DNA of 64,000 nucleotides from an uncultured Bacteroidales bacterium. Its GTDB lineage: Bacteria > Bacteroidota > Bacteroidia > Bacteroidales > Paludibacteraceae. The stretch's first letter is position 1. Each line of letters starts with the position of its first letter. Below, in pieces: positions 1-64,000 of this stretch. Below the pieces are notes generated by a model. That model was not told where the DNA came from, made no database searches, and worked only from the letters and a program-made list of their open reading frames with translations. The DNA lies in NCBI GenBank assembly GCA_949282265.1, contig CASDOZ010000003.1, positions 104,422 through 168,421 of the forward strand, read 5' to 3'. A program made the translations under genes and the position numbers.

Positions 1-2048
1 CAGACGGCAGTATAAGCCTAATGTTCGAACCAAGGGAAAATGGAGTAGATTGGGTCGGAGAACGTCAAGACAAAACTGCTATGGACTGGTATTTTTTAGG
101 TTACGGGCATGACTATAAAAAAGCGTTATCAGACTTTATTAAAATAGCTGGCCGCATCCCCATGCCACCCATGTACGCATTCGGATATTGGTATTCAAAA
201 TATGAAGAGTATTCAGAACAAGATTTCAAGGATTTAGTAGGCGAAATACAAGACCATGACATTCCTCTCGATGTAATGGTTGTCGATATGGACTGGCACT
301 ATTCCGGTAGCAGTAATGATGGAGGACGTGGCGGATGGACTGGATGGAGTTGGAATAAGCGTTTATTTCCCGACCCGGAAGGATTTCTGAACTGGCTTCA
401 TGACAATCATTTAAAAGCCACACTCAATCTCCATCCTGCAGATGGAATCGCTCCTGATGAAGATAACTTTACAGCATTAGCCAATGAACTAGGATTACCC
501 ACCAATCAAACTATACCATGGCGATTGGAGAATGAAGAATTCTATAAAGCATTTTTCAAACACATTATACGTCCACATGAAAACATTGGCGTTGATTTCT
601 GGTGGTTAGATTGGCAACAATGGCTATTGGCCAATGATGTAGAAAAATTAGGTAACACTTTTTGGCTAAACCATGTATTTTTCAATGATAAGAAACAACA
701 GGAAAACGGTCGCCCCATTATTTTACACCGCTGGGGAGGATTAGGCAATCATCGTTATCAGGTTGGCTTTTCTGGGGATGCACATGCAAATTTTGAGACC
801 CTTGCCTTTGAGCCCTATTTTACCGCTACAGCTTCAAATGTTGGTTATGGCTATTGGAGTCATGACATCGGCGGACATTACCAAAATGGCGGCAATGATG
901 CAGAACTTTACCTTAGATGGATTCAATATGGAGTCTTTTCCCCTATCCTCCGCACACATAGCACAAAAGACGCCTCGATTGAACGAAGAATCTGGAAATA
1001 TGACAATTTCACACTTATGCGTGATGCCATAGAACTCAGGTATGCATTAGCGCCTTATATTTATACACAGGCTCGTACAGCTTATGACACAGGTATTTCA
1101 ATATGTCGCCCACTCTATTACGAATGGCCAGAAGAAAACGAAGCCTACAAGCACAACGACGAATATATGTTTGGTGATAACATATTAGCAGCGCCAATAG
1201 TAGAACGTTCCAACAACAATGGCATTAGCCATAAAACCATTTGGCTACCAAAAGGGAATTGGTATGAGGTAAATAGTGGCGATATCCTGGAAGGAAACAA
1301 AAGTTATACTCGGACTTTCACCCAGGCAGATATCCCTCATTATTACAAAGAAGGTGCAATTATTCCAATGTATCCCAAACTATCTCACCTAAAAAGCCGT
1401 CCAGATAAACTTATTTTGCAATTTGCTCCCGGACAAGAAGGCGAGTTTATGTATTATGAAGATGAAAACGACAATGACAATTATCAAAATGGCCTTTATA
1501 CATTCACTAAAATAACCCAAAACCGTAATGAAAAAGAAGGAACCTTCACCATATACCCACGTGAAGGTAATTTCAATGGCATGCCCACAAACAGAAGTTA
1601 CGAGTTACATATATTAGCCGCAACATTCCCACAATCAGTTGAAGTGAACCACATTCCATATCAAATGGGCAATGAAGGGAATGGAACTTGGAATTATGAC
1701 AGCGAAATGCAAATAATAAAACTCTATATTCCCTCTACTTCATGTGATGAAACCATCGAAATTAACATAATATTTTCAGAAGAAAGTGCAGTACAAACGA
1801 CAAAAGAAGACAAAAACGCTTTCATCCACTATATTCAAAACGAAAAAAAACTATGTGTCAATACAGACCAGATTTGCCATAACATAAAACTATATTTACA
1901 TGACATTACAGGAAAAATAATTTTAGAGCAAGACGAGAAAAACTCGATGGGATTTTACGTAAATATTCCCAACAGTACACCTAATGGGGTCTATATTGTC
2001 AAAATGGAATACGACGGCCATCAACAAACACAAAGAATAATCATATAA
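1..2048 (+). CDS. GH31 family alpha-glycosidase with T9SS C-terminal domain (5' end outside window)
   Basis: The reading frame is open to the left edge (first full codon at position 3), so the N-terminus is missing; the first visible Met is at 21. The protein is a retaining glycoside hydrolase of family 31, a (beta/alpha)8 enzyme acting on alpha-linked glucans or oligosaccharides. Counting from Met 21, the nucleophile is Asp197 in a FWWLDWQQW motif and the acid/base is Asp253 in GFSGDAH. A beta-sandwich region follows the barrel. The last ~75 residues (LYLHDITGKI ... NGVYIVKMEYDG) look like a type IX secretion sorting domain, so the enzyme is probably exported to the cell surface. It is the first visible gene of a four-gene plus-strand cluster; the next gene starts 12 bp after its stop. 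Exact substrate (alpha-glucosidase, alpha-xylosidase or related) cannot be fixed from the sequence. Confidence 0.9.
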   Translation, partial: DGSISLMFEPRENGVDWVGERQDKTAMDWYFLGYGHDYKKALSDFIKIAGRIPMPPMYAFGYWYSKYEEYSEQDFKDLVGEIQDHDIPLDVMVVDMDWHYSGSSNDGGRGGWTGWSWNKRLFPDPEGFLNWLHDNHLKATLNLHPADGIAPDEDNFTALANELGLPTNQTIPWRLENEEFYKAFFKHIIRPHENIGVDFWWLDWQQWLLANDVEKLGNTFWLNHVFFNDKKQQENGRPIILHRWGGLGNHRYQVGFSGDAHANFETLAFEPYFTATASNVGYGYWSHDIGGHYQNGGNDAELYLRWIQYGVFSPILRTHSTKDASIERRIWKYDNFTLMRDAIELRYALAPYIYTQARTAYDTGISICRPLYYEWPEENEAYKHNDEYMFGDNILAAPIVERSNNNGISHKTIWLPKGNWYEVNSGDILEGNKSYTRTFTQADIPHYYKEGAIIPMYPKLSHLKSRPDKLILQFAPGQEGEFMYYEDENDNDNYQNGLYTFTKITQNRNEKEGTFTIYPREGNFNGMPTNRSYELHILAATFPQSVEVNHIPYQMGNEGNGTWNYDSEMQIIKLYIPSTSCDETIEINIIFSEESAVQTTKEDKNAFIHYIQNEKKLCVNTDQICHNIKLYLHDITGKIILEQDEKNSMGFYVNIPNSTPNGVYIVKMEYDGHQQTQRIII

Positions 2049-2059
2049 AAAGTTATATC

Positions 2060-3385
2060 ATGAACAGAATATTTTCCATATTCCTTAATATATGCTTTTT
2101 CTGTAGCCTATCATTGGCACAAGATTATACACAACTCTATATCATTGGCGGTGCAACCGCCAATGGTTGGGATAATAACAATGCACAAAAGATGACACTG
2201 GTATCATCCAATACAGAAAATGCCATATTTACATGGACAGGACAATTAAGTGCAAGTGATTTCAAATTCATTAATGCCGGCGGAACCTTTTGGCCCTGCT
2301 TTAATGCCACGAGTGAAAATGAAATTGTCGTATTAGGCCAAACACACAATTTAGCCTATCATACCACTGAAATAGATGATTATAAATTTGTCATACAGAA
2401 TTCCGGTTTATATACCATAACCGTTGATATGCGCCAACTTACTATGGTAGTCGAATCTGTTAACTTGGATGAACTACCAGAAAACCTATGGATATGCGGT
2501 AGTGCCATACCTAACGGCACGGCTCAACTTATTAAAGGCTACGACGGAACATTTTTCTTATACGGAGGAAGTTTACAAAATGGAGATGTAAAAATAATGG
2601 ATACCCCTGCACCGGAACCTTATACAACCTATTATATTCCATATCAAGAAGCCATTGACATCACCGGCAACAGCAGATATGTTACAACAAATGACAATAA
2701 TGCTGCCGGTTGGGAAGTTCTTGTTGATGATCCTGCCTATAAAATAAGAATCGATCTAATACAAAAAAGAGTAACCGCACAAGTCTTTTTGCCTTCACAA
2801 AAACTTTATATTGTTGGAGGGGCTACAGAAGCTGGCTGGGATGCAGAAAAAGCGATTCTTTTATCCAATGAAAATCAACCTATTGGTACATACGTATTTG
2901 AAGGTGAATTAAAAATACGCAATGAAAATGTAGAACCCAACGCCTTCAAGTTCTTAGGCCAGAAAACATGGGATCCATATAGCATTCATGCTATCAGCGA
3001 AAATGCTCCAATACTAACAGCCTCATATATAGGAGAACGAAGTACTGTACACACATTTCCCGACTATAAATGGACTATTGACGAAGACAAACAAGGTCAT
3101 TATACCATTACAGTCAACTTATTGAACGAGACAATCGAAGCTCAATATAATGGTGAAGAATCGTCATTGTCAACACCCAATGAAGCAACAATATCAATTA
3201 ACGGACATGATGGATTACATATATGGAGCACGAACGGACAAACAATAGATACATTGCATATCTACGATTTGTCAGGCAGGCTTGTCATCCACGAAAGACA
3301 ATTTACTGATTTACATTTACCATTAGAAAAAGGCATCTACATTATAAGCCTCAATTCTATAACATATAAAACGATTATTTATTAA
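2060..3385 (+). CDS. SusE/SusF-like starch-binding protein with T9SS sorting domain
   Basis: A 441-residue secreted protein with a cleavable signal peptide (MNRIFSIFLN ... LSLAQ). It has three beta-sandwich repeats of the SusE/SusF outer-membrane starch-binding type: about residues 25-135 (LYIIGGATANGWD), 140-250 (LWICGSAIPNG) and 255-360 (LYIVGGATEAGWD). Family members bind starch at the cell surface and feed it to the Sus transport and hydrolysis apparatus. Unlike classical SusE and SusF there is no lipobox cysteine. Instead the C-terminus (LHIYDLSGRLVI ... KGIYIISLNS) looks like a T9SS sorting domain, so it probably reaches the surface by another route. It sits 11 bp after a GH31 gene and 11 bp before another, which supports a role in glucan capture. 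Binding specificity is inferred. Confidence 0.82.
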   Translation: MNRIFSIFLNICFFCSLSLAQDYTQLYIIGGATANGWDNNNAQKMTLVSSNTENAIFTWTGQLSASDFKFINAGGTFWPCFNATSENEIVVLGQTHNLAYHTTEIDDYKFVIQNSGLYTITVDMRQLTMVVESVNLDELPENLWICGSAIPNGTAQLIKGYDGTFFLYGGSLQNGDVKIMDTPAPEPYTTYYIPYQEAIDITGNSRYVTTNDNNAAGWEVLVDDPAYKIRIDLIQKRVTAQVFLPSQKLYIVGGATEAGWDAEKAILLSNENQPIGTYVFEGELKIRNENVEPNAFKFLGQKTWDPYSIHAISENAPILTASYIGERSTVHTFPDYKWTIDEDKQGHYTITVNLLNETIEAQYNGEESSLSTPNEATISINGHDGLHIWSTNGQTIDTLHIYDLSGRLVIHERQFTDLHLPLEKGIYIISLNSITYKTIIY

Positions 3386-3396
3386 CAACAAAGATT

Positions 3397-6300
3397 ATGA
3401 ATGTGTACAAAAGGCTCACAACGTACTTAATAGCAAGCATAAGTTGTTTACTAAGCGTACAAGCACAAACATCGTTCTTGTTTGACAACAACATGGCAGT
3501 ATTCTATCCTGTAGATTTCGATTCCACCCAAACATTGCCATCATTTGCCATAACCAAGAACCTCCTATACCAGAATGACGTACCTGAAACTTGGGAAATA
3601 CGTCCTGTATTCGGCACAACAGACGAAGGTAAAACTCTTGTTGAAATTGCTTTCGAAGAAGGTACTGATCTATATGGTACCGGACTTGTTATCGGTGACT
3701 TACGCAGAAATGGTTATGACATACCATTATGGAACAATGACAACTACGGATATTACAAACCCGGCCTATATCAATCCCATCCATGGATTATGGGAGTACG
3801 TCCAAACGGAAAGACATTCGGTATTATTGCAGATAACAGTTGGCGTTCCAACATTAATCTGTCCAATCCTATAAAGATAACCAGCGAAGGCCCATCTTTC
3901 CGTGTTATTGTCATTGAAAAAAACAATCCGATGGAAATGATGCAAGCACTCAGCGAATTGACAGGACACATCAATCTGCCTCCATTATGGGCAATCGGTT
4001 ACCATCAATCACGCTATAATCCTTCATATAAACCATCAGACGTATTATATATAACAAACGAGTTCAGACGTAGGCAACACCCATGTGATGTTATATGGTT
4101 TGATATCGACTATATGGATGGCAAACGCATTTTTACATATGATGCAACAAACTATTTCACGGCAGATGGTGTACCAAATCCTATTGCTATGAACGATTCG
4201 CTTCACAGCAAAGGCTTCAAAGCCGGCTACATCACAGACCCTGGCGTAAAAATAGATGAACAGTATAGTATATATCAGGAAGGAAATGAAGGAAATTATT
4301 GGGTATTAAACAAAGACGGCGAAGCCTATGAAGGTGAAGTATGGCCCGGTATGTGCCATTTTCCCGATTTTACACGCCCAGAAACACGTGAATGGTGGGG
4401 AGAACGCTATGGAGAATTTGTAAAAAACAATGATATAGACGGTGCATGGAACGACATGAACGAACCAGGAGTATTCAACACAGAGGAATGGACCATGCCG
4501 GTAGACAACCAACACCAAGGCGGCGGAGGATTGGCTGCTGGCCCACATATGCGTTATCACAACTTATATGGCTCACTTATGTCACAAGCCACCTACGAGG
4601 GAATCATTGAAGCAATACCGGAAAAGCGCCCATTCATATTATCACGCGCCAACCATCTTGGGGCACAACGCTATTGCGCCACATGGACTGGTGACAACCT
4701 TGACACATGGAAACATCTGAAACTGACTATTCCTATGTGTCTCAATCTTGGCCTTTCCGGACAACCATTTGGAGGTCCTGATGTCGGCGGATACGGACGT
4801 ATTGGAAATGCTGATTTAATGGGACATTGGTTTGCTCTAGCACCTTACTATCCATTTTCTCGCAACCACACTTCAGAACATGCACAAGAGCCATGGGCAT
4901 TCGGCAACAAAATTGAAACTGTTGCACGAAATGCCATCAATCGCCGCTATCATTTATTACCTTATTTCTATACACTATTCCACGAATCATCTAAAACAGG
5001 AATGCCTATCATGCGTCCTCTGTTTTTTGCCGATGTAACCAATGAAAATTTACGGGAAGAAAAACAAGCATTTTTATTAGGTAAAGACTTATTGATAATT
5101 CCACGTTGGGCAGTCAATCCGACCTTGCCTCAAGGTGATTGGGATGAACTTGCATTTGAAACAGAGGATGATGGGTATCAAGCCACGGTTGCTTTACGTC
5201 CAGGAGCCATACTACCTTGCTTGGGACATACCATACAAAGCACTGCGGAATATACCTGTGATTCCATTACATTGTATGTGAACCCTTTATCTGATGGCAA
5301 CGCAGAAGGATACATGTATGACGATGAAGGAGAAGGGTTTGACTATAAAACAGGAGCATACGCTTTACTGTCATTTAATTGTACAAATAAAGGAAATGAT
5401 TCCTTAGCCATTACCATCAGTCAAAGTGAAGGAACTTTTGTACGGCCAACAAGATATTTCCGCGTAGCGGTTGTCGGTGGAGAGACCATACAATATTCAG
5501 ATTGGAGCAATGAATTAGAAATTGTTGTCCCCAACGTATTAGATACAGTCAACACATTAGATACAAGCAAAATCGGAGTTTATTTCATTGCCGGTACCTT
5601 TACCAACTGGTTCAACGGAGACGAAGACAAAAGGTTAATGTTAAAAGATCCGTCAGAAGACGGAACCTTAACAAGCGACCGCCTCTATTTCGAAGCAGGA
5701 ACATATGAAATGAAATTTGCAAACACAGAAAATTGGACTGGATCTGACTGGGGTGCAGAAGAAGGTAACAACAGCCTGACAGGAACAGCTATAAAAGGAC
5801 CGGATGATGAGTGCAAGAACATCAAATTTACTATTGAAAAAGACGGAAGCTATTATATCACATTTAATCCGAAAACACTACAATATGCCATTGTACGCAC
5901 ATATGAATCCAACCAAAAAGAAATGTATATTGGAGGAACATTTAATAATTGGACAACAATGGCAGGCGTAATGAATCTAGTGGGAGACAACCAATGGGAA
6001 GCTACAAAGATCTATATTCCAGCCGGTCAACAAGAACTGAAATTTGCAAACACTTATGATTTCACTGGTGATGATTGGGGCAATGCGCAGGGTTTAAGTG
6101 GAACTGCTGTTCTATCTACAGGCGGAGACCCCAATTTAAGTTTTAACATCACAACAGCAGGAGAATATACCATACGTTTCAACGACAACACATTGGAGTA
6201 TAGTATCGAATTAACCTCTGGAATTGAAACTGGTATAAACGAAAACATCACGAAGCAAACCTATATTTATCCCAATCCAACCAATGACCTACTAAATGTC

Positions 6301-6480
6301 AATCTAAACAATGGAAAAGGCATAGTAGAAATTTATGCTATAAACGGCCAAATTGTTTTACGTAAACAACTGGATGCAAAATCATCTACACTTCATATTG
6401 CGCAATTGGCAAAAGGTACGTATCTTGTAAAACTTTTAGATGGAAAAGAAACATCCGTTCATAAACTCATAAAAGACTAA
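3397..6480 (+). CDS. Multidomain GH31 alpha-glucosidase with two glycan-binding-like modules and T9SS domain
   Basis: A 1027-residue secreted enzyme with a signal peptide (to about VQAQ, residue 24). The N-terminal beta-sandwich contains GTGLVIGDLRRNG. The GH31 barrel carries nucleophile Asp353 (GAWNDMNEPG) and acid/base Asp433 (TWTGDN), as in alpha-glucosidases of the family. After the barrel and its C-terminal sheets come two similar beta-sandwich modules starting near residues 726 (VYFIAGTFTNWF) and 843 (MYIGGTFNNWT); both resemble starch-binding SusE/CBM-type folds. The last 75 residues from about 953 (YPNPTNDLLNV ... GTYLVKLLDG) form a clear type A T9SS sorting domain. The gene lies 11 bp after the SusE/F-like gene and 18 bp before the GH97 gene, so the four are probably one operon for alpha-glucan breakdown outside the cell. 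The linkage preference is not determinable here. Confidence 0.93.
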   Translation: MNVYKRLTTYLIASISCLLSVQAQTSFLFDNNMAVFYPVDFDSTQTLPSFAITKNLLYQNDVPETWEIRPVFGTTDEGKTLVEIAFEEGTDLYGTGLVIGDLRRNGYDIPLWNNDNYGYYKPGLYQSHPWIMGVRPNGKTFGIIADNSWRSNINLSNPIKITSEGPSFRVIVIEKNNPMEMMQALSELTGHINLPPLWAIGYHQSRYNPSYKPSDVLYITNEFRRRQHPCDVIWFDIDYMDGKRIFTYDATNYFTADGVPNPIAMNDSLHSKGFKAGYITDPGVKIDEQYSIYQEGNEGNYWVLNKDGEAYEGEVWPGMCHFPDFTRPETREWWGERYGEFVKNNDIDGAWNDMNEPGVFNTEEWTMPVDNQHQGGGGLAAGPHMRYHNLYGSLMSQATYEGIIEAIPEKRPFILSRANHLGAQRYCATWTGDNLDTWKHLKLTIPMCLNLGLSGQPFGGPDVGGYGRIGNADLMGHWFALAPYYPFSRNHTSEHAQEPWAFGNKIETVARNAINRRYHLLPYFYTLFHESSKTGMPIMRPLFFADVTNENLREEKQAFLLGKDLLIIPRWAVNPTLPQGDWDELAFETEDDGYQATVALRPGAILPCLGHTIQSTAEYTCDSITLYVNPLSDGNAEGYMYDDEGEGFDYKTGAYALLSFNCTNKGNDSLAITISQSEGTFVRPTRYFRVAVVGGETIQYSDWSNELEIVVPNVLDTVNTLDTSKIGVYFIAGTFTNWFNGDEDKRLMLKDPSEDGTLTSDRLYFEAGTYEMKFANTENWTGSDWGAEEGNNSLTGTAIKGPDDECKNIKFTIEKDGSYYITFNPKTLQYAIVRTYESNQKEMYIGGTFNNWTTMAGVMNLVGDNQWEATKIYIPAGQQELKFANTYDFTGDDWGNAQGLSGTAVLSTGGDPNLSFNITTAGEYTIRFNDNTLEYSIELTSGIETGINENITKQTYIYPNPTNDLLNVNLNNGKGIVEIYAINGQIVLRKQLDAKSSTLHIAQLAKGTYLVKLLDGKETSVHKLIKD

Positions 6481-6492
6481 CCAATAAAATAA

Positions 6493-8670
<2,178 letters not shown>

Positions 8671-8745
8671 AACGGGAAATTATCAAACCGTTGGATAAGT
8701 GGAGACTGAAAAGAACGATTATCCAACATTTCACAGAAAAACAAC

Positions 8746-8775
8746 AGAGGTCGGCCTAAAAGCCGACCTCTTAAA
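8746..8775. terminator. Rho-independent terminator between the glucan cluster and the helicase gene
   Basis: A perfect 10-bp stem (8746-8755 with 8762-8771) closes a 6-nt loop and is followed by a T/A-rich tail. It ends the glucan operon and could also serve the converging helicase gene. The rest of 8671-8949 holds no gene that I can support. Confidence 0.8.
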
Positions 8776-8949
8776 ATAAAGGGAATTACAGCGGGAATAG
8801 CCAGTAATTCCTTTTGTTTTATCCTCTATATCAATGCAATATCGGGCAATGACAGATTATTCCATATATCCATATCGTCCGATCTTATATCTGGCAACAA
8901 AAAATCTTCCCGTTATTAATCACTTAATTTTCAATTTTTCCCATAAAAC

Positions 8950-11900
8950 TTACACATATCTGGCCAAAAAACCCAATGCCTTATCTTGGTTTGAATTATT
9001 CAATATATACGATTTATTGCCTACTATATATAATGCTTTGCGCGCACGAGTAACAGCAACATTCATAATGTTAGAACATGCCTCATCTATCCAACGAATT
9101 TTATTTATAGGAGAATTATTTGTTACCACTAAACTAATAATTATCATATCTCTTTCATCGCCTTGGAAAGCATGGACTGTATCGGCTGTAACACTATCTC
9201 TCAATTTTTCAGAAATCTTTTTATTTATTTCGGCAGCTTGATCTCGAAAAGGGGTGATTATGCCAATACTATATCTGTACTCCTCACATTTTTCCCGGGC
9301 CAATTCAAGCGTTTTAGAAACTTCTTTCTCATTTATATTAATTGTTGAATCCATTTGTTCCCCTTGTACATCTACCCACCAAATACCGTCGGTTCCATCT
9401 GCTACTGTATTAATTTCGAGATTACGTCCCAATCTTTTTCTATAAAAGAAATCATTTGAATAGCCTATTATTCGTGGATGACACCTATAATGTCCCGTAA
9501 GCATTATAGGTTTATTCACATCGTAAGCATTGGAAATAAAACTCGAGCAATAGTCCCAAAGAGATTCTTCCACATATTTCAAATTATTACATTCACTTAA
9601 ATTCAATTGATCAGCAATGATGTTTTCTTCTTCTGTTGTAACAGGAGTAATATGCTTTAACTGTAAAGGATCACCTATAACAACTATTTGCTTTGCCCTT
9701 GCCACCAAAGGAATAGCTGATGCTATATCACATTGGGATGCCTCGTCTATGATAACCATGTCAAATAAATCTTCCGCAATTGGGAATGCACTTTTAATAG
9801 ACAAACTAGTTACTGCATTTAATTTGAATACATCCAAGAATTCACTTGCATTTTGTACAAACTCATCTAATCGCTTCGGGTCTGTTGGAATATTATCGGG
9901 GATAAACTGTTTATACCTATTTACCTTTTGAATTGCATCTTTCTGATTAAGAGTTTCTATCAAACAATCAAACAATATATTTACACTATTTTGTTTGATA
10001 AAATTTATACAGTCATTCTTATCTATCTCCAACTGCTCTATTTTCTTCACACATGAAGCCAACGACGCATTACAAACGTCTATTTTCTTATTAATTGACT
10101 GTATCTGCTGATTTAATAATCTGTATTTTCGTTCTATTTCTTTTTTAATCAGAGCAATATCTATCAACAGTTTGTTAGCTTGTAGCATAACATTCAATGC
10201 AGTATCACTTTGAGCCAAAATTTCTCTAGTACTTTTAAAATCTTCAACCTTTTGTTTTAGCGGTAAGGTTCCAAAATAATTTCTGATAGTATATGGACAT
10301 TCAGCAATTGCCTGTAATAGCTCCATAATATATTTATTCTTGTTAAACAGAAGATTCCATAATTTTCTATAGCCAGTAAATTTATGGTACAATTTATTCC
10401 GTAATGACTGCATGATTATACAACAAGCATCCACATCTTTCTCTTTACAATCAATCACAAATGACCAAATGTCCTGATTGGATTTTTGTAATTCACTCAA
10501 TTCATTCTTACTCCACGACTTAAGATTAGCTACTCCTTCAACAAATCTTTTTAATTCATCTTGCAAGTTGCTTTTTTCATCCTCAAAACGTTTCTTTGTA
10601 TCAAGCTGTTTGTTATATTCTTTTTTTACTTCTTCCAGCAACTTCTTCTTTTCCAGGTATTCAGCATAAGCATTTGTTTCTAATGAAATTGGAGGACGAC
10701 GAATAAAATCATCTAAAGCTGATATTGTCGTTTTTCTTATATACTCCTTATGACCAAAACGCATCAGAAAATCATTGCTTCCTGTAATAGCATCAAAACG
10801 GTCTTTTACATTATCAACCGCCTTATTATTTTTACTTGCCACTAAAACTTTCTTTCCGCGAACCGCTGCATTAGCGAGAATATTTAAAATTACTTGAGTT
10901 TTCCCTGTTCCCGGAGGTCCGGTTATAACCGACAATTTATTGTTAAGTGCGTACAAAACAGCTTCTTCTTGATATTGATCCAAAGAGGTTATATGTAAAA
11001 TTTCATCCTTATCTACTAGCCCTCCATCCAATTGATTTGTAATAGGAGCTCTTAATAAAAAATCCTGCAACAAAGAATTCTTGTTTGCTATCCGATTCAA
11101 ATTCCAATTACTCACCTCTGAATAAGTTTGACTTATAGCTGGATTCTTTTGGCTTAAGGCTACGCATGCAATCTTTTCCAGAACAGCATCTTTCGAAACA
11201 ACTCGCTTTATGACTTCCTGCAATCCATCAAACGATGGCAACGGTTCTGTTGAAGAAATATATTCTGCTAACTTTTCCACATCTTCTGCAATAAGTCCTA
11301 GTTTATCAGCCTCTTGAATATTTACAGTAAAATCAGCAAAGTCAACAACCAGATCATCTTTTTGTATATCAAAATTCTTCAGAACTGATATATTAACAAT
11401 ATTATTGAATAAACGATACTTTTGTCTGTTGATTGATATACATAATCCTATATACAAATTAGCCGGCCATTTTGTCTTTTGCTCATCTAAATTGTCTTTA
11501 TACAAACTTACAAATTGCTGATTATTAATGAGTTTTAATATAAATGTATTCTCATCTTTATATCCCAATTCGTATTCATAAACATTTTTGACTTGTGGTT
11601 CTTTACTTCTTTCCAATTCCAAAGCCACCTTATAAAACAGCAAAATCTTATCTATTATACTTGCATTATTCTTAACATTATTCTGAACTAATTCTATTAA
11701 TCGCTTTATAGCCTTCTCATTAATCATATTCTTCGGTTTAATATAAAATTCCTTTCTTATAATTTCAATATTCAATTGTTCTTTCGTAAAAACCAGCATT
11801 TTAATTGTTCCACGTTCAGGCAACTGGCCACTACACCTACGAATGATGCTTTCATCATTAATTCCCATGTATTTAGCAAAAGCTTCTATACGTACACTTC

Positions 11901-12522
11901 CTATATTGGTAGGCCCAACGCAGAAAAAATAATTTTTCCCCTTAATCACACTGTTTACTAAAGACGACAAAGACTCTAAATTTATCGATGTTATATCCAG
12001 TATATTAGAAAAGAAATGCAAGGTTACACCTTGTTCCATCGGAAGATCTTCCGCCTTTAAATCATCTATAAACTTATTAACACACAACAAATTTTTATCA
12101 CTTTTCAGATAGGACCGCAAATGAATCTTTGCACGTCCCAATGCCTTACATGATGGTTCTATTAAGATTATTTTCTTTACATTTTCAAAGTTGATGCCAT
12201 TCTCCCTAAAATAATCCAAACAACAACAACTCGCAAGACCTTGGCCGCATCCCCAATCAACAATCGTAACATTTTGTACATAATATCTAAAAGAAGCCGG
12301 CAAAGCATTCAATGCAATACGTACTTTCTTCTCATGCATTTTCCCATACGACCACAGATATTGAGAAAGCAATTCATCCGTACGCAACAAATCAACACCA
12401 TGATTCAATCCTTTCCATGGACAATGACGCTTCTCTACAGACAATGTACTGTATGCGATTCGGATAAAATCATTAAAAACAGGATTCTCCAAATTTTCTA
12501 TTTGACTTTCATAATCAACCAT
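8950..12522 (-). CDS. Methyltransferase-like / superfamily 1 helicase fusion protein
   Basis: A 1190-residue cytoplasmic protein. Residues about 40-260 form a class I SAM-dependent methyltransferase-like fold: motif I is IVDWGCGQG with Asp89, followed by an acidic strand end in ILIEPS. No (D/N/S)PP(Y/F) motif of DNA adenine or cytosine-N4 methylases is seen. From about residue 515 the protein is a DNA2/UPF1-like SF1 helicase: Walker A GPPGTGKT (535-542), motif II DEASQ (Asp926), GDPLQL, GHYRCHP, HAFQGDERD and VTRARKALY. About 385 residues separate motifs I and II, and they include two Lys/Glu-rich coiled-coil stretches (roughly 620-690 and 790-850). The gene begins 9 bp after the DUF1848 gene, so the two are probably cotranscribed. 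The region is AT-rich (19 G/C in 10501-10560), which suggests acquisition. A role in nucleic-acid processing or phage defence is inference only. Confidence 0.85.
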   Translation of the reverse strand: MVDYESQIENLENPVFNDFIRIAYSTLSVEKRHCPWKGLNHGVDLLRTDELLSQYLWSYGKMHEKKVRIALNALPASFRYYVQNVTIVDWGCGQGLASCCCLDYFRENGINFENVKKIILIEPSCKALGRAKIHLRSYLKSDKNLLCVNKFIDDLKAEDLPMEQGVTLHFFSNILDITSINLESLSSLVNSVIKGKNYFFCVGPTNIGSVRIEAFAKYMGINDESIIRRCSGQLPERGTIKMLVFTKEQLNIEIIRKEFYIKPKNMINEKAIKRLIELVQNNVKNNASIIDKILLFYKVALELERSKEPQVKNVYEYELGYKDENTFILKLINNQQFVSLYKDNLDEQKTKWPANLYIGLCISINRQKYRLFNNIVNISVLKNFDIQKDDLVVDFADFTVNIQEADKLGLIAEDVEKLAEYISSTEPLPSFDGLQEVIKRVVSKDAVLEKIACVALSQKNPAISQTYSEVSNWNLNRIANKNSLLQDFLLRAPITNQLDGGLVDKDEILHITSLDQYQEEAVLYALNNKLSVITGPPGTGKTQVILNILANAAVRGKKVLVASKNNKAVDNVKDRFDAITGSNDFLMRFGHKEYIRKTTISALDDFIRRPPISLETNAYAEYLEKKKLLEEVKKEYNKQLDTKKRFEDEKSNLQDELKRFVEGVANLKSWSKNELSELQKSNQDIWSFVIDCKEKDVDACCIIMQSLRNKLYHKFTGYRKLWNLLFNKNKYIMELLQAIAECPYTIRNYFGTLPLKQKVEDFKSTREILAQSDTALNVMLQANKLLIDIALIKKEIERKYRLLNQQIQSINKKIDVCNASLASCVKKIEQLEIDKNDCINFIKQNSVNILFDCLIETLNQKDAIQKVNRYKQFIPDNIPTDPKRLDEFVQNASEFLDVFKLNAVTSLSIKSAFPIAEDLFDMVIIDEASQCDIASAIPLVARAKQIVVIGDPLQLKHITPVTTEEENIIADQLNLSECNNLKYVEESLWDYCSSFISNAYDVNKPIMLTGHYRCHPRIIGYSNDFFYRKRLGRNLEINTVADGTDGIWWVDVQGEQMDSTININEKEVSKTLELAREKCEEYRYSIGIITPFRDQAAEINKKISEKLRDSVTADTVHAFQGDERDMIIISLVVTNNSPINKIRWIDEACSNIMNVAVTRARKALYIVGNKSYILNNSNQDKALGFLARYV

Positions 12523-12531
12523 CTACTAAAT

Positions 12532-13590
12532 CTATCCCAATATACTTTCTACAAAAGGATTTTTCTTGTGGAACATCCAGTTTTCTATTGCAATGTCCTT
12601 ACTTGCATTCGCATAGCAATATTCACATAAATGAGGGCAAGTATTATATTCACCTATATCTTTACTTTTCATACATCCGCAAGCTATGCGTTGCCCCTTG
12701 TCCTTATTATTCTTTTTTATAATGGCATACAAATTGTTCTCTAAATAAATAGCATCTCCATCATAAAAGAGGAATGAAGGATTCCGATTATCAATAATTT
12801 CAACTCCAAGAAAATCCATTAATTTTTTGGACTTATAACCCAAACGCACCATAAGGCGGTCATCTATGCAATGATTATGTTCTACTCCATCTAAATCAAC
12901 AATCTCACCACAAGTTGCAATAACATAATTCCAACCTTTTGCTTTATTCATATAGACGAGTTTTTGCGCAAACTCTATCATTTGTTCCTTTGTCCAATCC
13001 ATATAATTAATATGGCCACGTTCAAGGTTTGATTTAACCTTGCGATATGATAATATATCTGCGAAGCTAAAAACCAGTTTCTCTGTATAACCTTTAAGTT
13101 GGTCACCTATGTATTCTATCTTTCGCAGAAGTTTATCACTATCAATTTTGTCTGTCAAAATAAGAGGGTCAAACCTCCAAATTACAGCCCCTTTACCAAG
13201 CCTGTCGACAAACATCTTAAATGTTTCTATACGTTCTTCAAGCGGAGGTACACCACGTTCCAACCCTTCATCTTCATAATTGTTAAGCGTGTATTGCACG
13301 TAACAACCAATGCCTCTCTCTTTTAAATAGTCAAGGTGTTTGAGAAGTGGACGAGGGTTCTTCGACCAAAAAACAATGAATTTCGTATCTTCATAGGCTA
13401 CATAGCTTTTCTTTCCATTGAATGGATTTGTCCATGCGGAATATCCTTTTTTAAGGCGTTCAAAAAACCAGTCTGCATAAAAAGCCGGGATGTCAGTACT
13501 CCGACTTGCAGATACAACAATGGGAAAAATGGCTTTAGCCATATCTTTATTGTCAAGTTTTATAAATCTATCTTCTTGTTTATTTGCCAT
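12532..13590 (-). CDS. DUF1848 family protein with C-terminal radical-SAM-like cysteine motif
   Basis: A 352-residue soluble protein matching the DUF1848 family: an N-terminal VVSASRSTDIPAFYADW segment followed by a probable TIM-barrel body (IVFWSKNPRPLL, VIWRFDPLI). The C-terminal end has a cysteine cluster: CGC at 304-306, then Cys318, Cys322 and Cys325 in CPHLCEYC. That spacing, CX3CX2C with an aromatic before the last Cys, is the [4Fe-4S] motif of radical SAM enzymes, but here it lies at the C-terminus rather than near the N-terminus, as is known for this family. No biochemical function is established for DUF1848. It is the first gene of a two-gene operon with the methyltransferase/helicase fusion. 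An alternative start is Met17 (13542). Confidence 0.85.
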   Translation of the reverse strand: MANKQEDRFIKLDNKDMAKAIFPIVVSASRSTDIPAFYADWFFERLKKGYSAWTNPFNGKKSYVAYEDTKFIVFWSKNPRPLLKHLDYLKERGIGCYVQYTLNNYEDEGLERGVPPLEERIETFKMFVDRLGKGAVIWRFDPLILTDKIDSDKLLRKIEYIGDQLKGYTEKLVFSFADILSYRKVKSNLERGHINYMDWTKEQMIEFAQKLVYMNKAKGWNYVIATCGEIVDLDGVEHNHCIDDRLMVRLGYKSKKLMDFLGVEIIDNRNPSFLFYDGDAIYLENNLYAIIKKNNKDKGQRIACGCMKSKDIGEYNTCPHLCEYCYANASKDIAIENWMFHKKNPFVESILG

Positions 13591-13771
13591 AAATATAATC
13601 TTATCTTTAGCTTCAAAACTTTTTTATCCAAGATATAAAAGGATTTTCAAATGATTGATTTTTCCTCAGTTCTTTTATAGGATTCACCTTTCCCAAGAGA
13701 TTCTTGCTAATTTTTGTGTTTCAGTTTCTCAGACTTTAAACTTACAAAAGCAATAAACACTCCTTTATTCT

Positions 13772-13804
13772 CAAACATATAGAATTGGCTTATCCAAATA
13801 CAAA
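13772..13804 (-). promoter_or_regulatory. Candidate promoter of the DUF1848-helicase operon
   Basis: On the minus strand, TATGTTTG (complement of 13772-13779) fits the TAnnTTTG -7 element. A TTTG (complement of 13801-13804) lies 21 bp upstream, in the range of the -33 element. This predicts a leader of about 175 nt before 13590. Confidence 0.45.
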
Positions 13805-13998
13805 ATTACTAAAAACATTTAGAAAAGAAGAATATACTACAAAAACATTTTTTTACTGATTAAAATAATCAATCCCTCGCAATGACAAATATCGCTCACC
13901 TACCGTAAATCGGCATACCAATGAGATATTTTATGTGAAGCAAAAACGGAGGATAGCAAAAATTCACACATTCCTGTCCAAACTACATACAAAAAACG

Positions 13999-14300
13999 TG
14001 GAGCCGGTCTGCCGCCCGTTCCACGATGTAAAGGCCTTCGCTTTTAGTCGAAACGAGCAACGTCGAAAGCCCCACGCTAATGTTTATGTATATTAATACC
14101 CATGCCCGCTTCCCCTATCATTCCATGACAAGGCGCAACAAGGGCTGTGTATAAACATCCCAAGGGACGTTCCCGTTGCTTTGGTTTTTGACTAACTCAT
14201 TGAAGTTAAGAATTTGCGAAGTTCTTACACCGTCAAAACAAAAGCGCCAGTAAACGTCTTTTCGTATGTATCCCCCACCCAACCTTACTGCCAAACAGCA
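13999..14300. other. Large structured intergenic region with imperfect inverted repeats
   Basis: The 13591-14471 gap (881 bp) has no supportable gene. Inside it, 14045-14088 and 14151-14190 form an imperfect inverted repeat (ATGTTTAT near 14081 against ATAAACAT near 14151, with AGCAACG-type matches further out). A local hairpin closes CGTGGA near 13998 with TCCACG near 14030. A stretch AAAGCCCCACGC resembles the core of the 180-bp palindromes at 50837-51016 and 53955-54140. It could be a non-coding RNA or a degraded mobile palindrome. I could not match it to tmRNA, RNase P or 6S RNA. Confidence 0.4.
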
Positions 14301-14439
14301 TCAGCGTGAGGAAAGCGCAAAGATAGTTATTCTTTATAATTTATTGTCTTAAAATTGGATGAATTCAAAAAATAAATACACTGCCGACCGGTCCTTTTTT
14401 TGCAAATCCCGGACGCCGCCTGCATTCAATAAAATCCCG

Positions 14440-14447
14440 TATCTTTG
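14440..14447 (+). promoter_or_regulatory. TAnnTTTG promoter element of the transglutaminase-like gene
   Basis: TATCTTTG, 24 bp before the ATG at 14472. It fits the Bacteroidota -7 element and supports the chosen start. Confidence 0.7.
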
Positions 14448-14471
14448 CAAGAAGATAAGGAATAACCAATC

Positions 14472-15851
14472 ATGCGGAACATCACATTTTTTCTGGCCTT
14501 GGCGTTTGCCTTGAACACACCGGCACAAGAGCATTACGCGCATAAAATATCGCCGACACGTTACGACTACACGCAGGTTGCGCAACAGATTACAGCCGGT
14601 TGCGACAGCAAATACAAGCAGGCTTATGCCATATACCGCTGGTTGTGCGACAACATCAGCTACGACACATCATACAACATCTACACCGCAGACGAATGTT
14701 GGGACAACCGCCGCGGCGTATGCCAGGCATACAGCGAACTGTTTTACCGCCTGGCCGAAGCCGTCGGGCTGAAAGCGCATATCATCACGGGCATCGGCAA
14801 GACACACGGCGGCCGCATGGAAAAACACGCATGGATTTTCGCCATCGTGGAAGGCGAAAGCACCGGCATTCTGATTGACCCCACCTGGGGAGCCGGTTCT
14901 GTGGACAACGGCACTTTCATACGAAACGAAAACGACGATTCATGGTTCCATGTCAGTCCTTACTGGAATATCTTCACGCATTTCCCCAACGATGAAACCT
15001 ACCAACTGCTGCCGCACCCCATCAGCCGCCAGCAATTCAATGCACTTCCCCCGATAGGACCGGCATGGGGCAAACTCGGTTTTGACGCACAAACCACATA
15101 CGACCGCTGCATGGCCGGCGACACGGATTTGCCCAAAGTTTACAACAGTGGCATGGGCATCATTTATCTCAATCAAGTCCCTGAGCAACAAACCTTGCGC
15201 GTAGGCACAAACTATCGTTTTGCCGTGCAGAAACTGCAACCCTGCGAACTGGCCATCATCTCAAACCAGACTGCCGTGACCACATGGCAACAACAGAATG
15301 GCGTTTACTATGTGGATTTTGTGCCCACAGAAGCCGGTGAATTGAATTTTGGATTCAGGCTGGGAAACGACCGTTCCTATACTACCGTGCTGGAATATAA
15401 AGTGGCGCGGCCCACTGCCTCCGACATGGCGCGTCTGGAAGCGGCAAACCCCACGGCCTTGCCGGAAATATCCGGCCTCAGGAATTTCAGTCCTGAAATG
15501 CTGGAAAAATACGCCATCGACACCCGTAAACTGCTGGCCGGTGTACGAAACGGCAGCATAGACGCATTACCTGAATTTTATAAAACCGATGGCCAATGTG
15601 CACTGGAAAATATCCCGCTCGACGGCACGCTGCAATGCGGGCAAAGCTACACTTTTACGCTGCGCCCCCGAAACGGGATTCAATGGGCGCTTGTCAACGG
15701 AAACACCTGGCACAAAAACTGGACAACCGACCCTGAAACCGGCAGCATGACCATGACCATAGTGCCCGACACCGCCGGCACTCTTGCTCTGGTCGTCCAG
15801 CTGCAACCGAATGCCTCTTATGAATACTGCTTGTGCTACCAGGTGCAATAA
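14472..15851 (+). CDS. Secreted transglutaminase-like (papain-fold) protein
   Basis: A 459-residue protein with a signal peptide (MRNITFFLALAFALNTPAQ). Residues about 35-165 form a transglutaminase-core domain, as in bacterial proteins related to eukaryotic transglutaminases and CYK3. The catalytic triad is visible: Cys84 in RRGVCQAYSELF, His119 in KHAWIF and Asp136 in LIDPTWGAG. Bacterial members are usually proteases or peptide-processing enzymes rather than cross-linkers. The C-terminal 290 residues look like beta-rich extracellular domains and have no clear family match. It stands alone, with its own TAnnTTTG promoter and a strong terminator. Substrate unknown. Confidence 0.85.
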   Translation: MRNITFFLALAFALNTPAQEHYAHKISPTRYDYTQVAQQITAGCDSKYKQAYAIYRWLCDNISYDTSYNIYTADECWDNRRGVCQAYSELFYRLAEAVGLKAHIITGIGKTHGGRMEKHAWIFAIVEGESTGILIDPTWGAGSVDNGTFIRNENDDSWFHVSPYWNIFTHFPNDETYQLLPHPISRQQFNALPPIGPAWGKLGFDAQTTYDRCMAGDTDLPKVYNSGMGIIYLNQVPEQQTLRVGTNYRFAVQKLQPCELAIISNQTAVTTWQQQNGVYYVDFVPTEAGELNFGFRLGNDRSYTTVLEYKVARPTASDMARLEAANPTALPEISGLRNFSPEMLEKYAIDTRKLLAGVRNGSIDALPEFYKTDGQCALENIPLDGTLQCGQSYTFTLRPRNGIQWALVNGNTWHKNWTTDPETGSMTMTIVPDTAGTLALVVQLQPNASYEYCLCYQVQ

Positions 15852-15891
15852 AGGAAAAACACGGGAGAGCCACAGGAAAATCCGCCAAACA

Positions 15892-15929
15892 AAAACCGGA
15901 TACATCGAAAAAACGATGCATCCGGTTTT
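15892..15929. terminator. Bidirectional terminator
   Basis: A 16-bp stem with one mismatch (15892-15907 with 15914-15929) closes a 6-A loop. The A-rich left flank and T-rich right arm let it end both the plus-strand transglutaminase transcript and the minus-strand tRNA transcript. Confidence 0.82.
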
Positions 15930-15934
15930 CTTCG

Positions 15935-16008
15935 TGACCCCGGCGGGATTCTAACCCACGACCTTCAGAACCGGAATCTGACGTTCTATACAGCTGAACT
16001 ACGGGGCC
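15935..16008 (-). tRNA. tRNA-Arg (anticodon CCG)
   Basis: The complement folds as a complete 74-nt cloverleaf: a 7-bp acceptor stem (GGCCCCG with CGGGGTC, one G-T pair), a D-arm, an anticodon stem TCAGA/TCTGA with loop TTCCGGT, and a T-arm with GGTTAGAATCC. The anticodon CCG reads the Arg codon CGG. The discriminator is A and CCA is not encoded. Confidence 0.96.
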
Positions 16009-16211
16009 TCGGTTGCGGATGCAAAAGTAGTAAAAAAGAACGAATATGCAACCATCCGCCGGACAAAATGTTTCCTGACCGGAAATACTTTATGTTTAAC
16101 ACAAAACCAATCCTGTTTTAAACAATTTGACATTCCAGCCTGTCATACACCGATATTTTTCAAACGATATAAAAATTTTATTTCAGTATATAATATTTTA
16201 ACAGAAAAACG

Positions 16212-16219
16212 TACCTTTG
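16212..16219 (+). promoter_or_regulatory. TAnnTTTG promoter element of the TonB receptor operon
   Basis: TACCTTTG, 57 bp before the ATG at 16276. The rest of 16009-16275 is AT-rich and shows no gene. Confidence 0.7.
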
Positions 16220-16275
16220 TCCGCGTTCCGGAAAATCGGAATATAAAACAATCATGTTACACTAACACTTATCTT

Positions 16276-18987
16276 ATGAAAAAAACATTTTGTCTGCTAT
16301 TATTGTTGGCATCAGTCCAATGGCTGTCGGCACAACATGTAGTAAAAGGCGTCGTGCTCGACAAGAGTACTAGCGAATCGCTTATCGGCGTAAGCATTTA
16401 CAACCCGGCCACAAGTGCCGGCACGGTAACCGATGTAGACGGCTATTTCGAGCTGAACATAGGACAAACGGAAGCTACCCTGCAGTTTTCCTACGTCGGT
16501 TACGTTACCCGCGAAATCAAAGTAACCGCCAACCGGACCAACCTGGGCAAGATTGAGATGGAAAGCGATGCCATTGGTTTGCAGGACGTTACGATAACTT
16601 CCTCGGTGGCCATACAGCGCAAAACGCCGGTAGCCGTATCCACCGTTACCGGACTCGAAATTGAAGAACGCCTGGGTTCACAGGAATTCCCGGAAATACT
16701 GAAAACAACCCCCGGAGTCCATGTGAACAGACAAGGAGGCGGTTTCGGCGACTCGGAGGCCTATATGCGTGGTTTCGACAACACAAACATTGCCGTCATG
16801 GTAAACGGTGTTCCCATGAACGACATGGAAAACGGCAACGTATATTGGAGCAACTGGGCAGGACTGAACGATGTCACCTCCACCATGCAGACACAACGCG
16901 GTCTGGGAGCATCCAAAGTATCGGCACCATCCGTGGGCGGAACTATCAACATCATCACGAAAGGAATAGATTCCAAGCGGGGAGGATCACTGCAATATGC
17001 CCTGGGCAACGATGGCTACAACAAGGTAGCATTCAGCGTATCTTCCGGACTGACCGAAAAAGGCTGGGCTTTCACGGTGCTCGGCTCAAGAACATGGGGC
17101 AACGGATACGTCCAGGGAACCGACTTTGAAAGCTACAATTATTTTGTAAACATAGCCAAACGAATCGGCGAATCACACCAGCTGTCACTCACGGCCTTTG
17201 GCGCACCACAAAAACATTACCAGCGCGACGGAGCACTGACCATGGCCGGATGGGAAGAAGTAGCCAAATACATGTCCGATGGCAAATCAAAATACCGCTA
17301 CAACGCCAGCTACGGATTTGACCAGAACGGACAACGCAAAACAGCGGACTACAATGAATACCACAAACCGCAGATTTCCTTGAACCACACCTGGCAAATA
17401 GACCACAAGTCATCACTCGCCACCGCACTCTACACTTCCATCGGCCGCGGCAACGGCTATTCCGGACAAGGAAACGACGAATTCTCCAACTATTCATACC
17501 AAAGCTGGTACGGCGCACGCTATGGTGAACTGAACACCACTTTCCGGAAAGCAGACGGAACATTCGACTACGGCGCCATATACGACATAAACAGCGCAAG
17601 CAACTACGGCTCCATGCTGATCATGTCCAAAAGCAAAAACTACCATAACTGGTACGGACTGCTTTCTACCTACACAAACAAGTTCGCCGAATACATCGAC
17701 TTCTATGCCGGACTCGACCTGCGCTACTACAAAGGCACACACACCAACGAAATCGTGGACCTCTACGGCGGAGACTACTACATGGACCCCGAACGCGGAG
17801 GCGTCAGCGTGGAAAACAATGCGGCCGCAGCCGACAAGGCATGGCGATACCAGAAACTTGGAATCGGAGACGTCGTGTACCGCGATTACGACAGCTACGT
17901 AGTGCAGGAAGGCGTATTCGCACAGGCGGAATACAACCGGGATGCATTCAACGTGTTCCTGGCCGGCTCCGTATCCTACACAAACTACTGGCGCTACGAC
18001 CGATTCTATTATGATGCCGAACATGCACGTTCGGAAACAGTCGGCTTCCTCGGAGGAACAGTGAAAACCGGTGCCAACTACAACATCAACAAATACAACA
18101 ACATATTTGTCAACGTAGGCTACATCTCCCGTGCACCGAAATTTGCATACGGCGCATTCATGCAGTCAACCACAAGCAATGCCATCAATGTAAACGCCAG
18201 AAACGAACAGGTCATGTCGGCCGAAATCGGATACGGATTCCACAACTCATGGCTGAGCGCAAACCTGAACGCCTACTTCACGGAATGGATGGACAAGACC
18301 ATGACCAAATCGGGAACCCTGGAAAACCAGGAAGAATACTACATGAACATGACCGGCGTAAACGCACGCCACATGGGCGTGGAACTCGACATCAAGGCAG
18401 AGCCGACCAAATGGTTGGAAATTACGGCCATGCTCTCATTGGGCGACTGGACATGGGACAGCGACAGCGTTGTGGGCTATGCCTATGACGCACACGGACA
18501 GGCACTCCGTCCCGACGGAACCATAACAACACCGGGCGCACCCGACCAGGCCTATGCCATCATCAACATGAAAGGCATACAGGCAGGCGGCTCGGCACAA
18601 ACAACAGCCGCCTTGGGAATGACCTTCAAACCCATGAAAGGCCTGCGCATCGGAGGCGACTACGTTCTCTATGACCGCAACTACGCTTACTACTCACTGT
18701 CAGGAAGCAACCTTTCACTCGGAAAAACCGTCAACGTGCTTGCACCATGGAAAATACCTACCGGCGGACAACTGGACCTGCGCGCATCATACCGCTTCCA
18801 AATGGGAAAACTGGATGCCGTCATTTCCGGCAACGTCAACAACGTCCTGAACCAATTCTACATAGAAAAAGCGTACAACCCAAGCTCCATCGTCTCCGGA
18901 AGCATCGCTGAAGCAAACCTGGACAACGTGTACATGTATTTCTCCACCGGACGCACATACAGCATACGTCTGAAAATTAATTTCTAA
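16276..18987 (+). CDS. TonB-dependent outer-membrane receptor with CarboxypepD-like N-terminal domain
   Basis: A 903-residue outer-membrane receptor. A signal peptide ends near LSAQ (20). It is followed by a carboxypeptidase-regulatory-like beta-sandwich (about 22-100, VVKGVVLDKSTSESLIGVSIYN ... in part), a plug domain (about 110-235, with GGGFGDSEAYMRGFDNTNIAVMVNG-type signatures in shorter blocks) and a 22-strand-type barrel ending in an aromatic-terminated strand (LKINF). Such proteins import substrates across the outer membrane with TonB energy. The downstream lipoprotein starts 18 bp after the stop and is probably its surface partner, in the manner of SusC/SusD pairs, though that partner is not a recognisable SusD. 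No substrate can be read from the context. Confidence 0.9.
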   Translation: MKKTFCLLLLLASVQWLSAQHVVKGVVLDKSTSESLIGVSIYNPATSAGTVTDVDGYFELNIGQTEATLQFSYVGYVTREIKVTANRTNLGKIEMESDAIGLQDVTITSSVAIQRKTPVAVSTVTGLEIEERLGSQEFPEILKTTPGVHVNRQGGGFGDSEAYMRGFDNTNIAVMVNGVPMNDMENGNVYWSNWAGLNDVTSTMQTQRGLGASKVSAPSVGGTINIITKGIDSKRGGSLQYALGNDGYNKVAFSVSSGLTEKGWAFTVLGSRTWGNGYVQGTDFESYNYFVNIAKRIGESHQLSLTAFGAPQKHYQRDGALTMAGWEEVAKYMSDGKSKYRYNASYGFDQNGQRKTADYNEYHKPQISLNHTWQIDHKSSLATALYTSIGRGNGYSGQGNDEFSNYSYQSWYGARYGELNTTFRKADGTFDYGAIYDINSASNYGSMLIMSKSKNYHNWYGLLSTYTNKFAEYIDFYAGLDLRYYKGTHTNEIVDLYGGDYYMDPERGGVSVENNAAAADKAWRYQKLGIGDVVYRDYDSYVVQEGVFAQAEYNRDAFNVFLAGSVSYTNYWRYDRFYYDAEHARSETVGFLGGTVKTGANYNINKYNNIFVNVGYISRAPKFAYGAFMQSTTSNAINVNARNEQVMSAEIGYGFHNSWLSANLNAYFTEWMDKTMTKSGTLENQEEYYMNMTGVNARHMGVELDIKAEPTKWLEITAMLSLGDWTWDSDSVVGYAYDAHGQALRPDGTITTPGAPDQAYAIINMKGIQAGGSAQTTAALGMTFKPMKGLRIGGDYVLYDRNYAYYSLSGSNLSLGKTVNVLAPWKIPTGGQLDLRASYRFQMGKLDAVISGNVNNVLNQFYIEKAYNPSSIVSGSIAEANLDNVYMYFSTGRTYSIRLKINF

Positions 18988-19005
18988 CCCGTAAAAAAAA
19001 TCATT

Positions 19006-20892
19006 ATGAAGAAAATATTCGGCCTCATGATATTACCGCTCCTGGCAGCCACTGCCGGATGCGAGGATTTCTACAGCGACAAACAATTGGACTACGAACA
19101 CACCATCACGGATGTCCAGAGTCTGAGCCATACGCTGGAAACAACCGACTACGCATACATTGCCGGACTCGAAACAAACAAACAACTCGCTTTGCAACAG
19201 GATGACGATTCCACCTGCTACAAAGCATTACAGGCACTGGCCAATACCAAATGTTTTTCCGACCTTGTACCCGCCGAACTGTTCATCCCGGCATTTATCA
19301 CGGAAAAATACCCGCAACTGAGCAGCGGCTCCCTCATGCGCATTACGCACAACACAACCCGGGCCCTGCCTGAATACATGCAGGACTTCGCGAACATCTC
19401 GGAATACACGCTCACCGACAGCGACTATGAATCGGTCTGGAAAGAATCCGTGCAGGCGTCCTACCTGACACCCGCCACACTGTCGCAAATTCCGCAAATC
19501 CTAGCCGCCGTGCAGGCACAAGAAGGCGAAATCATGGTTGTAAACTACATGTACGATGAAGTGGAACCAAGTGTCGGAGGCTCCGCCGAACAGCCCGAAA
19601 AACTGGCCATGGAAACCGCCGATTTCCAACGGTTGCTTGATTGGGTCATAGCCAATCAGGACAGCGGATATCTGGACACAAGAGACGACCCCATTACGGC
19701 CGAATACTATTTCGGCGCAGCCACCAGCTTTGCCAACATAAACAACAAAATTTCCACCTGGAAAAAATATTATGACCCGGACAGCCTGTACACCGACATG
19801 GACGATGCGGAAATGACACAACTGATGGCCGACCGACTGGCTTGGGGTATTGCCAATCTCGTTCTGCCGGAACACTATCCGACACCCGAAGCAAGCACCT
19901 ACATCGTTTCTTTTGACCGCTACACCGATGACGGAACAACCGAAGAAAACATTACCTTCACATATGAAAATGACCGGTTTGGTGCAACAGCATGCTCATA
20001 CGCAAGCCCATCCGGCACATTCCAGCCGGAAACCCGAGCGCAGGACATAACCGCCAACCGGGCCGCCGTGTATGTGCTCCAAAACGGCCTGTGGAAAGCC
20101 TACAAAACAGACGATGCCAATGTAACAGCCATCCCCCAACCGGTTTACAACGCATTGGGCGGAAACACCATCAGCAAACCGCAAGACATTATCCCTGTTT
20201 TCCTGTCGCAAACTTATCCGTACGCACAATCCGACGACACGTATGCCGTCATCTACAACAGCGAAAACGGAATGACCATAAGCGAATTCAGCTACGACGG
20301 CAGCAACTGGAACATGACTACCGATATCAAAACGGCCGTGCTGACCTTTGAACTGGCCGAACAACAATGGGTTGCCAAACAAAACCTGTATCTCTCGGAA
20401 ACATTCGCCGACAACCGGCAGGGAGACTTTACCATACAGGATGTTGCCCTGGATGGACTTTCCTACGTATGGGCCACAAGCAGCAGCTACGGCATGAAAG
20501 CATCGGCCTACGTCGGTGGCAACCATGCTACGGAAAGCTGGCTGATCTCACCGCTCATCGACCTGAAAGATGCCATGAATCCGGTGTTGAGTTTTGACCA
20601 GGCCGTCAACTACACCAAAGCATTTACCGATGAATGCTTCATCATGATATCAACCGACTTTGCCGGTGATGTTACCGCATGTTCATGGAAACATCTGCCG
20701 TTCAACAAGGATGAAAACGATGCCTATATGGTTCCACCCGGAAACAACTGGGATTTCATGAACACAGGCAATCTGAGTTTGAGCGACTACTGCGGAAAAG
20801 TAATTACCATCGCTTTCAAATATACCAGTTCCGCAACAACATCTGCCACTTGGGAAATCAAGAACTTAGTCGTACAAGAAGAAATGGAATAA
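19006..20892 (+). CDS. Surface lipoprotein with C-terminal choice-of-anchor J-like domain
   Basis: A 628-residue lipoprotein with a signal peptide and lipobox AATAGC (lipidated Cys19). The first ~450 residues are not a family I recognise; they are rich in acidic and aromatic residues. The last ~165 residues (LSETFADNRQGDFT ... SWLISPLIDLKDA ... ATWEIKNLVV) resemble the choice-of-anchor J / cleaved-adhesin beta-sandwich found in Bacteroidota surface proteins that bind glycans or proteins. Coupling to the upstream TonB receptor (18-bp gap) suggests that it captures the receptor's ligand at the surface. This role is inferred from position. Confidence 0.78.
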   Translation: MKKIFGLMILPLLAATAGCEDFYSDKQLDYEHTITDVQSLSHTLETTDYAYIAGLETNKQLALQQDDDSTCYKALQALANTKCFSDLVPAELFIPAFITEKYPQLSSGSLMRITHNTTRALPEYMQDFANISEYTLTDSDYESVWKESVQASYLTPATLSQIPQILAAVQAQEGEIMVVNYMYDEVEPSVGGSAEQPEKLAMETADFQRLLDWVIANQDSGYLDTRDDPITAEYYFGAATSFANINNKISTWKKYYDPDSLYTDMDDAEMTQLMADRLAWGIANLVLPEHYPTPEASTYIVSFDRYTDDGTTEENITFTYENDRFGATACSYASPSGTFQPETRAQDITANRAAVYVLQNGLWKAYKTDDANVTAIPQPVYNALGGNTISKPQDIIPVFLSQTYPYAQSDDTYAVIYNSENGMTISEFSYDGSNWNMTTDIKTAVLTFELAEQQWVAKQNLYLSETFADNRQGDFTIQDVALDGLSYVWATSSSYGMKASAYVGGNHATESWLISPLIDLKDAMNPVLSFDQAVNYTKAFTDECFIMISTDFAGDVTACSWKHLPFNKDENDAYMVPPGNNWDFMNTGNLSLSDYCGKVITIAFKYTSSATTSATWEIKNLVVQEEME

Positions 20893-20907
20893 AAGCCCGA
20901 TGGCATA

Positions 20908-20956
20908 AAACAAACAGCGGCTGGCGAAATAGAAACGCCAGCCGCTGTTTGTTTTA
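20908..20956. terminator. Bidirectional terminator between converging operons
   Basis: A perfect stem of at least 15 bp (20912-20926 with 20936-20950) has A-rich and T-rich flanks (GTTTGTTTTA). It separates the plus-strand lipoprotein gene from the minus-strand efflux operon. Confidence 0.88.
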
Positions 20957-20973
20957 TTAATAACTATCCCCCA

Positions 20974-22350
20974 TCATTCACTTCCACCGCCTAACGCACT
21001 GTACAAGTTAATGACAGATTGCAATTGTGTAAAACGGTCAGAAGCGACGTTCAAACGGGCATCGAGCAAAGACTGCTGTGCCGTAAGCAATTCCAAATAG
21101 GAAGCGTTCCCTGTAAGATACAAGGCTTCAGATGTTTCCGCCGTACGCTCCAGTTCCGTGCATTGTTTCGTATGGATTTCCCAATTGCGTTGCGCCGAAG
21201 CCGAAGCATAGAGTGCATTGTTCACTTCCTCGCCGGCATCCAGCAATGCCTGTTGGTAGTTCAGTTTGGCTATCTCTTCCTCATCCTTGGAAACACGCAA
21301 GTTTGACACGAGTTTTCCACGATTGAAGATAGGTTGCGCCAACGATGCCACAGCCGACAAAATCCAACCTCCGGGATTAGTAACGGCCTCACCCAAGGAG
21401 TTCGTCCAGCCGGCGTTGCCGCTCAACACCAGTTGCGGATAAAATGCGGAACGTGCCTGGTTGGTCGTGTAATAAGCCTCGGCCAAAGCCATTTCCGCCT
21501 GCATCACATCCGGCCGTTTGGAGAGCAAACGTACCGGGATACCGATATTCAGTTGTTCGGGTAGCACCTGTTCTGCCAGCGAGCCGCGCCTGATTGGCTG
21601 GGAAACCATTCCTAGCAACGTACAAAGCGCATTTTCCGCCTCACGTTGCTGACGCAACAAGTCGTTGTGTGTCGCCTCCAGCGCATACAAATTGGCACGC
21701 GCCTGTGTAACCGCATTCTCCGTTTCTTCGCCCACACGCAACATCGCCTCCATCAGCCGGACTTGTTCCTTCCAGAGTTCCAGAGCCGAAGAGCTAATGC
21801 CGATTTGCTCGTCCAGCATCAGAAGCGTATAGTAATCATTTGCTATACTCGCAACCAGTCCCGAACAAACGGCCCGTTTATAGGCTTCCTGCTGCAACAA
21901 AACAGCCTGCGTACCACGTTTGGCATTGAGCAGATTGCCAAACAAATCTATCTCCCAACTGGCCTGCACGGGCAATTCATAGGTTTTCAACGCTGTCTTG
22001 CCGCCATCCGTCGAATTCAAGGCACCTTGCGGAGCAAAAGTCAGCGACGGCAGAAACGAGAGCTTGGCCGCTTTCAGTTGTGCCTGTGCCTGATCAACAC
22101 GCAGCAAAGCAACCTGCATATCCGTGTTATGTTCCAGACCGTAACAAATCAAGTCCTGTAACAAACTGTCTCGGAACAATTCCCGCCAAGGCAGATCGCC
22201 CAAAGTCAACGAATCTTCAGCAACAGCTGTACTGTCATTGTCCCGATATAAACCATCCAAAGGCAAATCCTCCGGACGCTCGTATTTCCGATATATGGAA
22301 CAACTTGCCAATAAAACAACGCCCAATAGAGCATATACTATCTTCCTCAT
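20974..22350 (-). CDS. RND efflux outer-membrane factor lipoprotein (TolC/NodT/OprM family)
   Basis: A 458-residue outer-membrane channel subunit of a tripartite efflux pump. The lipobox is LLASC (Cys17). Two OEP repeats follow, with the long alpha-helices typical of TolC-like proteins (MQVALLRVDQAQAQLKAAK; LNYQQALLDAGEEVNNALYA). The signature KRPDVMQAEMALAEA is present. The ATG overlaps the stop of the upstream permease gene by 4 bp (22347-22350), so translation is coupled. It completes the pump with the permease and the membrane-fusion protein. Confidence 0.95.
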   Translation of the reverse strand: MRKIVYALLGVVLLASCSIYRKYERPEDLPLDGLYRDNDSTAVAEDSLTLGDLPWRELFRDSLLQDLICYGLEHNTDMQVALLRVDQAQAQLKAAKLSFLPSLTFAPQGALNSTDGGKTALKTYELPVQASWEIDLFGNLLNAKRGTQAVLLQQEAYKRAVCSGLVASIANDYYTLLMLDEQIGISSSALELWKEQVRLMEAMLRVGEETENAVTQARANLYALEATHNDLLRQQREAENALCTLLGMVSQPIRRGSLAEQVLPEQLNIGIPVRLLSKRPDVMQAEMALAEAYYTTNQARSAFYPQLVLSGNAGWTNSLGEAVTNPGGWILSAVASLAQPIFNRGKLVSNLRVSKDEEEIAKLNYQQALLDAGEEVNNALYASASAQRNWEIHTKQCTELERTAETSEALYLTGNASYLELLTAQQSLLDARLNVASDRFTQLQSVINLYSALGGGSE

Positions 22351-25300
22351 AACTTTCTGTCTTCTTTTCGTTTACCCATTACCCGTTCTTCCACATACTG
22401 GAACGTAATGAAAAATGCGGGTGTTACAAATAATAATGCGATAGTTCCTATCAACATGCCGCCCACAGCTCCAACACCCAGAGAGGTATTACCGTTGGCA
22501 CCAACGCCCGATGCAAACATAAGCGGCAACAAACCGAATATCATGGTAAGAGCCGTCATCAAAATAGGACGCAAACGAACACCTGCCGCCGAAATAGCTG
22601 CTTGCGTCAAGGACATGCCTTCCTTACGCCGCTCGGTTGCATATTCCGTCAACAAAATTGCTGTTTTGGACAACAAACCGATTAGCATAATCAAACCCGT
22701 CTGCAAATAAATATTGTTTTCTATGCCCCACATCCGTGCAAACAGGAAACTACCCATCAGGCCAAAAGGAACAGACAGAATTACCGCCATCGGGACAAAC
22801 AAACTTTCATACAATGCACACAATATCAAATAAATAAATAACATACAAACACCATATATAATTACAGTGTTATGCGAATCGGCCATTTGCTCTTCTTCGC
22901 GCGTCATACCGGAAAATTCATATCCATATCCAGTCGGCAAAGCTGTTTCCGCAACTTCCTTTACCGCATGGATCACATCACCAGAACTGTAACCCGTTGC
23001 AGGCATACCTTGTACATTGATAGATGAAAACATATTGAAACGTGTCAGCGATTCCGCACCGTATGTTTTAGTCAGCTTCACAAACTGGCTAACCGGCGCC
23101 ATTCCTCCCGCTGTTTTCACAAAAATATTATCCAACGACTGCATGCTATTACGGCTATCGGAAGGTGCTTGGATAATAACGCGGTACAATTTCGTAAAAC
23201 GGTTGAAATTGGATGCATATATACTGCCGAAATATCCCGACAAAACAGACAAGACATGTTCCGTTGTGACACCGGCACGCTGGCATTGTGCTTCATCCAC
23301 ATCAACACGATATTGCGGAAAATTCGCACTGAACGAAGTGTAAGCCAACTGGATTTCAGGACGTTTATTCAACTCTGCCAAGAAATGGTCAGTAACTTGG
23401 CTCAATGCAGCAATTCCCTTGCCGGAACGGTCTTGCAAATACAATTCAAAACTGTTTCCTGTACCATAACCGGAGATCATTGGTGGCAAGAATACAAATA
23501 TATTAGCATTCTTGATATGTGCCGTACACCGGTAAATCTCATCAGAAACGGCATTTACACTATTTTCCTCCCCTTTTCGTTCATCCCAATGTTTCAATTT
23601 AATAATAAACATACCATGTGATGCCCCACTACCGGAGCCCATCCCGAAACCGGCAACTTTATTGAAATTATCTATTTGAGGAATCTTCAATAGTTCTTTT
23701 TCCACCTCGTCCATAATACTTGCCGTTTCAGCAAGCGTGCTGCCTGCCGGCGCATCCAGACTAACGAAAATAGAACCAGTGTCTTCCGAAGGAACCAAGC
23801 TCGTCTTGGTCGTACCCATAAAGTAGAACAACAACCCGACCGCCAAGGCAAATGCCGTCCAAGCCATCCATTTGCGCTTAATAAAAAATTTGACGCCACT
23901 TTTATATTTCAACACGATGCGTTTGAACGCCGCATCAAAAGCCAAACGGAAGCGCGTGGAAAATTCCGGTTTTTTGCCATCTACCAGAATCTCATTAGGA
24001 CGTAAAATCAACGCACATAATGCCGGTGAAAGTGTTAATGCATTAATAGCTGAAATACCGACTGCCACTGCCATCGTAACACCAAACTGAGTATAAAACA
24101 CACCGGAAGTGCCACCCATAAACGATACTGGAATAAATACAGCCATAAACACTAACGTGGAAGTAACAATAGCCGATGAAATTCCATCCATTGCATTAAT
24201 AGCCGCTTTGTAAGGCGAACGGTAGCCATCATCGAAACGTACTTGCACCGCCTCCACAACAATTATGGCATCATCCACAACCGTACCAATAGCCAGAATC
24301 AATGCAAACAATGTCAACAAGTTAATACTGAAACCCGCAATATACAAGGCAGCAAACGTACCTATCAACGACACGAAAATACTAATGGTCGGAATCAGTG
24401 TGGAGCGAGGGTTTTGCAAGAACAAATAGACAACCAGCACGACCAGAACAATCGCTTCCAGAAGAGTTTTAATCACCTCATTAATAGAAGCATCAAGGAA
24501 GTTTTTGGTACTCATCAGTTCCACGATTTCCATATCATCCGGCAAGTTTTCCGACAACTCTGCCAAATAGGCGTCTATTTCCTGAATGATTTCATTGGCA
24601 TTCGTTCCTGCCATTTGGTTTATCATGCAGGTAGTACCAGGAGCAGCGTTCACCGTACCAGTATAAGAATAGCTCTGTGCACCTAATTCTACCTCAGCAA
24701 TATCTTTCAATTTCAGCACACGGCCATCATCATAAGCCTTGATGACAATTTCTTCAAATTCCTGTTCTGTTTCCAAACGGCCACGGTATTTCAACGTGTA
24801 TTGATACACATTTTTGGAATCCTCACCTATGGCACCGGTAGATGCTTCAATGTTTTGGCTTGAAAGAGCGGCTTCTACATCACTGGGCTCCAATTCATAT
24901 TGTGCCATGACATCTGGCTTCAACCATATACGCATAGCATAAGCGCCCCCCATGACATTCACTTCGCCTACACCCGAAATACGCTGGATTTGCGGTTTAA
25001 CATTAATTTCCAGATAATTAGTCAGGAAGTTCTCATCATATGTCCCGTTCGGGCTGTAAAGACCAAAGATTTTCAACATGCTGGTCTGCCGTTTCATGGT
25101 GGTAACTCCAACTTTAGTTACCTCCGCTGGCAAAAGTGATGTTGCCGTGGACACTTTGTTCTGCACATTCACAGCTGCCATATCCGGATCACTTCCCTGC
25201 TTGAAATAAACAGTTATTTCCGCACGTCCCGTGTTACTGGCTGTGGAAGTCATGTAAGTCATGTTTTCCACACCATTGATGGCTTCTTCCAACGGGACGA

Positions 25301-25487
25301 TAACACTCTTTTGTACAGCCTCTGCATTAGCACCACTATACGTTGTGGAAACACGGATGGTCGGCGGTGCTATATCCGGATATTGCTCCACTGACAAGGC
25401 ATACAGCCCGATAAGTCCGGCCACAAGAATAACGACCGAAATGACAATGGACAAAATCGGCCGATCTATGAAATGTTGCAGTTTCAT
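22347..25487 (-). CDS. RND multidrug efflux permease (AcrB/MexB, HAE1 family)
   Basis: A 1046-residue inner-membrane proton/drug antiporter. The length and the 12-segment pattern with two large periplasmic loops are typical of the HAE1 family. Recognisable blocks include FIDRPILSIVISVVI at the N-terminus, the TM4 charge-relay segment LALILAIGTVVDDAIIVVEA with paired Asp, and FGLLPLMFASGVGANGNTSLG near the C-terminus. It overlaps both neighbours by 4 bp, in the order fusion protein, permease, outer-membrane factor. Substrates are unknown; relatives export drugs, dyes and bile salts. Confidence 0.96.
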   Translation of the reverse strand: MKLQHFIDRPILSIVISVVILVAGLIGLYALSVEQYPDIAPPTIRVSTTYSGANAEAVQKSVIVPLEEAINGVENMTYMTSTASNTGRAEITVYFKQGSDPDMAAVNVQNKVSTATSLLPAEVTKVGVTTMKRQTSMLKIFGLYSPNGTYDENFLTNYLEINVKPQIQRISGVGEVNVMGGAYAMRIWLKPDVMAQYELEPSDVEAALSSQNIEASTGAIGEDSKNVYQYTLKYRGRLETEQEFEEIVIKAYDDGRVLKLKDIAEVELGAQSYSYTGTVNAAPGTTCMINQMAGTNANEIIQEIDAYLAELSENLPDDMEIVELMSTKNFLDASINEVIKTLLEAIVLVVLVVYLFLQNPRSTLIPTISIFVSLIGTFAALYIAGFSINLLTLFALILAIGTVVDDAIIVVEAVQVRFDDGYRSPYKAAINAMDGISSAIVTSTLVFMAVFIPVSFMGGTSGVFYTQFGVTMAVAVGISAINALTLSPALCALILRPNEILVDGKKPEFSTRFRLAFDAAFKRIVLKYKSGVKFFIKRKWMAWTAFALAVGLLFYFMGTTKTSLVPSEDTGSIFVSLDAPAGSTLAETASIMDEVEKELLKIPQIDNFNKVAGFGMGSGSGASHGMFIIKLKHWDERKGEENSVNAVSDEIYRCTAHIKNANIFVFLPPMISGYGTGNSFELYLQDRSGKGIAALSQVTDHFLAELNKRPEIQLAYTSFSANFPQYRVDVDEAQCQRAGVTTEHVLSVLSGYFGSIYASNFNRFTKLYRVIIQAPSDSRNSMQSLDNIFVKTAGGMAPVSQFVKLTKTYGAESLTRFNMFSSINVQGMPATGYSSGDVIHAVKEVAETALPTGYGYEFSGMTREEEQMADSHNTVIIYGVCMLFIYLILCALYESLFVPMAVILSVPFGLMGSFLFARMWGIENNIYLQTGLIMLIGLLSKTAILLTEYATERRKEGMSLTQAAISAAGVRLRPILMTALTMIFGLLPLMFASGVGANGNTSLGVGAVGGMLIGTIALLFVTPAFFITFQYVEERVMGKRKEDRKL

Positions 25488-26632
25488 ACGCCTTCCTCCC
25501 CGTTGTCGTTCGCGCCGGAAACCATATCATCCGGAACAACAAGTTCTGTCCCGTTTTTCAGGAAGCCAGCACCTTCAGATACTATCACATCGCCTTCCTC
25601 CAAACCATTCTCCACAATATATTCCACTCCATCATTGATTTTGAAGACTTCTATTGGCGTCGAAACAGCTTTTCCATCCACTACTTTATATACATAAATA
25701 CGGTCTTGGATTTCATACGTACTGCCCTGCGGAATAATCAAACATTGATTACGCTCATAGGGTACCAAAATATTGGCTGAACCACCGCTCAACAATCGCC
25801 TGTCTGGGTTTCCGAATACGGCACGCACACTGGCAGTACCGGTCGTCTTATCAATAATACCACTAATAACATCCACCCGGCCTTTGTGCTCGTACACCGT
25901 TCCGTCATTTAGTTCCAACGACACTTCAGGAAAAGATGCAAGCGCCTTGTCCAACGAACCATATTGAGCAGTCAGGGAAAGCACCTGTTTTTCTGTCATG
26001 GAAAAATAAACATACATTTTAGAATTGTCCGAAACACGGATTAAAGGTTCTGCTTGAGATGAGCTAACCAGCGCGCCAATACGGAACGAAGTCATACCAG
26101 CATAACCATCCACAGGACTTTTTACTTCTGTGTAGGAAAGATTGTTTTGCGCATTCACCAATTCAGCGCGAGCCTGTTCCAAAACAGCCTGAGCACTTTT
26201 GTAGTTGTTTTCTGATGTGCGAAGCTCAAAATCCGAAACAACTTTATCCTGATACAAAATTTGTTTGCCTTCCAGGTTCTGTGCCGCAATAGCTTCATTG
26301 GCTTCCGCTGTAGCCACCGCTGCCTCAGCCTGTTTGACCGCCGCAATATAAGGAATCTGGTCTATTACAAACAAAATTTGCCCTTTCCTGACATGAGCGC
26401 CTTCTTCTACCAAAACTTGCGTAATCGTACCCGATACCTGCGGCCGGATTTCCACATCCTGTTTACCTTCTATCACTGCGGAATATTTGACAGATAACAT
26501 CCTGTCCTCCGCCTTCAACTTCATAAGAGGATACTCCTCCCTGCTGTCCTGTTGCTGTTTTTCACGCTGACAAGCGGATAACAAACATAACAGGCACAGA
26601 CCCAACATGGGCATCTTTTTTACCTTAATCAT
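25484..26632 (-). CDS. RND efflux membrane-fusion protein (AcrA/MexA family)
   Basis: A 382-residue periplasmic adaptor lipoprotein. The start at 26632 (MIKVKKMPML) places a signal peptide directly before the lipobox LLSAC. An in-frame upstream Met at 26671 is rejected because it lies upstream of the TAnnTTTG promoter box at 26657-26664. Domains in order are lipoyl-like half (VIEGKQDVEIRPQVSG), alpha-hairpin (AVKQAEAAVATAEANEAIAAQ), second lipoyl half, and beta-barrel. A GGATT-like site precedes the start. It is the first gene of the efflux operon, overlaps the permease by 4 bp, and is divergent from an AraC-type regulator. Confidence 0.94.
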   Translation of the reverse strand: MIKVKKMPMLGLCLLCLLSACQREKQQQDSREEYPLMKLKAEDRMLSVKYSAVIEGKQDVEIRPQVSGTITQVLVEEGAHVRKGQILFVIDQIPYIAAVKQAEAAVATAEANEAIAAQNLEGKQILYQDKVVSDFELRTSENNYKSAQAVLEQARAELVNAQNNLSYTEVKSPVDGYAGMTSFRIGALVSSSQAEPLIRVSDNSKMYVYFSMTEKQVLSLTAQYGSLDKALASFPEVSLELNDGTVYEHKGRVDVISGIIDKTTGTASVRAVFGNPDRRLLSGGSANILVPYERNQCLIIPQGSTYEIQDRIYVYKVVDGKAVSTPIEVFKINDGVEYIVENGLEEGDVIVSEGAGFLKNGTELVVPDDMVSGANDNGEEGV

Positions 26633-26656
26633 AACTAATCCTTCATTTTTGCGGTG

Positions 26657-26664
26657 CAAAGTTA
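26657..26664 (-). promoter_or_regulatory. TAnnTTTG promoter element of the efflux operon
   Basis: The complement reads TAACTTTG, 24 bp before the fusion-protein ATG at 26632. Its position rules out the longer upstream start. Confidence 0.75.
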
Positions 26665-26690
26665 CAAGCAATCATATTTGTTTTGTTTGA

Positions 26691-26711
26691 ACAAATGGGA
26701 CAATCATTTGT
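26691..26711. promoter_or_regulatory. Candidate operator between the efflux operon and its regulator
   Basis: An inverted repeat, ACAAAT-N9-ATTTGT, 27 bp upstream of the efflux promoter box and within the divergent intergenic region. It is a plausible binding site for the adjacent AraC-type protein; no experimental support. Confidence 0.4.
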
Positions 26712-26794
26712 CAATAATTCCCTACATTAGAAATTATTAGCAAAATACATAGTGAATTAGCTTACAAATTTATTTTCGTTAAAACCGAACTTTT

Positions 26795-26802
26795 TATCTT
26801 TG
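26795..26802 (+). promoter_or_regulatory. TAnnTTTG promoter element of the AraC-type regulator gene
   Basis: TATCTTTG, only 10 bp before the ATG at 26813. Transcription from here would leave almost no leader for that ATG, so initiation at Met8 (26834) is an alternative. Confidence 0.65.
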
Positions 26803-26812
26803 CCCCCAAAAT

Positions 26813-27724
26813 ATGGATTTGCAAAATACAACCATGACCCCAAAAGAATTATTGCCGTTGTTCTCACCATACCGTTATGTGGACAACCAAATTCTGCTTA
26901 TACCTCCGGTAGACTTCAGGAAACTGGAAGGGCGTACCATAGGCGGAAGCCGCATGTTCATGCTTGTATGCAGCGGAAGTTTACATGTGGAACTACACAA
27001 TAGTTTGGAGTCTGAATCAAATGATAAAAGTAGTCAAATGGGGGCAAACAGTTTTTTAGATATTCTGGACGTGATTACAGTGCGACTTGACAGGTTCAGC
27101 CCCGATTTAAAAGCTTGGTGCCTGTTTATTTCGTTCGAATTTGCCAGAGAATCACTGAAAAACTTGCTCCCCGGTCCTCCAAAAGCTATACTGGACTTAT
27201 CACGTATGCCCATCCTGCACTTCTCGTCAAGCGAATGCAAAACGCTCGAACAGCGACTTATGCTGTTGGAAGACAGTCTACGCGACAACAAACATTTTTA
27301 CCGGCAAGAAGTCATCAAACTTTATTTCAAAAGTTTTAGCTTGGAATTGGGGAATATCCTGCTCGCCTACGAACAATCGATCGACAAAACACCTGCACAT
27401 GTCAGCAAACGAGACTTTATAACGCTGAATTTCATCAAACTTGTTTCCAAACATTTTGCCACTGAACACACGTTGAAATTCTATGCAGACAAATTATGCC
27501 TTTCTGCCAAGCATCTGACACGCATTATAAAAGCAACAACGGGCAAAACGCCGCATGATATTCTTTACAAGAGAATCGTTCAGCAAGCCTTAGCAATGCT
27601 TGACGACGACAGGATATCCATCGGGCAAATTGCGGAAGAACTGCATTTTTCCGACCAAGCCGCTTTCTGCAAATTTTTTAAGAAACAGATGGGCATTACG
27701 CCGACATCCTACCGAAAACGCTAA
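26813..27724 (+). CDS. AraC family transcriptional regulator
   Basis: A 303-residue regulator. The N-terminal ~180 residues are a cupin-like sensor domain typical of AraC proteins (GRTIGGSRMFMLVCSG). The C-terminal ~100 residues contain two helix-turn-helix motifs: LKFYADKLCLSAKHLTRIIKA and ISIGQIAEELHFSDQAAFCKFF, followed by KKQMGITPTSYRK, the family signature. It is transcribed divergently from the RND efflux operon, which makes it the likely local regulator of that pump. Start 26813 or 26834 (MTPKELLPLF). The effector is unknown. Confidence 0.92.
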   Translation: MDLQNTTMTPKELLPLFSPYRYVDNQILLIPPVDFRKLEGRTIGGSRMFMLVCSGSLHVELHNSLESESNDKSSQMGANSFLDILDVITVRLDRFSPDLKAWCLFISFEFARESLKNLLPGPPKAILDLSRMPILHFSSSECKTLEQRLMLLEDSLRDNKHFYRQEVIKLYFKSFSLELGNILLAYEQSIDKTPAHVSKRDFITLNFIKLVSKHFATEHTLKFYADKLCLSAKHLTRIIKATTGKTPHDILYKRIVQQALAMLDDDRISIGQIAEELHFSDQAAFCKFFKKQMGITPTSYRKR

Positions 27725-28525
27725 AAAAACAGCACATTCCCTACTCCGACAATCATGTCGGCTGCCAATCCAGACAATTGGTGGAAGTACAATCGACTGT
27801 GCAGAAGGGCGCGATGGTACAACGGCGCAACTGTGCCGTCACCCCGTGTCCGACACGGAGCCTTGGGGAGTGAAGGCGAGGATGAAACGCGCGTCCCATC
27901 TCCTGGATGCCCGCTCGGAGGCAGGAATGACACTGTAAGAAACTCACCGACAAATCCGTTGGAAAACTTCAGCAGAACAACCACCGAAAGAAATGGATGC
28001 ACGCCGGATCTGAAAAAATGAGTTTTAGAATTTAACAAAAGAAAATTAAAATCAATCCAAAAAACGCCTTTTTTACGCCAAATTTTTGAAGGCACTTTTG
28101 CCTATTCTACAATTTTTCCAATAAAAACAGATAAATTTTTCATAGGCTACCCTTTTCAAACTACCGCCATTCAACGATTGCCCGTTTTTTTTTACCGTTT
28201 TTCTCCCGAAAAAACAGATAAATAACATCCGTTTACATTTCAGAGGGTTTCCGAGGAAAACATCTTTCGTTATATTTGGCTTGGATTTTTCCGAAGACAG
28301 CAGGCCACAATGCCCACACGGGAAACGACATGCAGCCGCGGGCCTTTTCTTCCCGATTTGCTTGTCGTAATATACGGACATAGCCAAAACAGAATCCAAT
28401 GTTAAACAAAAGGCTTTCGGAAAAACACAATGTGAATACAGAACTATAAACTCAATTCAAGCAGCAAATGAGTTCTACTACTTGAATTTGAGAAATATCA
28501 ACAAACAGAACTCATCCATATTGTT
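27725..28525. other. Intergenic region with a GC-rich segment and an AT-rich leader
   Basis: An 801-bp region without a supportable gene. 27790-27945 is GC-rich and carries a perfect hairpin (CCGTGTC / GACACGG, about 27844-27858) and text resembling dispersed extragenic repeats. From about 28020 the sequence is strongly AT-rich; AAAACAGATAAAT occurs twice (near 28125 and 28210). Confidence 0.5.
28451..28492. promoter_or_regulatory. Hairpin or operator upstream of the broken lipoprotein gene
   Basis: CTCAATTCAAG (28451-28461) pairs with CTTGAATTTGAG (28481-28492) with a one-base bulge. The structure ends 33 bp before the ATG at 28526. It could be an operator or a leader hairpin. Confidence 0.4.
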
Positions 28526-30044
28526 ATGAAAAAGTATTATTTATTACATTATTTACTGTTTTGCTGCATAACTCTTGTAATAGGTATATCGTGCAGTGAT
28601 AAAGAAAATGTTAACGCTCCCGAAGAAGTAGAGGACTCAGAAAAATTAGCAGATCCGCTTCCTTCTACTGACCAATTAACTGTTAAGCATAACAACACAC
28701 TTTATTTTCTTTCGTCTTGGAGTAAAGAAGACCATGCAGTGTCCGATAATATGGTAAACCGTTACAAAGAAGCCAAGCCTTATACTTCTGGAACAAAAAT
28801 GGAGGTCGGCGATGCATTTTTCTTTACCCAACAAGATATTGCCCGGTTCCAATCGGATGCCGCTCTGTTGGCCGACATCAAGGATATGTTCCACAAGCAA
28901 AGCATCGTTATGATGATGAAGGGAGGGAGGAACGAACGAAGATTTTAATACCGTCTGCACACTGCTTGATTGCTATAATCCATACCCAAAGGAAGAGGAG
29001 TCACATCCGAACGAACTGCCATTGTGGGTATTTTCCGGACCTTTACCATCAGCGAGCGGATTCTATTCTAAGCTCAATGGTCTCAGCGCGGCTACCGGAG
29101 TTGAAGGTGTTGAAGGTGTTGAAGGAGTTGAAGGCGAAGAATCTGTACAAGTGATCAATGAATACGGACAGGGTATTAATTGCGATATGACAAGCCTAAG
29201 TTTACAGAGAGCCCTGGAACCGAAGGCTCCATCAAACAGTTCATCGAATTTGACAGACTTGGTATCTGCCTATATCGTTACCGGCCAGCGAAGTGAAGCC
29301 GTACCTGTTTATATAGGTAGTGATGAAGGAAAAACCGTTACTTTCCAAGTGGAAACTAAGATATGGACCGCTTATAGCAAAGACAAAAAAAGCCATTTCT
29401 ATTTGGTAAACCTTGGTTTTATAGCCCACGTAGAACCTGCATTTTATGGAGAGTGGCATTGCGATAGCTGGAAAGCGTATGGCTGTTGCCTGACTAACGT
29501 AGAACTGAAATGTTATCCATTTCAATCAAATGGTGCCATTATTCATGCTCATGCCCCCCAAACTACTGAACACCAGACATCTTATACCAGTCAAGTATCT
29601 ATGCAGTTAGGAGGAGTTGTCAATATTGAAGGTCCCCAAATTACAGGCGGAGTAACCATTTCCAATAGCCATACGGAAACAATAAATGACATCGAAGTAA
29701 TAAATAAAACCAATCCTGCTCAGGGTTCTCCAATACTTAATTGGCGATTTGATTTACGCGAACCTACTTCACATTTTAATATGTTTTGTTATGAACAAAG
29801 TGCTATCGATGCAGGTGCTAAGGCAGGAATAACCACTTGTAGTTTATCCACAGACTTTATTATTTCAGTACCGGAAGGGGCTGATAACGAATGGGTAGTG
29901 TCTATGCTTCCAACAGTAAAAGCATTTTTCTTTTCCGACTTCCTGGGAGTACATAAACAACAAGAACATGTATATGATTCAAGCATCGGTTGGTTTATAG
30001 ATAATTATATATCCTTTCCGACTGTCGATCTGAAAGATGAATAA
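28526..30044 (+). pseudogene. Lipoprotein of unknown family, interrupted by a frameshift
   Basis: Two overlapping frames make up one protein. Frame 1 (28526-28948) starts with a lipoprotein signal, lipobox GISC (Cys24), and stops after KGGRNERRF. A second frame, open from before 28923 to 30044, continues in register of sense (EGGTNEDFNTVCTLLDC ...). A one-base excess within the purine tract at 28917-28930 (AAGGGAGGGAGGAAC) explains the break; restored, the product would be about 505 residues. The second part has a VEG repeat (29100-29135) and beta-rich sequence with no family I recognise. The break may be a true mutation, an assembly error or a slippery switch. The protein would lie in the outer membrane or on the cell surface. 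Confidence 0.75.
29100..29135 (+). repeat. 9-bp in-frame tandem repeat
   Basis: Four copies of GTTGAAGGN encode four Val-Glu-Gly units. The unit length keeps the frame, so copy-number change would vary protein length only. Confidence 0.85.
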
Positions 30045-30177
30045 CATTTCTAATATATCAACTGTGACATACCTATACTTATGCTCGCTAAAACGTTGGA
30101 ATACAATCAAACTACTGAAATCTATAATGAATTTTACCTGTAAACCATAACGCTAAACAAGCAGATAACATTATTTA

Positions 30178-30213
30178 AATCCGCCAAGAACAAAAATGTT
30201 CCTGGCGGATTCT
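30178..30213. terminator. Bidirectional terminator
   Basis: A 15-bp stem with one mismatch (30178-30192 with 30197-30211) closes an AAAA loop and is followed by TTAATTTTT. It separates the broken lipoprotein gene (+) and the SulP gene (-), which converge here. Confidence 0.82.
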
Positions 30214-30245
30214 TAATTTTTCAGACATTCACCCTCCCGCAAAAA

Positions 30246-31937
30246 TCAAACTTCCGTATATTTCCGTGCCTGCTGCAAAGCGATATTGATATGGCTGCAC
30301 ACATTTTCATCGCCAAGCAAATCAATCAAACCGGCTTTCAAGAGTGTAGAATGTACGTGCGGATTAACACCCGACAAGATGACACGGATACCTGCCTTCT
30401 GCGACTGCAAACACAAGTTTTCCAAGTTATGAATGCCCGTGCTGTCAATAAACGCGACTTTCCGCATACGGATAATCCGCACTTTGGGCGCATCAGCGAC
30501 AGCCTTCATGATTTCATCAAACTTGTTGGCAATGCCGAAAAAGTAAGGCCCGTCAATTTCATAGACTTCCACACCCTGCGGAATCAGGAGTTTCTCCTCG
30601 TGAATGGCCACATCCAGGTTTTCCGCCGGGTCTATTTCATCGTGGAACGAGCGGATAACCGTCGTTTCGTTGGTGCGTTTCAGGAAGAGCACGATGGCCA
30701 GCAACAACCCTATCTCGATGGCTATGGTCAAATCGAATACGACCGTCAGGAAAAACGTAACCAGCAGCACGGCAAAATCGGATTTCGGGTTCTTGGCCAA
30801 AGACACGAACGACCGCCAACCACTCATGTTATAAGCCACAACAACCAACACGCCGGCCAAGCAAGGCATGGGAATATAGCCCACCAACGGCCCGAGCAAA
30901 AGCAGAATCAGCAACAACACCACCGCGTGAACCAGTCCGGCCACCGGCGTGCGCCCTCCGTTGTTGATATTGGTCATGGTTCGCGCTATGGCTCCTGTGG
31001 CCGGAATGCCGCCAAAAAACGGGCTGACGATATTGGCAACGCCCTGCCCTATCAATTCCGTGTTGGAGTCATGCTTGTCGCCGATGGCACCATCGGCCAC
31101 CATGGCCGACAACAGCGACTCTATCGCACCGAGCATGGCAATGGTGAAGGCTGCCGGAAACAACGTGCGCAACAAATCGACAAAATTCTGCCCTTCGGCC
31201 AATTGCAATGCCGGAAGTTTTGGGGCGGGAATACCCTTCGGCAAGGCATACAAATCGCCAATGGTCGTAATGGAGCCAACATGCGCATAGGTTTCCAGCA
31301 CCCAGCCCAAAACGGTCATAACCAAAATGGCAACCAACGAACCGGGGATTTTCTTGGATACTTTGGGCGTGTAAACAATTATCAGCACGCTTGCCACGCC
31401 AATGCCCAATGCCCACCAGTTTATATGTGAAAAGTTCTGGAAATAGCAAATCCACTTGTCGATGAAATTCGCCGGCACATCCGTTATGCCCAAACCGAAC
31501 AAATCGTTGATTTGGGACGAAAAAATCGTCAGGGCAATACCGCCCGTAAAGCCGACAATCACCGGATAGGGTACAAACTTAATCACGTTTCCGAGCTTGA
31601 AAACGCCCATCAGCACCAGCAAAATGCCGGCCATGACCGTCGCGACCATCAGGCCGCCCAGACCGAATTCCTGGATAATGCCATAAATAATCACGATAAA
31701 TGCTCCCGTCGGGCCGCCGATTTGCACACGGGAACCGCCCAACAAAGAAATAATGAATCCGGCAACGACAGCGGTTATCAGTCCTTCTGCCGGGCCGACG
31801 CCGGATGCAATGCCGAAAGCAATCGCCAAAGGCAGGGCCACAATGCCGACAATGATACCGGCCATCAAATCAGTAGAAAACTGTGCCTTGGAATAGTCTT
31901 TCAGGCAACTGAATAGTTTTGGTTGAAACATAGTCAA
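30246..31937 (-). CDS. SulP family anion transporter with STAS domain
   Basis: A 563-residue inner-membrane protein of the SLC26/SulP family, which transports sulfate, bicarbonate or other anions. The N-terminal ~400 residues hold the hydrophobic segments, with the family block DLMAGIIVGIVALPLAIAFGIASG and GGSRVQIGGPTGAF. The C-terminal ~130 residues are a STAS domain with VAFIDSTGIHNLENL. The start may be 31937 or 31931 (MTM or MFQ). A TAnnTTTG box lies about 70 bp upstream. Substrate cannot be assigned from sequence; no sulfur or carbonic anhydrase gene is adjacent. Confidence 0.93.
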   Translation of the reverse strand: MTMFQPKLFSCLKDYSKAQFSTDLMAGIIVGIVALPLAIAFGIASGVGPAEGLITAVVAGFIISLLGGSRVQIGGPTGAFIVIIYGIIQEFGLGGLMVATVMAGILLVLMGVFKLGNVIKFVPYPVIVGFTGGIALTIFSSQINDLFGLGITDVPANFIDKWICYFQNFSHINWWALGIGVASVLIIVYTPKVSKKIPGSLVAILVMTVLGWVLETYAHVGSITTIGDLYALPKGIPAPKLPALQLAEGQNFVDLLRTLFPAAFTIAMLGAIESLLSAMVADGAIGDKHDSNTELIGQGVANIVSPFFGGIPATGAIARTMTNINNGGRTPVAGLVHAVVLLLILLLLGPLVGYIPMPCLAGVLVVVAYNMSGWRSFVSLAKNPKSDFAVLLVTFFLTVVFDLTIAIEIGLLLAIVLFLKRTNETTVIRSFHDEIDPAENLDVAIHEEKLLIPQGVEVYEIDGPYFFGIANKFDEIMKAVADAPKVRIIRMRKVAFIDSTGIHNLENLCLQSQKAGIRVILSGVNPHVHSTLLKAGLIDLLGDENVCSHINIALQQARKYTEV

Positions 31938-32006
31938 AAATTATAAAAATCCATATCTTGCAAGCCCGCGAAAAGAAACTTGCTTACGTTTTGTCAAAAT
32001 CGGGCG

Positions 32007-32014
32007 CAAAGGTA
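32007..32014 (-). promoter_or_regulatory. TAnnTTTG promoter element of the SulP gene
   Basis: The complement reads TACCTTTG, 69 bp before the 31937 start. The divergent 31938-32295 interval carries this and the promoter of the small barrel gene, and no other gene. Confidence 0.68.
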
Positions 32015-32265
32015 CGGCTTTTTTCAAAAAAAATAAGCCACATAAAGGTTGTAAAAGCCAGTTATCCGCACAGATTTTCCAAAAAAAGAGAAAGGTACAT
32101 ACCCGCGCAAAACGGCATCCTATGTACAATTCGGATTTGTTGCCACAAGCATACAAAATTTGACTAAAATGCAGGATAGGACAACCGAGAGTTAAACTTT
32201 TTGTAAAATTTACATGGCATCGTCCTATTTTACCGGAAGACGGAACTAAATCCCGAAGTTTTTAC

Positions 32266-32273
32266 TAATTTTG
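32266..32273 (+). promoter_or_regulatory. TAnnTTTG promoter element of the small barrel gene
   Basis: TAATTTTG, 22 bp before the ATG at 32296. Confidence 0.65.
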
Positions 32274-32295
32274 CCGGACTGTTGAATTAAATTTT

Positions 32296-32775
32296 ATGAC
32301 AATGAAAAAGGTTTTGTTTGTTATGGCTGCCGTCTTGTGTGTGGCAGTCAGTACAGTAAACGCGCAACCCCGCGCAATCGGTGGACGCTTGGGTTATGGT
32401 GCAGAAGTATCCTACCAGCATTCGTTGGGAGCCTCCAACATGCTGGAAGTGGATTTCGGTTTCCCCGCATTTTACGGATTGGAAGCTGCCGTAACGTATG
32501 ACTGGCTTTTCCCGATCAATTCGTGGCAGGAACAAGGCAGCTGGAACTGGTATGCCGGTGTCGGTGCCGGAGGCGGCATGTATGGTTTCAACCATGTTAC
32601 GGGTTATGCTGGCGTTGCCGGCCGCCTCGGAATCGAATACAACTTCTGGTTCCCGTTGAACCTGTCGCTTGACTGGCGTCCAGTAATAGGCCCATCGTTC
32701 AGCGATAAAGTTCGCTTTAACGGCTGGGGGTTGTGGCAAGGCGGTATCGCCTTGGGTATCCGTTACCAATTCTGA
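32296..32775 (+). CDS. Small predicted outer-membrane beta-barrel protein
   Basis: A 159-residue protein with a signal peptide (to about VNAQ). The mature part alternates polar and aromatic/hydrophobic residues with glycine-rich turns (GGRLGYGAEVSYQ; WNWYAGVGAGGGMYGF; GLWQGGIALGIRYQF) and ends in an aromatic Phe, as for a small 8-strand outer-membrane barrel. No specific family or function is recognisable. Met3 (32302) is an alternative start. It is flanked by its own promoter and a terminator, so it is a single-gene unit. Confidence 0.78.
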   Translation: MTMKKVLFVMAAVLCVAVSTVNAQPRAIGGRLGYGAEVSYQHSLGASNMLEVDFGFPAFYGLEAAVTYDWLFPINSWQEQGSWNWYAGVGAGGGMYGFNHVTGYAGVAGRLGIEYNFWFPLNLSLDWRPVIGPSFSDKVRFNGWGLWQGGIALGIRYQF

Positions 32776-32799
32776 TAATAACGGATTTTACTACAAACA

Positions 32800-32833
32800 A
32801 AAACGGCTGGTATGTTACATATCAGCCGTTTTC
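32800..32833. terminator. Bidirectional terminator
   Basis: Stem 32800-32813 with 32819-32832 (AAAACGGCTG... / ...CAGCCGTTTT). It serves the small barrel gene (+) and guaA (-), which converge here. Confidence 0.82.
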
Positions 32834-32861
32834 ATTAATTGTTTTAGCTTTCCGGGAAAAA

Positions 32862-34382
32862 TCATTCCCACTCAATAGTCGCAGGCGGCTTGGAACTGAT
32901 GTCATAAACAACACGGTTCACGCCTTTCACCTTGTTGATAATGTCGTTCGACACTTTCGCCAGGAACTCGTAAGGCAGTTGCGCCCAATCCGCCGTCATG
33001 GCATCGGTGCTGGTAACGGCACGCAGCGCAACGGCGTTTTCGTATGTGCGCTCATCGCCCATGACGCCGACCGAACGCACCGGCAACAGAATGACGCCCG
33101 CCTGCCATACGCGGTCGTACAAATTCCATTCGCGCAAAGCGGAAATGAAAATATCATCAGCTTCTTGCAGGATCTGGACTTTTTCCGGCGTGATTTCACC
33201 CAAAATGCGCACGGCAAGTCCCGGCCCGGGGAACGGCTGCCGTTTAATCAGCTGGGCCATCATGCCCAATTCACGGCCAACCTTGCGCACCTCGTCCTTA
33301 AACAACAGGCGCAACGGTTCACAAAGTTTCAAGTTCATCTTTTCCGGCAAGCCGCCCACATTGTGGTGTGACTTGATGGTCGTACCCGTAATGGAAAGCG
33401 ACTCAATAATATCAGGATAAATCGTTCCTTGCGCAAGCCATTTCACATCCTTGATTTGGCGCGCCGCTTCATCAAATACGTCAATAAATCCGGCACCGAT
33501 TATCTTGCGCTTGCGTTCCGGGTCAGACACACCGGCCAAGGCCTTATAAAATTTTTCGCTGGCATCCACACCTACAACATTCAGTCCCAAATGTTTGTAA
33601 GCATCCATAACGGAACGGAACTCGTTTTTGCGCAACAAGCCGTGATCTACAAAAATGCAGGTGAGGTTGTTGCCGATTGCCTTATGCAACAACACGGCCG
33701 CCACAGACGAATCAACGCCGCCGGACAAGCCAAGCACAACCTTGTCATTGCCCAACTGCTCTTTCAGCGCAGCCACCGTCGTGTCGATGAACGAAGCAGC
33801 CGACCAGTTTTTGGAACATCCGCAAATATTCAGGAAATTGTCCAAAAGCAACATGCCATCCAACGTGTGGAACACTTCCGGATGGAATTGCACGCCCCAC
33901 GTTTTTTCGCCCGCAACGCGGAATGCGGCAACTGGGACATCGGCCGTACTGGCAATTATCTTAAAATTCGATGGCAATTCCGTAATCGTATCGCCATGCG
34001 ACATCCAAATCTGTGAACCAGGGTTAATGCCGCTGAACAATTCGTCGGCCATGTCTATGGTTTCCAAGTTGGCACGGCCATACTCACGCGCAACGGCAGG
34101 CTCGACCTTGCCACCCGACGTATAGGCTATGAACTGCGCACCATAGCAAATGCCCAATACAGGCAATTTACCGCGGAAACGCGACAAATCGGTTTTGAAC
34201 GCGGCCGGATCATAAACCGAATAGGGACTGCCGGACAAAATCACTCCCTTGATACCATCAAGGTTTTCCGGAAACTTGTTGTAGGGCAGTATTTCACAAT
34301 ATTCGCTCAGCTCGCGGACACGACGGCCAATCAACTGCGTCGTTTGCGACCCGAAATCGAGGATAATAACTTTTTCCTGCAT
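32862..34382 (-). CDS. guaA: GMP synthase (glutamine-hydrolysing)
   Basis: A 506-residue cytoplasmic enzyme that converts XMP, glutamine and ATP to GMP, the last step of guanine nucleotide synthesis. The N-terminal class I glutamine amidotransferase domain has Cys79 in LGICYGAQ and the His-Glu pair in VQFHPEV. The ATP-pyrophosphatase domain has the P-loop LSGGVDSS, followed by the dimerisation domain with [11 protein letters not shown]. It ends in the conserved PPATIEWE. Length matches the family. A TAnnTTTG box lies 26 bp upstream of the start. Confidence 0.98.
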
Positions 34383-34407
34383 AATTCAATTTTGAAAAAT
34401 GAAAGTG

Positions 34408-34415
34408 CAAATGTA
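34408..34415 (-). promoter_or_regulatory. TAnnTTTG promoter element of guaA
   Basis: The complement reads TACATTTG, 25 bp before the guaA ATG at 34382. Confidence 0.7.
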
Positions 34416-34515
34416 ATGAAAAAGAACGGCAAAACAAGCGGATAATGAAAAAGAAAAATGGATAGCCCCGGAATTTGGGACAATCCATTTCAAACATTTC
34501 CATTTGTCGTGTCGC

Positions 34516-34785
34516 TTATTCGCAATTGGAATCAGGAACGGCTTTGGATTTAATGGTGATAACGTCTTCTGAAACACCTATTGCTGTTAATTGGGCTTTC
34601 ACTTCCGCTTCTGCATCTTTCAATTCATTCTTTGTACAACGTTCATGTGAAGTAGCAGAAAATTCTTGCCCCATAACTTTATAAGTTACTGTGATTTCAT
34701 AACATCTCTGCACATCACCGCAAGATGAAAATGCCAAACCCACACATGCCAACACCGCCGCAAAAACCAGTTTTTTCATAATCAT
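34516..34785 (-). CDS. Small lipoprotein of unknown function
   Basis: An 89-residue protein with a lipoprotein signal (MKKLVFAAVLACVGLAF) and lipobox SSC followed by Gly-Asp. The mature part of about 68 residues has two further internal cysteines and a third near the C-terminus (VPDSNCE), which could form disulfides in the periplasm. No family is recognised. Start 34785 or the Met at 34779. A TATTTTTG box lies about 63 bp upstream. Confidence 0.65.
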   Translation of the reverse strand: MIMKKLVFAAVLACVGLAFSSCGDVQRCYEITVTYKVMGQEFSATSHERCTKNELKDAEAEVKAQLTAIGVSEDVITIKSKAVPDSNCE

Positions 34786-34847
34786 ATTCTTTTTAATCTA
34801 TCCCTACTCTTTTTCGGATTTTCAGGTTTCTCCATCCATCTGGTTTG

Positions 34848-34855
34848 CAAAAATA
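34848..34855 (-). promoter_or_regulatory. Candidate promoter element of the small lipoprotein gene
   Basis: The complement reads TATTTTTG, which fits TAnnTTTG, 63 bp before the start at 34785. Confidence 0.45.
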
Positions 34856-34993
34856 ACTTCTTTTTTAGATTCAAACAATAGAGGCAACAAATTCCTTCAC
34901 GACGCGCACTTGCACACAATTGACATTTCGTATCCCTAAAAGCAATATCAAGTGTTATTTGTCTTAAAGTTTCGTCGTTTTGCAATTATTTTG

Positions 34994-35001
34994 TAACTTT
35001 G
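34994..35001 (+). promoter_or_regulatory. TAnnTTTG promoter element of the nfnAB-like gene
   Basis: TAACTTTG, 39 bp before the ATG at 35041. Confidence 0.7.
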
Positions 35002-35040
35002 CACGTCATATTTCAAATAAAATCATAATCTCACAAAAAG

Positions 35041-37326
35041 ATGAATAAAGTTGTCAGCAAAGAATATTTTTCTGCAAATGTTGTAAAACTTGAAGTAGAA
35101 GCACCTCTTATTGCCCGTTCGCGCAAAGCAGGCCATTTTGTAATTGTCAAAGTTGGCGAAAAAGGCGAACGTGTACCTCTGACCATTGCCTCAGCCAATA
35201 CGGAAAAAGGCACCATCACTATCGTCATTCAGAAAATAGGCGTCTCATCCGCCAAGATATGCAATCTGGAAGTCGGAGACTATATCACGGATGTTGTCGG
35301 ACCGTTGGGCAAAGCCACGCACATAGACAAATTCGGGACCGTCGTATGCGCTTGCGGAGGAGTAGGCGCCGCACCGATGCTGCCCATAGCCGAAGCACTC
35401 AAAAAAGCCGGAAACCGTGTTGTTACAGTGCTGGCGGCACGTACCAAAGAACTGATTATCCTGGAAAAACAGCTTGCTGCCGTTTCCGACGAAGTGATTA
35501 TCATGACCGACGACGGCTCATACGGCCAGAAAGGACTGGTTACACAAGGCGTGGAAGAAGTCATCAAGCGCGAAAAAGTGGACAAGTGCATCACCATCGG
35601 GCCGGCCATCATGATGAAATTCGTGGCACAGCTCACGAAAAAATACAATATCCCGACGGAAGCCTCGCTCAACACCATCATGGTGGACGGGACGGGCATG
35701 TGCGGCGCATGTCGTATCACCGTAGGCGGCAAGACCAAGTTCGTATGCGTGGACGGGCCCGAATTCGACGCGCACCAGGTCGATTTTGACGAAATGCTGC
35801 TGCGCCTGGGCGGCTACAAGGAAGAAGAAAAAGAAGCCATCCAGCACTGCAAGGAAAAAGAAAACGGCGCCTGCACCGGCCGCGATGCCGAATGGCGCGC
35901 CGAATTGCGCAAATCCATGAAACCAAAGGAGCGCACGGAAATTGAGCGCGTCAAAATGAACGAGCTGGATCCGGCTTACCGCATCACGACCTTTACGGAG
36001 GAAGTGAACTGCGGCTTGACCCGCGAACAGGCTTTGCTGGAAGCCAAACGCTGCCTGGATTGCGCCAACCCGAGTTGTATGCAAGGTTGCCCAGTAGGCA
36101 TCAACATACCGGAATTTGTAAAAAACGTGGAGCGCGGCGAGTTTCTGGAAGCTGCCCGCGTTATCAAGCAAAGTTCCACGCTGCCGGCCGTATGCGGCCG
36201 CGTCTGCCCGCAGGAAAAACAGTGCGAAAGCAAATGTATCCATCTGAAAATGGGCAAACCTGCCGTCGCCATTGGCTACTTGGAACGTTTTGTAGCCGAT
36301 TATGAACGTGAAAGCGGACACATGTCCATACCGGAAACAGCACCGGCCAACGGCATCAAAATAGCCGTAGTCGGTTCTGGTCCTGCCGGACTTGCATTTG
36401 CCGGCGACATGGCGAAAGCCGGCTATGATGTAACGGTGTTCGAAGCCTTGCACGAAATAGGCGGCGTTCTCAAATACGGCATACCGGAATTCCGTTTGCC
36501 GAACAAAATAGTGGATGTGGAAATCCAGAATCTGGAAAAAATGGGTGTCCATTTCGAAAAAGATACAATTATCGGGAAAACCATTACCGTACAGCAACTG
36601 GAAGAATACGGTTTCAAAGGAATATTCGTAGGTAGCGGCGCCGGACTTCCACGCTTCATGAACATCAAGGGCGAGAACCTGATCGGCGTTATGAGCAGTA
36701 ACGAATACCTGACCCGTGTAAACCTGATGGATGCGGCCAATCCGGATGCCGACACCCCGATACTACGTGGCAAGAACGTGGCAGTCATCGGAGGCGGAAA
36801 CACAGCCATGGACTCGGTACGAACAGCACGGCGGTTAGGTGCGGAACATGCCATGATTGTTTACCGCCGCAGCGAACAGGAAATGCCCGCCCGTGTGGAA
36901 GAAGTAAAGCACGCCAAAGAAGAAGGCGTAGAATTCATGACCTTGCAAAACCCGATTGAGTACCTGCCTGATGAACATGGTCGCGTCAGCAAAATGCTGC
37001 TTCAGGTCATGGAACTGGGCGAACCGGACGAAAGCGGACGCCGCAGCCCGGTACCCGTGGAAGGAAAAACAAAGCTGGTCGATGTGGATTTGGTCATTGC
37101 CAGCGTGGGCGTATCGCCGAACCCGTTGATTCCAAACTCGGTAAACGGGCTTGACATCAGCAAGCGGGGCACTATCGTGGTAAATGAGGAAACCATGCAA
37201 AGCTCTATTCCTGCCATTTTTGCCGGCGGCGACATTGTCAGGGGCGGCGCCACAGTCATTCTGGCCATGAGCGATGGCCGCAAAGCTGCCAAAGCCATGG
37301 ACGAATACCTGCAAAAGCAGGGCTGA
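35041..37326 (+). CDS. Fused NfnAB-like NADH-dependent NADP:ferredoxin oxidoreductase
   Basis: A 761-residue fusion. Residues about 1-280 are a ferredoxin-NADP reductase-like flavoprotein (DHOD-B electron-transfer or NfnA type). Its [2Fe-2S] site shows Asp216, Cys221, Cys224 and Cys236, the 3-Cys/1-Asp spacing of NfnA. Residues about 300-761 are a GltD/NfnB-type flavoprotein: Cys-rich DCANPSCMQGCPVG and CGRVCPQEKQCESKC for two [4Fe-4S] clusters, FAD site VVGSGPAGLAFAG, and NADPH site VIGGGNTAMDSVRTARR. NfnAB couples NADH, NADPH and ferredoxin by flavin-based electron bifurcation. It stands near the GOGAT genes but on the opposite strand, with its own promoter and terminator. It is often annotated as a glutamate synthase/dihydroorotate dehydrogenase fusion; the Nfn role is the better reading because the true gltD is at 39155. 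Confidence 0.88.
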   Translation: MNKVVSKEYFSANVVKLEVEAPLIARSRKAGHFVIVKVGEKGERVPLTIASANTEKGTITIVIQKIGVSSAKICNLEVGDYITDVVGPLGKATHIDKFGTVVCACGGVGAAPMLPIAEALKKAGNRVVTVLAARTKELIILEKQLAAVSDEVIIMTDDGSYGQKGLVTQGVEEVIKREKVDKCITIGPAIMMKFVAQLTKKYNIPTEASLNTIMVDGTGMCGACRITVGGKTKFVCVDGPEFDAHQVDFDEMLLRLGGYKEEEKEAIQHCKEKENGACTGRDAEWRAELRKSMKPKERTEIERVKMNELDPAYRITTFTEEVNCGLTREQALLEAKRCLDCANPSCMQGCPVGINIPEFVKNVERGEFLEAARVIKQSSTLPAVCGRVCPQEKQCESKCIHLKMGKPAVAIGYLERFVADYERESGHMSIPETAPANGIKIAVVGSGPAGLAFAGDMAKAGYDVTVFEALHEIGGVLKYGIPEFRLPNKIVDVEIQNLEKMGVHFEKDTIIGKTITVQQLEEYGFKGIFVGSGAGLPRFMNIKGENLIGVMSSNEYLTRVNLMDAANPDADTPILRGKNVAVIGGGNTAMDSVRTARRLGAEHAMIVYRRSEQEMPARVEEVKHAKEEGVEFMTLQNPIEYLPDEHGRVSKMLLQVMELGEPDESGRRSPVPVEGKTKLVDVDLVIASVGVSPNPLIPNSVNGLDISKRGTIVVNEETMQSSIPAIFAGGDIVRGGATVILAMSDGRKAAKAMDEYLQKQG

Positions 37327-37353
37327 TAAAACAAAGAATCCATTTTCATAATG

Positions 37354-37382
37354 CCGGCAGCCAACCACTGCCGGTTTTTTTA
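37354..37382 (+). terminator. Terminator of the nfnAB-like gene
   Basis: CCGGCAG / CTGCCGG stem (37354-37360 with 37368-37374) followed by a run of at least seven T. Confidence 0.85.
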
Positions 37383-37398
37383 CATCCACAAGAATCCG

Positions 37399-37432
37399 CA
37401 AAAAACAGGCGAAATTTCTACAACTTCGCCTG
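37399..37432 (-). terminator. Terminator of the glt-asnB operon
   Basis: CAGGCGAA (37406-37413) pairs with TTCGCCTG (37425-37432); on the minus strand the stem is followed by TTTTTTGC. It lies about 50 bp after the asnB stop. Confidence 0.75.
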
Positions 37433-37483
37433 CACCGCTACGAACAAATTCCGCAGCCTCTCCTCTTTATGCAACAAGAGTAA

Positions 37484-39148
37484 TCAATAACTTCGTTTGT
37501 GTACATTTTTCACCGCACGCCCCGACGGGTCATTCAGCTTGCGGAACGACTCATCCCATTCCAGAGCAGTAGCCGTGCTGCACGCCACCGAACGCTCCGA
37601 AGGAACTGTACGCGCCGCCACTGCCGACGGGAAATGCTCCTCGAAAATGCTGCGGTAAAAATACTCCTCCTTGTTCATGGGCGGATTAATGGGGAAACGT
37701 TCGGCAGCGTGTGCCATTTCCTCATCTGAAACATGTTCTGCGGTGATTTGTTTCAACACATCAATCCAGCCATAACCCACGCCGTCAGAAAACTGCTCCT
37801 TTTGCCGCCAGACAATGCTTTCAGGCAACATATCCTCAAATGCCTTGCGCAAAATCCACTTTTCAATGCGGCCATCTTTGGCCATCTTCATTTCCGGGTT
37901 CAAGCGCATGGCCACATCCATAAACTGTTTGTCAAGGAAAGGGACACGTCCCTCCACGCCCCAAGCGGACAAGGCTTTGTTGGCACGTAGGCAATCGTAC
38001 AAATACAGTTTGCCGATTTTGCGCACGCATTCTTCATGGAACGCCCGCGCATTGGGGGCTTTGTGGAAATAAAGGTAGCCTCCGAAAATTTCATCCGCAC
38101 CTTCGCCGGAAAGTACCATTTTGATACCCATCGATTTTATGACACGTGCCAGCAAATACATGGGCGTCGAAGCACGGACAGTCGTAACATCATATGTCTC
38201 AATATAATAAATCACATCGCGCAAGGCATCCAGCCCTTCTTGGATCGTGAAATGGATTTCGTGGTGGACAGTACCGATATGTCCGGCAACCTCGCGGGCG
38301 GCTGCCAAATCGGGCGAACCTTCCAGACCGACGGCAAACGAATGTAGTTGCGGCCACCACGCATCACCGACATTATCGGTCTCTACACGTTTGGCGGCAT
38401 AACATTTGGCTATGGCAGAAACTACGGACGAGTCCAAACCGCCGGACAACAATACCCCATAGGGCACATCGCTCATCAATTGCCGGTGAACCGCATCGCA
38501 CAAAGCATTTCGCAATTCCTGTATATCCGCACCATTGTCCTTAACGGCATCGAATTGCTCCCAGTCGCGCTTGTACCATCTGACTAACCTGCCGGTCGCA
38601 CTATCATAATAATGGCCGGGCAAGAAAGGCGTGTAATCGGTACAATACCCTTCAAGTGCCTTCAATTCGGATGCCACATAAACACGTCCCCCGCTGTCCG
38701 TGCCCATATACAGCGGAATCACACCAATGGAATCGCGCGCAATCAGGAAGCGATCCTGCTCCTCGTCATAAAGCGCAAAAGCGAAAATCCCGCTCAAATC
38801 TTCCAAAAAAGAGATGCCTTTTTTCTGATACAACGCCAAAATCACCTCGCAATCCGAACCTGTCCGAAACGGGTAATCCCGGCAAATACCGGTACGCAAC
38901 TCGCGATGATTATAAATTTCACCATTTACGGAAAGAACCAATTTCCCATCCGGGCTTTTCAATGGTTGCCCGCCCGATGCCGGATCAACGATAGACAGAC
39001 GCTCATGCGCCAAAATAGCTGTCCGGCCGACATAGATGCCCGACCAGTCCGGCCCGCGGTGGCGGATACGTTTAGACATTTGCAGCACCTGAGGCCGCAA
39101 TTGTTCCGGGTTCGATTGTATATTGAATATTCCTATAATTCCACACAT
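37484..39148 (-). CDS. asnB: Asparagine synthase B (glutamine-hydrolysing)
   Basis: A 554-residue cytoplasmic enzyme that makes asparagine from aspartate, glutamine and ATP. It begins MCGIIGIF, so Cys2 becomes the N-terminal nucleophile of the class II glutaminase domain (about 2-205, with NGEIYNHREL and SDCEVILALY). The synthetase domain follows with the PP-loop LLSGGLDSSVVSAIA and LSGEGADEIFGGY. The length matches E. coli AsnB. It is the last gene of the operon after gltD (6-bp gap), so asparagine synthesis is tied to the glutamine/glutamate genes. Confidence 0.96.
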   Translation of the reverse strand: MCGIIGIFNIQSNPEQLRPQVLQMSKRIRHRGPDWSGIYVGRTAILAHERLSIVDPASGGQPLKSPDGKLVLSVNGEIYNHRELRTGICRDYPFRTGSDCEVILALYQKKGISFLEDLSGIFAFALYDEEQDRFLIARDSIGVIPLYMGTDSGGRVYVASELKALEGYCTDYTPFLPGHYYDSATGRLVRWYKRDWEQFDAVKDNGADIQELRNALCDAVHRQLMSDVPYGVLLSGGLDSSVVSAIAKCYAAKRVETDNVGDAWWPQLHSFAVGLEGSPDLAAAREVAGHIGTVHHEIHFTIQEGLDALRDVIYYIETYDVTTVRASTPMYLLARVIKSMGIKMVLSGEGADEIFGGYLYFHKAPNARAFHEECVRKIGKLYLYDCLRANKALSAWGVEGRVPFLDKQFMDVAMRLNPEMKMAKDGRIEKWILRKAFEDMLPESIVWRQKEQFSDGVGYGWIDVLKQITAEHVSDEEMAHAAERFPINPPMNKEEYFYRSIFEEHFPSAVAARTVPSERSVACSTATALEWDESFRKLNDPSGRAVKNVHKRSY

Positions 39149-39154
39149 GGCACT

Positions 39155-40588
39155 TTATTTTTTAAGGTTCGACAAATAATCATCTATGGTTGCGGCGACC
39201 TTTCGTCCCGAAGCAATGGCGCGGACGACCAGTCCGGCACCGTAAGAGGCATCGCCGGCCGCGAAAACCTTTTCAACCGAAGTCCTGTTGGCCGCATCGA
39301 CACGGACATTACGGCGCAGATCAAGTTCCACGCCCAGGTTTTCAAGCAACCCCTCGTAAACAGGATGCACGAAACCCATCGCCAAAAAGACCAAATCAAC
39401 ATCAAGCAACTCGGTTTGTGCGGATCGCCGGGACACCATGCGGCCATCCTTACCCTCCTGCCAAGTTACGGGTGCAACTTCAACCTGTTTCAACACTCCG
39501 CCCTCGCCTATAAAACGTACCGTGTCCAGACTCCAACGCCGTTCGCAGCCTTCTTGGTGCGAAGACGATGTTTTCAGTATTTGCGGATAGTTCGGCCACG
39601 GCGTCGCCGGATTCCTGTCAACCGGCGGTTTGGGCATGATTTCTATCTGCAATACGCTGGTTGCACCTTGCCGTATGCTCGTCCCGACGCAGTCGGAGCC
39701 CGTATCGCCGCCTCCAATGACAAGCACGCGTTTTCCCTTGGCAGAAATCAGCTGCTCCAGCTCCACAATGTCGCCCGCAACAAGCCGGTTTTGTTGCTTC
39801 AGCAACTCCAAAGCGAAATAAATACCTTTCAACCCGCGGCCTTCCACCTGCAAATCGCGCGGCTGTCCCGAACCGACCGCCACGCACACGGCATCGTATT
39901 CACGGAGCATGGCAGCCAAAGCCTTTTTATCCATGCCTATGGGCGCATTGCACGTAAACGAAATACCTTCTTGCTCCAAAAGATCCAACCGGCGATCTAT
40001 CACACTTTTGTTCAATTTGAAATCAGGTATGCCCAAGCGCAACAAACCGCCGATACGTTCATCCTTTTCAAACACATCCACCGTGTGCCCTTTGCGGTTG
40101 AGTTGGTTGGCGCACGCCAGACCCGCCGGCCCGGAACCGATGACCGCCACCCGTTTTCCCGTGCGTGTACGGGGCGGACATGCGGTCACATATCCTTCCG
40201 AGAAGGCTTTCTCTATAATGGCCGCCTCATTATTACGGATGGTTACTGCCGCATTGGCCGACAAGGCCAACACACAACCTTTCTCGCACAATGCAGGACA
40301 AACGCGGCCGGTAAATTCCGGAAAATCGTCGGTTTCCTGCAAAATGCGGTAGGCTTCGCGCCAGTTTCCTTTGTACACCAAATCCTGCCATTCCGGCTGA
40401 CGGTTGCCCAACGGGCAATTCCAATGGCAGAACGGAACCCCGCAATCCATGCAACGCGAAGCCTGCACATGACAATCTTCGTCGTTAAACGTCAGTTCCA
40501 CTTCTGCAAAATCATATTTTCGTTGCTGGACAGGCCGATAGCCCGCCTCTTTTCTTCCTATCGTCAAAAATGCTTTCGGATCTCCCAT
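39155..40588 (-). CDS. gltD: Glutamate synthase small subunit
   Basis: A 477-residue flavoprotein that passes electrons from NAD(P)H to the large subunit in glutamine:2-oxoglutarate amidotransfer. The N-terminus has the [4Fe-4S] cysteines (ASRCMDCGVPFCHWNCPLG and CPALCEKGC), then FAD motif VIGSGPAGLACANQ and nucleotide-binding motif VIGGGDTGSDCVGTS. The gene lies between gltB (30-bp gap) and asnB (6-bp gap) on the same strand. A 663-codon reading frame on the opposite strand of this gene and asnB is a shadow. Confidence 0.95.
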   Translation of the reverse strand: MGDPKAFLTIGRKEAGYRPVQQRKYDFAEVELTFNDEDCHVQASRCMDCGVPFCHWNCPLGNRQPEWQDLVYKGNWREAYRILQETDDFPEFTGRVCPALCEKGCVLALSANAAVTIRNNEAAIIEKAFSEGYVTACPPRTRTGKRVAVIGSGPAGLACANQLNRKGHTVDVFEKDERIGGLLRLGIPDFKLNKSVIDRRLDLLEQEGISFTCNAPIGMDKKALAAMLREYDAVCVAVGSGQPRDLQVEGRGLKGIYFALELLKQQNRLVAGDIVELEQLISAKGKRVLVIGGGDTGSDCVGTSIRQGATSVLQIEIMPKPPVDRNPATPWPNYPQILKTSSSHQEGCERRWSLDTVRFIGEGGVLKQVEVAPVTWQEGKDGRMVSRRSAQTELLDVDLVFLAMGFVHPVYEGLLENLGVELDLRRNVRVDAANRTSVEKVFAAGDASYGAGLVVRAIASGRKVAATIDDYLSNLKK

Positions 40589-40618
40589 AATTCTCTTCTT
40601 TAAACTTGTTGCATAAAA

Positions 40619-43600
40619 TCAATAATCCTGCTCCATGCTGGCGATTTTCCGCTGTAAGGATTTCATTTGCTCGTCATGCAATACTTTCTTGTATTCTATC
40701 GGCATGACTTTGATGAACTGTTGCACATATTCATTCCAATTGTCCAACATGCGTTTTGCCAACGGGCTTTGCGTATGTTCGTAATGCAGCAGAACCAGTT
40801 GGTGCAATTCCTTGTTGTCCGCGGCATCTTCAATCAGCGACAATTCCACCATTTCCATGTTGCAGAAAAAATCGAAATTGCCATCCTTGTCCCAAACGTA
40901 TGCGATGCCGCCGCTCATGCCCGCAGCAAAATTGCGGCCGACACTTCCCAGCACGACAGTGCGTCCGCCTGTCATGTATTCGCAGCAATGGTCACCTGCA
41001 CCCTCAACCACGGCTATGGCACCGCTGTTACGCACGCAGAAACGTTCCCCGACAATGCCGTTGATATAAACCTCTCCAGCAGTCGCGCCATACATCAACG
41101 TATTGCCCGCAATAATATTCTGCTCCGGCGCAAACAGCGAACCCTTGGGCGGCACAACAATGATTTTTCCGCCGGAAAGACCTTTGCCGAGATAATCGTT
41201 AGCCTCGCCGGACAAATGAAATGTAATACCATGAGCCAAGAAAGCACCGAAACTCTGCCCTGCCGAACCGGCAAAATTGCAACGGATCGTATCAGCTGGC
41301 AAACCTTCGTTGCCGAACCGAACCGCAATCTCGCCGGACAACATGGCACCGGTTGAACGATCCGTATTACAAATAGGCAAATGCAACTCTATGGGCATCA
41401 ACGATTTCAAAGTAGGCAAAGCCGCCTTTACCAGACGTTGGTCAATCACTTCCCCGATCTGATGCACCTGCTCTTTCTGTTTGCGGCAGGCAAACTTGCC
41501 AGCTTCCACCGGACGGTACAAAATCTTTGACAAATCCAGTTTATCTATGGTATGATCGCCGACAGGTGGTTTTGACAACAACAAATCAGAACGGCCAATA
41601 ATATCGTCCATTTTGACAAATCCCATTTCCGCCAGCCATTCACGTACTTCCTGCGCAAGGAATGTAAAGAAATTGACAAGATATTCCGAACGCCCAAGAA
41701 AGCGTTTGCGCAATTCTTCGTTTTGCGTTGCCACGCCGACCGGACAGGTATTGACGTGACATTTGCGCATCATCACGCAACCCAAGACAATGAGTGCGCT
41801 GGTAGCAAAACCGAATTCTTCCGCACCAAGCAAAGCTTGGATAATAATGTCGCGGCCCGTTTTGAGCTGACCGTCCACTTGCAAGGTTACCTGCCCGCGC
41901 AAATTGTTCAACACCAAAGTCTGCTGCGTCTCCGAAAGCCCGATTTCCGACGGCAGACCGGCATGTTTAATGGAACTGACCGGACTTGCACCCGTGCCGC
42001 CTTCGCATCCGCTGATGACGATCATGTCGGCTTTGGCTTTAGCCACACCGGCCGCAATGGTCCCAACACCGCTTTCAGACACAAGTTTCACACTGATACG
42101 GGCACGCGGGTTGACATTTTTCAGATCGAAAATCAGCTGCGCCAGGTCTTCAATGGAATAAATATCATGATGCGGCGGTGGCGAAATGAGTGAAATGCCC
42201 GGAATGGAATGACGTGTATGCGCAATGACTTTATCCACCTTGAAACCGGGCAGTTGCCCACCCTCGCCCGGCTTGGCACCCTGCGCCACCTTAATTTGGA
42301 TTTCATCAGCATTCACAAGATATTCGGCCGTAACTCCAAAACGCCCCGAGGCCACTTGCTTAATGGCACTCCTTGTCGATGTGCCATCCTCGCGTACAGC
42401 GAAACGAGCCGCATCCTCGCCGCCTTCACCGGTATTGCTCTTGCCCCCCAACATGTTCATGGCAATAGCCATAGCCTCATGTGCCTCCTTGCTGATGGAC
42501 CCGAACGACATGGCTCCCGTAACAAAGCGTTTCGTAATCGCTTCGACCGGCTCGACCAATGATATGTCAATGGGATTGCGCTTGAAGTCCAAACGGTCGC
42601 GCAAGAAAACCGGCTGTTCCTTGTTATCCACCAAAGCCGTGAACTCCTTGAATTTCTTGTAACTACCCAAACGGGTCGCCACTTGCAAAGCCGTAATGGT
42701 TTCCGGATTCCATGCGTGGAACTCGCCGTTCTTCCGGTAACTATATATGCCGTTATGCTCCAGATATTGCTCGTGATCAACATAAGCATCCTCGTGGAAA
42801 GTTGCAATGTCGCGGTAGATTTCCTCCAACGTAACACCACCGATTTTCGAGGTTGTCCCGCAAAAATAGCGGTCAATCAATTCCTGGGATATGCCGACTG
42901 CCTCGAACAACTGCGCGCCGCGATAGCTTCCCATGGTGGAAATGCCCATTTTTGAAATGATTTTCAACAAACCTTTGTTCACGGCTTTCAGATAATTCTT
43001 CTCTGCCGTATGGTAATCCAACTGGATTTCCTTGTCCTTGACCAGATGGTCGAGCACGGCAAACGCCATGTATGGATTTATCGCGCTTGCGCCATAGCCG
43101 AGCAGCAAGGCAAAGTGCATTACCTCGCGCGCCTCTCCGGTTTCCACCACAATAGCGGTTTGCACACGCAGACGCTTTGATATCAAATGATTATGTACAG
43201 CAGAAACAGCCAATAACGATGGAATCGGTGCCAGCCTCTCATTTATTCCCCTGTCTGAAAGAATAATGTAGTTAAAGTCTTCCTTGACAGCTTTTTCCGC
43301 CTCGGCACACAAACGCCCAATGCCTTTTTCCAGACCTTCCGCGCCGGTCGTTATGTCAAAAGTCATAGGTAGCGTGATGGTACGGAAACCCTTGTATCGC
43401 AAGTTGCGCAAAATATCCACATCCGTATTCGTAATCACGGGCGATTTCAAATTGACCATCTTGCAGACATCGGGCGACTGCACCAGCAGGTTTTTATTGA
43501 TAACGCCAATGTAGCTGCCAAGCGACATGACCAATTCTTCGCGAATCGGGTCGATAGGTGGATTAGTTACCTGCGCGAACTGCTGCCGGAAATAATTGAA

Positions 43601-45133
43601 TAACAATTGCGGTTTTTGCGAAAACAGAGCCAACGGTGTGTCGTTTCCCATGGAAGCCACTGGTTCTTTGCTGTCCGCCGCCATTGGCACAATGATGCGC
43701 TCCACATCTTCCTTGTAGAAACCAAAAGTATGCAAGTAAGCCGCATAATCAGGAACATCGCACCCGACCGTGCGCCCTGAACTGATAGTGTCCAATTTGA
43801 CGCGGTTCTTCGACAGCCAGTCGCGATAAGGATGCGCCGCCGCCAACTGCTCCTTCAGCTCCTTGTCATGATAAATTTTTCCTTGTTCCGTATCGACAAG
43901 AATCAGCTTTCCCGGCTTCAAACGGCCTTTTTCCTTGATGTCGGCCGCATCAAAAGCCAGTACTCCGGCTTCGGAAGCAATCACCATCATGTCGTTCTGC
44001 GTAATCAGGTAACGTGCGGGACGCAATCCGTTCCGGTCAAGCATTCCGCCCGCGTAGCGGCCATCGGAAAAGAGTAGGGTTGCCGGCCCATCCCATGGTT
44101 CCATGACAATGCTGTGATACTCGTAAAACGCTTTCAAATCTTCCGAAATCGGGTTTTTCTCGTTAAAGCTCTCTGGCACAAGCATAGACAACACGTGCGG
44201 CAAGCTCATGCCCGACATCATGAAAAATTCCATGACATTATCCAACGATGCACTATCGCTCATTTCCGGCTGGACAATCGGTTTCAGCACGTCAATATTG
44301 CCTCCAAGCGTTTCCGGGCACAAAACGCTCTCGCGGGCTTCCATCCATTTGCGGTTGCCACGAATGGTGTTTATCTCGCCATTGTGCCCCAACAGACGGA
44401 AAGGCTGCGCCAAACTCCATGTCGGGAACGTGTTGGTGCTGAAACGCGAATGCACCAATGCCAAGCCGCTGGTAAAATACGGATTGATCAGGTCAAGGTA
44501 ATAATAGCGCAATTGCAGCGAAGTCAACATACCTTTATATACAATATTACGGTTTGAAAGCGAAACCACGTAAAAATCCTTTTTCCCCGGTATATCCGAT
44601 TGCAGCACCTTGCTTTCTATTTTTTTACGCAAGACATAAAGCGCCCTGCCCAAACCAACCTCATCCATTTCGGTTGGCGAAATGACAAAAATCTGTTTGA
44701 TGGCAGGTTCTGTGGCTGCCGAACCCTCACCCAAGATTTCACTGTTCACCGGCACATTGCGCGTAGCCAGCAACTGCAATCCCGCATTGGAAACTTCCTG
44801 TTCCACAATACTCATAAGCATGTTCTGATCGTCCTGCATCTTGGGAAGGAAAATCAGGCCGGTACCATACGTGCCTTTTTCTGGCACGGGAATACCTTGT
44901 AACAAAATAAACTCGTGTGGAATCTGCATCATGATACCGGCACCATCGCCTGTTTTGGGGTCTGCGCCTTCCGCACCGCGGTGGTTCATGTGCTCCAACA
45001 CTTGCAAGGCACTTTCTACTATTTTATGGGATTTGCCTCCGTGAATATTCACCAACAAACCGACACCACATGCATCATGTTCGTACTCGGGACTGTAAAG
45101 CCCCTGTTTTTTCATCGTTCTACCTTGTTGCAT
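40619..45133 (-). CDS. gltB: Glutamate synthase large subunit
   Basis: A 1504-residue enzyme producing two glutamates from glutamine and 2-oxoglutarate. The precursor starts with a short propeptide and the glutaminase nucleophile is Cys22 in HDACGVGLL. The order is class II amidotransferase domain, central domain, FMN-binding synthase domain (GGKSNTGEGGED; GCEGGTGASPVSSIKHAG), [3Fe-4S] cysteines in CVMMRKCHVNTCPVG, and the C-terminal beta-helix GXGXG domain (GSVGRNFAAGMSGG). The start may be 45133 or Met7 (45115), which is preceded by an AAGG-type site. It is transcribed after glnN (107-bp gap) and before gltD. Confidence 0.97.
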   Translation of the reverse strand: MQQGRTMKKQGLYSPEYEHDACGVGLLVNIHGGKSHKIVESALQVLEHMNHRGAEGADPKTGDGAGIMMQIPHEFILLQGIPVPEKGTYGTGLIFLPKMQDDQNMLMSIVEQEVSNAGLQLLATRNVPVNSEILGEGSAATEPAIKQIFVISPTEMDEVGLGRALYVLRKKIESKVLQSDIPGKKDFYVVSLSNRNIVYKGMLTSLQLRYYYLDLINPYFTSGLALVHSRFSTNTFPTWSLAQPFRLLGHNGEINTIRGNRKWMEARESVLCPETLGGNIDVLKPIVQPEMSDSASLDNVMEFFMMSGMSLPHVLSMLVPESFNEKNPISEDLKAFYEYHSIVMEPWDGPATLLFSDGRYAGGMLDRNGLRPARYLITQNDMMVIASEAGVLAFDAADIKEKGRLKPGKLILVDTEQGKIYHDKELKEQLAAAHPYRDWLSKNRVKLDTISSGRTVGCDVPDYAAYLHTFGFYKEDVERIIVPMAADSKEPVASMGNDTPLALFSQKPQLLFNYFRQQFAQVTNPPIDPIREELVMSLGSYIGVINKNLLVQSPDVCKMVNLKSPVITNTDVDILRNLRYKGFRTITLPMTFDITTGAEGLEKGIGRLCAEAEKAVKEDFNYIILSDRGINERLAPIPSLLAVSAVHNHLISKRLRVQTAIVVETGEAREVMHFALLLGYGASAINPYMAFAVLDHLVKDKEIQLDYHTAEKNYLKAVNKGLLKIISKMGISTMGSYRGAQLFEAVGISQELIDRYFCGTTSKIGGVTLEEIYRDIATFHEDAYVDHEQYLEHNGIYSYRKNGEFHAWNPETITALQVATRLGSYKKFKEFTALVDNKEQPVFLRDRLDFKRNPIDISLVEPVEAITKRFVTGAMSFGSISKEAHEAMAIAMNMLGGKSNTGEGGEDAARFAVREDGTSTRSAIKQVASGRFGVTAEYLVNADEIQIKVAQGAKPGEGGQLPGFKVDKVIAHTRHSIPGISLISPPPHHDIYSIEDLAQLIFDLKNVNPRARISVKLVSESGVGTIAAGVAKAKADMIVISGCEGGTGASPVSSIKHAGLPSEIGLSETQQTLVLNNLRGQVTLQVDGQLKTGRDIIIQALLGAEEFGFATSALIVLGCVMMRKCHVNTCPVGVATQNEELRKRFLGRSEYLVNFFTFLAQEVREWLAEMGFVKMDDIIGRSDLLLSKPPVGDHTIDKLDLSKILYRPVEAGKFACRKQKEQVHQIGEVIDQRLVKAALPTLKSLMPIELHLPICNTDRSTGAMLSGEIAVRFGNEGLPADTIRCNFAGSAGQSFGAFLAHGITFHLSGEANDYLGKGLSGGKIIVVPPKGSLFAPEQNIIAGNTLMYGATAGEVYINGIVGERFCVRNSGAIAVVEGAGDHCCEYMTGGRTVVLGSVGRNFAAGMSGGIAYVWDKDGNFDFFCNMEMVELSLIEDAADNKELHQLVLLHYEHTQSPLAKRMLDNWNEYVQQFIKVMPIEYKKVLHDEQMKSLQRKIASMEQDY

Positions 45134-45240
45134 AATTCGAGAAGATTTTACAATTACCGTCCGGCAAGCCGGATTATTTTATAATCCCAACTGCCGCAAC
45201 GGTACTTTTTATAAATCCGACCTATAACGGCCGGGGTTTA

Positions 45241-47427
45241 CTATCTGATAAATAACAATTCCCTGTATTTGGGCAACGGCCACATTTCATTGTCCACAAT
45301 CAGTTCGAGCTTGTCTATGTGGTAACGGATTTCATCCATCAGCGGCTGTACCGTATCGTGATATGCAATAGCTTTGGCCCGTTCTTCATCCAGTTTGTTG
45401 GCCACTTTGCGTGCATTAACCATGGCATCCACTTTTTCCATGACGGCCGTAATATGCTTGGCCACCTTGCGCACCATCTTCATATCCTGCTCCGCCAGTG
45501 TTTTGGCCTCATCTGCCGGAAACAAAGCATTGAATTTGGCGATATTATCGAGCAGAACCGACTGGTAACGGGAAGCGACAGGAACTATATGGTTCACAGC
45601 CAAATCGCCAAGCACACGCGCTTCAATCTGGATTTTCTTCGTATAAGTTTCCCACTTGACCTCGCAACGCGAATGCAATTCCACCTCGCTCAACACATGG
45701 GTCGAAGTAAAGATTTCCACATTATTCGGCCGCAGATAGGCATCAAAGTTCACCGGAACACTTGTTTCACAGTCCAAACCGCGACGGGCGGCCTCTGCTT
45801 TCCATTCCTCGCTGTAACCGTTTCCATCAAAGCGGATGGCCTTACATTCTTTTATCAATTTGCGGATAACGCTGAAAATAGCTTTTTCCTTCTGCGTTCC
45901 TCCTGCTATCAACTGTTCCACTTCCGCATAAAAATCATTCAACTGTGCGGCTACGGCCGTGTTCAATACAATCATTGCCTCGCCACAGTTTGCCGATGAA
46001 CCTACGGCACGGAATTCAAAACGGTTGCCCGTGAACGCGAAAGGCGACGTACGGTTACGGTCCGTATTGTCTAACAAAATTTCCGGAATATGTGCCACAC
46101 CTATTTTCAGACCGCTTTTCGGATCCATCGTAATTGCTTCTTCCGTTGTGGCCGTTTCAAGCTTGTCCAGCACTTCGGAGATCTGTTTGCCGAGGAACAC
46201 GGAAACTATGGCAGGAGGAGCCTCGTTTGCGCCCAGACGGTGCGCATTGGTCGCGGAGCAGATGGAAGCCTTCAGCAAATCATTGTGTTTGTAAACCGCC
46301 ATTAAAACATTGACAAGGAAAGTAACGAACTGCAAATTTTCAAGGCCGTTTTTGCCCGGCGACAACAGGTTCACACCCGTGTCCGTCCCCATGGACCAGT
46401 TGTTGTGCTTTCCGGAACCATTGATTCCTTTAAACGGTTTTTCATGCAACAGAACACGGAAACTATGACGCCGCGCCACTTTTTTCATAATGGACATAAG
46501 CAACAGGTTGTGGTCATTGGCCAGATTGGTTTCCTCAAAAATAGGAGCTACCTCAAACTGGTTCGGAGCAACTTCGTTGTGGCGTGTCTTCACCGGAATG
46601 CCGAGCTTCAGGCACTCACGCTCCAAGTCGGACATGAAAGCCAGCACACGAGTCGGGATAGAACCGAAATAGTGATCCTCCAACTGCTGGTTTTTGGCAC
46701 TGTCATGCCCCATCAAGGTACGCCCGGTAAGTACCAAATCGGGACGAGCAGCATACAAAGACTCATCAACCAGGAAATATTCTTGCTCCCAACCCAAATA
46801 GGAGAAGACTTTCGTAACGCGCTCATCAAACAAATGGCACACTTTCACGGCGGCAGCACTCATGGCAGAAATGGCCTTCAGCAACGGTGTCTTGTAATCA
46901 AGCGCTTCGCCCGTATAGGAAATGAATACGGTCGGTATGCAAAGCGTATCACCCACAACGAATGCCGGCGATGATGGATCCCAGGCCGAATAACCACGCG
47001 CCTCAAACGTATTCCGGATACCACCGCTCGGGAAACTGGATGCATCAGGCTCCTGCTGAATCAAAATCTTACCGGAAAACTCCTCTATGACAGCACCTTT
47101 CTCAAACTCGATAAAACCATCATGCTTTTCTGCTGTTCCGCCAGTCAGCGGCTGGAACCAATGCGTGTAATGCGTGGCACCCTGTTCCATGGCCCACTGT
47201 TTCATACCGGTAGCCACACCATCAGCATATTCGCGTCCCAGCGATGTCCCATTGTCAATGGCATCTATAATGGCATTGTATGTCCTTTTGGACAAATATT
47301 TAGCCATGGCGGCCCTGTTGAAAACATGCTCCCCGAAAATTTCGGATGGACGTTTTTCTTCCTTTTCCAGAACAACGGCCTTGTGCTGACAAGCCGTTTC
47401 CAATAATTTGAATCTCAATGTACTCAT
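45241..47427 (-). CDS. glnN: Glutamine synthetase type III (GlnN)
   Basis: A 728-residue enzyme that condenses ammonium with glutamate, using ATP. The length and N-terminal block (EIFGEHVFNRAAMAKYLSK) identify GSIII, the form typical of Bacteroidales, rather than the ~450-residue GSI. Conserved blocks include NNWSMGTD-type residues in GSGKHNNWSMGTD, KTRHNEVAPNQFEVAP and NRTSPFAFTGNRFEFRAVGSS. With gltB-gltD downstream it completes the GS-GOGAT cycle. The leader is unusually long (about 275 nt from the TAATTTTG box at 47709-47716) and contains an apparent amt remnant, so the gene is probably under nitrogen-responsive control. Confidence 0.97.
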   Translation of the reverse strand: MSTLRFKLLETACQHKAVVLEKEEKRPSEIFGEHVFNRAAMAKYLSKRTYNAIIDAIDNGTSLGREYADGVATGMKQWAMEQGATHYTHWFQPLTGGTAEKHDGFIEFEKGAVIEEFSGKILIQQEPDASSFPSGGIRNTFEARGYSAWDPSSPAFVVGDTLCIPTVFISYTGEALDYKTPLLKAISAMSAAAVKVCHLFDERVTKVFSYLGWEQEYFLVDESLYAARPDLVLTGRTLMGHDSAKNQQLEDHYFGSIPTRVLAFMSDLERECLKLGIPVKTRHNEVAPNQFEVAPIFEETNLANDHNLLLMSIMKKVARRHSFRVLLHEKPFKGINGSGKHNNWSMGTDTGVNLLSPGKNGLENLQFVTFLVNVLMAVYKHNDLLKASICSATNAHRLGANEAPPAIVSVFLGKQISEVLDKLETATTEEAITMDPKSGLKIGVAHIPEILLDNTDRNRTSPFAFTGNRFEFRAVGSSANCGEAMIVLNTAVAAQLNDFYAEVEQLIAGGTQKEKAIFSVIRKLIKECKAIRFDGNGYSEEWKAEAARRGLDCETSVPVNFDAYLRPNNVEIFTSTHVLSEVELHSRCEVKWETYTKKIQIEARVLGDLAVNHIVPVASRYQSVLLDNIAKFNALFPADEAKTLAEQDMKMVRKVAKHITAVMEKVDAMVNARKVANKLDEERAKAIAYHDTVQPLMDEIRYHIDKLELIVDNEMWPLPKYRELLFIR

Positions 47428-47508
47428 GTTGCGTATAATTAGGTTGTGAAAAGAATTCTATTTTTTACAGCTGGCGGGAAATAATTATCCAACCCGCCCG
47501 CCACTGGT

Positions 47509-47562
47509 TTAGTTATAGGCCGATTCACCGTGCTCGTAAATGTCCAGTCCTTCATTCCTCTA
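47509..47562 (-). pseudogene. Remnant of an ammonium transporter C-terminus
   Basis: After a stop codon at 47562-47560 one frame reads RNEGLDIYEHGESAYN and then a stop (47511-47509). GLD-x-x-EHGE-x-AY at the very end of the protein is the hallmark tail of Amt/AmtB ammonium transporters. The codons just upstream in the same frame do not extend the similarity. It lies directly upstream of glnN, a usual neighbour of amt, so it is best read as the last trace of a deleted amt gene. I rely on memory of the family motif, not a search. Confidence 0.55.
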
Positions 47563-47708
47563 TGCGTTTCGAAACACGCTGGCCATGCAACTTATTAAAT
47601 CCTTGGATTTGTCTTCATAATTGTCAGTCAGCAATCCCCCTGAGGGGATTTTGTTTTCTGGAGCAGACACGTAAAAAATCAAAAATTATTTTCATAAACC
47701 GTTAGTTG

Positions 47709-47716
47709 CAAAATTA
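47709..47716 (-). promoter_or_regulatory. TAnnTTTG promoter element of the glnN operon
   Basis: The complement reads TAATTTTG. It lies just 6 bp downstream of the dapL stop codon and 282 bp before the glnN start, which predicts a long leader over 47428-47700. That leader also holds a hairpin AATCCCC / GGGGATT near 47632-47649 and a GGCGGG / CCCGCC hairpin near 47472-47502. Confidence 0.6.
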
Positions 47717-47721
47717 CCAGA

Positions 47722-48954
47722 TCACATTTTCCATTCCTTGATACGCTCAATGGCTTCCTCCACATCTGGCGTATTTCCGAAAGCGGTCAAACGCAGATAG
47801 CCCTCGCCGCAGGGACCGAAACCGACACCTGGCGTCCCGACCACATGGCAATCGTACAATAAATGCGCGAAAAACTCCCATGAACCCATGCCATCGGGCG
47901 TTTTCAGCCAGATATACGGGGCATTCACACCGCCATAAACTTTCAGACCGGCCGAAGCCAGACCCTCACGGATAATACGCGCATTGTTCATGTAATACGC
48001 AATGTTGGCCTTGACTTCCCGTTGTCCCTGAGGCGTATAGATAGCCTCGGCCGCACGTTGCACAATATAAGCCGTACCGTTGAACTTCGTGCTCTGCCGG
48101 CGGTTCCACAGCGCATTCAAATCCACTTCCTCGCCGTTCACGCGGACACCGCGCAATTCTTTGGGAACCACGGTATAACCGCAACGCAAACCGGTAAATC
48201 CTGCCGTTTTGGAAAAACTGCGGAACTCAATGGCCACCCGTTTGGCACCGCGGATTTCATAAATGCTGTGCGGCACATCCGGCTCTGTGATAAAGGCTTC
48301 GTAAGCCGCATCAAATAAAATCAGCACACGATTTTTCAGCGCATAATCGACCCATTTCTTCAACTCGTTCTTTGTCAATGCCGTACCCGTCGGATTATTC
48401 GGGTAACACAAATAAATCACATCAGGCTTCTCGGCCGGCAACTCCGGAATAAAATCATTTTCAGCACAACAAGGAATATAGGCGATATCGCTCCAATGTC
48501 CATCAGGCAACAAGTCGCCTGCTCTGCACCCCATAACATTTGTATCGACATAGACCGGATAAACTGGATCTGTAATCGCAATCCGGTTATCCTTGCTCAA
48601 AATATCACCTATATTTCCCGTATCGCTCTTGGCACCGTCACTGATAAAAATCTCGGAAGGGACGAGTTTCACGCCGCGCGCTTCATAATCGTGCTTGATA
48701 ATCGCTTCCGCTAGAAAATCGTAGCCGCGCTCCGGCCCGTAACCGCGGAAAGTCGCCGCATCAGCCATTTCATCCACCGCACGGTGCAGGGCCGCAATGA
48801 CTGCCGGAGGCAACGGACGGGTCACATCGCCTATGCCCAAACGTATGATACGGGCTTCCGGATGAGCGTCCTTAAACGCAGCTACCTTTTTTGCTATTTC
48901 GGAAAACAGATAACTCTCCGGGAGTTTCAAGAATTGTTCGTTAACTAATGCCAT
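47722..48954 (-). CDS. dapL: LL-diaminopimelate aminotransferase
   Basis: A 410-residue PLP-dependent fold-type I aminotransferase. It converts tetrahydrodipicolinate directly to LL-diaminopimelate, the short route used by many Bacteroidota. Signatures are [25 protein letters not shown], the PLP lysine in [15 protein letters not shown], and [13 protein letters not shown] near the C-terminus. Length and N-terminus ([17 protein letters not shown]) match the family. It follows dapF by 35 bp on the same strand, so the operon makes meso-diaminopimelate for peptidoglycan and lysine. Confidence 0.96.
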
Positions 48955-48989
48955 ATATTTTTCTTTTATACCTGTTCAACATTTATTTT

Positions 48990-49832
48990 TCAGCGAAGCC
49001 AGACTCCATCGAAAACCGTTTCCGCCCCACCGGTCATACAGACACGGCCATCTTCGCGCCATGCAATGTCCAAGTCACCGCCCAGCAAACGCAATTTCGC
49101 TTGCCTTTGTGTGAGCCCGTTCAAAACAGCCGCCACCAATGTGGCACACGCACCCGTGCCGCAAGCCAGCGTTTCGCCCGCACCACGTTCCCATACGCGC
49201 ATACGAATCTCTGTCGGCGAAACGATTTCGGCAAACTCGATATTGCAACGTTCGGGAAACAAAGCGTGATGCTCGGCCAGCGGGCCAAGCCCATGGACAT
49301 CCACCGCATCCAAAGACGGCACAAACAGCACGGCGTGAGGATTACCCATGGAGACACAAGTCATGCGATACTCTTCGCCGGCAACCGTTATCGGCATATC
49401 CACAACACGCTCGCCGGGCAAATTGACCGGAATAGCAGCCGGTTCCAGAACCGGCACACCCATATCAACCGAAACCCGGGATACTTTTCCATCCGATACA
49501 TGCAAATCAAGCACCTTGATGCCGGAAGCGGTTTCCAGCAAAAGAGTCTTTTGGGTCGTCAGGCCATGTTCATAGACATATTTGCCGACACAACGCGACG
49601 CATTTCCGCACATTTGGGCTTCCGAACCATCGGCATTGAACATCCGCATCCGAAAATCAGCCTTGTCCGAAGGCAAAATCAAAACCAAGCCATCCGAACC
49701 AACGCCAAAATGACGGTCACTCATCTCTACTGCCAACCGTTCGGGATGGGAAACATCCTGCACCGTAGCATCGATATACACATAATCGTTGCCAGCTCCC
49801 TGCATCTTGGTAAACCTGATTTTATTTGTCAT
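48990..49832 (-). CDS. dapF: Diaminopimelate epimerase
   Basis: A 280-residue PLP-independent racemase-type enzyme that interconverts LL- and meso-diaminopimelate. The two catalytic cysteines are seen: Cys75 (AQMCGNASRC) and Cys224 (TLACGTGACA). The N-terminal block FTKMQGAGNDYVYID is typical. It is the first gene of a two-gene operon with dapL and has a TAATTTTG box 50 bp upstream. A long plus-strand frame over this gene is a shadow. Confidence 0.97.
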   Translation of the reverse strand: MTNKIRFTKMQGAGNDYVYIDATVQDVSHPERLAVEMSDRHFGVGSDGLVLILPSDKADFRMRMFNADGSEAQMCGNASRCVGKYVYEHGLTTQKTLLLETASGIKVLDLHVSDGKVSRVSVDMGVPVLEPAAIPVNLPGERVVDMPITVAGEEYRMTCVSMGNPHAVLFVPSLDAVDVHGLGPLAEHHALFPERCNIEFAEIVSPTEIRMRVWERGAGETLACGTGACATLVAAVLNGLTQRQAKLRLLGGDLDIAWREDGRVCMTGGAETVFDGVWLR

Positions 49833-49881
49833 TATGCTTTATTTTTATTGAATTATATTTCTTTTTGTCATATATACGCCG

Positions 49882-49889
49882 CAAAATTA
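49882..49889 (-). promoter_or_regulatory. TAnnTTTG promoter element of dapF-dapL
   Basis: The complement reads TAATTTTG, 50 bp before the dapF start. The remainder of 49890-50196 is very AT-rich and holds no gene I can support. Confidence 0.65.
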
Positions 49890-50196
49890 ATCATTTTGTC
49901 AAATAACAACAAATAATTTCAAGACAAAAATATTCTTTTTTTTATCATAATTCTGAATTGGTAGTTTTATTATATATTATAATTCATATTAAAAGTAAAA
50001 ACGTGATATTTATTTCATTTTATCACATATTAAAATTTCATGATTGTAAAAACACCTGCTAAAAAACAAAAAACTGGCCATTACAGAATAAACTTTTTGT
50101 TGGTTTTATGCGCAAATTACAATCATAACAACACAAAAACACGGAAAAACAAGTCAAAAAGACAAAATCAGACGAGCTATTGTAAAAATCAAAATG

Positions 50197-50274
50197 AAAA
50201 AAATAGCGCAAACCCTGTTTGCAGAGTTTGCGCCACTTTTCCGGCCATGTCCTTTCGGACGACAGTCAATTCAT
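50197..50274 (-). repeat. Repeat D, copy 1: terminator-bearing intergenic repeat
   Basis: On the minus strand it reads, in order, ATGAATTGACTGT, a GTCC-GAAA-GGAC tetraloop hairpin, then GCGCAAAC / GTTTGCGC (50206-50213 with 50226-50233) followed by TATTTTTTT. It begins about 20 bp after the lipoprotein stop codon and is nearly identical to 51118-51197. The second hairpin should act as a terminator. Confidence 0.85.
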
Positions 50275-50293
50275 TTAACCGAAAACAAATAAA

Positions 50294-50740
50294 TTAACGA
50301 TAATATTTTATCAGATAAACTTCTTTACATAATACAGGTTCTGAGCTGTAAGAATAAGAATCGTAATACTCGTACGTGTAATTTAAAATTAGCTCATCTG
50401 CGGTCAAAGAAACAACAGGGTAAATTTCCGCCCCATATTCACGACTTGTTAAGGCCAATGTACCTTGTGATTCCAAGTATTTCCAAGTACCAATAGAAGG
50501 AAATGTATAACCATCACTCGTAAAAGTTCCATCTGCCTCCAGATTCACCCAATGCCCATTACCGGTTTCACTTCCTTTTTCCACAACCACATTGTTTTCA
50601 TAAAAAGTACATTCTACTTCGTAACAAATCCATTCTCCAATGATGCTGACCGCTTCTTCTGGAGCATTTTTCCCCTTGTCACATGCCGCAAACAGCAAAG
50701 GCAAAGCAATAAGTAATAAGAATTTAAAAACTTTTTTCAT
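50294..50740 (-). CDS. Lipocalin-like lipoprotein of unknown function
   Basis: A 148-residue lipoprotein starting MKKVFKFLLLIALPLLF with lipobox FAAC (Cys20). An upstream in-frame Met at 50836 would prepend 32 basic and Cys-rich residues before the signal peptide and is rejected. The mature part has the pattern of small Bacteroidota lipocalin-like domains: IIGEWICYEVE, then NLEADGTFTSDG, then GTWKYLESQGTLALTS, as in beta-barrel proteins of unknown ligand. It is transcribed toward repeat D copy 1. Nothing nearby indicates its ligand. Confidence 0.78.
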   Translation of the reverse strand: MKKVFKFLLLIALPLLFAACDKGKNAPEEAVSIIGEWICYEVECTFYENNVVVEKGSETGNGHWVNLEADGTFTSDGYTFPSIGTWKYLESQGTLALTSREYGAEIYPVVSLTADELILNYTYEYYDSYSYSSEPVLCKEVYLIKYYR

Positions 50741-50836
50741 GATCAATATAAATTTGTAAATACCCCTACTTCCTTTCCTGCAACGGCGGTTCAGTTTTTC
50801 CGTCAAGCACCTATCGCATCCCAATTGCAAGCACAC

Positions 50837-51016
50837 AAAAAAGCGTGGTACTTTCTTGCTCTTTTCAGGTTTCCGAGGCCTAGACTACCCACCCAACCGA
50901 AATAAAACAACAAAAGCCCACGCCGAAACGTGAGCGCCAGTCAGCTTTTGTTTTTGGTTGGGTTCTTGAAAGTGTCTAGTTTTCGAAAACCTAAAAACTT
51001 CGCTTATAACGCTTTT
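50837..51016. repeat. 180-bp imperfect palindrome (element A)
   Basis: The left arm (TTTTCAGGTTTCCGAGG ... CCCAACC, 50862-50898) matches the reverse complement of the right arm (GGTTGGGTTC ... GAAAACCTAAAAA, 50956-50998) with a few changes. AAAAAAGCG at 50837-50845 faces AACGCTTTT at 51008-51016. The centre is a CACG-N6-CGTG hairpin (50919-50932). Core and ends resemble element B at 53955-54140, in opposite orientation. There is no coding capacity. Confidence 0.75.
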
Positions 51017-51117
51017 CCATTATATTTTCAAAGTATGCTTACATACAATCTATTTCTCCATAGGCAGATACATTTATGATTACTCGGGCAAAAATAATAA
51101 AAACCGTATAAATCAAC

Positions 51118-51197
51118 AAAAAAATAGCGCAAACCCTGTTTGCAGAGTTTGCGCCACTTCGCCAGATCTTCGTCCTTTCGGACAACAGTCAATTCAT
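51118..51197 (-). repeat. Repeat D, copy 2: terminator-bearing intergenic repeat
   Basis: Near copy of 50197-50274. Hairpin GCGCAAAC / GTTTGCGC at 51127-51134 and 51147-51154, followed on the minus strand by a T-run. The repeat ends 3 bp from the stop codon of the TonB receptor gene, whose terminator it probably is. Confidence 0.85.
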
Positions 51198-51200
51198 CAC

Positions 51201-53468
51201 TTAAAAACGCACTGTCACACCGGCATGTATGTTAAACGGAGCTTGCGCGTAATAGCCGACCTCGTATTTCTGGTTCTCTTTCAAGAACCGGCCATCGGCA
51301 TCCGCACCCTCGAAGTAGCTGTACGACCAACCATTGGAAACATATTTTTCGTTGAACAGGTTGTTCATCTGCACGCGGAACGTAATGTCTTTCAGCACTT
51401 TCTTCACCGGCATGGTATAGGCCAGGCTCAGATTGCTCACGCAATAAGCCGGCAACTTGGAAGCATCGTTCATCGTGTTGTCCAGATACTGCGAACCTAC
51501 GTAATTGGTCTGAAATGCAGCCGTAAAACGCTGCCAGTCAAAGGTAACCGTGCTACCGGCCGTTATGTTCGGCGAAAACGCAATGTCCACCGTGCCGTAG
51601 TCCATCTGCACCTGCCCGCTGTTCGCAACAACTTGCGGGTCATTCCAGTCGGCATACCAGTCGTCAATCCAGTCCGTGTAATTCAGAATCTTGTTCCGGC
51701 TCAATGTCAGGTTCGCATCCCAACGCAAGTGCTTGCCGATTTTCACGCCGCCCATCAGCTCGATACCGGCACGGTAACTGTCTTTCACATTGCGTGTCAG
51801 TGCCGCGCCCGTATCGCTCAGCTTGCCGGTCAGCACAAGCTGGTTGTCATAGTCCATGTAATACAAGTTCAGGCCAATGTTGAAAATGCGGTTGGCAAAA
51901 CTGTATCCGGCTTCATAATCATACAGCGTCTCGTAGGTCGGATGGTCGTTCGGGCCGCCTTCCGTATAGTTCTTGCGGGTCGGCTCGCGATTGGCCATCG
52001 CAAAATTGGCGTACACGTTATGCCCCTTGCTGCGATAAGTGATTCCGGCCTTCGGGTTGAAAAAATGGAAATCATCGCGCATGTCCATTTCCTTCATGTC
52101 CTCATCGTTCAGGCCCCACAAGTGGTAGCCGATATAACGGTATTGCAAATCACCGTACACCGACAGTCCTTTCACAATTTCCCAATTGGCCTTGACATAC
52201 ACGTTGGCATCGGTCTTGTCGGCCTGGTTGCGGTAATATTCATTGCCCAGTTCGTTCGGATAGTCCTGGTTGAGCACATTGATGATTTCGCCGAAATGGT
52301 GGCCGTTGTAATTGTTTCCGGCGCCGCCGACTGACAACTGCAACGACTTGGTGTTATAGTTGACTGCCATGACACCGCCGTAAAAATCGTTCGCCAGATA
52401 TTTGCGGCGTATCAAATCACCGCTCTCCACCATGTTCCCGCTGCCGTCATCATAGGCAGACAGCCCATAATCGGCAAAATCCTCTTCGGTTTTGACCTGC
52501 TCCGAATAACCATCGCCGCGCGTATAGTGCAAGGCGGCATTCAGGCTCCAGCGGTTGCTGAAAACATGCGACACATGCGCCTGATAGTGCTGCTGCTTGT
52601 AGTTGTCCGTATTGTTTTCGTAATACTGCAACTGCCCGTCCGCATCGGTGTAAACACCGGCACCGTTGTAGCGCGGGTTGTCGCGCCACGTAACCGGGTC
52701 AATGCCATCCCAGGCGATTCCCGTCCTTTCCGCGCCGCCAAAAGCTATCAATTTGACCATGGTCTGCTGCCCGTACCACGCCGCCGATGTATAATAGGAA
52801 TACAAATCGCTGGCGGAATGTTCAATATAGCCGTCGCTGTTCACCTTGGAATAGCGGGCATCGATGGCAAAGCCGTGTTTCATTATACCCGTGCCGGCTT
52901 TCACGCTTTCGCGCAGGGTATTGTACGAACCGCCGTTGAACGACACTTCCGCATAAGGTTTGGCAGCCGGCTTTTCGGTCTGCATGTTCACCGAAGCACC
53001 GAAAGCGGCCGCGCCGTTCGTCGATGTGCCCACACCGCGCTGCACATCCAGGCTGCCCATGCTGGCAACCATATCGGTCATATTGACCCAGAAAACGCTC
53101 TGCGATTCCGAATCGTTCAGAGGCACGCCGTTGATGGTCATGTTGATACGGCTCTGGTCGGTGCCGCGCACGCGGAAATAGACATAACCGATTCCCAAAC
53201 CGTCGTCGGACGTAACCACCAACGAGGGCGTGCGCTGGAGCAGATAAGGCAAGTTTTCGCCCATATTGCTGGCCTGCAAGTCCTTGCCCTCCACTTTCGT
53301 GTTCGACAACGAGCCTTTGTTGCCGATACGGGTGGACGAAACGACAACCTCGTCCAAATCCACTTCTTTCCAGACATCGCCCGATTCCGCGCTTTCCGCC
53401 ATCATCGGGTGTTGTGCCAGCAGGCACATGCCGCACAGCAATGCGGCCTTCCATGTTTTTTTGCTCAT
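51201..53468 (-). CDS. TonB-dependent receptor under TPP riboswitch control, probable thiamin(-like) uptake
   Basis: A 755-residue outer-membrane receptor. The signal peptide is MSKKTWKAALLCGMCLLAQ with cleavage near MMAES. Next come a TonB-box-like segment (LDEVVVSSTRIG), a plug domain (about 50-165: LPYLLQRTPSLVV, YVYFRVRGTDQSRINMTING in shorter blocks, GVGTSTNGAAAFGASVN) and a barrel ending in VTVRF. There is no CarboxypepD-like extension, unlike the receptor at 16276. The 240-nt leader contains a TPP riboswitch aptamer, so expression should fall when thiamin pyrophosphate is plentiful. Bacteroidales are known to have such riboswitch-controlled receptors for thiamin. The cargo (thiamin, its phosphates or precursors) is inferred; no pnuT or thi gene is adjacent. 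Confidence 0.92.
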   Translation of the reverse strand: MSKKTWKAALLCGMCLLAQHPMMAESAESGDVWKEVDLDEVVVSSTRIGNKGSLSNTKVEGKDLQASNMGENLPYLLQRTPSLVVTSDDGLGIGYVYFRVRGTDQSRINMTINGVPLNDSESQSVFWVNMTDMVASMGSLDVQRGVGTSTNGAAAFGASVNMQTEKPAAKPYAEVSFNGGSYNTLRESVKAGTGIMKHGFAIDARYSKVNSDGYIEHSASDLYSYYTSAAWYGQQTMVKLIAFGGAERTGIAWDGIDPVTWRDNPRYNGAGVYTDADGQLQYYENNTDNYKQQHYQAHVSHVFSNRWSLNAALHYTRGDGYSEQVKTEEDFADYGLSAYDDGSGNMVESGDLIRRKYLANDFYGGVMAVNYNTKSLQLSVGGAGNNYNGHHFGEIINVLNQDYPNELGNEYYRNQADKTDANVYVKANWEIVKGLSVYGDLQYRYIGYHLWGLNDEDMKEMDMRDDFHFFNPKAGITYRSKGHNVYANFAMANREPTRKNYTEGGPNDHPTYETLYDYEAGYSFANRIFNIGLNLYYMDYDNQLVLTGKLSDTGAALTRNVKDSYRAGIELMGGVKIGKHLRWDANLTLSRNKILNYTDWIDDWYADWNDPQVVANSGQVQMDYGTVDIAFSPNITAGSTVTFDWQRFTAAFQTNYVGSQYLDNTMNDASKLPAYCVSNLSLAYTMPVKKVLKDITFRVQMNNLFNEKYVSNGWSYSYFEGADADGRFLKENQKYEVGYYAQAPFNIHAGVTVRF

Positions 53469-53552
53469 AACAAATAAATTTTATGGCCGGACATCCCGGC
53501 CGGTTCAAAACTAAATTTGTAAATGAGTGCAATCGATAAATACGGATGATTT

Positions 53553-53632
53553 CCGCTCTTTCCCCTTCCACAATTACATGGCGGGTTCAAAGGGTATGAT
53601 CTCAGCCCGAATTATTAAGGCACCCCATTTTT
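53553..53632 (-). promoter_or_regulatory. TPP riboswitch (THI element)
   Basis: On the minus strand the conserved blocks appear in order: GGGGTGCC (53626-53619), GGCTGAGA with CTGAGA at 53605-53600, ATACCC (53597-53592), TTTGAACCC (53591-53583), ATGTAAT and GGAAGGGGAAAG (53569-53558). These are the P2, J2-3, P3, J2-4, P4 and P5 signatures of the thiamin pyrophosphate aptamer. A GCGGA / TCCGT hairpin just downstream (about 53555-53539) may be part of the expression platform. The element sits about 85 bp before the TonB receptor start. Confidence 0.9.
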
Positions 53633-53714
53633 TTGAAAAAAAGGAACAAAACCGGACGGAAAAACGCTACAGCATTGGTTGAACCCAAGATTTGTCCGCT
53701 CCTGTTTTGCGCGG

Positions 53715-53722
53715 CAAAGATA
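53715..53722 (-). promoter_or_regulatory. TAnnTTTG promoter element upstream of the TPP riboswitch
   Basis: The complement reads TATCTTTG. Initiation just downstream would give a leader of about 240 nt that includes the whole aptamer. Confidence 0.7.
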
Positions 53723-53954
53723 ATATTTTTTCATAAAACAACAGCATACAGCAAATAATGTCCGGGCACTGCTACATTTCTGGGTATTCTGACGGGAAGA
53801 ACGACACAAAACCATTTTTAATTCCCATAACATTAGACGGGCGTTTTTGCATGTTTCGGAATAATGTATTATTTTTGCGATTGTCAAAAACAATAACTAT
53901 TGCTGCCTATGGAATAACAACGTATACCGACGTATACACATCATGAAAATATAG

Positions 53955-54140
53955 AAAAAGCGTTTCGCTTACACTTGGACTCTTAAAAACTGGACACTTT
54001 TAAGGCATCTTATAAACCAAGTAAGGAGCTGCAGACGCTCACGTTTATGCGTGGGCTTTGTGTGTTGATATTTGGTTTATAAGAGGTAGTCCAGATTCCT
54101 TAAGAGTCCAAATAGAAGCAAATAAGGCTTCACGCTTTTT
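53955..54140. repeat. 186-bp imperfect palindrome (element B)
   Basis: 53975-54020 (TTGGACTCTTAA ... CTTATAAACCAA) pairs with 54072-54112 (TTGGTTTATAAGAGG ... AAGAGTCCAA). The ends AAAAAGCG (53955-53962) and CGCTTTTT (54133-54140) also pair. The centre has CACG-N6-CGTG (54040-54053) inside CGCTCACGTTT..GCGTGGGCTTT, shared in reverse with element A. A TATTTTTG promoter-like box at 53870-53877 could transcribe it. The rest of 53723-54225 holds no supportable gene. Confidence 0.78.
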
Positions 54141-54225
54141 TATGTGTGTACATTTCCTTCCCAAAGCCTTTGGAGTAACTCGAAAAGCCAGCAAGTGAGT
54201 AGAGGATTTTTACAACACAAATACA

Positions 54226-55041
54226 ATGAAAAAAATAATGATAACATTTGCCATCGTGGCATGTTCTGTCTTGGCAAAAGCATATGAAGTCGGCGACATT
54301 GTCCCACAAAACGGTTTTGACGCAGTAGTCGTTTACGTAGATGAATCCGGTGAACACGGACTGATGATTTCCCCGCACGGCATGTATCAAAGCCAAATCA
54401 AGAAAGCGGCCAAAAAAGCCGGCATAAGTGAAGAAGATTATATTGCACAAATGACCGTTCCATTCCTGAATGACGGAGAAAAGATAGAAGCCATACGGAA
54501 AGTACACAAACAAATGCTGCAGGAAAACTTGAACGGCACAAACGGCGAACAAAACGCGATTGACATCGCCAATTATTGCGAACAAAACGGATTGCCGATG
54601 GAAACCTATTTTCCGGAAATGTATTGGGCCGCTAACTTGGGAGAAGGCTGGTTCATTCCTGGAACAGACGAATTGGAACTGTATGCAAACAGCATAGCAT
54701 ACGGTGTCGGCAAAGCAAATTATAAAAAAGACCAACGTTTTAACATATCAGGAAAACTTCCCAAGACAGAGGCTATTCAGGACAAACTGAAAGAAGCAGG
54801 AAGTACCTTTATCTTGCCTTCGTTTATATGTTCATCCACTTTTGCCAACAATGTAGCTTTCGGTAAAGACAAAGCCAACAAGAAAAAAATTGCCAAAATC
54901 AACGGTGCCGGGATTTTGACAAACATCAACTATATCTACTATGGTTTGTGCGTATATTTTTCACATATGCAATGGTATTACATGTTCGGCAAGAAAGGAA
55001 TTGACTTTTCTTTACACGTATATGCATTCAAACGATTCTAA
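54226..55041 (+). CDS. Secreted protein of unknown function with Lcl/FISUMP-like C-terminal pattern
   Basis: A 271-residue protein with a signal peptide (MKKIMITFAIVACSVLAKA). The middle region is rich in Lys, Glu and Asn. Residues about 145-225 (GEGWFIPGTDELELYANS ... STFILPSFICSST) resemble the DUF1566/Lcl-C or FISUMP-type pattern, in which GW-(x)-(I/L)P-(x)3-EL and a later WSSS-like block recur. It ends with aromatic-rich sequence (INYIYYGLCVYFS). Function unknown. The lipoprotein gene downstream starts 19 bp after the stop, so they are probably cotranscribed. Confidence 0.7.
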   Translation: MKKIMITFAIVACSVLAKAYEVGDIVPQNGFDAVVVYVDESGEHGLMISPHGMYQSQIKKAAKKAGISEEDYIAQMTVPFLNDGEKIEAIRKVHKQMLQENLNGTNGEQNAIDIANYCEQNGLPMETYFPEMYWAANLGEGWFIPGTDELELYANSIAYGVGKANYKKDQRFNISGKLPKTEAIQDKLKEAGSTFILPSFICSSTFANNVAFGKDKANKKKIAKINGAGILTNINYIYYGLCVYFSHMQWYYMFGKKGIDFSLHVYAFKRF

Positions 55042-55060
55042 CCGATTCATTTTAGCGATT

Positions 55061-55735
55061 ATGAAGAAGAGCATGTTTTTTCTCATTGCCTTGTGTACGA
55101 TAAGCATGACTTCATGTCATACGGCATTAAAAGTGGCCGATGTAAAACTGGAAACCCATGACAAATTCGGAGATGAAAAAATGGAATTTATAGGTTTCAG
55201 AAACCTGAACAGGAACAATGTTTTTGTCAAAAATTATGGTGTTAGCCTCGAACGGCAACATCTGGCCATAAATAAACAAGAATACTACATGGGCATTTAT
55301 TCCATGCAAGAATTGGCCGCCTATAAATCCACCAAACGCTACGTGGCATTCATTGACGTAATTAACCATGCTTATGTGTACAACGACGCCATTTCCGACA
55401 AACCGGGATTAGCCATAGGCGGCTGGGTAGTCGCAGGATTTACCTGCTTCACCTTGTTCCCGGTCTATTTGCCAATGATTCTTTGTGCTGATAAAAACGA
55501 GTGTTTGATAACATTGAAAGGGGAATATATCTTGTATTTATACGATACAGAGAAAAAAGAAGTGGCACTAACCATTCCCATGCAAATCAACGAGCAAGAA
55601 AGGTACAATGGACAATACGTACACACCGGAACAGACAAACTGGCCGTACAAGAACGATACCGGAACATGCTGTACAATCTCTGGACAGAAAATTTTGCCA
55701 AAGCCTATGATTTCATAGAACAGTTACAGTCATAA
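55061..55735 (+). CDS. Putative lipoprotein of unknown function
   Basis: A 224-residue protein starting MKKSMFFLIALCTISMTSC, a lipoprotein-type signal (Cys19). An upstream in-frame Met at 54941 would overlap the previous gene by 100 bp and put 40 residues before the signal, so it is rejected. A hydrophobic segment near the middle (GLAIGGWVVAGFTCFTLFPVYLPMILCA) may be a membrane span. No family is recognised. It is followed by a strong terminator. Confidence 0.7.
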   Translation: MKKSMFFLIALCTISMTSCHTALKVADVKLETHDKFGDEKMEFIGFRNLNRNNVFVKNYGVSLERQHLAINKQEYYMGIYSMQELAAYKSTKRYVAFIDVINHAYVYNDAISDKPGLAIGGWVVAGFTCFTLFPVYLPMILCADKNECLITLKGEYILYLYDTEKKEVALTIPMQINEQERYNGQYVHTGTDKLAVQERYRNMLYNLWTENFAKAYDFIEQLQS

Positions 55736-55752
55736 CGATCTGGAATCCAAAG

Positions 55753-55798
55753 ATAAATAGCGTGGATATTATAAAAGACATCCACGCTATTTATTTTT
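55753..55798. terminator. Rho-independent terminator
   Basis: A perfect 15-bp stem (55753-55767 with 55780-55794) is followed by TTTTTTA. It ends the two-gene unit upstream; serB converges from the other side. Confidence 0.88.
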
Positions 55799-55860
55799 TA
55801 GTTATCCCGGCTGGAATAAATTGCCAAAACCTATACAACAAAAAATAACCCTTACATCTC

Positions 55861-57069
55861 CTACATGTCAATATGTATATCGCGGAAACCGAGGAAGTAC
55901 AGAATGCCATCCAGCCCGATGGTGGAGAGCGACTGCTGGGCGTTGGCCTTCACTTTCGGTTTGGCATGGAACGCAATGCCCAGGCCGGCCAGGTTCAGCA
56001 TCGGCAAGTCGTTGGCGCCGTCGCCCACCGCAATCACCTGCGCCAGGTTGATTTTCTCCACTTGCGCAATCAGGCGTAGCAACTCGGCTTTGCGGCGGCC
56101 ATCGACCACATCGCCCACATAGCGGCCGGTCAGCTTGCCATCCACTATTTCCAGCTCGTTGGCATAAACATAGTCCACGCCGAAACGTTTCTGCAAGTAA
56201 TGGCCGAAATAAGTAAATCCGCCCGACAGAATGGCAATCTTGATGCCGCAGGTCTTCAACGTAGCCATCAGGCGGTCGGCGCCGTCCATAATCGGCAGAT
56301 GCTCGGCAATGTCCTGCATCACCGACTCATCCAGGCCTTTCAGCAGGGCAACGCGCCGCCGGAAACTCTCGGTAAAATCTATCTCGCCCCGCATGGCCGA
56401 TTCGGTTATGGCGCGCACCTGCTCGCCCACTCCGGCGCGGTCGGCCAGTTCATCTATCACTTCCGTCTTGATGAGCGTGGAATCCATATCGAAACAAATA
56501 AGCCGGCGGTTGCGGCGGAACATGTCATCCTTCTGGAACGATATGTCAACCCCCAGCTCGGCCGAATACTTCAGGAACTGCTCCGACATCCATTTTTTGT
56601 CGGGCAGGTCGCCGCGGACGGACAACTCAATGCACGAACGCAGGTTCTCTTCCTGCTGGTGCAACGCCGGGCGTCCCGTCAAACGTTTGATGGAGTCGAT
56701 GTTCAAATGCTGCTGTGCCAACACGTTGGTAACACAACCCAGTTGTTTGGCCGTAATGGTCTTTCCAAGCAATGTAACCACATAACGTCCTTTGCCTTGG
56801 CGATTCACCCAATTGGTGTATTCCACCTCGCTGACAGCACTGAAGCGCACATTCAGGCCCAACTCCGATGTCTTGAACAAAATCGCCTTCAACACCGGCG
56901 CGGAATCACTCGGAGTCTGGAACAAAATGCCCAACGACAGGCCGTGGTGTATATCCGCCTGGCCTATATCCAGAATCAAGGCATCATAATTTCCCAAGAT
57001 ACTCGTAATGGCGGCGGTTACGCCCGGACGGTCTTCACCGGAGATATTGACAAGGATAATTTCACTCAT
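55861..57069 (-). CDS. serB: Phosphoserine phosphatase with N-terminal ACT-type domains
   Basis: A 402-residue cytoplasmic enzyme that removes phosphate from phosphoserine, the last step of serine synthesis. The start at 57069 (MSEIILVNISGEDRPGV) begins directly with an ACT domain; a longer in-frame start at 57171 is rejected because the TAnnTTTG box at 57094-57101 lies inside the extension. ACT-like domains occupy about 1-165. The HAD phosphatase domain has the nucleophile in FDMDST (first Asp near residue 194), ILSGGFTYF and VGDGANDLPML. The length is typical of long SerB forms. Confidence 0.95.
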   Translation of the reverse strand: MSEIILVNISGEDRPGVTAAITSILGNYDALILDIGQADIHHGLSLGILFQTPSDSAPVLKAILFKTSELGLNVRFSAVSEVEYTNWVNRQGKGRYVVTLLGKTITAKQLGCVTNVLAQQHLNIDSIKRLTGRPALHQQEENLRSCIELSVRGDLPDKKWMSEQFLKYSAELGVDISFQKDDMFRRNRRLICFDMDSTLIKTEVIDELADRAGVGEQVRAITESAMRGEIDFTESFRRRVALLKGLDESVMQDIAEHLPIMDGADRLMATLKTCGIKIAILSGGFTYFGHYLQKRFGVDYVYANELEIVDGKLTGRYVGDVVDGRRKAELLRLIAQVEKINLAQVIAVGDGANDLPMLNLAGLGIAFHAKPKVKANAQQSLSTIGLDGILYFLGFRDIHIDM

Positions 57070-57093
57070 AGCAATAGATTTGTAGTTTGAATA

Positions 57094-57101
57094 CAAAAAT
57101 A
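57094..57101 (-). promoter_or_regulatory. TAnnTTTG promoter element of serB
   Basis: The complement reads TATTTTTG, 25 bp before the serB start at 57069. It fixes the shorter start. Confidence 0.62.
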
Positions 57102-57193
57102 ATGTATTTATCGCACATGACCATCCATTTTTCCCATATTTTTTTACATTTATTTTTCCGGCAGTCGGCAAACTTTTTACACACGGATTTTAG

Positions 57194-57201
57194 TAACTTT
57201 G
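57194..57201 (+). promoter_or_regulatory. TAnnTTTG promoter element of the DUF3109-cinA unit
   Basis: TAACTTTG, 22 bp before the ATG at 57224. Confidence 0.7.
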
Positions 57202-57223
57202 CGCCTCAAAAAGAAAACAGCGT

Positions 57224-57820
57224 ATGTTGCAAATAGATGACACCCTGATAAGTTTTGATGTTCTGGAACAGAAATTCCTCTGCGATTTACAGTCCTGCAA
57301 AGGCATTTGCTGCATAGAAGGCGATGCAGGCGCACCGCTGGAGCCCGAAGAAGTCAAGATTCTGGAAGACCTGTTGCCCGTTGTGTGGGACGATTTGTCG
57401 GAAAAGTCGCGCGAAGTCATCAAACGGCAGGGCGTTTCCTACATAGACGAAGACGGCGAACCGGTTACCTCCATCGTGGATGGTGCCGAATGCGTATTCA
57501 CCTGCACGGACGCCGACGGCATTTGCAAATGTGCCATCGAAAAGGCTTACCGCGAGGGCAGAACCGATTTTTACAAACCCATTTCATGCCACCTGTACCC
57601 TATCCGGCTGCAAAAATACAACAAATACACCGCGGTGAACTACCATCAGTGGTCGGTGTGCGAATGTGCACGCCAATGCGGTACAAAAGCCGGAATGCCG
57701 GTTTACAAATTCCTGAAAGAGCCGCTGATACGCCGTTTCGGGCAGGCTTGGTACGACCAACTGGAAACTGCCGCCGGAGAAATCGTCAAAATGCTGGCGG
57801 AAAAACGTAAAAACAAATAA
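57224..57820 (+). CDS. DUF3109 family cysteine-rich protein
   Basis: A 198-residue cytoplasmic protein of the DUF3109 family, which is common in Bacteroidota and has no assigned function. Cysteines are clustered: Cys20, Cys25, Cys29 and Cys30 (FLCDLQSCKGICC), then ECVFTC, GICKCAIE, ISCHLYPIR and CECARQCG. The pattern suggests metal (zinc or Fe-S) binding, as in YkgJ-type proteins. The stop is 3 bp before cinA, so they are coupled. Confidence 0.9.
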   Translation: MLQIDDTLISFDVLEQKFLCDLQSCKGICCIEGDAGAPLEPEEVKILEDLLPVVWDDLSEKSREVIKRQGVSYIDEDGEPVTSIVDGAECVFTCTDADGICKCAIEKAYREGRTDFYKPISCHLYPIRLQKYNKYTAVNYHQWSVCECARQCGTKAGMPVYKFLKEPLIRRFGQAWYDQLETAAGEIVKMLAEKRKNK

Positions 57821-57823
57821 ATC

Positions 57824-59071
57824 ATGGACACCGTAAAAGTAGAAATCATCACCATAGGCGACGAAATCCTGATCGGGCAAATCGTCGATACCAACTCGGC
57901 ATGGATGGCCGTGGAGCTGAACAAGCAAGGTTTCGAGCTGGCGCAAATCACATCCGTGCACGACAATGCGGCACACATCACCGAAGCGCTCGACAACGCG
58001 CTGGCACGCGCGCAAGTCGTCCTGTTCACCGGCGGCCTCGGCCCCACCAAGGACGACATCACCAAACAGACACTGTGCAAATATTTCCATACGGAACTGG
58101 TTTACAACCACGAAGTGTATGAAAACATCGAACGGCTGTTCATCAACCGGCCGAACGTCATGAACAAGCTGACCGCCGCACAAGCCATGGTGCCGGCCAA
58201 CTGCACGGTCATACAAAACAAAGTAGGCACCGCGCCCATCATGTGGTTCGAAAAAGACGGCAAAGTCATCGTGTCCATGCCTGGCGTGCCCTACGAAATG
58301 AAAACCGCCATGGCGGACGAAGTCATCCCGCGCTTGCAACAGCATTTCAGAACACCGGGCATCCTGCACAAAACCACCATTGTCTATGGCATACCGGAAT
58401 CGCAAGTCGCCATCCGGATCACGGACTGGGAAAACAGCCTGCCGGCCAACATGCACCTGGCCTACCTGCCGAACAACGGCATTGTCAAACTGCGTCTGAG
58501 CGGCACGGGCGATGACAAGGAGCTGCTCGAGCACGACATGGACGAGCAGCTGCAAGGCCTGCTCCCGCTGTTAGGCGACGGAATCGTGGCGCACGAAGAC
58601 CTGCCGCTGGAACAAATCGCCGGCCGCCACCTGACAGCAAACCGGCAGACCGTGGCCACGGCCGAAAGCTGCACCGGCGGCATGGCTGCCCGGCTGCTCA
58701 CCAGCTTCTCCGGCAGTTCCGCATTTTTCAAAGGCGGCGTGGTGGCCTACTCCAACGAAGTCAAAATGCAGTTGTTGGGCGTACAGGAGAACGATTTGGA
58801 AGCCTTCGGCGCCGTCAGCCAGCAAGTCGTGGAACAGATGGCCAACGGCGTGCGCCGGCTGTTGCACACCGACTACGCCATAGCCACATCGGGCATTGCC
58901 GGCCCCACCGGAGGAACGCCCGACAAGCCAGTCGGTACTGTGTGGATAGCAGCCTGCTCGGCTGAAAAAGCCATCAGCCAGCGTTTCCAGTTCGGCTCGT
59001 TGCGGGAGCAAAACGTGCAGCGCGCAGCCCAGGCCGCCATGGTCATGCTGCTACGTATTTTCAGGCCATAA
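57824..59071 (+). CDS. cinA: CinA family protein (nicotinamide-nucleotide amidase / competence-damage protein)
   Basis: A 415-residue cytoplasmic protein with both CinA domains: an N-terminal MoaB/MogA-like pyrophosphatase domain (IITIGDEILIGQIVDTNSAW; LFTGGLGPTKDDITK) and a C-terminal nicotinamide-mononucleotide deamidase domain (TVATAESCTGGMAARLLTS; ATSGIAGPTGGTPDKPVGTVW). The family recycles pyridine nucleotide by-products. Placement just before rpmB is a frequent Bacteroidota arrangement. Confidence 0.95.
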   Translation: MDTVKVEIITIGDEILIGQIVDTNSAWMAVELNKQGFELAQITSVHDNAAHITEALDNALARAQVVLFTGGLGPTKDDITKQTLCKYFHTELVYNHEVYENIERLFINRPNVMNKLTAAQAMVPANCTVIQNKVGTAPIMWFEKDGKVIVSMPGVPYEMKTAMADEVIPRLQQHFRTPGILHKTTIVYGIPESQVAIRITDWENSLPANMHLAYLPNNGIVKLRLSGTGDDKELLEHDMDEQLQGLLPLLGDGIVAHEDLPLEQIAGRHLTANRQTVATAESCTGGMAARLLTSFSGSSAFFKGGVVAYSNEVKMQLLGVQENDLEAFGAVSQQVVEQMANGVRRLLHTDYAIATSGIAGPTGGTPDKPVGTVWIAACSAEKAISQRFQFGSLREQNVQRAAQAAMVMLLRIFRP

Positions 59072-59136
59072 AGCCCCTGCAAGGGCAGTTTTCAAATTAT
59101 TTTTGGCAAACACTTGCATACTAAAAAAATAAACCG

Positions 59137-59144
59137 TACCTTTG
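59137..59144 (+). promoter_or_regulatory. TAnnTTTG promoter element of the rpmB operon
   Basis: TACCTTTG with a CTTG at 59113-59116 spaced 20 bp upstream, close to the Bacteroidota -33/-7 layout; 47 bp before the rpmB ATG. Confidence 0.75.
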
Positions 59145-59190
59145 CAGTCCGTTTTTAGCAAGGAAAATAAACAAATAAAATATCAGAGAA

Positions 59191-59430
59191 ATGTCAAAGA
59201 TTTGTCAGATTACCGGTAAAAAGGCGATGGTAGGAAACAACGTTTCCCACTCGAAACGTCGGACGAAACGCACTTTCGATGTGAATCTGTTTCGCAAAAA
59301 ATTCTATTGGGTAGAACAAGACTGCTGGATCAGCCTGAACATATCGGCTGCCGGTCTTCGTACCATAAACAAACTCGGTTTGGATGCAGCCCTGAAAGCC
59401 GCCGCCGAAAAAGGTTATTTATACGCATAA
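59191..59430 (+). CDS. rpmB: 50S ribosomal protein L28
   Basis: A 79-residue basic protein of the large ribosomal subunit. [21 protein letters not shown] and [12 protein letters not shown] are the family signature, and length is normal. It is the first gene of the rpmB-rpmG-DUF4295 operon, with its own promoter. Confidence 0.98.
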
Positions 59431-59451
59431 CAAAATTAAAAGAGAACAACC

Positions 59452-59640
59452 ATGGCAAAGAAATCGAAAGAAGCAAGAGTTCAAGTTATTTTGGAATGCA
59501 CGGAGCACAAAGCAAGCGGTATGCCGGGTACATCACGTTACATCACAACTAAAAACCGTAAAAACACGCCCGAACGCTTGGAGTTGAAAAAATACAACCC
59601 CATTCTGAAAAGAGTAACTGTCCACAAAGAAATTAAATAA
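59452..59640 (+). CDS. rpmG: 50S ribosomal protein L33
   Basis: A 62-residue large-subunit protein: [11 protein letters not shown], then [21 protein letters not shown] and [14 protein letters not shown], as in Bacteroidota L33. The paired CxxC zinc motif of zinc-binding L33 is absent, so this is a zinc-independent type. It lies 21 bp after rpmB. Confidence 0.97.
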
Positions 59641-59651
59641 ACTGTAAAGAT

Positions 59652-59804
59652 ATGGCAAAGAAAGCGGTAGCAACCTTGCAACAAGGTGCAGGTCGTACCT
59701 ATTCAAAGGTAATCAAAATGGTTAAGTCCCCGAAGACGGGCGCTTACATTTTCCAGGAAGACGTTGTTCAAAACGACAGCGTGAAAGCATATTTCGCAAA
59801 ATAA
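59652..59804 (+). CDS. DUF4295 family small protein
   Basis: A 50-residue basic protein (MAKKAVATLQQGAGRTYSKV ... SVKAYFAK), 11 bp after rpmG. DUF4295 proteins are restricted to Bacteroidota and regularly follow rpmB-rpmG, which suggests a ribosome-associated role. The function is not established. Confidence 0.92.
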   Translation: MAKKAVATLQQGAGRTYSKVIKMVKSPKTGAYIFQEDVVQNDSVKAYFAK

Positions 59805-59823
59805 GAAAATCACGACATAACAG

Positions 59824-59864
59824 AAAAGGCATCCACGAACAGTTTTGTTCCCGATGCCTTTTTT
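59824..59864 (+). terminator. Terminator of the rpmB operon
   Basis: AAAAGGCATC (59824-59833) pairs with GATGCCTTTT (59853-59862), followed by further T. Confidence 0.85.
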
Positions 59865-59886
59865 GTTTGCCTAATATCCCCGCATT

Positions 59887-60246
59887 ATGGAAAAGACCCA
59901 GACATTCACCGTCGGCGACGGGCAATCGGCCATCAACCTCGGCTCGGGCACGCTGCCCGTGTTCGGCACGCCGGCCCTGGTGGCCTGCATGGAAAACACG
60001 GCCTGGAAAGCTGTTGAAAATTTGCAGGAAGGAGAAACCACCGTCGGCATCAGCATGGACATACAGCATCTGAAAGCCTCCGCCATAGGCGAGACCATCA
60101 CCTGCACGGCACGCATAACCGCCGTCGAGGGGCGCAAAATATCCTTCGACATCGAAGCGCATAACGAACGCGGCGAGCTGATAGGCAAAGCCACGCACGA
60201 CCGCTTCGTGGTCAATGCGGAAAAGTTTATGGCAAAACTGCGTTGA
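59887..60246 (+). CDS. Hotdog-fold thioesterase family protein
   Basis: A 119-residue cytoplasmic protein of the small acyl-CoA thioesterase group related to fluoroacetyl-CoA thioesterase FlK. Signatures are GTLPVFGTPALVACMENTAW at the N-terminal helix, TTVGISMDIQHLKAS and GKATHDRFVV. It probably hydrolyses a small acyl-CoA; the substrate is unknown. Its 3' end overlaps the 3' end of the convergent hydrolase gene by 20 bp. Confidence 0.86.
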   Translation: MEKTQTFTVGDGQSAINLGSGTLPVFGTPALVACMENTAWKAVENLQEGETTVGISMDIQHLKASAIGETITCTARITAVEGRKISFDIEAHNERGELIGKATHDRFVVNAEKFMAKLR

Positions 60247-61366
60247 AAAAACGGAGGGTTTCCGCCTGCATGGCGCGGTTGAAACAATGCGGCGCATCCC
60301 ACAGGCGCGTAACCAGCCGCCCTTCCGCGCCTTGCGACGCCCAGACCTGATGCAGGACATCATAAGCATCCTGCACGCCATTCACGGGAAACAACTTGTC
60401 GCGCGTGCCGTTGAAAAAGAGCATCGGCTTGGGGCAGGCAATAGACGCGGCGTGCGGATAATCCATGTAACGCACCAGACCCGGCAGCAACATGGCATAG
60501 GCCGAACCGCCTTTCAGCTGGTTGTTGTCCGGCACGAGCAAAGCATCCGTCGTGCAAAGCCAGCACACGGCAGCCGCCGCGCTGACCCTGTCAGTGGCAG
60601 CCGCAAGCATCCACGCGCGCCAAGCACCCATGGAGAAACCGAGCGCACCGACACGCGCCGCATCTACACAAGGCAACGACGCCAGGAAATCCGCGCTGCG
60701 CATGTCATCGGCCAGCATCAGGCCGCCCAACGAACAGCCCAGCTGCATCAGGTTGGCAGCCAGAGCCTGCTGGAGCGCATATTGCGTGCCGCCCTGCGCC
60801 TGCCGGTCGCCCCACATCAGTGCATCGACGGCAAGCACCACATAGCCCGCACGCGCAAACTCATCTGCCACGTACACGCTGTCATAGTTGCACCGCACCC
60901 AGTCATCGGCATCGGCGGACACGCCGGCCGGCACGTCGAACGGGCGCACCATTTTTTCCTTGCCGATACTGAAATGCGCCCCGTGGTCGTGCAGCATCAG
61001 GATGGCGGGAAAAGGCCCGTCGCCATCGGGGACGAGCAAGTAGGCCGGCACGCGCGACCATGCCGACACGTTGAACAGGATTTTATGCGCCGTGTATCCG
61101 TCGCGCCGCTCGGAAGCGAGCAGCACACTGTCGAACGGGGCGGCTGGCGGGAAAGCCCCCGCACACGCAAGCAGGCAACCGCGTGCCTCCGCGCGCCATT
61201 CAGCGAAAGGCAGCCGCGAGTTGTGCCACGCCATCGGGAAATCCAGCCCGCTTTTCATGGCCTCGACATAGTCCGGCAGGTTGCCGGTGATTTCCGTGCG
61301 CGGCTGCGCGGCGGCACGAACTGCCGCCAACAGGCATATCAGGAATATGTAAAAGCGACTTTTCAT
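60227..61366 (-). CDS. Secreted alpha/beta hydrolase (dienelactone hydrolase / acetyl-xylan esterase-like)
   Basis: A 379-residue protein with a signal peptide (MKSRFYIFLICLLAAVRAAAQ). The start at 61366 is chosen because the nine residues added by 61393 would spoil the signal and overlap the previous gene. The alpha/beta-hydrolase core shows PAILMLHDHGAHFS, a nucleophile elbow GFSMGAW (Ser245), and late GTRDKLFP and APHCFN supplying the Asp and His. It resembles dienelactone hydrolase or acetyl-xylan esterase-type carbohydrate esterases, acting in the periplasm or outside. It starts 2 bp after the helicase stop. Substrate unknown. Confidence 0.83.
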   Translation of the reverse strand: MKSRFYIFLICLLAAVRAAAQPRTEITGNLPDYVEAMKSGLDFPMAWHNSRLPFAEWRAEARGCLLACAGAFPPAAPFDSVLLASERRDGYTAHKILFNVSAWSRVPAYLLVPDGDGPFPAILMLHDHGAHFSIGKEKMVRPFDVPAGVSADADDWVRCNYDSVYVADEFARAGYVVLAVDALMWGDRQAQGGTQYALQQALAANLMQLGCSLGGLMLADDMRSADFLASLPCVDAARVGALGFSMGAWRAWMLAAATDRVSAAAAVCWLCTTDALLVPDNNQLKGGSAYAMLLPGLVRYMDYPHAASIACPKPMLFFNGTRDKLFPVNGVQDAYDVLHQVWASQGAEGRLVTRLWDAPHCFNRAMQAETLRFFNAVLP

Positions 61367-61368
61367 GT

Positions 61369-63156
61369 TTATTTGCGCCGGTTCCGCCGCCAAGGCTTGT
61401 CCTCCCCGCGGCGGCTACCGCCTTTCCGGCGGCCGCGCGGCGCGGCATCCCATGCGCCATCGTCCCAAAAGCCCTCATTGAAATCGGCCTTGCGGCGGTT
61501 GTCATAAGCACGGTTGCCCTTGGCCGGTTCCAGTTCAATGTCATTTTGCGAAGCGAAAGCATGTGCCAGCTTGGCGAACTGGTCGGCAAAAATATCGAAG
61601 AAAGTAAACTTGTTAGTGATTTCAATGTCGCCGACCATGATGTCGCGGTCGCCGACCACATCGTTAATCATGCCGAGCAGGCGTTTGGGCGTGATGCCCT
61701 GCCGTTCGCCCAGGTTGATTTTCATGCGGATTTTCTCGCCCGTCTTTTTCTTTTTGGCGCGCGGTTCCTTTTTGCCGGCAGGCTTGCCAGGCTCATCCTG
61801 CTGGCGCTTGCGCGACTTGCGGTCAGCCGGCTTTTCCTCCACGTTCAGGTCGGGCGCGTCCTTGTAGTAGTCCAGGAAGCGGTTGAACTCCTCGGACACG
61901 AAACGCTTGATAATGTCCTCCTTGGAAAGGTATTCCAGTTGCTTCATGATTTGCGGCAGGTAGGCGTCAATCTGCTCGTTCACCTCCACGTGCTGCATTT
62001 TGTTTATCATGTTGAAGAGCTGTTTCTTGCACACATCCAGCCCGCTCGGAATCAGCTGCCGCTCAAAATCGCGTTTGAGCATCCGCTCAATAGTTTTGAT
62101 TTTGTATTTTTCCTTGCTGTGTATGATGGACACGGACACGCCTTTTTTGTTGGCGCGCCCCGTGCGGCCGCTGCGGTGCGTATAGACTTCCACATCGTCG
62201 GGCAGGTTGTAGTTGATTACATGCGTCAGGTCGCTCACGTCCAGCCCGCGCGCCGCCACATCGGTTGCCACCAGCATTTGCAGGTTGTGTATGCGGAATT
62301 TCTGCATCACCGTGTCGCGCTGCGCCTGGCTCAGGTCGCCGTGGAGCGCATCGGCGTTGTAACCGTCGTGCATCAGCTTTTCGGCCACCTCCTTGGTTTC
62401 CTGCCGCGTGCGGCAGAATATGATGGCGTAGATGTCGGGGTGCATGTCCACGATGCGTTTGAGCACGAGGTAGCGTTGCTTGGCCTGGCAGAGGTAATAG
62501 ACATGCTGCACGTTTTCCGTGCCCGAATTGCGTTCGCCCACGGTGATTTCCTCGTGGTTCTGCATGTATGTACGCGCTATGCGCGCTATCTCGTTGGGCA
62601 TGGTGGCCGAGAACAGCAGCGTGCGGTGTTCAGCCGGCACTTCCTGCAAGATAGTCTCTATGTCATCCTTGAAGCCCATGTTGAGCATTTCGTCGGCCTC
62701 GTCGAGGACGAGGTATTCCACTGCATCGAGGTGCACCTTGCCGCGTTGCAGCAGGTCGATAAGCCGCCCGGGCGTGGCCACCACGATATGCGGCGTGCGG
62801 TCCAGCTGGCGCAGCTGCACGCGGATATCCTCGCCGCCATAGACAGGCACTATATGTATGTCCGGCAGGCCGGCGGCATAATTGCGCAGATCCTTGCATA
62901 TCTGTATACACAGCTCGCGCGTCGGCGACAGCACTAAAGCCTGCGTCTGCCGGCGGCCGGGTTCCAGCATGTTCAGGAGCGGCAGCCCGAAAGCGGCCGT
63001 CTTGCCCGTGCCCGTCTGCGCAAGCGCAACCAGGTCTTTCTGTTCATGCAACATAAAAGGGATTACCCGTTCCTGCACGGGCGTAGGAGTCTCGAATCCG
63101 AGGGCTTTCACAGCTTGCAGGATTTCGTCCTTGAGTTCTAATTCTTGAAAAGTCAT
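61369..63156 (-). CDS. DEAD-box ATP-dependent RNA helicase with DbpA-type RNA-binding domain
   Basis: A 595-residue RNA helicase. The start at 63156 (MTFQELELKDEILQAVKALG) gives a canonical Q-motif position; a longer frame to 63345 crosses the promoter box at 63247-63254 and is rejected. Motifs: Q-motif TPTPVQERVIP, Walker A AQTGTGKT, PTRELC, VLDEADEML, FSATMPN, HRSGRTGR. A Lys-rich linker is followed by a DbpA-like RNA-recognition domain (INLGERQGITPKRLLGMIND) and a Gly/Arg-rich tail. Such enzymes assist ribosome assembly and RNA decay, often in the cold. The region is GC-rich (37 G/C in 61201-61260). Confidence 0.95.
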   Translation of the reverse strand: MTFQELELKDEILQAVKALGFETPTPVQERVIPFMLHEQKDLVALAQTGTGKTAAFGLPLLNMLEPGRRQTQALVLSPTRELCIQICKDLRNYAAGLPDIHIVPVYGGEDIRVQLRQLDRTPHIVVATPGRLIDLLQRGKVHLDAVEYLVLDEADEMLNMGFKDDIETILQEVPAEHRTLLFSATMPNEIARIARTYMQNHEEITVGERNSGTENVQHVYYLCQAKQRYLVLKRIVDMHPDIYAIIFCRTRQETKEVAEKLMHDGYNADALHGDLSQAQRDTVMQKFRIHNLQMLVATDVAARGLDVSDLTHVINYNLPDDVEVYTHRSGRTGRANKKGVSVSIIHSKEKYKIKTIERMLKRDFERQLIPSGLDVCKKQLFNMINKMQHVEVNEQIDAYLPQIMKQLEYLSKEDIIKRFVSEEFNRFLDYYKDAPDLNVEEKPADRKSRKRQQDEPGKPAGKKEPRAKKKKTGEKIRMKINLGERQGITPKRLLGMINDVVGDRDIMVGDIEITNKFTFFDIFADQFAKLAHAFASQNDIELEPAKGNRAYDNRRKADFNEGFWDDGAWDAAPRGRRKGGSRRGEDKPWRRNRRK

Positions 63157-63246
63157 ATATAAATAATAACTGGCGGGAAAGACCATGCCGGAAAGGCAAC
63201 AGGCACACGCCGCAACGCCCCTGCCCGCCATTGGAAAAACGAGCTG

Positions 63247-63254
63247 CAAAGATA
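63247..63254 (-). promoter_or_regulatory. TAnnTTTG promoter element of the helicase-hydrolase operon
   Basis: The complement reads TATCTTTG, 91 bp before the helicase start at 63156. Confidence 0.7.
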
Positions 63255-63400
63255 GGAAGATTTCACGTAATTCCAGCCATGTAGCCGAAAACGTTTTGCC
63301 GCACTGCCCTTTTGCCCCCCTGCGGGGCGATGGCAGGGATGGCACCGGCGCAATGCCAACCGCGGCAAAAGGCTTACGCGCTCGCTGCGCTACGCTTGTA

Positions 63401-63432
63401 CTCCCTTTCTTTCAACAGCAAAAGAAAGGGAG
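63401..63432. other. Perfect 12-bp hairpin
   Basis: CTCCCTTTCTTT (63401-63412) pairs with AAAGAAAGGGAG (63421-63432) around an 8-nt loop. There is no T-run on either side, so a repeat or regulatory structure is more likely than a terminator. The surrounding 63255-63745 is GC-rich and has no supportable gene. Confidence 0.55.
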
Positions 63433-63602
63433 GAAAGAATGCCGCCGCTGAATCCGCCTTCATGCCACAAGCGGCCGGCTTCGGACAGTATGAATTTTGG
63501 CCGCGCCCGACGCTGGCCTGCCGGGCGGCGGATAAGGCGGGGACGCACCACCCGACGGACTGCAACGTCCGGGCGAGGTTTCGCACAAACGGCACATGGT
63601 AG

Positions 63603-63624
63603 AGACGTTGTGCACAACGTCTCC
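63603..63624. repeat. Perfect 22-bp palindrome
   Basis: GAGACGTTGTG followed immediately by its exact reverse complement. It resembles a widely dispersed extragenic palindrome seen in many Bacteroidota and cyanobacteria. Confidence 0.75.
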
Positions 63625-63745
63625 AATAACAACGCGGATGGCAAACCATGCAAAAAAACGCCCCTCTACCCCCCACGGCAGCTTTCCTGCGCGCACCCCC
63701 AAAAAAACACCCCCAAAAGACCTTGAATTTCTAAAAAAATATCCT

Positions 63746-63753
63746 TACATTTG
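63746..63753 (+). promoter_or_regulatory. TAnnTTTG promoter element at the right edge
   Basis: TACATTTG, 20 bp before an ATG at 63774. It indicates a plus-strand gene starting near the window end. Confidence 0.6.
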
Positions 63754-63773
63754 CAGCGATAACAAAAACATAC

Positions 63774-64000
63774 ATGAAAATTAACAACACATACAACCCC
63801 TGCCTGAGGCTGCCAAATAGCCCGGATATGTTATGCGCAGTTAATTTTACCCCCCCCCCCGTTAAAATATCATAACATACAACTGGCAACAGTGCGCCCC
63901 TTGGTAAAGACCGCAAAACGGACGCGCCCGTACAGCATACAGGACAGTAACGGATACCTGCCATCAAGGGTATCTGTTACCCTTGACGACGAGTATCTGT
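63774..64000 (+). other. Possible phase-variable gene start, split by a C tract
   Basis: From the ATG at 63774 a frame runs 33 codons and stops at 63873, passing through 11 C. With one C fewer (or two more) the same ATG would read on without a stop to the window end (…PPLKYHNIQLATVRPL…). The product is not recognisable, and 46 further open codons could occur by chance. The final 63965-63985 forms an 8-bp hairpin (CAAGGGTA / TACCCTTG). Confidence 0.35.
63850..63860. repeat. Homopolymer run of 11 C
   Basis: Uninterrupted C11 at 63850-63860 flanked by ATTTTA and GTTAAAAT. Such runs are prone to slipped-strand mispairing and to sequencing error. Confidence 0.9.

Follow-up and report, generated by a model that had tools for sequence, protein, structure and literature searches.

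Gene pair and chromosomal site

The locus analysed here raises the question of whether two adjacent genes form a unit and, if so, what this unit may do. Both lie on the minus strand of the window (the whole stretch of 64,000 nucleotides under analysis, from an uncultured Bacteroidales bacterium), and their open reading frames are separated by 9 bp, as the first-pass annotation had described. The upstream member (12532-13590, minus strand) encodes a DUF1848 protein of 352 aa, and the downstream member (8950-12522, minus strand) encodes a protein of 1190 aa in which Pfam and PADLOC scans, together with a motif check, delimit a methyltransferase-like domain (hereafter MTL) fused to a helicase. 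The combination is unnamed by any model in the Pfam, NCBIfam and PADLOC 2023 scans, in line with the earlier statement that no named system has this architecture. We find that the window pair is one form (DUF1848 with MTL-UPF1-helicase) of a widespread module, in which DUF1848 is often replaced or accompanied by AlkB, a DNA/RNA demethylase.

The module is AT-rich, with 33.5% GC versus 47.7% in the window outside a variable segment (8791-13986) that is missing at the same site of the congeneric genome G778. That genome carries 3.4 kb of other genes there, which match the PADLOC candidates PDC-M45/M19 and represent a further candidate defence cassette. The different site content agrees with the acquisition that had been suggested from base composition; no convincing flanking repeat was seen at the insertion boundaries of the segment. 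A tRNA-Arg gene is located at 15934-16008, some 2 kb away from this segment. Pfam assigns the four scanned window neighbours of the pair to two glycosidases, a transglutaminase-like protein and a TonB-dependent receptor, and none of these four is a BREX gene (PglX, PglZ, BrxC etc.) or belongs to the restriction families considered below. A second DUF1848 gene of the same genome (L043) was considered as a second module and rejected, its neighbours being an AAA_14/DUF4143 ATPase and a pyruvate:ferredoxin oxidoreductase.

The DUF1848 protein

The window DUF1848 protein matches the whole of PF08902 (E = 4.8e-88; 295.8 bits, cut-off 30.5; model positions 1-262 of 262), by its Pfam name a family of unknown function. 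The radical-SAM-like cysteine motif noticed in this gene at first sight is indeed present: a CxxxCxxC with a CxC before it is found towards the C-terminus (aa 304-327; 12610-12681, minus strand), and its five cysteines (C304, C306, C318, C322 and C325) are invariant in 58/58 aligned members. The Pfam Radical_SAM model scores 16.0 bits, below its cut-off of 29.5, and a Foldseek search of the PDB with the AlphaFold2 model (pLDDT 93.7) gave no match at E 0.001 or better. The radical-SAM enzyme Elp3 is among its matches, with a probability of 1.00 but E = 0.013 and TM = 0.32, amid unrelated folds and barrels. The radical-SAM chemistry suggested by the cysteine motif is putative. A circularly permuted radical-SAM enzyme was also considered but received no support, as rearranged sequences matched radical-SAM models only over a cysteine stretch of 22 aa (rSAM_PA0069), in one of three cases. 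PA0069-type radical-SAM proteins were found in 2/31 genomes.

DUF1848 is already listed as defence-associated in DRT systems. The corresponding PADLOC model, RTasDUF1848, matches the window protein (E = 1.5e-39), but there DUF1848 accompanies a reverse transcriptase, and Pfam shows none among the four other window genes scanned.

Domain anatomy of the fusion protein

The MTL domain (aa 1-260; 11743-12522, minus strand) has only weak matches in Pfam. Its AlphaFold2 model (pLDDT 91.3) resembles class I SAM methyltransferases: 202 PDB entries match it with an E-value of at most 0.001, and among the 50 matches listed nearly all are methyltransferases, a likeness that indicates the enzyme class and not the substrate. 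The domain carries the motifs DWGCGQG, LIEPS and HxFSNxLD; within the first of these D89, G91, C92, G93 and Q94 are invariant in 78/78 sequences, and E122 is kept in 90% or more. A Rossmann-like fold, motif I and an acidic motif II are thus all found, and MTL is predicted to be an active class I SAM methyltransferase. No convincing relative emerged when the MTL profile was compared with PDB sequences, and a viral structure search retrieved general methyltransferases and capping enzymes. The full 1190-aa protein gave no matches when scanned against genome contigs and viral contigs; the relatives described below were collected by domain alignment instead.

A middle region (aa 261-505; 11008-11742, minus strand) is followed by a UPF1-like SF1 helicase core (aa 506-1190; 8953-11007, minus strand), which is recognised by Pfam and PADLOC and has SMUBP2, UPF1 and SEN1 as its nearest solved structures. 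All six SF1 motifs sought, including the Walker A and DExxQ elements, are present (GPPGTGKT, DEASQ, GDPLQL, HYRCH, DTVHAFQGDE and VAVTRAR), and the proposed joining of a methyltransferase-like fold to an SF1 helicase is therefore upheld by both fold and motifs.

The motor is also seen in other settings. Three close helicases (L033-L035) have 35-39% identity to the window protein over the aligned parts, and two of them (L033 and L034) also share part of the middle region; they differ in having a NERD nuclease domain in the place of MTL, and DUF1848 has no match in the stretches fetched around them. PADLOC C3a187 (NERD+UvrD) matches the UvrD motor of locus L116. The same UPF1-like SF1 motor is common to the window protein and MkoC of Mokosh (PADLOC E = 1.2e-63). 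However, of two matched stretches the best joins MkoC 663-962 of 1136 to residues 912-1189, which is motor only and leaves MTL outside, and the window protein is neither a full-length MkoA nor a full-length MkoC with its other domains. Mokosh is not known to contain DUF1848 or AlkB. The helicase consequently does not appear to belong to a described system, its likeness being confined to the motor in MkoC and to the motor and middle region in the NERD helicases.

Recurrence of the pairing

MTL is present in 86 further loci examined, mainly from Bacteroidota but also from several other phyla. DUF1848 or AlkB is directly adjacent to or fused with MTL in 73/86 (median gap 3 bp; gaps of 30 bp or less in 65/72 measured) and lies no more than 6 kb away, with the same orientation, in 81/86; neither was found in the remaining 5/86. 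In one locus (L066, n = 1) DUF1848 and MTL form a single open reading frame. The 18 control regions contain no DUF1848 and no AlkB of the MTL-linked family.

An ordinary DUF1848 gene may also have come to stand beside a helicase by chance. DUF1848 does occur without MTL: it is found in 75/395 phylum genomes, and the 30 DUF1848 loci with the best scores in this sample all lack MTL within 1.5 kb. That MTL is nevertheless adjacent or fused to a partner in 73/86 loci across several phyla, with very short gaps and one fused frame, makes such a coincidence highly improbable, and the reading is refuted because the pairing recurs. From these counts, with 0/30 for DUF1848 loci and 0/18 for controls, the pairing of DUF1848 or AlkB with MTL is beyond chance and extends through unrelated genomes, which the first-pass annotation had named as support for a system. 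Its proposal of a unit made of DUF1848 and a methyltransferase-helicase holds for the pairing with MTL but not for the rest, since the helicase is exchangeable and AlkB may replace DUF1848. The conserved unit is DUF1848 or AlkB together with the N-terminal MTL domain. In the literature searched, which took in neither the bioRxiv collection nor the majority of subscription journals, we found no mention of DUF1848 and no description of this module, although one may exist in print, and passages of PMC10853773, from the defence-island literature, do not mention AlkB.

Exchange of MTL partners

MTL is combined with UPF1-, UvrD- and DpdF/RecQ-like helicases, ART/macro-linked domains, LRR and FGE. 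Helicases are the partner in 70/86 loci; some forms are standalone, and those with LRR or FGE have no helicase. The commonest fusion carries a DpdF-like SF2 helicase (tested on L036), and DpdF/RecQ-like and UvrD-like motors are commoner than the UPF1-like one. On the MTL tree, a quick tree with 31/83 inner branches open, the partner type changes at least five times. MTL is hence the constant element and the helicase one of several exchangeable partners.

The motor of the window protein, with its nearest structures among SMUBP2, UPF1 and SEN1, could suggest a system that modifies or repairs RNA when tRNA, rRNA or mRNA is attacked by phages or toxins. SLFN AlbA_2-type genes in 8/83 loci are in keeping with this, and ALKBH3-like enzymes act on RNA too. 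However, the commoner DpdF/RecQ-like and UvrD-like motors are usually DNA enzymes, and the BREX and restriction company described below is DNA-directed, so that an RNA-directed role seems quite improbable.

Defence neighbourhood

BREX or restriction (RM) genes accompany MTL in 21/83 loci versus 0/18 control regions, a count that is favoured by its design because the case loci themselves supplied the families, with models mostly from recurrent neighbour clusters; the counted families are absent from 62/83 loci. A location near BREX or restriction genes is therefore seen in a quarter of the loci. In eight loci the module is embedded in a BREX operon, with PglX on one side and PglZ on the other, where it looks like an accessory and not a core part of BREX, and type I RM is also among its neighbours. 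In addition, 2CompART and 2CompARG share operons with MTL, and an ART-ARG protein occurs in the MTL operon of six loci. 2CompART and 2CompARG constitute a parallel writer-plus-remover pair beside MTL. The same logic of modifier and remover is known from DarTG and 2CompART-2CompARG, for which we claim no homology; the modification there is ADP-ribosylation, whereas methylation is proposed for the MTL module.

Such company would also suit a self-marking, restriction-like system as in BREX, Dpd or DISARM, in which MTL and its partner build a hypermodified host base and the helicase attacks unmarked DNA. The BREX and type I RM neighbours fit this possibility, as does the DpdF-like helicase of the commonest form, which recalls the Dpd system for 7-deazapurine in DNA. 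The annotated neighbour clusters yielded no further Dpd gene, and the motor of the window protein is of another type. However, the BREX systems hosting the module already possess their own methylase (PglX), the standalone, LRR and FGE forms have no attacking motor of their own, and the alternation of AlkB and DUF1848 is easier to understand for a removal step than for the building of one defined product. We regard self-marking as improbable.

A possible write-and-erase module

Our preferred, still tentative reading is that the module is mobile and defence-associated and that it may write and erase a nucleic-acid mark, with DUF1848 as an oxygen-independent counterpart of AlkB. MTL, usually carried on an SF1 or SF2 helicase, would methylate the nucleic acid engaged by the helicase, most likely at a base, and the neighbouring AlkB or DUF1848 would erase the mark or lesion from molecules that need to be spared. 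AlkB would use O2 and 2-oxoglutarate, and DUF1848 a cysteine-bound Fe-S cluster in the absence of oxygen, so that each could replace the other in different hosts. Catalysis, substrate, the direction from writing to erasing and an anti-phage purpose are what we infer here. The NERD nuclease at the MTL end of the close helicases may favour an effector role of this end by analogy.

A stronger version, which we consider rather doubtful, holds that DUF1848 is an anaerobic demethylase equivalent to AlkB and forms with MTL a poison-and-antidote defence: methyl lesions set by MTL-helicase fusions on the invader would block replication or translation, the AlkB or DUF1848 partner would clear the nucleic acid of the host, and the motor would be exchanged as freely as the eraser. 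If true, nucleic acids could be freed of methyl lesions anaerobically, and there would be a defence with a methylase as weapon and a demethylase as antidote. The alternation with AlkB beside the same methyltransferase gives DUF1848 a concrete, testable chemistry, and the compactness of the module and its presence in BREX, restriction and stand-alone settings make it testable in laboratory strains.

Repair of alkylation or photodamage would assign the parts differently: the helicase would open RNA or the duplex, the lesion would be reversed directly by AlkB or DUF1848, and MTL would help in recognition or regulation instead of making the lesion. Among solved structures, ALKBH3 and ALKBH2 come nearest to the single AlkB compared, and H126, D128, H183, R195 and R201, which we take to be the catalytic residues, are kept in 24/24 sequences; both findings also suit the write-and-erase reading. 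The prevalence of helicases among the partners is also in accordance with repair, and a precedent is seen in human ALKBH3-ASCC3, an AlkB-type demethylase working with a helicase (PMC7608686), even though this is a repair complex with a Ski2-like motor for which the abstracts name no methyltransferase. However, repair accounts neither for an invariant partner that is a methyltransferase and conserves its SAM motif, nor for the LRR or FGE partners without a helicase, nor for the embedding in BREX; it is an unlikely explanation.

Alternation of AlkB and DUF1848 in relation to oxygen

An oxygen-linked exchange of erasers, as the write-and-erase reading proposes, can be compared with the distribution of the two enzymes. 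AlkB-bearing and DUF1848-only states change at least seven times on the same MTL tree, and both are found within UPF1-, DpdF- and ART/macro-type modules. COX1 (haem-copper oxidase), an imperfect proxy for oxygen, is present in 22/22 genomes tested with AlkB forms versus 3/26 with DUF1848 only, an association that is confounded by phylogeny; AlkB was found nowhere in these 26 genomes. Independent events that link the alternation to oxygen are few: supported branches give 2 or 3 pairs, none contrary, and all branches together 5 or 6, which is not significant. COX1 is found in 371/395 phylum genomes and in 59 to 63 of the 75 with DUF1848, as read from two lists; DUF1848 is thus generally not confined to genomes that lack it. 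Seven loci possess both AlkB and DUF1848, as would also be the case if the two enzymes had separate substrates. An AlkB-bearing module is also present in the genomes of two DUF1848-only loci (L047 and L125).

Gene pair and identification of the MTL domain

The two minus-strand genes reported by the first-pass annotation were both confirmed as open reading frames, a DUF1848 gene (12532-13590) and a gene for a 1190-aa protein (8950-12522) separated by 9 bp. The product of the former covers the Pfam DUF1848 profile end to end (E 4.8e-88). The latter contains UPF1-type AAA_11/AAA_12 motor domains at residues 514-1170 (Pfam) and all six of the helicase motifs sought, in agreement with the complete SF1 helicase proposed, and its closest solved structures by sequence are the SMUBP-2, UPF1 and SEN1 helicases. 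The AT-rich composition also holds, with 33.5% GC in the module vs 47.7% in the window outside 8791-13986.

When the whole protein was used as a query against 395 phylum genomes, 34 were matched, mostly in the motor alone. In three genomes (G076, G284 and G374) segments of residues 1-260 were matched but that motor was absent; in G374 (locus L038) this domain is fused to FGE-sulfatase domains and immediately preceded by a DUF1848 gene. The recurrent element of the module is the N-terminal domain, hereafter MTL. Pfam returned only weak methyltransferase matches for this portion, none over the cut-off in the window's protein. Nevertheless, an AlphaFold2 structure predicted from 78 sequences (pLDDT 91.3, pTM 0.90) matches class I methyltransferases, bearing out the methyltransferase-like fold suggested to be joined to the helicase. 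The alignment carries the motifs DWGCGQG, LIEPS and HxFSNxLD, and catalytic activity is likely because D89, G91, C92, G93, Q94, N173 and D176 are invariant in the 78 sequences. The modelled fold does not reveal the substrate.

Recurrence of MTL with DUF1848 or AlkB

A four-row MTL alignment was scanned over GTDB genomes and the best 80 of 216 relatives were retained. To these were added three viral contigs, one of two matched Moraxella plasmids, one phage-labelled metagenome contig, two loci from a class search (MTL in 4 of 395 genomes, including the window's own and the already known G076) and three seeds (L036-L038), giving 86 loci after removal of near-duplicates, window excluded. In 73 of the 86, MTL is fused to DUF1848 or AlkB or has one of them as its immediate neighbour, and in 81 one of them lies on the same strand within 6 kb (71/83 and 79/83, respectively, with the seeds left out). 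Adjacent gaps are short (median 3 bp; 65 of 72 measured ≤30 bp). Among the five misses, L037, L054 and L060 are truncated by a contig end to one or both sides of MTL, a short MTL copy is followed by integrase-like genes in L097, and L113 is an MTL-LRR fusion.

Judged by record titles, the loci span Bacteroidota, Chloroherpeton, Kapaibacterium, Ignavibacteriales, Bacillota, Clostridiales, Eggerthellaceae, Ellagibacter, Denitrovibrio and Moraxella, so that the adjacency in unrelated genomes, a check set beforehand, extends beyond Bacteroidota. As controls, the 30 DUF1848 loci that scored highest in the phylum sample were checked, and none has MTL within 1.5 kb; likewise, none of 18 arbitrary 16-kb regions contains DUF1848 or AlkB. 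DUF1848 occurs in 75/395 phylum genomes, far above the 4/395 for MTL (window's genome, G076, G284 and G374), a count taken from whole-protein matches falling in the MTL range. The proposed unit of DUF1848 and helicase therefore stands only in part: the pairing recurs, but the constant element is MTL, its partner is DUF1848 or AlkB, and the helicase type varies. A single reading frame fuses DUF1848 and MTL in L066 (6957-10369). On a Moraxella osloensis plasmid (L045, 5754-11473), stand-alone MTL is accompanied by AlkB, and an antiviral radical SAM gene of the viperin family is found a few genes away.

Exchange of partner domains

Typing by Pfam on representatives assigned MTL partners as DpdF/RecQ-like SF2 helicases (54/86 loci), UvrD-like helicases (9), UPF1-like helicases (7), an ART/macro-linked form (6), LRR (2) and FGE (1), with none recognised in seven. 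Two of these seven (L054 and L082) end at contig ends, and another, L060 (217-4494), has a UPF1-like motor before a C-terminal MTL, the reverse domain order. An MTL tree of 87 rows implies at least five partner changes and at least seven switches between AlkB-bearing and DUF1848-only modules, some being addition of AlkB to DUF1848 rather than replacement; it is a quick tree, with the long branches L038 and L045 unsafely placed. The window clusters among the UPF1-type rows and is 47% identical to its nearest, L047; of these rows, L047, L049-L052 and L061 have DUF1848 and L053 (Flavobacterium) has AlkB. Three close helicases without MTL (L033-L035), akin to the window protein's motor and, for L033 and L034, also to its middle region, have a NERD nuclease domain at the corresponding end; MTL therefore occupies the nuclease-domain position of its relatives. 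In L117 (7983-9674), L113 (7860-10115) and L038 (8709-11573), MTL has no helicase and is joined instead to LRR repeats of BspA type or to FGE-sulfatase domains.

Because the methyltransferase is constant while motors and demethylase-type partners are exchanged, the simplest account would be a write/erase pair, in which MTL places a methyl mark on nucleic acid and AlkB or DUF1848 removes it. The 2CompART-2CompARG protein encoded in the same operons as MTL offers a ready parallel. We place this write/erase reading, with defence as the putative purpose, first, although tentatively, at somewhat under even odds. Behind it stands a possible repair cassette, for which ALKBH3-ASCC3 (PMC7608686) provides a precedent.

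The earlier statement that no named system was known with this architecture agrees with our comparison: none of the PADLOC 2023 models examined spans the combination of MTL with DUF1848 or AlkB, and no published description of the module was found in the portion of the literature searched. Single components are represented in PADLOC 2023, where MkoC (Mokosh) covers the helicase motor, DUF1848 is known beside reverse transcriptases, and an AlkB-like model, CARF_2OG, is present.

AlkB and DUF1848 as alternates

All 24 module AlkB proteins keep H126, D128, H183, R195 and R201, which we take to be the catalytic residues. The AlkB of L036 is closest to ALKBH3 (1e-38) and ALKBH2 (5e-35), with E. coli AlkB at only 2e-4. 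In a sample of 50 loci from 48 genomes, the haem-copper oxidase COX1 was over the cut-off in 22/22 genomes with an AlkB-bearing module vs 3/26 DUF1848-only genomes (Fisher p 8e-11), the DUF1848-only loci L047 and L125 sitting in genomes counted as AlkB-bearing. Independent contrasts number 2 or 3 on supported branches, none contrary, and 5 or 6 on all branches, and are not significant. AlkB was found nowhere in the 26 DUF1848-only genomes, and the window's genome (assembly 89% complete) yielded no AlkB, nor any COX1 at E 1e-30; missing pieces of metagenome-assembled genomes may conceal genes. COX1 is present in 371/395 phylum genomes, and in 59 to 63 of the 75 with DUF1848 (read off two listings). 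Both enzymes are present in seven loci (L068, L075, L076, L082, L086, L088 and L119). The genomes concerned are all positive for COX1, a pattern that would suit facultative hosts but, equally, two substrates.

Five cysteines of the C-terminal region of DUF1848, including CxxxCxxC, are invariant in 58/58 members, in line with the radical-SAM-like motif noted at first. The predicted structure has high confidence and alternates strands with helices, but Foldseek gave no match reaching E 0.001 (radical-SAM Elp3 scored probability 1.00 with E 0.013), and sequences rearranged to place the cysteine stretch first yielded a radical-SAM profile match of no more than 22 residues, in one of three. For these reasons membership of the radical-SAM superfamily is a lead, not a result. 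A second DUF1848 of the window's genome (L043, contig C16, 9122-10279; 53% identical) adjoins an AAA_14/DUF4143 ATPase matching PADLOC PDC-S01.

Genomic company and the variable site

Recurrent neighbours among 83 MTL loci are PglZ (12), BrxL (10), PglX (8), HsdR (7) and BrxC (4). At least one BREX or restriction-modification gene occurs in 21/83 vs 0/18 control regions (p 0.02, with families picked from the case set). PglX and PglZ flank the module in L083, L095, L096, L114, L088, L115, L118 and L119, and it follows BrxL in L102, L090 and L099. Six loci (L115, L118, L119, L106, L125 and L037) share a cassette in which a mini SF1 helicase and a 2CompART-2CompARG fusion accompany an MTL protein whose N-terminal domain is of unrecognised type; where the upstream gene can be seen, it is AlkB or DUF1848. 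This cassette fills the PglX-PglZ slot of BREX in L115, L118 and L119 and adjoins a type IIG enzyme in L106. A kinase-VWA-PP2C set, resembling the TerY-P triad, is also found in L090, L097 and L099. Schlafen AlbA_2-type genes were seen in eight MTL loci (L094, L117, L048, L049, L062, L107, L052 and L116), as counted with a model derived from this cluster of neighbours; only the L094 member was also analysed with Pfam.

The flanks of the module match the congeneric genome G778 (98.9% over 13987-20789 and 77% over 3459-8790), which has 3.4 kb instead of the window's 8791-13986; two of three ORFs scanned there matched PDC-M45 or PDC-M19 candidates. At this same chromosomal site of a congeneric genome (L168, 6800-10151), the module's place is taken by genes of DUF488, dual-OB (DuOB) and weakly HAD-like type.
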